From Acidobacteriota bacterium (GTDB taxonomy: Bacteria; Acidobacteriota; Terriglobia; Terriglobales; Acidobacteriaceae): a stretch of 35,022 nucleotides of DNA. Where the stretch lies: NCBI GenBank assembly GCA_003225465.1, contig QIAH01000359.1, forward strand, positions 1 through 35,022, written 5' to 3'. Below the pieces are notes generated by a model. That model was not told where the DNA came from, did no database searches, and saw nothing but the letters and a program-made list of their open reading frames with translations. The position numbers and the translations under genes are program-made. Shown here in pieces: positions 1 through 35,022 of the stretch; the stretch's first letter is position 1, and every line of letters starts with the position of its first letter.

Positions 1-2
1 TG

Positions 3-236
3 AATGCTGTTGGCATCAATCTCAGCGACGTCGGGATGTGCTTGTTTTCACTCGCGAATCTGCCCTTGGGATCTCAAATTGAAGTTGAATTTGTTCCACC
101 GGGAGCTGACGAGCCGGTTCGAGAATATGGGACGGTCCGGTACCGTGCTCTTTACCTGTATGGAATTGAGTTTCTGCTAGGTTCCGATCGACACCCAAGT
201 AGTCCGGCCACCGCAGGCAGCACTACGAGCAGGTAG
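3..236 (+). CDS. PilZ-domain protein, C-terminal part (5' end outside window)
   Basis: The reading frame is open from base 3 and ends at TAG 234-236, so the gene begins before the window. The visible residues include N-L-S-D-V-G, which fits the PilZ (D/N)xSxxG motif. Strand-like segments follow (GSQIEVEF, then a YGTVRYRALYLYGIEFL stretch), as in the second half of a PilZ beta barrel. PilZ domains usually bind cyclic di-GMP. The N-terminal RxxxR half of the site is not visible, so ligand binding cannot be judged. An ATG at 36 lies inside the domain and is unlikely to be the true start. Confidence 0.6.
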   Translation, partial: NAVGINLSDVGMCLFSLANLPLGSQIEVEFVPPGADEPVREYGTVRYRALYLYGIEFLLGSDRHPSSPATAGSTTSR

Positions 237-984
237 GCCTCTCCATCCCAAGCACGCCTGACCCATCCACTCGAAGTCATCGATCGGTAGTTCGCAGCCA
301 GCAATCACCCAAGTTTTTCGAAGAATAAGATTTGGCGCTTTGACGAGTCCGCAGCGTGATCGAAGTAGGTCATTTTGGACCAGTGGGCCCGGGCGGACTC
401 CACTCCTTGCCTGGGACGCGCACTCCCGAGTCTACTGCGTCCGTGGGGCAAAACTCCGGACGCAAATTTCTGAGTGGGGATAAATCGGATGACGCCTTCA
501 AATTGCAATCGCGACACCAGCAATACGGATCAATCAATCGCCCAAGCAGTAGAGAGCTATGGTATTACCACCGCGGCGGCTCTGTACTATCCGTCGTTGA
601 TAGGTAATTGCTGGGATGACGAACTGCTGCCGTCGGGAGATTAGTACAGAATTGCGACGATCGTTGTTGATCTCGACTCGAACCAGGCCCGCCTCATAGG
701 CACCCACAACCTTCTTTTTTCAATAAGATAGGACTTCTTTCTAGACTCTCGTACCAGGCAAAGCCGACCTCTCAGCCAACCTTCTTCATTGTGCTGCTTA
801 CCAAGCCTTTTCACGATTCCGCTGGCCGGAGCGACAATCGGGATTTCAGAACCATTCCTGTGTCACTCACAGACAAGTTCACTGTCCCCAACCAGAGTAG
901 GCTCTCGCAAAACGCGGGGCCGGGTCTCGAACTTTGCCACAGCCCGGCCTACCGTCCCAGAGAACGTTCTGGTTAGGAGGGGCC
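237..984. other. Long stretch without a recognised gene, upstream of the TonB receptor
   Basis: About 750 bases separate the PilZ gene from the receptor. The short open frames here show no recognisable protein, no consistent ribosome binding sites and overlap one another. I saw no tRNA-like cloverleaf. A T-rich patch near 715-740 may belong to the receptor promoter, but no convincing -35/-10 pair was found. It may contain decayed coding sequence or a long regulated leader. Confidence 0.5.
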
Positions 985-3900
985 ATGAAGTCGTCTCGGT
1001 TCTACGTGTCAATGCTGGCGTTCCTTTTGCTTTTCAGTTGTCTAGCCTTCCCTCAGGGTTCATCCAGTTCACTGCAGGGCACGGTCACGGACCCAAGCGG
1101 AAGCGCGATCCCAGACGCCACCGTGGTGCTCACCAACACGCAAGCCACCATTGAGCGCACCATATCGACCGGACCTCAGGGCGACTTTCGCATTCTGGCC
1201 ATACCTCCTGGCACTTACACCTTGACCGTAACGGCGCGCGGATTCGCGCATTACGTGCAGACCGGGCTGCAACTGCTCGTTAATACCCCGGCGACCGCGA
1301 ATATCCAACTGAAAGTCGGCGCGGTGACGGAGAACATCAGCGTCAGCAGCGAAGCGCCCGCCCTGAACCTCGTCGACGCCTCGATTGGAAACTCCTTCAA
1401 CGAAAATCAGATCCGGCAGATCCCGCTGGAAGGCCGCAACGTGCCCGACCTTCTCAGCCTGCAGGCCGGTGTCGCCTACACCGGCAACCGCGCGGACATC
1501 GACAAGAACCAGGACACGCGAAATGGAGCCGTGAACGGCGCCCGCAGCGATCAAAGCAACATCACGCTCGACGGTGTGGACGTGAATGACCAAGCGAGCG
1601 GATACGCGTTCACCTCCGTACTGCCCACGACGCTTGATTCCGTCCAGGAATTTCGCGTCACCACGTCGAACTACAACGCCGACCAGGGAAACGGATCGGG
1701 TGCACAGGTTGCGCTGATCACGAAAAGCGGCACAAATCAACTCCATGGATCGCTATACGAATACCACCGCAATACGGTTACCAGCGCGAACGACTGGTTC
1801 GTGAAAGCGGCTGAAGTCCGTAGCGGTCAGCCAAATGTTCCCAACAAGCTCATCCGGAATATCTTTGGTGGATCGCTCGGCGGCCCCGTGAAAAAGGATC
1901 GCCTCTTCTTTTTTCTGAACTATGAAGGCACGCGCCAGCGCGAAGAACAGAGCACGGTGCGCACCATCCCGACCCCCAGCCTCTGTCAGGGCAATCTTCG
2001 CTATAACGATGTGACCGGGGGTGTCACGACCCTCGCCCGGGCAGACATTAAGAACCTGGATCCTTGGACCACTCTAGGGTGGAATCCCACCGGGGCGGGA
2101 ATCAATTCCGCCATTCTGAACGGGAGCACTGGTTATTTCGACAAGACATTCTGCTCGGGGAAATTCAATACGAACGATGGATCGGTTGGGGACAGCCTGA
2201 ACTATTCCGGCTTCCGCTTCCGGGCTCCGGTCAGTCTCGACAACAACGCGATCATCGCCCGGCTCGACTATCACCTGACAGCGAACGGAAAACACACGGT
2301 TTTCTGGCGTGGCGCGTTGCAAAATCTCCACAACCCGCAGGCCCCCTTCCTGCCTGGGAGCGCGCCGGAATCGATCCTCGATGACCACAGCAAGGGATTT
2401 GTCGTGGGCTATACCGCGGTACTGAGCTCGCACGCTGTGAACAGCTTCCATTGGGGCTTCACGCGGCAAAGCACTGGAATCATCGGCAATTCGAACTCGG
2501 AGTGGAACGTTTTCTACGGACTCGATCAGGGCATCGTCTATAGTCACAACGCCCAGACCCCGGTGCACAATCTGCTCGACGATTTTTCCTGGACCAAAGG
2601 CCAGCATACCTTCCAGTTCGGCGCGAACATCGGCTTCGCCCGAAACCCGCGCCTCAGTTACGAGCATTCTTTCAGCGTGGGCAAGGGAGCAACCAACTGG
2701 ATGTCTCCCACCGGCTTCGCCAACACGGCGACCCATCCCGATCCGAACAACCCGCTGGTCTGTGGTGCGATCGGAACCTCGACTGGTGGAAGCCCGCTGG
2801 ATCCCTGTCACGGAACCGATCCGAATACGGGTCTGCCTTATCCGGAGCCGGCTTCCACTCCGCAATTCGACTACCCCATCATGGGCTTGCTCGGCATGGT
2901 CTCCGACGTGGTTGGCAATTACAACTACGACAAGAACGGCAACGTGCTTGACGCCAGCGGAGGACAACTAGGGATTCCGGTTCGTCGCAAATACGGTCTG
3001 AATTGGTATGAGCTTTATGCCCAGGATTCCTGGAGAGTGAAGCCCAATCTGACCATCACCTATGGAGTGCGTTGGTCGTTGTTCCCGCCACCCTGGGAAG
3101 TGAATGGCCTGCAAGCCTCGCCAACCTGCGACCCTAATCCAGCCGTGAATCCGGGAGGCTGCCCTCCCTGGGCCTACAATCTAGGTACGGAATTCGCTCA
3201 TAACGCGCAGGCCATGAATCAGGGTTTAGGGTATGACACCAATCCTCTGGTGTCATTCATCCTGGGTGGACCTGGGAACCCGGGACCAGGGTTTTACCAT
3301 TTCGAGAAGTCTGACTTCTCGCCGCGAATTTCGTTCGCGTACTCACCACGCCCGCACGGCGGATGGCTCAAGAATCTGTTTGGTGACTCCGATCGGACGG
3401 TCATTCGCGGCGGATTCAGCAAAGTCTACGACCGGGCCGGAATGCAGATGCTAAGCACATTCGACGCCAATGCGCCGGGCGGGCTCTCGGCGACCGTTCA
3501 GAACCCATGTTGTGCAGCCACAGATCCCGCTGGCTCCGGAAACCCTTACGACACAGCAGATGGTGTTCCCCGCATTCAGAACATCAATCAGATTCCCGTG
3601 AACAACATCTTCGGGGCCAACTTCTTCGTCCCCGCCCCTGCGGGACAGTTCCCGCAGACGCCGCCCGCACTGGGACAAGCGATCACTTGGGGAATCGATC
3701 AGGCCATTAAAACTCCGTACGCTTACGCCTTTGACTTCTCGGTTGGCCGTGAATTACCCAAGGGCTTGTCCTTGCAGGTCTCCTACCTGAACAGGCTCGG
3801 CAGGAACTTGCTGACGCAACGCGATCTGCGGCAGCCGATTGACCTTGTCGATCCAAAGAGCGGCATTGATTACTTCTCGGCAGCAACAGCGTTGGCCAAG

Positions 3901-5118
3901 GTCGCACAGCAACAGCTTTCGGTTCCCAACGGAGTGATTGATCCTACGCAGGTCACCGATGCCATGGTGGGAAAAACTGCGCCCTTCTGGCACAACATGA
4001 TTCCCGCCCTGCCGAACAATTCGATGTCCTACCAGAGTATTTACACGGGCTTTGTGGCACCTCCCGGACCCTCGGGGCTGATTCAGTCCATCTATGATCT
4101 CTACTACGACCCCTTCCTCTCCTATCTTGGCAACGAAGTAGTGGGGCTGGGGTATACCGATATCTACTATGGTCTTGCCGATACCAGCGGCACTTCTTAC
4201 GGGTTCAAGGGACCGGGGTGTGCGCCTCAAGTTGGTCTGAATTTCTGTCCCGGCACGTCTCTCAACAACCAGGCCACCAGCATGTTCGCGTGGAGCTCAA
4301 TCGGGCAATCGGACTACAACGCCTTGCAGGTAAGCTTCCGCAAGCAATTCAGCCAGGGCCTGCAGTTCGATTTCAACTACACGTTCTCCAAGTCGCTCGA
4401 CATCACCTCGAATGCCACCCGGCTGGGATACAGTTCCAGCACGAACGTAGGTTCCCCGGGCAGCCGGCTTGCAAACGGTTGGTCGCCAAACTCACGGCGT
4501 GCAGTCTCGGATTTCGACACACCTCACCAGTTCAATCTGAATTGGATTGCGGAGCTGCCAGTCGGCAGGGGTAAGCATTTCGCTGGAAACGTGGGCTCAG
4601 TCGCCGACGCCATCATCGGAGGCTGGGAATTTTCGGGCGTGGCGCGCTGGACCAGCGGCTATCCGTTCACCGTGGACAACGGGAACTTCTGGCCCACGAA
4701 CTGGGATGAGCAGGGCATCGGTCAGATGATCGCCCGGCCAAAGCTAGGACATCATCGCGATCTCACTGCTGGCACTGTGAGCGCTTTTGCCGATCCCGCT
4801 TCCGCATTCAACGACTTCGTACATCCCTTTCCGGGGCAAGCTGGATCGAGAAACGTAATCCGGGGAGACGGATTCGCTGCCCTCGACATGGCATTGAACA
4901 AGCGCTGGAAGATGCCCATCGAGGGCCACAGCCTGCAATTCCGATGGGAAGTATTCAACGTGCCTAACCTTCACCGCTTCAACGCGCTCTCTGGTCTGGG
5001 AACTCAGGCTTGTGCATGCATTGCATCACTGCAGCAACTGCCGACTTCGTTCGGGAACTATACCGGCCTGCTGACCGATCCGCGTATCATGCAGTTCGCC
5101 CTGCGCTACGAATTCTAA
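985..5118 (+). CDS. TonB-dependent receptor, Oar-like, with N-terminal carboxypeptidase-regulatory domain
   Basis: Outer-membrane beta-barrel transporter of about 1377 residues. The start at 985 is chosen because AGGAGG lies at 975-980 and a clear signal peptide follows (MKSSRFYVSMLAFLLLFSCL, cleavage around AFPQG, residues 20-25). An in-frame ATG at 934 would bury the signal. Residues about 30-95 form a carboxypeptidase-regulatory (CarboxypepD_reg) domain beginning LQGTVTDPSGSAIPDA. A plug-like region follows at about 135-260 (IPLEGRNVPDLLSLQAGV; NITLDGVDVND). The rest is barrel, ending in an aromatic residue (LRYEF) as outer-membrane proteins do. This architecture is greatly expanded in Acidobacteriota and often linked to uptake of oligomers or peptides, but the substrate cannot be read from sequence. 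The permease gene starts 41 bases downstream on the same strand, so co-transcription is possible. Confidence 0.93.
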   Translation: MKSSRFYVSMLAFLLLFSCLAFPQGSSSSLQGTVTDPSGSAIPDATVVLTNTQATIERTISTGPQGDFRILAIPPGTYTLTVTARGFAHYVQTGLQLLVNTPATANIQLKVGAVTENISVSSEAPALNLVDASIGNSFNENQIRQIPLEGRNVPDLLSLQAGVAYTGNRADIDKNQDTRNGAVNGARSDQSNITLDGVDVNDQASGYAFTSVLPTTLDSVQEFRVTTSNYNADQGNGSGAQVALITKSGTNQLHGSLYEYHRNTVTSANDWFVKAAEVRSGQPNVPNKLIRNIFGGSLGGPVKKDRLFFFLNYEGTRQREEQSTVRTIPTPSLCQGNLRYNDVTGGVTTLARADIKNLDPWTTLGWNPTGAGINSAILNGSTGYFDKTFCSGKFNTNDGSVGDSLNYSGFRFRAPVSLDNNAIIARLDYHLTANGKHTVFWRGALQNLHNPQAPFLPGSAPESILDDHSKGFVVGYTAVLSSHAVNSFHWGFTRQSTGIIGNSNSEWNVFYGLDQGIVYSHNAQTPVHNLLDDFSWTKGQHTFQFGANIGFARNPRLSYEHSFSVGKGATNWMSPTGFANTATHPDPNNPLVCGAIGTSTGGSPLDPCHGTDPNTGLPYPEPASTPQFDYPIMGLLGMVSDVVGNYNYDKNGNVLDASGGQLGIPVRRKYGLNWYELYAQDSWRVKPNLTITYGVRWSLFPPPWEVNGLQASPTCDPNPAVNPGGCPPWAYNLGTEFAHNAQAMNQGLGYDTNPLVSFILGGPGNPGPGFYHFEKSDFSPRISFAYSPRPHGGWLKNLFGDSDRTVIRGGFSKVYDRAGMQMLSTFDANAPGGLSATVQNPCCAATDPAGSGNPYDTADGVPRIQNINQIPVNNIFGANFFVPAPAGQFPQTPPALGQAITWGIDQAIKTPYAYAFDFSVGRELPKGLSLQVSYLNRLGRNLLTQRDLRQPIDLVDPKSGIDYFSAATALAKVAQQQLSVPNGVIDPTQVTDAMVGKTAPFWHNMIPALPNNSMSYQSIYTGFVAPPGPSGLIQSIYDLYYDPFLSYLGNEVVGLGYTDIYYGLADTSGTSYGFKGPGCAPQVGLNFCPGTSLNNQATSMFAWSSIGQSDYNALQVSFRKQFSQGLQFDFNYTFSKSLDITSNATRLGYSSSTNVGSPGSRLANGWSPNSRRAVSDFDTPHQFNLNWIAELPVGRGKHFAGNVGSVADAIIGGWEFSGVARWTSGYPFTVDNGNFWPTNWDEQGIGQMIARPKLGHHRDLTAGTVSAFADPASAFNDFVHPFPGQAGSRNVIRGDGFAALDMALNKRWKMPIEGHSLQFRWEVFNVPNLHRFNALSGLGTQACACIASLQQLPTSFGNYTGLLTDPRIMQFALRYEF

Positions 5119-5159
5119 GTCTCGGGAGATCGCAAGGGTTATAGACTGGCGCGGATCGC

Positions 5160-6527
5160 ATGACTCATCTGGCACGCAAGCTACGGCTGGTGGACTACTT
5201 CGCGCTGGGCTTCGGCGTGATGGTAGGTACGGCCTGGCTGGTGGTGATGGACGACATCCTCAAGCGGGGCGGTCCGCTGGGAGCCATCCTGGGATTTACG
5301 CTGGGCGCGCTTATCCTGCTGCCCATCGGCTATGTCTATGGTCAGCTTGTCAAAGCGATTCCCGACGCGGCTGGCGAAGCCGCTTACGTCGCCAGGTTCT
5401 TCCCTCCGGTAGTGAGTTTTGCGACCGGATGGATGATGTTCTTAAGCTACTCCCTCACCTGCCCCTTCGAAGCTCTGGCCGCGGGGAGAATCACCGGATA
5501 CCTTGTCCCATCGCTCAATTCGCATGAGCTCTATCGGATTGGCGGCTACCCGGTGTACCTGCCCCACGTAGCTCTTGGATTGGCCCTCACCCTCGTTCTG
5601 ACCTGGCTCAACTACCGCGGGATTCAAGCCAGCGCACGTTTGAGCAAAACGGCGACCTTTACCTTCCTTACTCTGGTGCTGATTTTCGCGTTGGCGGGCG
5701 CTCGCCATGGTTCCGTTTCGAATTTCTTTCCGCTCTTCAGCCACTCTCCGTTGCTTTCGATCCTGCTCGTGTGGCAGGTGGTGCCCTGGCTCGTCTCAGG
5801 ATTCGAATCGGTCGGGAAGTGCGCCGAAGAGGCCAGCCCGGGATTTGCCGATCGCAATTTCTCGGTTGCCATTTTGTTGACTATCTTTTCCGGCCTGATT
5901 TTTTTCTGGGTCGTCATCGGATCGGTCTCGTTCGTCGCGCCATGGCAAAGCTTGAACAGTAAACTGCAATTCCCGACCGCCGTGGCCTTTGAGCGGGCGC
6001 TGCACGCTCACTGGATCGTCGTGCTCATCATGGGTTCGGCGCTGGTTGCGCTGGTGCAGGCTTTTAATGCCAACATCATCGCTTCCTCGCGTCTTCTGTA
6101 CGCGATGTCGCGCCACAACCTGCTCAACCCGATCATGAGCGGAGTCCACCCCCGGAATCAGACACCCTCGACCGCCATCATTGCAGTCGGACTCGCAACT
6201 GCGGCAACGATTTTTATGGGAGAGGCCATGCTCGTCCCTATCCTTGAAGTCGGAGCGATCAGCGCGGCCGTGGGATGGATGGCCGCCTGCGCTTCCTACT
6301 ATCGAATGAAGCCCGATAGATTTGGGCGCGGCGCGGCGATTTTCGGGCTATTTGTCACCTCGGCCATGGTCCTGGTGAAACTCCTTCCCTGGATCCCCGG
6401 CCACTTCACCTGGCATGAATGGCTCGCACTCGGCATCTGGGCCGCGCTGGGCATCGCGGCACGCGCCTCTCGCGAGCGCAATTTTCAGGAACAGCCTGAC
6501 CTCGAAACAGCAGACGCGGCCAATTAA
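5160..6527 (+). CDS. APC-superfamily amino acid permease
   Basis: Polytopic inner-membrane protein of 455 residues with about 12 hydrophobic segments. The N-terminus (LRLVDYFALGFGVMVGTAWLVV) matches the APC family TM1, with the small-residue break GFGVMVGT that contributes to the substrate site. The segment around IPDAAGEAAYVARFF corresponds to the loop after TM2, and the region with ESVGKCAEE resembles the conserved FESVGKxAEE element of TM6. The role is import or exchange of amino acids or related amines, with substrate unknown. It lies 41 bases after the TonB receptor, which suggests outer- and inner-membrane steps of one uptake route, although this is only context. No strong Shine-Dalgarno sequence precedes the ATG, which fits translation following the upstream gene. 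Confidence 0.88.
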   Translation: MTHLARKLRLVDYFALGFGVMVGTAWLVVMDDILKRGGPLGAILGFTLGALILLPIGYVYGQLVKAIPDAAGEAAYVARFFPPVVSFATGWMMFLSYSLTCPFEALAAGRITGYLVPSLNSHELYRIGGYPVYLPHVALGLALTLVLTWLNYRGIQASARLSKTATFTFLTLVLIFALAGARHGSVSNFFPLFSHSPLLSILLVWQVVPWLVSGFESVGKCAEEASPGFADRNFSVAILLTIFSGLIFFWVVIGSVSFVAPWQSLNSKLQFPTAVAFERALHAHWIVVLIMGSALVALVQAFNANIIASSRLLYAMSRHNLLNPIMSGVHPRNQTPSTAIIAVGLATAATIFMGEAMLVPILEVGAISAAVGWMAACASYYRMKPDRFGRGAAIFGLFVTSAMVLVKLLPWIPGHFTWHEWLALGIWAALGIAARASRERNFQEQPDLETADAAN

Positions 6528-6560
6528 AGCCGGTTCTGAACAGGTCCGATTAAGCGGTCG

Positions 6561-7568
6561 CTAGTTTGCTTCGGAGTAAAGATCTACCATCTCAGCGCGA
6601 AGATCCCGGGGCCAACCTTCCTCCATCCAATCTTCTGCCAACGCCCGCGCCCGGAAAACGCGCGGAGAAATACCGAACTCCTTCCGGAAAGAATGGCTGA
6701 AATGGGCGGAGTCGCTGAATCCCCAAAAAAAAGCAATTTCGGTGATGGTCCTCTCCCGCATCCGTGGATTCGCCAGGTCCGCGCGGCAGCCCTTCAAGCG
6801 GCGCCTGCGAATGTACTCGCCCAGCGTGCCACCGGTTACCAGGAACAACCGGTGCAGGTGCCGGACGGAGATGCCCACAAAAGATGCAATCTCGACCGGA
6901 CCCAGGCTCGATTCCGAAAGGTGAGTGTCAATATAGCGATGGATCTGGCGGCGTAACTCGATCGCGCGAGGAGCCTGATACGGATCGCCACCCAAACACG
7001 CTGCCAGAATTTCGAAATAGGCTTCGAGCGCAGCCGCGCCTTCCTCTTCGCTCATATGCCCGGCTTCGTCGTAAAGCGACTGCGAAAGCCGGCAAAAGGT
7101 AGCGCCGTGACGGGCCCGGCCGCTGATCCGCTGGGCGATCGGAATATCTCCCCGCCGCAGATGATCTTCCATAGTCCAGTGCGGAACGCGAAGGTAGAGC
7201 CGGGCACACTCCGTGTCGCAACTGGAGGACCATGGAATCCCGGAGTCAATCAGAGTGCTGTCCCCCGGGTTCAGCACGACACTCACACCGTTCTGCAAAT
7301 AGCTCCGAACGCCAGCGATCTGCGTAATGACGATGCAGAACCGATTCTCCGGGCTGGCTGAATCGCAAGGCCACTTCCAGAACGAAAGCGGACTCGAAGA
7401 GAAACGCGTCAGCCTCAGTCCGCCCACATCGCGAACGTCAATCGTGCCACGAAAGGAAGACTTCGGGAGCCGAATGCGGCAATCGCCACAGATTTGTTTC
7501 GCATTCCACTGCCAGGCATCCACACGGTCGGAAGCCGGCAGGAGCTCGGTTGAAAACAGTCGTGACAT
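6561..7568 (-). CDS. AraC-family transcriptional regulator
   Basis: About 335 residues. The start at 7568 (MSRLFSTELL) is preferred over an upstream in-frame start at 7697 because a GAGGGA ribosome-binding-like sequence lies just upstream and the extra 43 residues are Arg-rich without family character. The N-terminal part resembles the AraC-binding-like domain (PF14525 type): FRGTIDVRDVGGLRLTRFS and a cupin-like stretch with GDSTLIDSG. The C-terminal third holds two helix-turn-helix units, VEIASFVGISVRHLHRLF and ITEIAFFWGFSDSAHFSHSF, followed by the family ending FRKEFGISPRVFRA. It is convergent with the permease gene (33-base gap). The inducer is unknown. It may control neighbouring transport genes, but nothing in the sequence proves this. 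Confidence 0.92.
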   Translation of the reverse strand: MSRLFSTELLPASDRVDAWQWNAKQICGDCRIRLPKSSFRGTIDVRDVGGLRLTRFSSSPLSFWKWPCDSASPENRFCIVITQIAGVRSYLQNGVSVVLNPGDSTLIDSGIPWSSSCDTECARLYLRVPHWTMEDHLRRGDIPIAQRISGRARHGATFCRLSQSLYDEAGHMSEEEGAAALEAYFEILAACLGGDPYQAPRAIELRRQIHRYIDTHLSESSLGPVEIASFVGISVRHLHRLFLVTGGTLGEYIRRRRLKGCRADLANPRMRERTITEIAFFWGFSDSAHFSHSFRKEFGISPRVFRARALAEDWMEEGWPRDLRAEMVDLYSEAN

Positions 7569-7855
7569 CGTGTGTCCCTCGATGCCTTTGTGTGGTTGGC
7601 GTCTCGTCAACTGTCGTGCGCGGGCCCGGACGACCAGACCACATCGCGCGGTAGTCGGGTGCTTTCGTGCGCACTGGCTGGCGCCGAAACGTAGCACATC
7701 AGGTAACAGCGTGCAAGATCAATCTGGGGTCGGAAGCCTTGCGCCGAGCACCTTTTGCAGAGGCTCCTTCTGACCGAACGGCATCGTTCCCAACCAGCAA
7801 GCGCTTGGGGATGATGCTCGAGCGAGGGCCGACATCGTTGGTGAAACTTTTTAGC

Positions 7856-9043
7856 CTATCGCGCAGGCTCGGCGTCGGGAATTGAGCCTGAGCTTGCCTC
7901 AGGCCAGGGTGGAAGCACCTTCACCAGCACCCACAAGATCGCAAACGGCAGAATCGTTAATAGGATCGCCATCAGTAGACCTTCTCGTGCGACCAGCCCC
8001 ATCTTGTAAGTCGTGTAACCCAAAAAGCTCTTGGAGAAGAGCTGTCCCCCGATCACCACATTCCATCGCATGGCGAAGATACCCATAAGCGTCAGGCACC
8101 CGGCAGCCGCGTAGATGCGCTTGCGGGCGATGTCCGACAACTTCGCCACCTGGGTGAGACCGAGCAATGCGATCGGCGCTATTGTTCCCAGCGCGATCTG
8201 CACCACGATGTGCGAGAGGTACAGCTTGCTGTGCACCATGAAATCGAGACTGCGGAAGGACTCATCCGCCTCGTAAATGCGGTGAATCAGGTCCAGCATC
8301 TCCAGGCTGAAATCGATCACAAAGATATAGAAGAGGTAGCGCGCCACAGTATCGACACACTTCATGTCGATCACCTGCCGCCTTGCCCAGGTAATCAGCA
8401 TGTACAGCAGCATTACCAGTGCAATCCCCGAAACCATGGCCGAGAAAATAAAGACCACGGGCATCAACGGCGTCGACCACCATGGATTGGCCTTTATCGA
8501 ACCGAAAATGAATCCCACGTATCCGTGCAGCAGAAAGGCGGAAGGAATTCCGATCACCGTGATCAACCACCCCGCCTTTTCATCGATCGCCAGGGCACGT
8601 TCGCTGATGTTCGTGGACCCCAGCGTCATCACGCTATAAATCGCGCGTTTCCAACCCGTGCTCGACTGCGATAGCAAAACAATTTGCCGGCGGTAATCAA
8701 GCCAGATCTCCAGCACCAGCACGGCCATCAGGTACCAGAGATACACAAAGCCGAACATGGCCATCGCAGACGTGCGATGCGGCGTGAGGTACATCTCATA
8801 GGACCGCTCCGGATGGCCCAGGTGCAACTGCAAAGGAAGAGGAGCCACCAGCAGGAACGATAATGCCGTCAGCAACGCCAGCCGGTAGGTGGGCTTCACG
8901 GCCTCCACCTGAAACACACGTTCCAGAGAGGCCAGAATAAACGCACCCGCCACCAGCCCGGTCAGAAACGGATACAGCACGATCAGCACGCTCCATTGCA
9001 GCTCGATTTCATTCGGGTACATGAAGCCGTCAACGCCGGGCAT
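7856..9043 (-). CDS. NrfD/PsrC-family membrane subunit (quinone-interacting)
   Basis: 395-residue integral membrane protein with about ten hydrophobic segments. Family-like features include the start YPNEIELQWSVLIVLYPFLTGLVAGAF and the LHLGHPERSYEMYLTPHRTS region after TM2, typical of NrfD/PsrC/HybB proteins that exchange electrons with the quinone pool. It is the last gene of a three-gene operon; its ATG is 15 bases after the ferredoxin gene stop, with GAGGAG overlapping that stop region. In known complexes (NrfCD, PsrBC, TtrBC) this subunit anchors a four-cluster ferredoxin subunit, and exactly such a subunit is the preceding gene. The C-terminal tail is Pro/Ala-rich and probably outside the membrane core. 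Direction of electron flow is not known. Confidence 0.9.
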   Translation of the reverse strand: MPGVDGFMYPNEIELQWSVLIVLYPFLTGLVAGAFILASLERVFQVEAVKPTYRLALLTALSFLLVAPLPLQLHLGHPERSYEMYLTPHRTSAMAMFGFVYLWYLMAVLVLEIWLDYRRQIVLLSQSSTGWKRAIYSVMTLGSTNISERALAIDEKAGWLITVIGIPSAFLLHGYVGFIFGSIKANPWWSTPLMPVVFIFSAMVSGIALVMLLYMLITWARRQVIDMKCVDTVARYLFYIFVIDFSLEMLDLIHRIYEADESFRSLDFMVHSKLYLSHIVVQIALGTIAPIALLGLTQVAKLSDIARKRIYAAAGCLTLMGIFAMRWNVVIGGQLFSKSFLGYTTYKMGLVAREGLLMAILLTILPFAILWVLVKVLPPWPEASSGSIPDAEPAR

Positions 9044-9058
9044 AACTTTCCGTTCTCC

Positions 9059-9790
9059 TCACCGCACCGAACCATCCAGCTCGTTGTAATAGACCTTGGC
9101 CCGCGTGGCCATGCTGGGCTTCAGCACGTGAACACTATGCGTCTTGAGGAACTCATGGATTGGGTCCGCGGGATTTCTCAGGTCCGCAAGTTGTCTCGCG
9201 CCCGTTGGACAATTCTCACAGCAGGCGGTCGTCAAGCCTTTGGTGATCCGGTGATAACAAAGCGTGCATTTCTCCGCCGTATTCGTTCGCGGATTGATGA
9301 ACCTGCAACCATACGGACACGCTTGCACACAGTAGCGGCAACCCAGGCAATACTTCGGGTCTACCAGCACCACGCCATCCTGGCTGACGAACGTCGCGCC
9401 CACCGGACATACCTGTGTACACGGCGAATCCGCACAGTGATTGCACAATTTCGGAACAAAGAAGTTTTTGCCCTTGACATCTTTCGCCGGCGGGAATCCC
9501 TTCTTGCCGCCATCCGGCGAATCCACCTGTGGATTCTCAATGTCGTAATCCGATACGTGATAACGTTCCACCCAGGTCCGGAAATATCCATCCGGAACAT
9601 CGTTCTCCGCCTGGCAGGCCCGCACGCAGTTGCCGCATCCAATGCATTTCGGCAAGTCGATTAACATGCCCCACCAGTGTTCGCTCAACTTGTAATTGGG
9701 GGCTGCTTCCGGAGTGCCCGCCAGCACATATTTCCAGGCCACGCTGGCCGCGGGCAGCAGGAGCAGCAGATGTCGCCGGGTGATGTTCAT
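9059..9790 (-). CDS. Tat-exported 4x[4Fe-4S] ferredoxin-type electron-transfer subunit (NrfC/PsrB/TtrB-like)
   Basis: 243 residues from the ATG at 9790. That start is chosen because it overlaps the upstream stop as ATGA (9787-9790) and places a twin-arginine signal at the N-terminus (ITRRHLLLLLPAASVAW). Cysteine groups for four cubane clusters are visible: 49/52/55/59, 116/119/124/128, 148/151/154/158 and 175/178/190/194, with extra Cys at 162 and 191. The protein probably wires electrons between the NrfD membrane subunit and the tetraheme cytochrome on the outer face of the inner membrane. Translation is probably coupled to the upstream cytochrome gene. An upstream in-frame start at 9844 would precede the signal with a Gly-rich stretch and is less likely. 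Confidence 0.92.
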   Translation of the reverse strand: MNITRRHLLLLLPAASVAWKYVLAGTPEAAPNYKLSEHWWGMLIDLPKCIGCGNCVRACQAENDVPDGYFRTWVERYHVSDYDIENPQVDSPDGGKKGFPPAKDVKGKNFFVPKLCNHCADSPCTQVCPVGATFVSQDGVVLVDPKYCLGCRYCVQACPYGCRFINPRTNTAEKCTLCYHRITKGLTTACCENCPTGARQLADLRNPADPIHEFLKTHSVHVLKPSMATRAKVYYNELDGSVR

Positions 9791-10275
9791 TTCGCGCCCC
9801 CCGCCACAATCACCGGACTGTGAGGGTGGTGGCACGTATCGCAAGGCAGACCTCTGGAGTGCTCCGCCGTATCTACCTGCGGAAAATTTCTCGGCTTCGC
9901 CGCGTTTGCCTCATGACAACGAGCGCATAACACCGCCGTGTCGAGCTTGTCGGGTTTCACCGCGGTGGGATCATCCGCATGCTGCGCCTGAGGTCCATGA
10001 CAGGCCTCGCAATTCACGCCCGCGTGCTTGCCGTTCTTCTTCTTATCGAGGACGTCCGCGTGGCAGCCCTCGCAGCTCTCATGGCCCGCGAACTTGATCG
10101 GACGCGCTGCGATTTCCGCCACTGCATTGGCGCGATAATGCCCAAGCTGTCCGAAGCTCTTTGGAACCAGAAATCCTCGAATCACGAGGAATATCAGTAG
10201 CCCTGCGACGAAGACCGCGGCTAAGCGAAAAAGATGTCCTGCATCCTTGAAGACATTCATGCCATGCAGTTGCAC
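9787..10275 (-). CDS. Membrane-anchored tetraheme cytochrome c
   Basis: 162 residues from a GTG at 10275; an ATG at 10260 (MNVFKDAGHLF) is an equally possible start. An uncleaved signal anchor spans residues about 15-37 and is followed by four CxxCH heme-attachment sites: CEGCH 68-72, CEACH 89-93, CARCH 117-121 and CDTCH 145-149. Further His residues in the spacing could be distal ligands. The size and layout resemble small cytochrome c3/NrfB-like proteins. It is the first gene of the operon and overlaps the ferredoxin gene by ATGA. It probably passes electrons between the FeS subunit and a periplasmic partner not encoded nearby. Confidence 0.9.
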   Translation of the reverse strand: MQLHGMNVFKDAGHLFRLAAVFVAGLLIFLVIRGFLVPKSFGQLGHYRANAVAEIAARPIKFAGHESCEGCHADVLDKKKNGKHAGVNCEACHGPQAQHADDPTAVKPDKLDTAVLCARCHEANAAKPRNFPQVDTAEHSRGLPCDTCHHPHSPVIVAGGAK

Positions 10276-10409
10276 CGGATCCCTGCCCGGGATCTTCTCC
10301 TGCCTTCCCGGCAGGCGGAAGCCGATGCTCTTTGATACCGGAATTAGTTACACCTTGCTGTGTCCTACATCACCGCGTCCCTGTGACACCGCTCACAATC
10401 TGGGTGGAG

Positions 10410-10431
10410 CGACGGGCGTCCCCGCCCGTCG
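10410..10431. repeat. Short perfect palindrome, element type A
   Basis: The 22-base hairpin has arms CGACGGGCG and CGCCCGTCG around TCCC. It lies in the 252-base gap between the start of the cytochrome operon and the 3' end of mnmE, probably within the mnmE downstream region. The same core recurs at 31116-31137 exactly, and with changes at 19543-19562 and 11724-11744. The rest of the gap (10276-10527) shows no gene; a promoter for the redox operon is expected there but was not identified with confidence. Confidence 0.8.
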
Positions 10432-10527
10432 TTCACCGGTGATTAAGGAGCCGGGCATAAACAACTTTGGCCCACCAGCAGTTCCCTCTCCCTATAAGTC
10501 CGACGGATTGCACATCTGAAATTCTGG

Positions 10528-11955
10528 CTACTTTCCAATACAGAACGTGCTGAAGATCAAATTGAGGATGTCATCATTCGTTGTGACGCCCGTCATCTCG
10601 TCCAGTGACCGAAGCGCGTTATAAAGGTCCAGCAGCAGCATCTCGTGCGGAATCCTGTTTCCGACCGCCTCCCGCGCCGCCTCCAGCGCTGCCAGCGAAT
10701 CCCGCACCAGCCCCTGGTGGCGCACATTCGTCAGAAATCCGCTTTCCCTCTGCGCTCCCGCGTCTCCCCCGATGTGGTGGAGAATTTCGCTTCGCAGTTC
10801 AGCGACTCCCGACCCGGTGAGAGCCGAAGTCCGAACCCGAGGCAATGGAGAACTGAGAACCGGGAACTGAGCGCTGGCGCAGTCGGCCTTGTTCTCGACC
10901 AGGATCGCCTCCCGCCCCTCCACATGCGCCAGCAGTTCCCCATCCTCCGCAGTCACCGGGTGCGATGCGTCCAGCACAACCAGCACCAGGTCCGAGTCCG
11001 CCAGCGCTTCCATCGATTTGCGAATTCCAATACTCTCCGCCTCATCGAGCGCGCGCCGGATACCCGCCGTGTCCATCAGCTTCACTGGAATCCCGCCAAT
11101 CGTCACCGTCTCGCTCACCAGATCGCGCGTCGTTCCCGGCGTCGCCGTCACAATCGCCCGCTCCCGTTCCACCAGCCGGTTAAATAAGCTCGACTTGCCG
11201 ACATTGGGTCGCCCCACGATCGCCAGCGTCAACCCCTCATGCACGATCTTGCCAAACGCGAAGCTGGCCGCCAGTTCCTCCAGAGGCACTCGCACCCGGG
11301 CAATGTGTCCGAGAATGGCTGCATCCGCCATGATCGAAACATCATCTTCCGCAAAGTCAATCCCCGCCTCGAGTTGCGCGATGAGCGTTACCAGATCCTG
11401 CTTGATCGGCTGCAGCCGCTTCGACAGCGCGCCTTCCAGTTGCTGAGCCGCGACTTTCGCCTGAAACAAGGTCTGCGATTCGATCAGATCCCGCACCGCC
11501 TCAGCCTGCGTCAGATCGATGCGCCTATTCAGGAAAGCCCGCATCGTGAACTCGCCCGGCTCGGCCAGCCGTGCCCCCCGCGCGACCGCCAACTCCACAA
11601 TATGTCGTAGAACGACAGGTGCCCCGTGCGCCGAAATTTCCACGATGTCATCGGTAGTGTAGGAATGCGGCTTGGCAAAATAGGTGACAACCACTTCGTC
11701 AATGCGATCCTGATGTTGACGTGGCGCGGGCGCCCCCGCCCGCGAAGATTCGTGGGTCAAGGGCCCCTCCGGACTGACGTCTTCTCCCGGTTCAATCAGT
11801 TCCCCAAACACTGCCCGCCCAGCTTCCAGAGAATGCTTCAGCCGAAGCATGGGTTCGGCAATCGCCCGAGCATCCGCGCCAGCCAGACGCACCACGCCAA
11901 TCCCACCCCGCCCAGCCGGAGTCGCAATCGCGACGATGGTGTCATCCAGAATCAC
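10528..11955 (-). CDS. mnmE: tRNA uridine-5-carboxymethylaminomethyl modification GTPase MnmE (TrmE)
   Basis: 475 residues. With MnmG it modifies the wobble uridine of certain tRNAs (cmnm5U/nm5U). The start is GTG 11955, since DDTIVAIATPAGRGGIGVVR aligns with the family N-terminus and leaves no room for a later start. The GTPase domain shows Walker A GRPNVGKS at 248-255, the switch motif TPGTTRD at about 272-278, DTAGI at 295-299 and NKAD at 355-358. The protein ends with the essential CIGK, where the Cys is needed for activity. It closes the conserved rpmH-rnpA-yidD-yidC-jag-mnmE order. Two oddities occur: residues about 57-83 form an extra loop containing a palindromic element, and residues about 362-369 are encoded by a second low-complexity repeat. 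Both keep the frame. Confidence 0.97.
   Translation of the reverse strand: MILDDTIVAIATPAGRGGIGVVRLAGADARAIAEPMLRLKHSLEAGRAVFGELIEPGEDVSPEGPLTHESSRAGAPAPRQHQDRIDEVVVTYFAKPHSYTTDDIVEISAHGAPVVLRHIVELAVARGARLAEPGEFTMRAFLNRRIDLTQAEAVRDLIESQTLFQAKVAAQQLEGALSKRLQPIKQDLVTLIAQLEAGIDFAEDDVSIMADAAILGHIARVRVPLEELAASFAFGKIVHEGLTLAIVGRPNVGKSSLFNRLVERERAIVTATPGTTRDLVSETVTIGGIPVKLMDTAGIRRALDEAESIGIRKSMEALADSDLVLVVLDASHPVTAEDGELLAHVEGREAILVENKADCASAQFPVLSSPLPRVRTSALTGSGVAELRSEILHHIGGDAGAQRESGFLTNVRHQGLVRDSLAALEAAREAVGNRIPHEMLLLDLYNALRSLDEMTGVTTNDDILNLIFSTFCIGK
10848..10871. repeat. Low-complexity repeat inside mnmE (GAGAACTGAGAAC-type)
   Basis: Two near-copies of a GAGAACTGAG-like unit, separated by AACCG, lie within the mnmE coding frame and encode residues about 362-369 between the NKAD motif and the end of the GTPase domain. 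Its composition differs from the surrounding GC-rich codons, suggesting slippage or insertion of a dispersed sequence. Confidence 0.55.
11724..11744. repeat. Palindromic element type A inside the mnmE coding sequence
   Basis: The hairpin has arms CGCGGGCG and CGCCCGCG around CCCC. It has the same geometry as the intergenic copies at 10410 and 31116, with the outer stem pairs changed together. It encodes residues 71-77 of MnmE within a loop that appears longer than in the E. coli protein. Confidence 0.75.
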
Positions 11956-12310
11956 GCAACGATTGTAGCGAAGGACTTCGCCGGACCAGAATTAGGGCTC
12001 AACTTGCGGACAAGCCCATCCTCAATTTAGAAGAGTCTCTGACTAACTGTGCTTTGAAAGGGACGGCCTTCAGGCCGTCCACCAGTGCCCTGAAAACTCG
12101 GGGGGCTTCAGCCCCTGGGTGAATTTGGATCGAACTCTCGCTGAGAGCGCTCTTAAGGTAACGAGTCTGTAGGGTGCGTCCGCTGTTTCACGAATGCAAG
12201 CCACTCCATTGCGACGTGATGGGATGGCACCCAGCCGGACGGAATCATGTCAGCCGGAGCGGGACCGCCGGTCTGCTGAAATCGATGATATTTCTTGTAG
12301 AAGGGAAGAA
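11956..12310. other. Intergenic region between jag and mnmE with two small hairpins
   Basis: No gene was recognised in these 355 bases. Two hairpins are obvious: GGACGGCCTTCAGGCCGTCC at 12061-12080 and GGGGCTTCAGCCCC at 12102-12115. Both have a TTCA loop centre, so they are probably one composite repeat. The remaining sequence to 12310 shows no motif I can name. The part nearest 11955 should hold the mnmE promoter. Confidence 0.6.
11962..11967 (-). promoter_or_regulatory. Possible -10 box giving a near-leaderless mnmE transcript
   Basis: On the minus strand TACAAT ends only 6 bases before the mnmE GTG. Transcription beginning at the usual distance would start at or next to the start codon. 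No good -35 hexamer was found at 17 bases, so support is partial. Confidence 0.35.
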
Positions 12311-12847
12311 CTAGCGAATACCGCGCCGCGCCGCGCTACTCACGCTCCGGGAATCCTTCGGATACACCACCAGGCATCGCCGCATGCCCTCGCCTTCGCT
12401 CTCCGTGCGCAGATCCGCCTCATCCCGCAACGCCAAATGCACGATGCGCCGTTCCCGCGAAGACATCGGCGCAAACTTGTAGGGCGCCCCAGTCTTCCGA
12501 ACTTTCTCCGCCGCCACGCTGGCCGCCATGCGCAACTCTTCAATCCGCATGGCCCGGTGATTCATGCAGTCAAACGAAATCTTCTCGTGCTCGTTGCCGG
12601 AGAGACGCAGCATCTCGATGGCCAGCAACTCAATCGAGCGCAGCAACTCCGCGCCGCGCTCCAGCATGAGCGCCGAGTCCGGCCCGGCAAACTCCACCAG
12701 GATCTCCGGACGCTCCCAGTCGCGCTCTTCCGGCAACGGAGGATCCACCGTAATTCGATATTTCAGACGCAGGCCGGCATTCGCCACCACGCCCCGCAGA
12801 AATTCGTTGATCTTGTTCGCAGCGGCAATTTTGTCAGGAATAGGCAT
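12311..12847 (-). CDS. jag: Jag/KhpB-like RNA-binding protein (degenerate KH plus R3H domain)
   Basis: 178 residues, encoded directly downstream of yidC as in many bacteria (SpoIIIJ-associated protein). The C-terminal half is clearly R3H-like: KFAPMSSRERRIVHLALRDE followed by the family's T-x-SEGEGMRR and VVYP. The middle region (ILVEFAGPDSALMLERGAELLRSIELLAIEML) lies where the KH-II domain should be, but the GxxG RNA-binding loop is not intact (LERG), so the KH part may not bind RNA normally. No N-terminal Jag-N domain is visible. The family binds RNA and affects envelope and cell-division functions in Gram-positives; its role here is inferred only from family and position. Confidence 0.85.
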   Translation of the reverse strand: MPIPDKIAAANKINEFLRGVVANAGLRLKYRITVDPPLPEERDWERPEILVEFAGPDSALMLERGAELLRSIELLAIEMLRLSGNEHEKISFDCMNHRAMRIEELRMAASVAAEKVRKTGAPYKFAPMSSRERRIVHLALRDEADLRTESEGEGMRRCLVVYPKDSRSVSSAARRGIR

Positions 12848-12923
12848 AGATGCTCTGAGCTTCGAGCAACGAGCCTCGGCGCCGGCAAACCACTTCTCGT
12901 AGCTCGCAGCTCGAAGCTCGCAG
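12848..12923. repeat. Short GAGCT-rich tandem repeat between yidC and jag
   Basis: On the minus strand the spacer contains units such as GAGCTTCGAGCTGCGAGCTA, with a second partial group near 12850-12875. The unit is about 7-8 bases with variation in one position. It fills most of the 76-base gap and is not coding. Confidence 0.6.
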
Positions 12924-14648
12924 CTATTTATCTTTCTTTCGCGCCCGCTTCTCCATCATCTCCCGCATCTCGCGTCCCAAAGGCGTGCGGTTCATGATGA
13001 CTTGCTGCACGATTCCAATCACATTTCCCACCGACCAGTACAGGCACAGCCCCGCCGCCAGGTTCCAGCTGATGAACCCGAGCATCACCGGCATGAACAG
13101 GTTCATCATTTTCTGCTGCGCCGGATCCATGCCTGCCTGCGGCGTCATGCGCTGCATGAATAGCATACTGATGATCACCGCGATCGGCAGGATGTGATAT
13201 GGGTCGGCAGAAGAAAGATCCGGAATCCAGGCCCAGTGCGCCAGCCGCAAATCCAGCGCCACGCCCAGCATGCGGTAGTACGCAAACAAAAACGGCATCT
13301 GGATGATCAGCGGCAAACACCCTCCCGCCGGATTCACGCCTTCCTTCTTATAGAGCGCGGCGATCTCCTCGTTCATCGCCTGCTTCCGCGGATCCCGCAT
13401 GCTGTACTTCTTATACTTCTCCTGGATCGACTTGATCTGTGGCGCCACCCGTTGCATCTTCAACATCGACTTCATCTGCGCGATGCGCAGCGGCAACAGC
13501 GCCAGGTTGATGATCAGGGTCTGGACCACGATGGCCCAGCCCCAGTTCGCGACGATGTGGTTATAGGTCCACTTCAGCCACAGAAAGAGCGGGCGCGCAA
13601 TCAGTCCCAGCCAGCCAAAGTCCACCAGCTTCCGCAAATCGGGTTCTGCCCCGGCCGGCAGCCCGGCCACCGGAACCTTCTCCAGCACATCGAGCGCCTT
13701 CGGCCCAACGTAGATCCGCTCCTCGGTCGCTCCTCCCAGCCGCCCGACCGCCACACCCACCAATTCGTTCGGATGTTTCGCGTCTGCCGGATTATCGAGT
13801 GCGCCGCGCAATGTCACCATCGCCGCACTCGCCGGATCCTCCGGCAGGAACACCGCCGCAAAATATTGATCGCTCGCCGCAGCCCAATTGAAGGGTCCGC
13901 GAATGGTCCCTCCGCCCGCCACTTTCTTCAATGCCAAGCGCTCGACATCGTTGCCATTCTGGTACTCCACCCGGGCTGCCGCATAAGCCGCCGGCGTGTT
14001 CTCGTCTCCGAAGCCCGCCGGCCACACCGGAAAGGCCGTGGCCTCGCTACCTTTCTGGACCACCGAGGTCTCCACCTTCACCACGTAGCTGTGATCGAAG
14101 TGGAATGTCTTCCGCACCGCCGTGTCGGCATCCGAGTATTCGAAGGAAATATCCGCGGGCGCTGTCAGTCCGCCGCCCGCATCAGGATTTTGTAGATATA
14201 GCGCCGAGTTCAGCTTGTTGCGCAGCCCCTCGTCGTAGGCCCACAGCCCCAACGGATACCCATATTTCGCCGCCGCATTCGCGTTCACCAACTCGAGTGG
14301 CTGGCCCTTATCATCCTGGAATTTTTTCAGCACCCACGACTTCACCTGGCCGCCGCGATTCGTGAACCGGATCCGGTACAGATCATTCTCAACCACGGTC
14401 TCCGTTTCCGCTGAAGCCTGCTTCGTTCCCGCCGAAGCCGGCGCGGGCGGAGGAACAGACGGCGATGCCGTCGTCGGAGCCGGAGTCACGGGCGCATTCT
14501 GTGCTTGCTGAGCAGGCTCGGGAGTCTTCGGGCCATATTTTTTCAGCAAAGGCTGCGACGCAAGAATAATAAGAAACGTAAGCGCAAAGACTAGAAGAAG
14601 TCGGCGCTCCGTTCCGGGTTCTTGCTGTGGACCTTGAAAGTCTGCCAA
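12924..14648 (-). CDS. yidC: Membrane protein insertase YidC
   Basis: 574 residues with a TTG start at 14648 preceded by AGAAGGT. A first membrane segment lies at about residues 15-36 (RRLLLVFALTFLIILASQPLL). It is followed by a Pro/Ala-rich linker, a large periplasmic beta domain of the Gram-negative type to about residue 330, and then the conserved insertase core (FLWLKWTYNHIVANWGWAIV; LLPLRIAQMKSMLKMQ; NPAGGCLPLIIQMPFLFAYY). The C-terminus is basic (KRARKKDK), as expected for ribosome contact. It inserts inner-membrane proteins alone or with SecYEG. The neighbours yidD, rnpA and rpmH upstream and jag downstream match the usual order. Confidence 0.97.
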   Translation of the reverse strand: MADFQGPQQEPGTERRLLLVFALTFLIILASQPLLKKYGPKTPEPAQQAQNAPVTPAPTTASPSVPPPAPASAGTKQASAETETVVENDLYRIRFTNRGGQVKSWVLKKFQDDKGQPLELVNANAAAKYGYPLGLWAYDEGLRNKLNSALYLQNPDAGGGLTAPADISFEYSDADTAVRKTFHFDHSYVVKVETSVVQKGSEATAFPVWPAGFGDENTPAAYAAARVEYQNGNDVERLALKKVAGGGTIRGPFNWAAASDQYFAAVFLPEDPASAAMVTLRGALDNPADAKHPNELVGVAVGRLGGATEERIYVGPKALDVLEKVPVAGLPAGAEPDLRKLVDFGWLGLIARPLFLWLKWTYNHIVANWGWAIVVQTLIINLALLPLRIAQMKSMLKMQRVAPQIKSIQEKYKKYSMRDPRKQAMNEEIAALYKKEGVNPAGGCLPLIIQMPFLFAYYRMLGVALDLRLAHWAWIPDLSSADPYHILPIAVIISMLFMQRMTPQAGMDPAQQKMMNLFMPVMLGFISWNLAAGLCLYWSVGNVIGIVQQVIMNRTPLGREMREMMEKRARKKDK

Positions 14649-14952
14649 TGCCTTACCTTCTGAAATTTCGTGTTGGCTTCACTCGCAACACTCACGTCTA
14701 AGCTTTGAAAGGCCCCGCCGTCTTCTTGGCGTCCTTCTGCGACTCCTTAGCGCCCTTCGCGGTTTAAGATTTTGTCGTTTTTCTCCGCGACCTTTGCGGC
14801 CCTTCTCTGCGTTCTCTGCGTTTTAAGACTTTTTTGCATTCTGCACAATCTCGCGATGGCTTATCCCAACCACTGACAAATGCCTGAGCTTCTCTTTGCG
14901 TCCTTCGCGATTCCTTTGCGCCCTTCGCGGTTTAAGGTTTGCCTCTCAGCTC
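14649..14952. repeat. Three copies of a CGCAAAGG-type dispersed repeat between yidD and yidC
   Basis: This 304-base gap in an otherwise tight cluster contains three related blocks at about 14728-14769, 14780-14828 and 14893-14937. Blocks 1 and 3 share an exact 18-mer ending GCGGTTTAAG (14751-14768 and 14919-14936). On the minus strand the pattern reads TTAAACCGCGAAGG then GCGCAAAGG-like words repeated about every 9-12 bases. No open frame spans the region. Confidence 0.75.
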
Positions 14953-15210
14953 TCAAGGCCGCCCAAACTTCCCAAGCGTCTCCCGGCGCATGACCGGATC
15001 GTATCCACCCTTCACAAAAGGATGGCACCGCAAAATCCTCATCATCGCCATCCACCCACCACGCACCGCGCCATAACGCTCCACGGCCTCCATGGCATAC
15101 TCCGAACAAGTCGGCACATAACGGCAACTTGGCGGAAGCATGGGAGAGAGCGCCCACTTATACCCACGCAACAGCAGCAACACGGATTTGCGTGCAATCT
15201 GCATACTCAA
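14953..15210 (-). CDS. yidD: Membrane protein insertion efficiency factor YidD
   Basis: 85 residues from TTG 15210; the ATG at 15204 two codons later is an equally likely start. The family core is clear: [20 protein letters not shown], then [21 protein letters not shown] and [15 protein letters not shown], including the conserved Cys residues. YidD is a small inner-membrane-associated protein that helps YidC-dependent insertion. It lies 47 bases after rnpA. A long repeat-filled gap separates it from yidC. Confidence 0.95.
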
Positions 15211-15257
15211 TCGAACAAGCCCCTACCATCCACTACGCTGCCCGCGCGTCCGAAGTT

Positions 15258-15677
15258 TCACCCCTTGCCGCGCGGCTCGTCCGCCATCTTCTGGCGAATC
15301 ACTTCGAATGCCCGGCTGACCTCCGCGAGCAGCACTGAGAATTCCACGGTCCGCACTGACTTCTTCGGATTGATCACGACATCCACGGCGGGCCCGGGCG
15401 ATGTCCGACTCAAGCGAACCGCTTCGCGCAATCGGCGCTTCATGCGGTTCCGGTCGACTGCCCCTCCCAGCGCGCGGCCAACCGTGAAGCCCACTCGCAT
15501 TCCTTCGCCTTCGGCCCGCCGCAAGTAGAACACCGTAATGTTCGTTGAAAAATGGCGCCGCCCCTGCTTGTAGACGCGCTCGAAATCCGCATGCCGCAAC
15601 AGTCGCCCGCTGCGTGGATTCTTCTTCCCGCCCTGCCCCCGCAGATCCGGCGCTCCCTCGGGAGCAAGCGCGCTCAC
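15258..15677 (-). CDS. rnpA: Ribonuclease P protein component
   Basis: 139 residues from a GTG start at 15677. The protein cofactor of RNase P matures tRNA 5' ends. Seen in the sequence are the basic N-terminus with GRLLRHADFERVYKQGRR, the FTVGRALGGAVDRNRMKRRLRE block containing the family RNR motif, and VDVVINPKKS near the C-terminal half. It is about 20 residues longer at the N-terminus than many homologues, so a later start is conceivable, though no internal ATG is present before the core. It lies 95 bases downstream of rpmH. Confidence 0.96.
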   Translation of the reverse strand: MSALAPEGAPDLRGQGGKKNPRSGRLLRHADFERVYKQGRRHFSTNITVFYLRRAEGEGMRVGFTVGRALGGAVDRNRMKRRLREAVRLSRTSPGPAVDVVINPKKSVRTVEFSVLLAEVSRAFEVIRQKMADEPRGKG

Positions 15678-15772
15678 GGCTCGCTCACAATCCGTCTGCA
15701 GACGCTGTGCAAATCGCTCAGGATGACGACCCTATGGGATCTCCGGACACGCCCCGGAGAGAAATCGAAGTC

Positions 15773-15928
15773 TTACTCGCGGAAGCCGGGCTTCACCGAG
15801 ACCCGCTTGCGACCCTTCGCGCGCCGGCGCGACAACACCGCGGCTCCGCTCTTAGTCTTCATGCGCGTTCGGAATCCGTGCTTCTTCGAGCGCTTACGCC
15901 GGTTAGGTTGGAAAGTGCGCTTGGGCAT
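15773..15928 (-). CDS. rpmH: 50S ribosomal protein L34
   Basis: The 51-residue product was found by translating the minus strand. It begins [20 protein letters not shown] and continues [20 protein letters not shown], the full L34 signature, ending KPGFRE before TAA at 15773-15775. Length is slightly above the usual 44-47 because of the C-terminal tail. AGGAG lies about 12 bases upstream. It is the first gene of the minus-strand cluster and diverges from dnaA. Confidence 0.98.
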
Positions 15929-16532
15929 GAAAAATGGCTGCTCCTGATTCGATCAATGGCCTTTAGGCAAACAATGAGTATAAATGACCTTCCTAGAACC
16001 CGGCAAACCGGCATAGCAGCCGATCGCAATTCCTCACACAGAATTCCGCGCTGCGTCACTCGCAAAATTTTCTTGCTCGCATCACCAATTCATGCTTGAT
16101 CTTTTTCGCTCAACATGTGCAGCCCACACTCGCTTCCGAGTACCGCGCACCAGCATGAGAGAATTTCTCGTGTCGAAAATTTTCGCCACCATCCTCCTCG
16201 CGCATGCCGCCGAACTGAGCGCCAATTCTGGCTTTCCCGCAACTCGCTCACGTGCGATAATTCTATGCACCACTCACGTTGCAGTTATAAATTCGCTACT
16301 TGACAACACAAAAAGTTCGCGCTCGAATCCTGTCTGCGCGAAAAAATTTCTTCGCGAAGTTTTCCACGCGGCAAAATATTTTGTGCTAGTATGCCGCCTG
16401 TTCTACTTACTGAAATTTTCTTCGTCCAGGCACCCGCTCCCAGCAAACGGGAGGCGCTCTGCACTAATTAAGAGAGTCGAGAATTTTTAACAGTCGGGCC
16501 CGTACCAGCCGCCGGCCCCGAGATGAGCCTTT
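15929..16532. promoter_or_regulatory. rpmH-dnaA divergent intergenic region (promoters, scattered DnaA-box-like sites)
   Basis: This 604-base region has no gene and must hold the divergent promoters for rpmH and dnaA. DnaA-box-like 9-mers are TTTTCCACG at 16360-16368 (8 of 9 to TTTTCCACA) and CTATGCACC at 16263-16271 (weaker). For dnaA, an extended -10 TGCTAGTAT (16384-16392) is a candidate, and TTGACA at 16300-16305 has only a weak -10 partner. AT-rich patches occur at 16281-16299 and 16463-16490. A second part of a bipartite origin could lie here. Confidence 0.5.
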
Positions 16533-17930
16533 ATGTCCGTTCCAAGTACAACGCTTGCCCCGAATCCTTGGATTCGCATCCTCGACGCCCTCGAGAAAAA
16601 GATCAACCGGCACTCCTACGACACCTGGCTGAAGCCCACCCGCTATAGCCATGCGACCGGTGGCGTACTCTTCGTGCGCGTTCCCACCGTCGAGTTCCGC
16701 CACGTAGGCGACAAGTATGCCGACCTGATTCAGGAAGCCATCGATAATCTTGGCCTCGAGTATGCCGACGTCAAGTTCGTCACTCCGGAAGATGACCCGG
16801 CCTCCACTCCACTCCGCCACGATGGCGGCCTTTCCGTGATCGCGACCTCCGCTCCCACTTCGGGTGGTTCCGCGGCCGCGGCCGCCCAGGCCCGCTTCGA
16901 TTGGGACGGCGCCGCGCAACTGAATGCGCGCTACACCTTCGACGCCTTCGTCATCGGCAGCGGCAACCAGTTTGCCCACGCCGCCTGCCAGGCCGTAGCG
17001 GAGCGGCCTTCCAAGGCCTACAATCCACTCTTCCTCTACGGTGGCGTCGGAATGGGCAAAACCCACCTGATGCAGGCTATTGGGCATGAAGTAAAAAAGC
17101 GCCTTCCGCAAGCTGCCATCTGCTACGTCTCCAGCGAGAAGTTCACCAACGAGATGATCAACTCGCTGCGCTACGACAAGATGACCAGCTTTCGCGACAA
17201 GTTCCGCAACGTTGACGTCCTGCTGGTCGACGACATCCAGTTCCTCGCTCAGAAAGAGCGCACCCAGGAAGAGTTCTTTCACACCTTCAACGCGCTGCAT
17301 GAGTCGATGAAGCAGATCGTCATCGCCAGCGACCGCCCGCCCAAAGAGCTGGCCGAAGTGGAAGATCGCCTGCGCAGCCGTTTCGAATGGGGTCTGATCG
17401 CCGACATCCAGCCGCCGGACCTCGAAACCAAGGTCGCCATCCTGCAGAAAAAAGCCGAGCAGGAAAAGGTCACCCTGCCCACTGACGTCGCCCTTTACGT
17501 TGCCTCGAACATCCGTTCCAACGTCCGCGAACTGGAAGGCGCACTCATTCGCCTCGTCGCCCATTCTTCCCTCATCGGCGCTGAGATCACTCTCCCCTAC
17601 GCCCAGCAGGTGCTCAAGAACTTCATCGACTCGCAGGCCCGCAAGGTCACGATCGAATCCATCCAGAAGGCCACCGCTGAGCAGTTCGGGCTGCGCCTGG
17701 TCGAGATCAAGGCGAAGAACAACTCCCGCGCCATCGTCTACCCCCGTCAGATCGCCATGTATCTGGCCAAGCATCTGACCGAAGCGTCGCTGCCCGAGAT
17801 CGGACGCCAGTTCGGCGGTAAGCACCACACCACCGTGCTGCACTCCGTCGATAAAATCGACGAGGCTCGCAAGAATGATAAGGATTTGAACAGGCTCATC
17901 AATAAGCTGACCGAGCAGCTAGGCGGTTAA
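16533..17930 (+). CDS. dnaA: Chromosomal replication initiator protein DnaA
   Basis: 465 residues. Domain I is at about 10-80 (ILDALEKKINRHSYDTWLKP) and a short Ala-rich linker follows near 95-120. The AAA+ domain begins at the ARYTFDAFVIGSGNQFAHAA stretch. Walker A is GGVGMGKTHL at about 170-179 and Walker B LLVDDIQFL at about 229-237. The C-terminal DNA-binding domain carries the DnaA signature GGKHHTTVLHSVDKI at about 428-442. It binds DnaA boxes and opens the origin. The ATG at 16533 follows the divergent intergenic region; no strong Shine-Dalgarno sequence is seen. dnaN follows after a 304-base gap with the origin candidate. Confidence 0.98.
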   Translation: MSVPSTTLAPNPWIRILDALEKKINRHSYDTWLKPTRYSHATGGVLFVRVPTVEFRHVGDKYADLIQEAIDNLGLEYADVKFVTPEDDPASTPLRHDGGLSVIATSAPTSGGSAAAAAQARFDWDGAAQLNARYTFDAFVIGSGNQFAHAACQAVAERPSKAYNPLFLYGGVGMGKTHLMQAIGHEVKKRLPQAAICYVSSEKFTNEMINSLRYDKMTSFRDKFRNVDVLLVDDIQFLAQKERTQEEFFHTFNALHESMKQIVIASDRPPKELAEVEDRLRSRFEWGLIADIQPPDLETKVAILQKKAEQEKVTLPTDVALYVASNIRSNVRELEGALIRLVAHSSLIGAEITLPYAQQVLKNFIDSQARKVTIESIQKATAEQFGLRLVEIKAKNNSRAIVYPRQIAMYLAKHLTEASLPEIGRQFGGKHHTTVLHSVDKIDEARKNDKDLNRLINKLTEQLGG

Positions 17931-17948
17931 TGCGCGGCCTCTGCGCAG

Positions 17949-18208
17949 TTTTCCACCAAACCGGAGCGTCTTCCTTCCAGTTCTCTGTGGAGCAGGTGTG
18001 GAAGCTGTGTAAGAACAGTTCGAAGCGGAAAGTCGGTCCCAGATCCTCCACCGCCTCCGCCGCTCGCGGGACCTATTTTGGACATGAACGGTGTATCGGC
18101 AAACAGGTGCCAGCAGGCCAGTTGGATCGGTTTTCCACTTTTCCGAGCTACCTGCTGTTACTACTGGTTTTATAGGTTTTTAATTTGATATAAAAAAGCA
18201 ATAGAAGT
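17949..18208. other. Candidate chromosomal origin oriC in the dnaA-dnaN gap
   Basis: DnaA-box-like 9-mers are TTTTCCACC 17949-17957 (+), TGTGGAGCA 17986-17994 (minus, 7 of 9), TGTGGAAGC 17997-18005 (minus), TGTGTAAGA 18006-18014 (minus, weak) and TTTTCCACT 18131-18139 (+). After the last box and a short GC-containing spacer come five triplets CTG CTG TTA CTA CTG at 18152-18166, which read on the complementary strand as 3'-GAC GAC AAT GAT GAC-5', close to the DnaA-trio 3'-(G/A)A(T/A)-5'. An AT-rich segment follows at 18167-18208. This order (boxes, spacer, trios, AT-rich) is that of the Bacillus basal unwinding system. Gene polarity on either side also fits an origin here. Confidence 0.65.
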
Positions 18209-18234
18209 AGCGCCGCCCTACGGGAGATTCGGCT

Positions 18235-19392
18235 ATGCCGGTTGAAGTGGCCACTGCGACTGGAACTGGGATTATGGAGATCACGGTCAGCAAGTTTGAA
18301 CTTCTGCGCGAGCTGACGGCCACGCAGGGAGTCGTCGAACGCAAGACTACGATCCCGATCCTCTCCAACTATCTCTTCGAAGCTTCCGGCGACAAGTTGT
18401 CGCTCACCGCCACCGACCTCGACTTGAGCCTGCGCACCGCCTGCAACGCCAAGGTCAAGAAGGAAGGCTCCTGTACCATCCCCGCGCGCAAACTATACGA
18501 CTACGTAAAGCTCCTGCCCGACGCCGAGATCACGATCAAGCTGCTCGACAACCACTGGGTCAGCATCCGCTGCGGACGCTCCAACACCAAGATGGTTGGG
18601 ATGGCGAAGTCGAATTTCCCCAGCCTGCCTGTGTTTCCGACTGCCGGCGTAGTCAAGATCCCCGCCCAGGTTCTGCGCGCGATGATTGCCAAGACCGGCT
18701 TCGCCATCGCGAACGAAGAATCCCGTTACACCCTGAACGGCGCCCTGATGGTCCTCAAGCCTGAGTCCATCACCATGGTCGCGACCGATGGTCATCGCCT
18801 CGCTCACATCGAGCGCAATGGAGAAAAATTCGAGGGCGTCTCCGGCGAAATGAAAACCCTCATTCCGAAGAAGTGCATGGACGAGCTGAAGCTATTGGTC
18901 GATTCCACCAATGATGTCGAAACCATCGACTTCGCCAAAGACGAATCCACACTCTTCTTCCGCATCGGCCCGCGCCTGCTGACCTCGCGCCAGCTCACGG
19001 GTCAATTTCCCAACTTCGAAGCGGTCCTTCCCAAAGACAACAACAAGCACGTCAGCCTGAACGGCGACGACTTCAGCGCCGCCATCCAGCGCGTAGCCCA
19101 GTTCTCCGACGAGCGCTCCCGCGCAGTCCGCCTCCGCCTGGAGAAAGGCGAGTTGAAGCTTTCCGCCTCCTCCACCGATTCCGGCGAATCCGAGGACTCC
19201 ATCGAAACGCCCTACCAGGGCGACGGCCTCACCATCGGGTTCAACGCTACCTACATCCTGGACTTCCTGAAAGCGGTTGGTTCCGGAGACGTAAGCCTGG
19301 AGCTGAAAGACCCCCAATCCGCCGGCCAACTTCGCCCCCTAGGCAACGACGACTACAAGTACCGCTACATCGTCATGCCCATGCGGATCTGA
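18235..19392 (+). CDS. dnaN: DNA polymerase III subunit beta (sliding clamp)
   Basis: 385 residues from ATG 18235, which has GGGAG about 7 bases upstream. The family alignment would begin at the internal ATG 18274 (MEITVSKFELLREL, giving 372 residues), so the first 13 residues may not be real. The three-fold clamp domains are visible through the typical starts: KTTIPILSNYLFEASGDKL, then FPSLPVFPTAGVVKIPAQVL with VATDGHRLAHIE, and the C-terminal IGFNATYILDFLKAVGSGDV ending in YRYIVMPMRI. It encircles DNA and tethers polymerase III. It lies directly after the origin candidate; recF, the usual next gene, is not present. Confidence 0.97.
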   Translation: MPVEVATATGTGIMEITVSKFELLRELTATQGVVERKTTIPILSNYLFEASGDKLSLTATDLDLSLRTACNAKVKKEGSCTIPARKLYDYVKLLPDAEITIKLLDNHWVSIRCGRSNTKMVGMAKSNFPSLPVFPTAGVVKIPAQVLRAMIAKTGFAIANEESRYTLNGALMVLKPESITMVATDGHRLAHIERNGEKFEGVSGEMKTLIPKKCMDELKLLVDSTNDVETIDFAKDESTLFFRIGPRLLTSRQLTGQFPNFEAVLPKDNNKHVSLNGDDFSAAIQRVAQFSDERSRAVRLRLEKGELKLSASSTDSGESEDSIETPYQGDGLTIGFNATYILDFLKAVGSGDVSLELKDPQSAGQLRPLGNDDYKYRYIVMPMRI

Positions 19393-19403
19393 GGCTCTGT
19401 ATT

Positions 19404-19454
19404 CGCGTAGGGGCAAGACGCCCCGTCTGCCCAGGCGAGTGAAGCTCTCGCCTT
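19404..19454. repeat. Palindromic element type B after dnaN
   Basis: Two adjacent hairpins lie 12 bases after the dnaN stop. The first is GGGCA...TGCCC around ACGCCCCGT, and the second is GGCGAG/CTCGCC around TGAAGCT. The second stem differs from the GCCGAG/CTCGGC stem of other copies but stays paired. It may act as a transcription terminator for dnaN, although no U-tract follows. Confidence 0.75.
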
Positions 19455-19489
19455 CCAAGCCGCTGTCACCCGCGAATAGTTACAACTCC

Positions 19490-19518
19490 TTGACGCCCCC
19501 GCCGCCCCGCATTACATT
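19490..19518 (+). promoter_or_regulatory. Sigma-70-type promoter for mscL
   Basis: TTGACG (19490-19495) is separated by 17 bases from TACATT (19513-19518). The predicted start near 19525 gives a leader of about 65 bases containing a type A palindrome. A strong ribosome binding site GGGAGG (19580-19585) sits 5 bases before the mscL ATG. Confidence 0.6.
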
Positions 19519-19542
19519 GTCCGCCATCTCAATTTATGGAGA

Positions 19543-19562
19543 GACGGGCGTCCTCGCCCGTC
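19543..19562. repeat. Palindromic element type A in the mscL leader
   Basis: GACGGGCG and CGCCCGTC pair around TCCT. It lies between the predicted mscL promoter and its ribosome binding site, so it would form a hairpin in the mRNA leader about 18 bases upstream of the GGGAGG. Confidence 0.75.
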
Positions 19563-19590
19563 GACGCTATTTCTCGATCGGGAGGCCAAC

Positions 19591-20013
19591 ATGCTAAGCG
19601 GCTTCAAAAAATTCATCCTGCGCGGAAACGTGGTCGACATGGCAGTCGGCGTGGTCATTGGCGCCGCTTTTGCGACCGTGGTCGGGGCGTTCACCAAAGA
19701 CTTCCTCACGCCGCTGATCGGCGCCATCGTCGGCAAGACCGGAGACTTCGCCACCTTCAGTTTTAAGCTACGCAACCAGTCATTCAACATCGGAGACCTC
19801 ATCAATCAGGCCATCTCGTTTCTACTCGTCGCCGCAGCCGTCTATTTCTTCGTGGTAATGCCGGTCAACGCCCTGCTCGCCCGCATGCACAAGGACGAAC
19901 CCGCTCCCGCGCCCACGACCAAGAAATGCCCCGAGTGCCTGAGCGACATCCCGATCGAGGCCCGCCGCTGCGCCCACTGTACGCAGCCCATCCCCGTGGG
20001 CCGAGCCGCTTAG
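19591..20013 (+). CDS. mscL: Large-conductance mechanosensitive channel MscL with C-terminal zinc ribbon
   Basis: 140 residues. The N-terminus GFKKFILRGNVVDMAVGVVI is the MscL amphipathic helix plus TM1. TM2 is at about 72-98 (AISFLLVAAAVYFFVVMPVN). The channel opens under membrane tension to release solutes during osmotic downshock. In place of the usual C-terminal helical bundle there is a zinc-ribbon-like segment, with Cys 113, 116, 127 and 130 as CPEC...CAHC. Its position between dnaN and gyrB is unusual, and the gene appears to have its own promoter. Confidence 0.95.
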   Translation: MLSGFKKFILRGNVVDMAVGVVIGAAFATVVGAFTKDFLTPLIGAIVGKTGDFATFSFKLRNQSFNIGDLINQAISFLLVAAAVYFFVVMPVNALLARMHKDEPAPAPTTKKCPECLSDIPIEARRCAHCTQPIPVGRAA

Positions 20014-20027
20014 CCTATGTCCCATAT

Positions 20028-20116
20028 GCAGCCGCGGAGCGGCGAAATTCATTAGCCCAGCGCGTCAGCGCTGGGAAAAGATGCAGCAATGTCGAAAAGC
20101 CCCGGAGGGGCGAAAG
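20028..20116. repeat. Composite repeat of three small hairpins after mscL
   Basis: Hairpins in order are CCGCGGAGCGG (near 20032), CCCAGCGCGTCAGCGCTGGG (20055-20074) and CCCCGGAGGGG (about 20099-20109). The linking sequence is A-rich on the plus strand. A similarly built block occurs at about 28724-28820. It lies in the 175-base gap between mscL and the next gene. Confidence 0.65.
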
Positions 20117-20188
20117 CAACCGCTCTCGAAAATTCAACCGCCGAAACGGAAATCTGTCACCACCCATCTCCTGTACCATAATCGGAAG

Positions 20189-20812
20189 ATGCGCCGCATT
20201 CTCGTACAAACCCTGCTCGTATTGACCGTACTCGCAACCACTTTCGCCCAAGAGGCTGGCTCTTCGTCGAAATCCAAACGCACTACCGAACAACACGCGA
20301 CCCACCACACGTCGCAGTCCACCACCGCCGAAACCCTCTATCGCAACCCCGAATTCTCCTTCACCTACAAAATCCCCTACGCCTGGGTCGATCGCACCCA
20401 GCAAATGCAGGACGAATCCGCCGATCCAACAAAATCCAAACTGCTCCTGGCCATCTTCGAACGTCCCCCCGAAGTTACCGGCGACACCGTGAACTCCGCC
20501 GTCATCATCACCGCCGAGAGCGCCGCGACGTACCCAGGTCTAAGAACCGCCGCCGACTACCTCGGCCCACTCACCGAACTCACCACTTCAAAAGGCTTCA
20601 AACCCGCCGGAGACCCCTACGAATTTTCCGTAGGCACAACTCCCCTGGTCCGCGCCGACTTCCTCAAAGAGCTCGGCAAGCTGACCATGCATCAGTCTTC
20701 TCTCGTACTGCTGCGGAAAGGATTTGTCGTCTCCGTTACCTTCATCGCGGGCAGCGACGACGAGCTTGACGAGCTGATCGAAAAACTCTCTTTCGGAGCC
20801 CCGAAGTCCTAA
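20189..20812 (+). CDS. Secreted protein of unknown function
   Basis: 207 residues from ATG 20189, chosen because it opens a clean signal peptide (MRRILVQTLLVLTVLATTFA, cleavage near AQE). A further upstream in-frame ATG at 20081 runs through a repeat element and is unlikely. The mature protein starts with a Ser/Thr/His-rich linker (residues about 24-48), followed by a compact domain beginning YRNPEFSFTYKIPYAWVDRT. That opening resembles the start of PsbP-like or other 'nFsf-yPxgW' secreted folds. The end includes VVSVTFIAGSDDELDELIEKL. No catalytic motif was seen. It lies between mscL and gyrB on the same strand; any role is unknown. Confidence 0.75.
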   Translation: MRRILVQTLLVLTVLATTFAQEAGSSSKSKRTTEQHATHHTSQSTTAETLYRNPEFSFTYKIPYAWVDRTQQMQDESADPTKSKLLLAIFERPPEVTGDTVNSAVIITAESAATYPGLRTAADYLGPLTELTTSKGFKPAGDPYEFSVGTTPLVRADFLKELGKLTMHQSSLVLLRKGFVVSVTFIAGSDDELDELIEKLSFGAPKS

Positions 20813-20903
20813 AGTGACCGCTACGCCCGCCCCTCCCAAAATCGCCTTCCTCCACCCTCCTAAACCTTTCCCAAAGCAAGGGTTTACCGACCCGATTCGC
20901 AGC

Positions 20904-20932
20904 TCGAAAAACACCCCTTTCTATGCTAGAAT
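20904..20932 (+). promoter_or_regulatory. Promoter for gyrB (extended -10)
   Basis: TAGAAT at 20927-20932 is preceded by TGC (extended -10), and TCGAAA at 20904-20909 lies 17 bases upstream as a -35. The predicted start near 20940 leaves a leader of about 110 bases before the gyrB ATG. The leader holds a GGGGC(T)A/AGCCCC-like pairing between about 20950 and 21025 that may fold. Confidence 0.55.
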
Positions 20933-21050
20933 GTAACTAGCTTGGGAAGCCCCTAAGTCCAATAAATATCAATAATTTGAAGTCAATCCGGGGCGCCTGA
21001 AAAGGCACCATCAGCCAGGGGCTACCAAGCGCGTTTTTTCACGGAGCTGA

Positions 21051-23696
<2,646 letters not shown>

Positions 23697-23701
23697 ACCG
23701 C

Positions 23702-23775
23702 TCGCGTAGGGGCAAACGCCCTCGGGCGCTTGCCCTGAGCGCAGTCGAAGGGCCCAGCCGAGCGAAGCTCGGCTT
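23702..23775. repeat. Palindromic element type B after gyrB
   Basis: The element begins 6 bases after the gyrB stop with CGCGTAGGGGCAAACGCCC. It forms a longer first hairpin than other copies, continues through a linker, and ends in the GCCGAGC/GCTCGGC hairpin shared by the family. Confidence 0.8.
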
Positions 23776-23785
23776 TTAATTTTTT
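23757..23785 (+). terminator. Intrinsic terminator of gyrB formed by the type B element
   Basis: A perfect 7-base stem GCCGAGC (23757-23763) and GCTCGGC (23767-23773) with loop GAA is followed by TTTTAATTTTTT (23774-23785). This is a textbook Rho-independent terminator. Other copies of the element carry the same stem but lack the T-tract. Confidence 0.8.
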
Positions 23786-23833
23786 CTGCACCCGATTTTA
23801 TCTGCGCCCCGGATAAGCTGTAACACCGCTTGG

Positions 23834-23875
23834 TGCCCCAGGTTCGCGTCCGCACTTTGGACGCTAACCTGGGCA
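23834..23875. repeat. Strong long hairpin upstream of the ATP-grasp gene
   Basis: Left arm TGCCCCAGGTTCGCGTCC (23834-23851) pairs with right arm GGACGCTAACCTGGGCA (23859-23875) around a 7-base loop, with one bulge and one mismatch. It ends 29 bases before the preferred start of the next gene, so it would fold in its leader. Confidence 0.75.
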
Positions 23876-23904
23876 TAGTACGTTCGCACCCAAAAAATCG
23901 CGCC

Positions 23905-24777
23905 ATGCTCCGCCTCGCCCTCGCCACGGCATCGAAATATCCCAACCTCACTGAAGACGACCGCCTCCTCCTGGACCCGCTCGCCCAGCACGGCATCCAG
24001 GCCCATCCCGCTATCTGGAACGATCCCAACCAGGACTGGTCCGCCTGCGCCGCCGTCCTGATCCGCTCCTGTTGGGACTACCACCTCCAACCCGAACTAT
24101 TTTTCGCCTGGATCCAGCAACTCCACGCCGCGAACATTCCGATCCTCAACCCTGCCCCGCTCCTCCGCTGGAACGCGAACAAGAGCTACCTCCGCGACCT
24201 CGACACCAAAGGCGTCCCGATTGTTCCCACCTTCTGGCCCGAACACAACGAGAATCTGATCACCCTGCAACAAAAACTCTGCGACCTTTGCTGGCACAAA
24301 GCAGTCGTGAAGCCAAGAATCTCCGCGACCGCTTACCGCACGCAACTCGTCACAAAAGACGATACCTCCGCTGCGCAAAAGCTCTTCGACGAACTCCACC
24401 GCGGCCCCGGTGTCATGCTTCAGAAATACATCGACAGCATCACCATCGAAGGCGAATGGTCGTTGATCTTCTTCGCCGGAACCTTCAGCCACGCCATCAT
24501 CAAGCAACCCAGGCCCGGCGACTTCCGGGTGCAAAACGATTTCGGAGGAACCGCGCGCCGCGCCGATCCCCCACCGCATGTCCTTGCAAGTGCCATCCGC
24601 GCCGTCGAAGCAGTCGACCCCACTGTCTACGCGCGAGTCGACGGAGTCGTCGACGATGGCCGATTTCTGCTAATGGAACTCGAACTCATCGAGCCCATGC
24701 TGTTCCTCGCCGATCATCCCGAAGCCCCCACCCGCTTCGCCGCCGCCATCGCGAACGCTGTGGCACGAACCACGTAG
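23905..24777 (+). CDS. ATP-grasp superfamily protein (RimK/glutathione-synthetase-like ligase)
   Basis: 290 residues from ATG 23905 (MLRLALATAS). An in-frame start at 23830 would translate the hairpin at 23834-23875 and is rejected. ATP-grasp ligases join a carboxylate to an amine through an acyl phosphate. Seen here are a pre-ATP domain (YPNLTEDDRLLLDPLAQHGI, LIRSCWDYH), KAVVKPRISATAYRT as the ATP-binding Lys strand, GVMLQKYIDSITIEGEWSLI and the Mg-binding strand RFLLMELELIEPMLFL near the end. The overall form resembles the DcsG/prokaryotic glutathione-synthetase-like group. Substrates are unknown. Its TAG stop lies inside the first bases of a type B repeat. No ribosome binding site is evident. 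Confidence 0.85.
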   Translation: MLRLALATASKYPNLTEDDRLLLDPLAQHGIQAHPAIWNDPNQDWSACAAVLIRSCWDYHLQPELFFAWIQQLHAANIPILNPAPLLRWNANKSYLRDLDTKGVPIVPTFWPEHNENLITLQQKLCDLCWHKAVVKPRISATAYRTQLVTKDDTSAAQKLFDELHRGPGVMLQKYIDSITIEGEWSLIFFAGTFSHAIIKQPRPGDFRVQNDFGGTARRADPPPHVLASAIRAVEAVDPTVYARVDGVVDDGRFLLMELELIEPMLFLADHPEAPTRFAAAIANAVARTT

Positions 24778-24820
24778 GGACAGACGCCCTCGTCTGTCCA
24801 GCCGAGCGAAGCTCGGCTTG
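24772..24820. repeat. Palindromic element type B overlapping the ATP-grasp stop codon
   Basis: CACGTAGGGACAGACGCCCT begins the element and its TAG (24775-24777) is the stop of the upstream gene. The first stem is GGACAGACG/CGTCTGTCC; compared with GGGCAGACG/CGTCTGCCC elsewhere, one base pair has changed on both sides. The second hairpin GCCGAGC/GCTCGGC is unchanged. Confidence 0.85.
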
Positions 24821-24930
24821 CTGTGCCCGACGCCTAAAACGAGCATCCCTCGAAACGAATTCTAGATACCCTCAAACAAATCTGCTGCAAGCTCCAATAA
24901 CCAACGCGTTCTCGGGACAGGAGACCAGCG

Positions 24931-25938
24931 ATGTCAGCCATCACCGAGCCTTTGAAGTCAGTCAATCATCTTTGGAAGCCTCTCGTTATCGGTAGCGGAA
25001 TTATTTTGCTGGCGGCGAGCATTGCCATACCCAATCTGCTTCGAACCCGAAGCGCAGCTGGCGTTCCCGCCTTGGAGCATATGTATGCCAGTACCCGCCT
25101 CGAAAACATGGCCCTCCCCGATGCCGCTCCGGTGTCTCTATCAAGAGCAGGCGCGGTTGTCGCCGAACTGAAATCCGCAGCCCGGCCCGCTGAGAAGTCC
25201 GCCACCGCCGATCGCAAGATCGTGCGCACCGGCGCGCTTGAACTAACCGTGAAGAGTCCCGCGGATGCTGCGGAACAGATACGTCGTATGGCGGAAAGCA
25301 TGGGAGGGTACCTCGAAGCCGCGCAGATCGGCGGCACGAAAGAAGCTCCCACGGCCGACATCACCATCCGCGTTCCAGCCACGCACTTCGAAGATGCGAA
25401 AGCGCAAATTCGCCAACTCGCGGCGCGTGTTGAAAGCGAAAAGACTGACGCGCAAGATGTGACCCGCCGATACGTCGACATGGAAGCCCGCTTGCGCAAC
25501 CTGCACGCCGAGGAAGCGCAGTATCTCACCATTATGAAGAGCGCTTACAAAGTGGATGACCTGCTCGAAGTGACGCAGAAGCTGAGCGAAGTCCGCGGAC
25601 AGATCGAGCAGCAGCAAGGCGAATTCCAGACGCTCTCAAAGCAAATCGAAACCGTCGCCATCACAATTTCGCTGCGCACGCTTGCCGACACGCAGGTCTT
25701 CGGCCTCAACTGGCGTCCGCTCTATCAGCTCAAACTCGCGCTGCGAAATGGTCTCGACGCACTTGCTGACTACGCCACTACCATGGCTGCAATTCTGTTT
25801 TACGTTCCAGTGATCCTTGCCTGGAGCATAACTATTCTGTTTGCTGCCGTCGTTGCATGGCGTGCACTCCGTTGGACAGGCCGCCGCTTTCTCGACTGGC
25901 ACGCCGCCGCACCGCAGAAAGCTGCGAACCCGGCCTAG
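24931..25938 (+). CDS. DUF4349-domain envelope protein
   Basis: 335 residues with CAGGAGA about 7 bases before the ATG. An N-terminal membrane segment lies at about residues 17-33 (PLVIGSGIILLAASIAIPNL), followed by a linker. The DUF4349-type domain spans about residues 90-285: KIVRTGALELTVKSPADAAEQI, GGYLEAAQIGGT, TADITIRVPATHFEDA, a coiled coil (about 180-240, MEARLRNLHAEEAQYLTIM) and VAITISLRT. A C-terminal membrane helix is at about 290-315. The family has no assigned function, and the layout suggests a bitopic envelope protein with its domain outside. The VIT/vWA gene starts 82 bases downstream on the same strand. Confidence 0.88.
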   Translation: MSAITEPLKSVNHLWKPLVIGSGIILLAASIAIPNLLRTRSAAGVPALEHMYASTRLENMALPDAAPVSLSRAGAVVAELKSAARPAEKSATADRKIVRTGALELTVKSPADAAEQIRRMAESMGGYLEAAQIGGTKEAPTADITIRVPATHFEDAKAQIRQLAARVESEKTDAQDVTRRYVDMEARLRNLHAEEAQYLTIMKSAYKVDDLLEVTQKLSEVRGQIEQQQGEFQTLSKQIETVAITISLRTLADTQVFGLNWRPLYQLKLALRNGLDALADYATTMAAILFYVPVILAWSITILFAAVVAWRALRWTGRRFLDWHAAAPQKAANPA

Positions 25939-26020
25939 TCACATACACACGAATTTCCATGTTTACGGACAACGCCAATTCGGTCACCAGTTTTCAAGTC
26001 ATCATGTCGCGGAGGTTCGT

Positions 26021-28600
26021 ATGAAACGCAATCCCCGGGGCCCCAGCTTTTCACTGCTCTCCACAATTTTGCTGACGGCTCTTCTTCTCGTCGTCGCCAG
26101 CCCGCAACCCGCAGTCCTCGCCGCGCCGCCGCCCGGAGAAACTCCCGGCACAACGCCCGGCTCTCTCGGCATCGTCGGGAAAGACGGCAAAATCCAGGGC
26201 ACCTGCCCGCTGAAGCACACCGACGTTCGCGCCGGCATCAGCGGCTTCCTCGCCCGCGTTACAGTCACGCAAATCTTCGCCAACACGGCGACCCAGAACA
26301 TCGAAGCCATCTACACTTTCCCGCTGCCGCAGGACGCAGCCGTCGACGATATGACCATCCAGATCGGTAACCGCACTGTGCGTGGCCTCATCAAGCGCCG
26401 TGAAGAAGCGCGTGCCATCTACGAGCACGCCAAGAACACCGGCCGCGTCGCCGCGCTGCTCGATCAGGAGCGTCCCAACATCTTCACGCAGTCGGTCGCC
26501 AACATCCTGCCCGGCGAACAAGTCACCGTCACCATCAGCTACGTCGAAACCCTGCGCTACGAAGCAGGCGCCTACGAATTCGTATTTCCGATGGTGGTCG
26601 GCCCGCGCTACATTCCCGGACGGGCGACCGGCCATCAGGGCGGCGGCTGGGCGCCCGACACCAATCGCGTTCCTGACGCATCGCACATCACCCCGTGGGT
26701 CGCCGCCAAAGGCACGCGCGCCGGTCACGACATTTCGATGGAACTCGCGCTCGATGCCGGCGTCCCCATTCAGGATGTCCGTTCCAAATCGCACGACATC
26801 GAAGTCGATCGTCAGAGCGCCAGCCGCGCCAGCATCCGCCTGCGCGACGAAGCTGTTATCCCGAACAAAGACTTCATTCTGAAGTATGACGTCGCCGGCG
26901 CCGAGATCGCTGACGCCATCCTCACCACGCCCGCTCCCGGCCGCTCCAAAGGCGCTGGTGGTTACTTCACCATGGTCCTGCAGCCGCCCGCCCGTCTGCC
27001 CGAATCCGACATCCAGCCCAAAGAACTCGTCTTCGTGCTCGACACCTCGGGCTCCATGTGGGGCTTCCCGCTCGAGAAAGCGAAAGAAGTGATCAGCCGG
27101 GCGCTCGACGAACTTTATCCCGGCGACACCTTCAACCTCATCACCTTCTCGGGCGACACGCACATCGTGTTCCCCGAGCCGGTTTATCCGACTGCTGAAA
27201 ACATCCGCAAAGCGAAGGCCGTGCTCGCCAGCCGCACTGGTGGCGGCGGTACGGAAATGATGAAAGCCATTCGCGCCGCGCTGGTGCCCTCCGACAAGCA
27301 GGATCACGTTCGCGTCGTCTGCTTCCTTACGGATGGCTACGTCGGCGACGACATGGAAATTGTCGGAGAAGTCCAGAAACATCCCAACGCCCGCGTCTTC
27401 GCCTTCGGTATCGGCACCGCCGTGAATCGTTTCCTGCTCGACAAGATGGCCGAAAGCGGCCGCGGCGCAGTCGAATACGTCACCCTCGCCGACAAGGCCG
27501 ACGAAGCGGCCCACCGCTTCTACGAGCGGGTCCGCTCGCCACTCTTGACCGATCTCTACATCGACTGGGGCGGTCTGCCGGTCACCGACGTCTACCCGCA
27601 ACGCCTTCCCGATCTGTTCAGCGGGCAGCCACTCGTAATCAGCGGCCGTTTTACGCAACCCGCGAGCGGAAAGATCCGCCTCAAAGGCACGCGCGCCGGC
27701 GGCCCCTTCACCCGCGAAATTCCCGTGACATTTTCCCCCAGCTCCCCCCCATTCGACGCGCTGGCCGGCTTCTGGGCCCGCCGCCGCATCGATGACCTCA
27801 TGTCGCAAGACTGGCTCGGCTTGCAGCAAGGCGCCATGAAGCCCGCGCTGAAAGAGCAGATCACGCAGCTCGGTCTCGACTATCGCCTGATGACGCAGTT
27901 CACCTCATTCGTTGCAGTCGAAGACCGCATTGTCACCAAGGACGGCAAGCCGCAGCGCATGCAAGTCCCGGTCGAGATGCCCGAAGGCGTCAGGTACGAA
28001 GGAGTATTCGGCGACCAGAATCAATACGATGCCTTTGCGGCCGGCGCTGGTTCGGGCGGACGTGTTTCATCCGCGTTAATTGGAGGAGTTGTCGGCGGCG
28101 TAGTAAGCCGTAATTTGTCCGCCCCGCCAGCACCACCACCGCCATATCAGAGCGGCGCGACCGAAACCGTCGAAGTGCAGGCAACGGCACCTACGGTGAA
28201 TACCGAGACCACTACCATTACAACAATGCATAAGCGCGCTGCCCCCACTCCGAAGACGAAGGAGTCGGATGAGCGCGCCGCGTTGACAAACACCGCGCCG
28301 GTCCGGGATAAACAGCGCCAGCTGCTCGAAAGCAAGTTCCAGCCTGCCGTCCTGGCTGCGCTTGACTGCGCGCGCAAGAATGCTGCATCCTGCGCCAACG
28401 TTCACGCCGGCAAAATAGCCCTCGAGCTCTGGCTCTCCGAAGACTCGCCCGCAGTGCGCGCACAACTGAAAGCGCTCGACTTCGATCTCACGCAAACCCA
28501 CGCCACGAACAAGATGCTCACCGGCAATCTTCCCGTGGACAAACTCGAAACCCTGGCGAAGCTGACTGCCATCCAGTTCGTTTCGCTGCCACGCCGTTAA
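26021..28600 (+). CDS. VIT and von Willebrand factor A domain protein, exported
   Basis: About 859 residues. The ATG at 26021 is preceded by CGGAGG and opens a signal peptide (about 1-34, with a LLSTILLTALLLVVASP core). The VIT domain follows (residues about 55-190; FLARVTVTQIFANTATQNIE, YTFPLPQDAAVDDM, REEARAIYEHAK). The vWA domain starts near residue 334 with FVLDTSGSMWG, an intact MIDAS DxSxS motif, plus LTDGYVGDD later. The C-terminal 220 residues are not part of the known pair and include a Gly-rich stretch, a Pro-rich stretch, TETVEVQATAPTVNTET near residue 710 and two Cys. VIT/vWA proteins are thought to mediate protein-protein contacts at the envelope in bacteria; the partner is unknown. 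DUF4349 upstream is the likely operon mate. Confidence 0.92.
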   Translation: MKRNPRGPSFSLLSTILLTALLLVVASPQPAVLAAPPPGETPGTTPGSLGIVGKDGKIQGTCPLKHTDVRAGISGFLARVTVTQIFANTATQNIEAIYTFPLPQDAAVDDMTIQIGNRTVRGLIKRREEARAIYEHAKNTGRVAALLDQERPNIFTQSVANILPGEQVTVTISYVETLRYEAGAYEFVFPMVVGPRYIPGRATGHQGGGWAPDTNRVPDASHITPWVAAKGTRAGHDISMELALDAGVPIQDVRSKSHDIEVDRQSASRASIRLRDEAVIPNKDFILKYDVAGAEIADAILTTPAPGRSKGAGGYFTMVLQPPARLPESDIQPKELVFVLDTSGSMWGFPLEKAKEVISRALDELYPGDTFNLITFSGDTHIVFPEPVYPTAENIRKAKAVLASRTGGGGTEMMKAIRAALVPSDKQDHVRVVCFLTDGYVGDDMEIVGEVQKHPNARVFAFGIGTAVNRFLLDKMAESGRGAVEYVTLADKADEAAHRFYERVRSPLLTDLYIDWGGLPVTDVYPQRLPDLFSGQPLVISGRFTQPASGKIRLKGTRAGGPFTREIPVTFSPSSPPFDALAGFWARRRIDDLMSQDWLGLQQGAMKPALKEQITQLGLDYRLMTQFTSFVAVEDRIVTKDGKPQRMQVPVEMPEGVRYEGVFGDQNQYDAFAAGAGSGGRVSSALIGGVVGGVVSRNLSAPPAPPPPYQSGATETVEVQATAPTVNTETTTITTMHKRAAPTPKTKESDERAALTNTAPVRDKQRQLLESKFQPAVLAALDCARKNAASCANVHAGKIALELWLSEDSPAVRAQLKALDFDLTQTHATNKMLTGNLPVDKLETLAKLTAIQFVSLPRR

Positions 28601-28637
28601 AAGCCAGGGCTGGTCAAAGCTGGGGTCCTCCACACCC

Positions 28638-28723
28638 GGCCGCGACCAGCCCTGTACTCCACTCCGAGGAGGGACGGGCCGGCCGCGACCAGCCCTGTAC
28701 TCCACTCCGAGGAGGGACGGGCC
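28638..28723. repeat. Exact tandem duplication, 2 x 43 bases
   Basis: Bases 28638-28680 and 28681-28723 are identical and head to tail, each beginning GGCCGCGACCAGCCCTGTAC and ending GAGGAGGGACGGGCC. An inverted match to part of the unit, CCAGGGCTGGTC, lies just before at about 28604-28615, so a hairpin with the GACCAGCCCTG of copy 1 is possible. It lies just after the VIT/vWA gene stop. Confidence 0.9.
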
Positions 28724-28825
28724 ATCCAGTCGCGCAGCGACGTCAGAAGCTAGCCCCGGACATAAGTCCGGAAAGAAGGCGTGGAAAACCGCCGAGTCCC
28801 TTTCGGGACGGCACTCTCCATGCAC
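28724..28825. repeat. Composite small-hairpin repeat between converging genes
   Basis: Blocks in order are GTCGCGCAGCGAC (about 28729-28741), CCGGACATAAGTCCGG (about 28756-28771) and GTCCCTTTCGGGAC (about 28797-28810). The order and spacing resemble the element at 20028-20116, with different stem sequences. It fills the gap between the VIT/vWA gene and the CPBP gene, whose 3' ends face each other. Confidence 0.6.
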
Positions 28826-28837
28826 AAACGTAAAACT

Positions 28838-29818
28838 CTACACGCCCGACTCCGTCCCCACCCCAAACTTCACTTCCCGATACCGCCGCGCAAACACCAC
28901 ACACAATCCCACAATCACCGCGAAGCACAACACGCTCCCCTCCGGCCCCACTCTCCCGCCGCTCAGCCAATCCGGTCCCGCGAACGAAGGCCGCATCAAA
29001 TGCCCCGGCTCCATCGTCCCGCTGTCCGGCACCGAATACAGGTACGTCTGCCCCCAATCCCAGAACGCATGGAACCCGACCGCGAACCACAAATCGCCCG
29101 TCCGCCGCAAAGTCAAGCAAAAGAAAATGCCGATTGCCGCGGCTCCCAACAACCCAATCCAGCTCTCCCCGGGATTCCGAAAATGAATCGCGCCGAACGC
29201 GCACGACAACAACACAGCCGCGGGCCAGAATCCGATTCCGCGCGACAACGTATACAGCGTGTACCCGCGCAGCAGAAACTCTTCGAACAATCCCACCAGA
29301 ACGAAGTACACCGCCCAGAACACCGCAAATTTCAAGATGCGTCCGCCATGCAAAACTGGATGTCCGAAGTAAAACGCATGCACGCCCCGGAGCGCGATCA
29401 TCAACACGCTGATCGCTGCCAGTCCCCACGCCGCTCCCGCCCAGAACATCTTCCCGAACGCATGCCGCCGTGGCAGCCCATACTCATCCACCCTGCGCTC
29501 TTCGAGGTGCGCCATCAGAAGCGCGGGAGCGAATGCGGCCAACACGAGCGCCGCCTGTCCATACATCTCCTGCCACAAAATAGCCGCGCCACGAACCGGC
29601 TCCCGGAAGAACGAAGCTCCAATCCAGAATGCGAAATACGCCGTGAAGAAGCCGCAAATGAGGTAAATCGCCAGTCGCCAGATGGCGCGCACTCCCCGCG
29701 TCCCGCGGAAAATTCCCCCGGTTTCTCCCCGCGGCAAAGTGGACGAATTTTCGAACGAATCGCTCCCCTCACGGAGCTCTTCAGGCGGGATCGACGGCCG
29801 AGTTTCGGGCTCGCTCAT
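28838..29818 (-). CDS. CPBP-family intramembrane metalloprotease
   Basis: About 326 residues from ATG 29818 (MSEPETRPSIPPEELREG). An upstream ATG at 29887 adds 23 residues and would overlap the start codon of the divergent gene. About eight hydrophobic segments are seen. The CPBP (CAAX protease and bacteriocin-processing) motifs are present: FEEFLLRGY supplies the EExxxR motif, FGAIHF the FxxxH motif and FHAFWDWGQ the third motif. The predicted active-site Glu and His residues are therefore intact. The family cleaves membrane-embedded substrates, and bacterial targets are mostly unknown. Neither start has a good ribosome binding site. The N-terminal 40 residues are polar and probably cytoplasmic. 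Confidence 0.85.
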   Translation of the reverse strand: MSEPETRPSIPPEELREGSDSFENSSTLPRGETGGIFRGTRGVRAIWRLAIYLICGFFTAYFAFWIGASFFREPVRGAAILWQEMYGQAALVLAAFAPALLMAHLEERRVDEYGLPRRHAFGKMFWAGAAWGLAAISVLMIALRGVHAFYFGHPVLHGGRILKFAVFWAVYFVLVGLFEEFLLRGYTLYTLSRGIGFWPAAVLLSCAFGAIHFRNPGESWIGLLGAAAIGIFFCLTLRRTGDLWFAVGFHAFWDWGQTYLYSVPDSGTMEPGHLMRPSFAGPDWLSGGRVGPEGSVLCFAVIVGLCVVFARRYREVKFGVGTESGV

Positions 29819-29885
29819 CAGAAGTTCGCGGGATCGGGCCTCGCCATGGTAAAACACTCGTTCCTCATCCGGTTGACCGATTTTC

Positions 29886-31109
29886 ATGTTTGGACCTGTA
29901 GGCAGACCACAATGGATCGCCGGAGCGCTGCTTCTGGTCTTCCTCGCACAGTGCGCCTGGCTCGTGAGCCGCAGCTTGCGTGCCGGGCAAATGGACTTGC
30001 GCGAGTGGTACCGCCTCGACGCCGGTCTGCGTCGCTGGCACAATTTGCCGCGCACCAGCGCGACCTCCGATCCGCACTCCGTCGTGGGCCCGGGCCCGCC
30101 GCCGCGCATCCGCGACAACGATGGCTTTGATCCCGACCACTCCGCCCTCTGGTACCTGATCTCCTCCGCGCCGCTCTTGATCTGGCCTGGGCGCTTTCAG
30201 TCCGAAACGCTCCTCTATTGGGGATGGCTGGCCCGCCTTCCGCACCTCGTCTTCGGAGCTCTGTTGGGAGCATCACTGTGGTACGTCTCGCGCCGCCTTT
30301 ACGGCAACGAAGGTGGATTCATCGCGCTCACGCTCTACTGCTTTTCTCCCGGAGTGATTCGCGCGACCGCGCTCTGGTTTGCCGAACCCGAAATCGGCGC
30401 AGTCTGGGGAGCATTCGGCACGATCTTCACCGGCATCGCCGTTGCCCACACACTCTATGCTCCACGCGAAGTCGTACTTTGGAACTGGCGTCGCATGTTG
30501 CTTCTCGGAGTCTCACTCGCGCTGGCTATCGGCAGCCAATTCTCTCTCGTCGTGATGGCGCCGCTGGCGCTGGCGTTTATGCTGTATCTCGCGCCGACAC
30601 GCCGCGCTGCCGCCGCCATCATCTGGAGCGCGGCCTGCCTGATTGCTCTGGCTCTCCTCTTCGCCGCCTACTTCTTCCATCCCGTTGCCCTGTGGGACGG
30701 CCTCCATCATGCCTCCTGGTTCGGCATTACCTGGCAGGCGTTCACGATGTCCGTCGCATACCGCGAGCTCCTGGTTCAACTCGGGCAGAGCAGTCCGGCC
30801 CTGGTTCTCGCTCTACCGGCTGCGCTTGTCACCTATGCCCTCTGGCCAAGGACCCGTTATTTCGGCAATATCGCCCCACTGCTCGTCGCCGTGCTTTGCC
30901 TCGTGCTCGGCTTCGCCGCGCCCCATTATCAAGGCTTGGGTTTTCAACTTGTCGCCTTGCCCTTCCTGTTCGTCTTCGTCTCTGGAATTTTTGCGGACCT
31001 GCTGGAAACGAAACAGCGCACGCTTGTGCTAGCCAGCATCTCCGGCCTCCTGCTGGCCTACTCATTCTGGAGCCTGAGCGAATTAGCCAGAGTCGGCTTG
31101 ACGCGATAA
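29886..31109 (+). CDS. Polytopic membrane protein, possible GT-C-fold glycosyltransferase
   Basis: 407 residues. The ATG at 29886 is directly followed by TM1 (WIAGALLLVFLAQCAWLVS), so a later start is unlikely. About 10-11 hydrophobic segments follow. The first external loop is polar and contains IRDNDGFDPDHSALWYLI, reminiscent of the acidic loop and 'xPPLYY' segment of ArnT/PMT-like (GT39/GT83) membrane glycosyltransferases, although the match is loose. A second typical stretch, YCFSPGVIRATALWFAEPEIGA, resembles the pattern following TM4 in such enzymes. It could transfer sugars from a lipid-linked donor, but the function is unproven. It diverges from the CPBP gene and is followed 6 bases after its stop by a type A palindrome. 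Confidence 0.65.
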   Translation: MFGPVGRPQWIAGALLLVFLAQCAWLVSRSLRAGQMDLREWYRLDAGLRRWHNLPRTSATSDPHSVVGPGPPPRIRDNDGFDPDHSALWYLISSAPLLIWPGRFQSETLLYWGWLARLPHLVFGALLGASLWYVSRRLYGNEGGFIALTLYCFSPGVIRATALWFAEPEIGAVWGAFGTIFTGIAVAHTLYAPREVVLWNWRRMLLLGVSLALAIGSQFSLVVMAPLALAFMLYLAPTRRAAAAIIWSAACLIALALLFAAYFFHPVALWDGLHHASWFGITWQAFTMSVAYRELLVQLGQSSPALVLALPAALVTYALWPRTRYFGNIAPLLVAVLCLVLGFAAPHYQGLGFQLVALPFLFVFVSGIFADLLETKQRTLVLASISGLLLAYSFWSLSELARVGLTR

Positions 31110-31115
31110 ATGGAG

Positions 31116-31137
31116 CGACGGGCGTCCCCGCCCGTCG
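31116..31137. repeat. Palindromic element type A
   Basis: The core is identical to 10410-10431 (arms CGACGGGCG/CGCCCGTCG). It starts 6 bases after the TAA of the membrane protein gene and may terminate or protect its transcript. Confidence 0.85.
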
Positions 31138-31196
31138 AGGCCACTGCTCCGCGCATATCTTATCCATAAGTCCTATTATCCCAACCGCCTAGACCA

Positions 31197-31280
31197 CTCG
31201 CGTAGGGGCAGACGCCCTCGTCTGCGGAGCCCGCGTAGGGGCAGACGCCCTCGTCTGCCCGGCCGAGCAAAGCTCGGCTT
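31197..31280. repeat. Two tandem type B elements, the first truncated
   Basis: A first copy (about 31200-31229) carries only the GCAGACG/CGTCTGC hairpin. A second, complete copy follows (about 31232-31280) with GGGCAGACG/CGTCTGCCC and GCCGAGC/GCTCGGC around AAA. The rest of 31110-31397 has no recognised gene. Confidence 0.85.
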
Positions 31281-31397
31281 CTCTCGCCAGCATCTGATCT
31301 GACACCAGCGCCAAAAGGTTACCCCCGATTACTTTCTCTCCCACAAGCGAAAACGAAATCCCCTCCGCCGACATCTAACCAAGCAGGAGAGTGTGTC

Positions 31398-32186
31398 ATG
31401 CCGCTTCACCTGGAGTATCATCCCCGCATGCGGTACTGGATGCCCGTTTTCGCCGTTCTGCTGATTTCGTTCTTGACGCTTTCCGCTTCGGCGCAGGCGA
31501 ACGGTGCTCCGCCCTCGGTCACCTCCTTCGGTTTCGGCGGACATCCCGGCTTCAACGGTCCTCCGCCCAGCGTGACCTCGCTCGGCCCTCAAGGCGCAGT
31601 TCCGCCACAGCGCGTTTTTCATCAGCCTGGTTTCCGTCCGCAGCAGTCTGGCACACATCATCACCATCGTCAGAATCAGGGATACGCGTATCCCTACTAC
31701 GTGCCATATTACGTCCCCTACTCGCCGCTAATGGATCCCGACGAAGCACAAGCCGCAGACGAATCTGCCGCCGATGCTCCTGAGGATTCCAGCCAGTATC
31801 AAGGTGGCCCGACTATCTTCGACCGTCGCGGACCGGGTGATCCCGCTCCGAATGACTACCGTGCCGAGAAGCCACGAACCGCAGTTCCCAAGCCTCCGAG
31901 TTCCGTAGCGACTCCGGCTGTGGCCACGAATTCCGTCGCCACCCCGCCCGAGCCAGCGCGTGCTCCTGAGCCGATCGTGATCGCCCAGCCCTCCACCATC
32001 CTCATTTTCAAGGATGGTCACAAACAGGAGGTCAGCAATTACGCCATCGTGGGATCGAACCTGTTCGACCTCACTCCCGGACACCGCCTGAAGATCGCGC
32101 TTTCCGATCTTGATCTGCCCGCAACCCAGAAAGCCAACGACGATCAGGGCGTCGACTTCAAGCTTCCCGAATCGCCCGGCAGCTAG
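31398..32186 (+). CDS. Secreted protein with C-terminal DGH/DLDLPAT module (paralogue 1)
   Basis: 262 residues with CAGGAG about 9 bases before the ATG. A signal peptide lies within residues 1-32 (MPVFAVLLISFLTLSASAQA). A low-complexity Gly/Pro/His/Tyr-rich segment follows (GFGGHPGFNGPPPSVTS repeated in form, HHHHRQNQ, YYVPYYVPY), then a Pro/Ala-rich linker. The last 65 residues form a compact region: TILIFKDGHKQEVSNYAIVG, then LKIALSDLDLPATQKANDDQ and VDFKLP. The next gene ends in the same module, so this is a real domain rather than chance. I do not recognise a named family. It is probably periplasmic or surface located. Confidence 0.8.
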   Translation: MPLHLEYHPRMRYWMPVFAVLLISFLTLSASAQANGAPPSVTSFGFGGHPGFNGPPPSVTSLGPQGAVPPQRVFHQPGFRPQQSGTHHHHRQNQGYAYPYYVPYYVPYSPLMDPDEAQAADESAADAPEDSSQYQGGPTIFDRRGPGDPAPNDYRAEKPRTAVPKPPSSVATPAVATNSVATPPEPARAPEPIVIAQPSTILIFKDGHKQEVSNYAIVGSNLFDLTPGHRLKIALSDLDLPATQKANDDQGVDFKLPESPGS

Positions 32187-32192
32187 CTCCCT

Positions 32193-32843
32193 ATGCGCCC
32201 GCGCGCCATCCCGGCGTTCCTCGCAATCCTGCTCCTCGCGATGCCTGTCTGCGCGCAGTCCGGTCGCGGCTCGATGCGCATCTCCAGCTCTCCAGGATTC
32301 GGGTCCCGACACCACTCGCGCCTTTCTGGATCATTGTTTCTGGGAGATCCTTTCTGGAGCGACGCTTACTATGATCCTTCGCCGAATGTGATCGTCGTCC
32401 AGTCTCCGCAAGCGCCGCCTGCACAGACTTCGGCTCCAATTGAGGAGCACAAGGCCGCCGCGCCGTTGCTCATCGAGTGGCAAGGTGACCGCTACGTCCG
32501 CGTCACGTCCGAATCGACCAATGGTTCGCGTACCATTCAGCCGGATTACGTTGCTGACAAAACAGAGAGACATTCCACCCGCGCAGTCCCCGAGACGAGA
32601 TCAATCACCGAGCCGCCGCCCACCACATTCATTTTCCGCGACGGCCACCAGGAACAATCCAGCGACTACTCCATCATCTCGGGAGTGATCTACACTCGCG
32701 GCGATTACTGGACCAGCGGCTCCTGGTCGAAACAGATTCCCCTCGCCCAACTCGATCTTCCCGCGACGGTGAAAGCGAATCACGATCGCGGAGCCCCCTT
32801 CCGCCTCCCCACCGCCCCCAACGAAGTCATCACCCGTCCCTGA
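32193..32843 (+). CDS. Secreted protein with C-terminal DGH/DLDLPAT module (paralogue 2)
   Basis: 216 residues, starting 6 bases after the stop of paralogue 1, so the two are probably co-translated. The signal peptide is MRPRAIPAFLAILLLAMPVC followed by AQS. The middle contains PLLIEWQGDRYVRVTSES. The C-terminal module reads TTFIFRDGHQEQSSDYSIIS, then KQIPLAQLDLPATVKANHDR and FRLP. Shared positions with paralogue 1 are F(K/R)DGH, Y(A/S)I, I-L--LDLPAT-KAN-D and F(K/R)LP. It lacks the Gly/Pro/His-rich segment of its neighbour. The function is unknown. Confidence 0.8.
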   Translation: MRPRAIPAFLAILLLAMPVCAQSGRGSMRISSSPGFGSRHHSRLSGSLFLGDPFWSDAYYDPSPNVIVVQSPQAPPAQTSAPIEEHKAAAPLLIEWQGDRYVRVTSESTNGSRTIQPDYVADKTERHSTRAVPETRSITEPPPTTFIFRDGHQEQSSDYSIISGVIYTRGDYWTSGSWSKQIPLAQLDLPATVKANHDRGAPFRLPTAPNEVITRP

Positions 32844-32846
32844 CTC

Positions 32847-32895
32847 ACGTAGGGGCAGACGCCCTCGTCTGCCCGGCCGAGCGAAGCTCGGCTTG
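32847..32895. repeat. Palindromic element type B, complete
   Basis: It begins 3 bases after the stop of paralogue 2: CACGTAGGGGCAGACG, then the hairpin GGGCAGACG/CGTCTGCCC and the second hairpin GCCGAGC-GAA-GCTCGGC. There is no T-tract after it. Confidence 0.85.
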
Positions 32896-33020
32896 AGACG
32901 TATCTTCAGGAAACAGCTCTTTGGGTAGGCAATATTTCTTTCACTAGAAAAGCGGAAGAAACTCCCAAACGGCTGCCGATCTGGAGCGGGCTGAACTCTC
33001 CGCCGGGCTGGCGCCCCCGC

Positions 33021-33051
33021 CGCCCAGACGAGGGCGTCTGGGCCTACGCGG
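33021..33051. repeat. Palindromic element type B, inverted and partial
   Basis: Read on the minus strand it is CCGCGTAGGCCCAGACGCCC and then CGTCTGGGCG. The stem CCCAGACG/CGTCTGGG is paired but differs from the other copies. It faces the complete copy at 32847. The 253-base gap 32844-33096 has no recognised gene. Confidence 0.75.
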
Positions 33052-33096
33052 ATACTTCCCGCCCGTCAATGCCTCAAAAAACATCCAACTGCGAAC

Positions 33097-34725
33097 ATGC
33101 ACCGCCGCACTTTGTCCGAACCCTCTCCCGCTCCGATGGCATCCTTACCCGGAATGAAGCCTCCCTGCGACGATGCTGCCATCCGGTCCGCGCCGGCCGA
33201 CTCTCCCTGCCGTCCGCAATCGGGGCCATGGATTCTCGCCGCTGCCATCCTCGGCACCAGCATGGCTTTCATCGACAGCACTGTCGTCAACGTCGCATTG
33301 CCCGCTCTCGAATCCAGCTTCAAAGCCGGCGTTATCGATGTGCAATGGGTGGTCGAATCCTACGGGCTCTTTCTCGGCGCTCTCATCCTGGTCGGGGGCG
33401 CGGCGGGCGACCGCTTCGGACGCCGCAAAGTCTTCCTCACCGGCATCGCGTTATTCGCGCTAGCCTCCGCAGCGTGCGGCATGGCGCAATCGATCCATCA
33501 ACTCATCGCCGCCCGCGCGCTCCAGGGAATTGGCGCTGCCTTGCTAACCCCCGGCAGCCTCGCCATTATCAGCGCGTCTTTCCCTGAAGTGGAGCGCGGC
33601 CGCGCCATCGGAACCTGGTCCGGCTTCTCCGCCATCACCACCGCGCTCGGCCCCGTGCTCGGCGGATGGCTGATTCAACATGCCACCTGGCGCTGGATAT
33701 TCTTCATCAACCTTCCGCTCGCAGCGGCCGTCATCCTCATCTCCATCGTGCATGTTCCCGAGAGCCACGGTCCTGTTGCCAAGAGGCTCGATCTTCTCGG
33801 AGCGCTCCTTGCCATCATCGGCCTCGGCGGACTGGTTTTCGGTCTGATCGAATCTCCACGCCTCGGTTGGACCAACCTGAAAGTCAGCGGAAGCCTCCTC
33901 ATCGCCATCGTCTCTCTCATCTCGTTCCCGTTCGTCGAAGCCCGCGCGCCCTCGCCCATGGTTCCGCTCACACTGTTTCGCTCACGCACTTTCTCCGGCG
34001 CGAACCTGCTCACGCTCTTTCTCTACGCCGCGCTCGGAATTTTCTTCTTCATTTTCCCGATGAACCTGATCCAGGTGCAGGGATACTCCGCCACCGCCGC
34101 AGGCGCCGCCGCTCTCCCACTCATCCTGTTGATGTTTTTCCTTTCGCGCTGGTCCGGAGGATTGGTCAGCCGCTACGGAGCGAAACCGCCTCTGATCATC
34201 GGCCCGCTCATCGCGGCCGCCGGCTTCGCGCTTTTCACCGTGCCCGGTGTCGGAAGCTCGTATTGGAAGTCCTTCTTCCCGGCGTTCATCGTCCTCGGCT
34301 TCGGGATGGCCGTCAGTGTCGCGCCTCTCACCACTGCTGTCATGGGCACAGTCGATCAGAAATTTGCCGGAGCCGCCTCCGGAATCAACAACGCTGTCGC
34401 CCGCGTAGCCGGTCTGCTCGCCATCGCGGTCTTCGGAATCTTGATGGTGAACGCGTTCGCTACTCGCCTCGACCGGCAACTCGCCAACCTGAACTTCCCA
34501 CCCGCCGCCCGTCAGCAACTTCTCTCCAACCGCACAATGCTCGCGGCGATCGATCCGCCATCGGGCCTCGACCCCGCGCAAACTGCCAATGCGAAGACTG
34601 CCATCGACAGCTCGTTCCTGTTCGCCTTCCGTCTCGTCGCCTTCTGCTGCGCCAGCCTTGCAATCGCCAGCGCCGCCATGGCCACTCTCATCATCGAAGG
34701 ACCCGCCAACCATCAGAAAGCCTGA
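33097..34725 (+). CDS. MFS transporter, DHA2 family (EmrB/QacA-like drug exporter)
   Basis: 542 residues with about 14 membrane segments. Family marks are the TM1 motif AFIDSTVVNVALPALE (motif D1-like), GGAAGDRFGRRKVFLTG (motif A between TM2 and TM3), ARALQGIGAALLTPGSLAII (motif B) and TWSGFSAITTALGPVLGGWL (motif C of antiporters). It is probably a proton-driven exporter of drugs or metabolites from the inner membrane. No MFP partner (EmrA) is adjacent. The start is uncertain: ATGs at 33097, 33136 and 33154 all precede TM1, and none has a clear ribosome binding site. Confidence 0.92.
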   Translation: MHRRTLSEPSPAPMASLPGMKPPCDDAAIRSAPADSPCRPQSGPWILAAAILGTSMAFIDSTVVNVALPALESSFKAGVIDVQWVVESYGLFLGALILVGGAAGDRFGRRKVFLTGIALFALASAACGMAQSIHQLIAARALQGIGAALLTPGSLAIISASFPEVERGRAIGTWSGFSAITTALGPVLGGWLIQHATWRWIFFINLPLAAAVILISIVHVPESHGPVAKRLDLLGALLAIIGLGGLVFGLIESPRLGWTNLKVSGSLLIAIVSLISFPFVEARAPSPMVPLTLFRSRTFSGANLLTLFLYAALGIFFFIFPMNLIQVQGYSATAAGAAALPLILLMFFLSRWSGGLVSRYGAKPPLIIGPLIAAAGFALFTVPGVGSSYWKSFFPAFIVLGFGMAVSVAPLTTAVMGTVDQKFAGAASGINNAVARVAGLLAIAVFGILMVNAFATRLDRQLANLNFPPAARQQLLSNRTMLAAIDPPSGLDPAQTANAKTAIDSSFLFAFRLVAFCCASLAIASAAMATLIIEGPANHQKA

Positions 34726-34745
34726 TACCTTTTCACCACAAACAA

Positions 34746-34821
34746 TGTAGCGCCGGCGTCTCGCCGGCTGATTCCGAGGGCGGGACGCCCTCTAGACAGC
34801 CGGCAGGATGCCGGCGCTACA
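34746..34821. repeat. Large inverted repeat of GCCGGC hairpins (type C)
   Basis: The left arm begins TGTAGCGCCGGCGTCTCGCC and the right arm ends GGATGCCGGCGCTACA; 12 outer bases are perfectly complementary, followed by a 7-base inner match GCCGGCT/AGCCGGC. Between them is a further hairpin GAGGGCG-GGA-CGCCCTC. It lies 20 bases after the MFS gene stop. Confidence 0.85.
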
Positions 34822-34955
34822 AATCTCGCGTTTTCCCGCAATCTGTTCAGGCGTGCCGCCAAGAGCCAAAAATGAGGCCGCCTTCAGGCGCGGTCCTTCC
34901 CGATCACCAGAGCTGCGGAGTAACCGCTCCGCCAACTCAAAGATCCCAACACTTG

Positions 34956-34964
34956 TGATATAAT
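34956..34964 (+). promoter_or_regulatory. Extended -10 promoter for a gene beyond the window
   Basis: TGATATAAT has a perfect TATAAT with an extended TG. The -35 position has no good match, which extended -10 promoters tolerate. About 58 bases of AT-rich sequence follow to the window edge without a start codon I can assign. Confidence 0.5.
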
Positions 34965-35022
34965 TTCACTTATTCAAGCTCAATTAACGCCCTGTAAATG
35001 CAACAATTTACAAGAAATCCGA

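Follow-up and report, generated by a model that had tools for sequence, protein, structure and literature searches.

Is the gap between dnaA and dnaN of an acidobacterium its chromosomal origin of replication (oriC), and would this origin be opened by the basal unwinding system (BUS) known from Bacillus? BUS elements have been published for most bacterial origins (1755/2070; PMC8287927), but the main text of that study makes no mention of Acidobacteria, and the BUS literature that we examined contained no discussion of an acidobacterial origin. An initial annotation of a stretch of 35,022 nucleotides (hereafter the window) had proposed a Bacillus-like unwinding layout in its dnaA-dnaN gap. Our analysis supports this proposal in that the gap very probably is the chromosomal oriC of the acidobacterium and holds a BUS, as suggested by a geometry like that of Firmicutes, the conservation of the core, nearly invariant trio centres, and the position of the core at a GC-skew switch in one relative. 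Weak DnaA boxes, the lack of a local skew switch, and seven close relatives without the core count against it. With this locus, the opening module known from Bacillus would reach into one of the major phyla of soil.

Anatomy of the dnaA-dnaN gap

The window was taken from a draft genome of 590 contigs, and its assignment to the acidobacteria holds because the named relatives, with 88% identity in DnaA, are Acidobacteriota or Acidobacteriaceae metagenome-assembled genomes (MAGs). Left of dnaA, the genes rnpA, yidC, and mnmE lie on the minus strand, while the MscL gene and gyrB follow dnaN on the plus strand (Table 1). The argument that the genes to either side point away from the gap was wrong: dnaA and dnaN are co-directional on the plus strand and not divergent, so that dnaA runs toward the gap, yet the origin interpretation can do without this argument. 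Directly to the right of mscL, we observed an Acido-Lenti-1 RNA (RF01687; 20030-20075, minus strand, 60 bits).

Table 1. Features of the proposed origin region and its flanking genes (positions in the window).
Feature	Position	Strand	Remarks
dnaA	16533..17930	+	465 aa
dnaA-dnaN intergenic gap, proposed oriC region	17931..18234		304 bp
DnaA box 1, TTTTCCACC	17949..17957	+	2 mismatches; kept in relatives
DnaA box 2, TGCTCCACA	17986..17994	-	2 mismatches; kept as CTGTGGA
DnaA box 3, GCTTCCACA	17997..18005	-	3 mismatches; kept as TGTGGAA
Weak DnaA box 4, TCTTACACA	18006..18014	-	3 mismatches; TGTG kept
Anchor DnaA box of putative unwinding core, TTTTCCACT	18131..18139	+	2 mismatches to TTATCCACA
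Spacer: conserved TTTTCC half-box (degenerate second box), then ~6 variable bases	18139..18151	+
Five putative DnaA-trios	18152..18166	-	top strand CTG CTG TTA CTA CTG; trio strand 3'-GAC GAC AAT GAT GAC-5'
AT-rich stretch after trios	18167..18195		likely first unwound DNA; overlaps dnaN promoter region
TTGATATAAG-type block, here TTGATATAAA	18186..18195	+	probable extended -10 of dnaN (TGnTATAAT-like); conserved
dnaN, sliding clamp	18235..19392	+	385 aa

Scored against the E. coli consensus TTATCCACA, the gap contains three boxes with 2 mismatches (17949 and 18131 on the plus strand, 17986 on the minus strand) where 0.5 would be expected (P about 0.015); none has 0-1 mismatches, and the remaining boxes have 3. 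The earlier count of five box-like 9-mers is roughly right because the weak boxes at 17997 and 18006, both on the minus strand, are conserved in relatives, though only three of the five come within 2 mismatches. The GTTTTCCAC of box 1 recurs exactly at 18130. The gap thus combines a DnaA box cluster with adjacency to dnaA and dnaN, two features by which an oriC is recognized.

Direct reading confirmed the exact coordinates of the core as first described, with TTTTCCACT at 18131 followed by a short spacer, in-register triplets at 18152-18166, and AT-rich DNA beyond them. The 50-bp windows starting at 18155-18159 form the AT maximum of the whole 35 kb. Published descriptions of the BUS ask for a single DnaA box with at most 2 mismatches adjoining the trios (PMC8287927). 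In addition, the spacer should not exceed 16 bp (10-13 bp being common), and at least three in-register 3'-NAN-5' trios are required. At our locus, the box has 2 mismatches, the spacer between anchor box and trios measures 12 bp (18140-18151), and all five trios carry the canonical central A on the minus strand.

Conservation of the core and the proposed role of the anchor box

Alignment of the gap across relatives showed that the boxes and the triplet register are conserved and that no other part of the gap is as well conserved as the core. Among 18 relatives in which dnaA and dnaN are still linked, majority identity was 0.93 for the box and trios versus a mean of 0.58 for positions 17931-18128. 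In this otherwise poorly aligning gap, conservation was limited to the box-like sites at 17949, 17986, 17997, and 18006, the core, and then the TTTGATATAAG block. The motif TTTCCAC(T/A)TTTC at the anchor box was nearly invariant in 69 relatives of the linked clade.

A profile built from 22 cores gave a match in 105/200 family genomes. When we inspected the sequence preceding dnaN in additional genomes that the profile had missed, nearly all of them showed a diverged yet recognizable core. Loss of boxes and triplets in close relatives, which had been named as grounds for abandoning the proposal, is confined to seven exceptions beside approximately 120 family genomes with a core. Across the Acidobacteriota, a scan with a strict threshold that ignored the trio centres found clear cores in only 7/40 genomes, and we therefore make no claim for the phylum as a whole.

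The distance from the anchor box (TTTCC) to the first trio is 20 nt in 81 genomes and 21 nt in 38, together 119/120. Measured from the start of the 9-mer, it is 21 nt in the window, the same as at most Firmicutes loci that we examined. This spacing bears on how the strand would be captured. One alternative is that oriC lies here but is opened by a loop-back of the E. coli or Thermotoga type, with DnaA on the box cluster capturing the strand in trans and the triplets serving as the captured motif instead of a track for a filament laid down in cis from the anchor box. A box cluster of mixed orientation 115-200 bp upstream would suit this arrangement, as would the precedent of T. maritima, which captures TAG repeats by loop-back (PMC10316083), but the near-fixed distance is what one expects of a filament begun at the anchor box, and we regard the loop-back as unlikely.

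Separability of the core from dnaA, dnaN, and the probable dnaN promoter

Box and trios have been lost at dnaN in six genomes of the family (G216, G124, G081, G061, G149, and G133) as well as at locus L032 (genome G450), and all seven kept GCTGGT...TTTGATATAAG. In four of them (G216, G124, G081, and G061), the dnaA-dnaN gap has shortened to roughly 100-170 bp. G063 is the reverse case, in which the core is present and the TGATATAAG block absent. Because the right block persists in genomes without box and trios, we read it as a probable dnaN promoter that is separable from the core. The simplest reading is one of two modules, in which the right block likely serves dnaN as an extended -10 promoter while box and trios form a putative origin core. 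A second, inverted trio array to the right of the core (AAGTA...AAGTAG) was considered and rejected; it has no flanking box and would be better explained as the dnaN transcript start.

We looked for a rightward relocation of the core in the seven core-less genomes, using both the profile and a degenerate motif, and found no clear second core. The sole weak candidate for a relocation comes from G061, a bin of 76% completeness and 6% contamination, in which TTCCCACTTTTC is followed by CGA CTG CTG CTG ATA TTT CTA (L350, on G061:C265 near 3636, close to the contig end). This element may be a relocated origin core or reflect contamination of the bin.

The core is also found apart from either of its neighboring genes. 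In G016, G018, and G136, dnaA has gone elsewhere and the core still lies beside dnaN, while in G063, it is found 250 bp after dnaA with dnaN on another contig. G018 is a single contig of 3,686,523 bp on which core and dnaN are 415 kb away from dnaA. Its core sits at the GC-skew switch though dnaA has moved away: at this point, sampled skew jumps from -0.094 to +0.130 and the third-position mean from -0.12 to +0.25, whereas skew around dnaA is near zero or positive. G033, whose 5,650,368 bp form a single contig with dnaA at base 48, has a weaker switch at the core position. Within the 35-kb window, local skew showed no switch at the proposed origin; it is negative on both sides, with third-position skew more negative on the right. 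No clean switch in local skew was found in six close relatives either. In the clade of the window, strand asymmetry around the proposed origin is erratic. The close relatives G184 and G007 have positive GC skew on both sides of the core.

These arrangements also speak to the idea that the conserved block is nothing but a DnaA-regulated dnaN promoter and that replication starts at another site, such as one upstream of dnaA. The attachment of the TGATATAAG block, which resembles an extended -10, to dnaN also in genomes lacking box and trios would fit such a promoter, and so would the core following dnaN in the three genomes that have moved dnaA. However, the core of G063 stands beside dnaA without dnaN and without that block, box and trios are conserved in a constant triplet register and follow a specific rule at the centre, neither of which a promoter requires, the skew of G018 switches at the core, and the region upstream of dnaA holds scattered weak boxes only. 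We therefore judge the promoter explanation very improbable and retain the reading of the core as part of oriC. Relatives in which the core has left dnaA or dnaN, or vanished, form a set in which the movement of origins can be studied.

DnaA, predicted strand opening, and known unwinding systems

In B. subtilis, DnaA binds the box and from there forms a filament along the trio strand; in every trio, bases 1 and 2 are captured and base 3 points away. The roles of individual residues in base capture are known from the same protein (PMC10721633). The DnaA encoded in the window keeps E183, N187, I190, R202, K222, E223, E228, and R264 (B. subtilis numbering) with the substitutions I193L and N196D, so that the base-capture residues listed among the BUS criteria (N187, I190, I193, R202, and E228) are conserved or conservatively replaced. 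N196D was considered as the cause of the third-position freedom described below and dropped, as the other phyla that we compared commonly carry D at this residue.

We infer DnaA binding, strand opening, the helicase step, and origin activity as follows. DnaA would load on the boxes upstream as well as on the anchor box at 18131. Starting at the anchor box, a filament of ATP-DnaA would grow rightward onto the minus strand over the trios at 18152-18166 and capture two bases per triplet, the first being G/A and the second A or C. Capture would open the AT-rich DNA to the right of the trios, where the helicase would be loaded, probably with DciA. This protein is encoded in 32/41 genomes of our set of relatives, including the sister species, while a search for DciA (PF05258) found no match in the draft genome of the window itself (G000), which probably reflects a gap in the draft.

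Among the closest known counterparts is the BUS of B. subtilis incC (boxes 6/7 and DnaA-trios), which shares with our locus the order and strand of the elements, the location between dnaA and dnaN, AT-rich DNA past the trios, and the key residues of DnaA. Unlike at incC, the acidobacterial boxes are weaker, the second box is reduced to TTTTCC, the third trio position has A or G on the top strand instead of mostly A/T, and DciA likely loads the helicase in place of DnaD/DnaB/DnaI. The T. maritima eTrio DUE likewise has three-base repeats read single-stranded by DnaA but differs in its type of box and in the capture in trans that has been proposed for it (PMC10316083).

The tolerance of C at the third trio position that had been suggested for this locus agrees with our data, since A and G interchange freely at that position on the top strand among relatives. 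Third-position C is not new and was already known from the functional origin of H. pylori (PMC8235120, PMC10316083). The oriC2 DUE of this organism has a YTR consensus (5'-YTR-3'), which all five trios of the window follow, and third-position C (CAG) on the trio strand, but it has other boxes and belongs to a bipartite origin.

A or C at the centre of natural trios

Using substitutions in vitro and in vivo, Pelliciari et al. (2023) found that the exocyclic amine of A and C matters for capture, and B. subtilis mutants in which the central A of trios was changed to C were tolerated while G and T were not (PMC10721633). The same authors raised the possibility of a wider recognition, with the demonstration coming from mutants (PMC10721633). 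We analyzed the natural variation of trio centres with a register set solely by a pyrimidine at position 1 and a purine at position 3, so that the centre had no part in the choice. Across 112 genomes from 59 genera, the top-strand centres were T in 495 cases, G in 64, C in 1, and A in 0, that is, T or G in 559/560; random genomic windows passing the same filter had A, C, G, and T at fractions of 0.17, 0.33, 0.33, and 0.17. With a fixed offset and no filter, the five centres were T or G in 97-100% in the first clade. In the sister clade (48 genomes after additions), the top-strand centre was G in 75/240 trios, and in 23 genomes, the first five trios included no run of three with central T; 23/48 origins of this clade thus fail the published rule of three NAN trios there.

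As a control, T-rich columns outside the trios had changed to G 27 times, to A 25 times, and to C 12 times after collapsing by genus. At trio centres, we counted 44 changes to G, 3 to C, and 2 to A (P about 1.5e-7 versus the control columns), the few changes to C or A including a locus without a true core and all counts coming from related genomes whose shared ancestry is lessened but not removed by genus collapsing. The T positions of the box changed chiefly to C.

That the triplets are a product of chance or of the composition of an AT-rich stretch deserves hardly any credence and is already refuted by conservation: three NAN near a weak box are not rare, as this looser, published type of criterion was passed by 7.7% of dinucleotide shuffles of the gap and three trios alone would thus prove little, but in 0/4000 shuffles did a box with at most 2 mismatches have five Y-T-(A/G/T) triplets within 16 bp after it, and register and centre are conserved across 59 genera.

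On the predicted trio strand of the relatives, the centre is A or C and almost never G or T, matching the amine rule established in the laboratory. The likeness to the B. subtilis mutants lies in the acceptance of central C but not of G or T, here in natural sequences of the relatives and some other phyla; the difference is that the relatives' central C is natural and alternates with A within one array, while the window itself has only central A. The relatives thus amount to a natural mutagenesis set in which centres go back and forth between A and C and avoid G and T, as amine-mediated capture predicts. In the main texts of the open papers that we searched, we found no report of natural central-C trios, and the A/C centre rule in natural BUS origins appears to be a new, sequence-based observation.

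We think it likely that the natural trio code is 3'-R-M-Y-5' with A or C at the centre and not 3'-NAN-5', that this acidobacterial family uses central C routinely, that BUS finders demanding a central A under-call, and that the amine rule has shaped origins over long evolution. The proposed recognition rule becomes testable from sequence, and replacing NAN by NMN would be our suggested correction for such finders.

Outside the family, a blind analysis of 49 loci, mostly from other phyla with a few other acidobacteria, yielded top-strand centres of T in 209 cases, G in 29, A in 7, and C in 0. Origins of other phyla with central-G trios on the top strand are L095, L101, L094, L088, L079, L065, and L096. 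One example from a Clostridia bacterium reads CTA CGG CGG TTA CGG CGG, which corresponds to central C on the trio strand.
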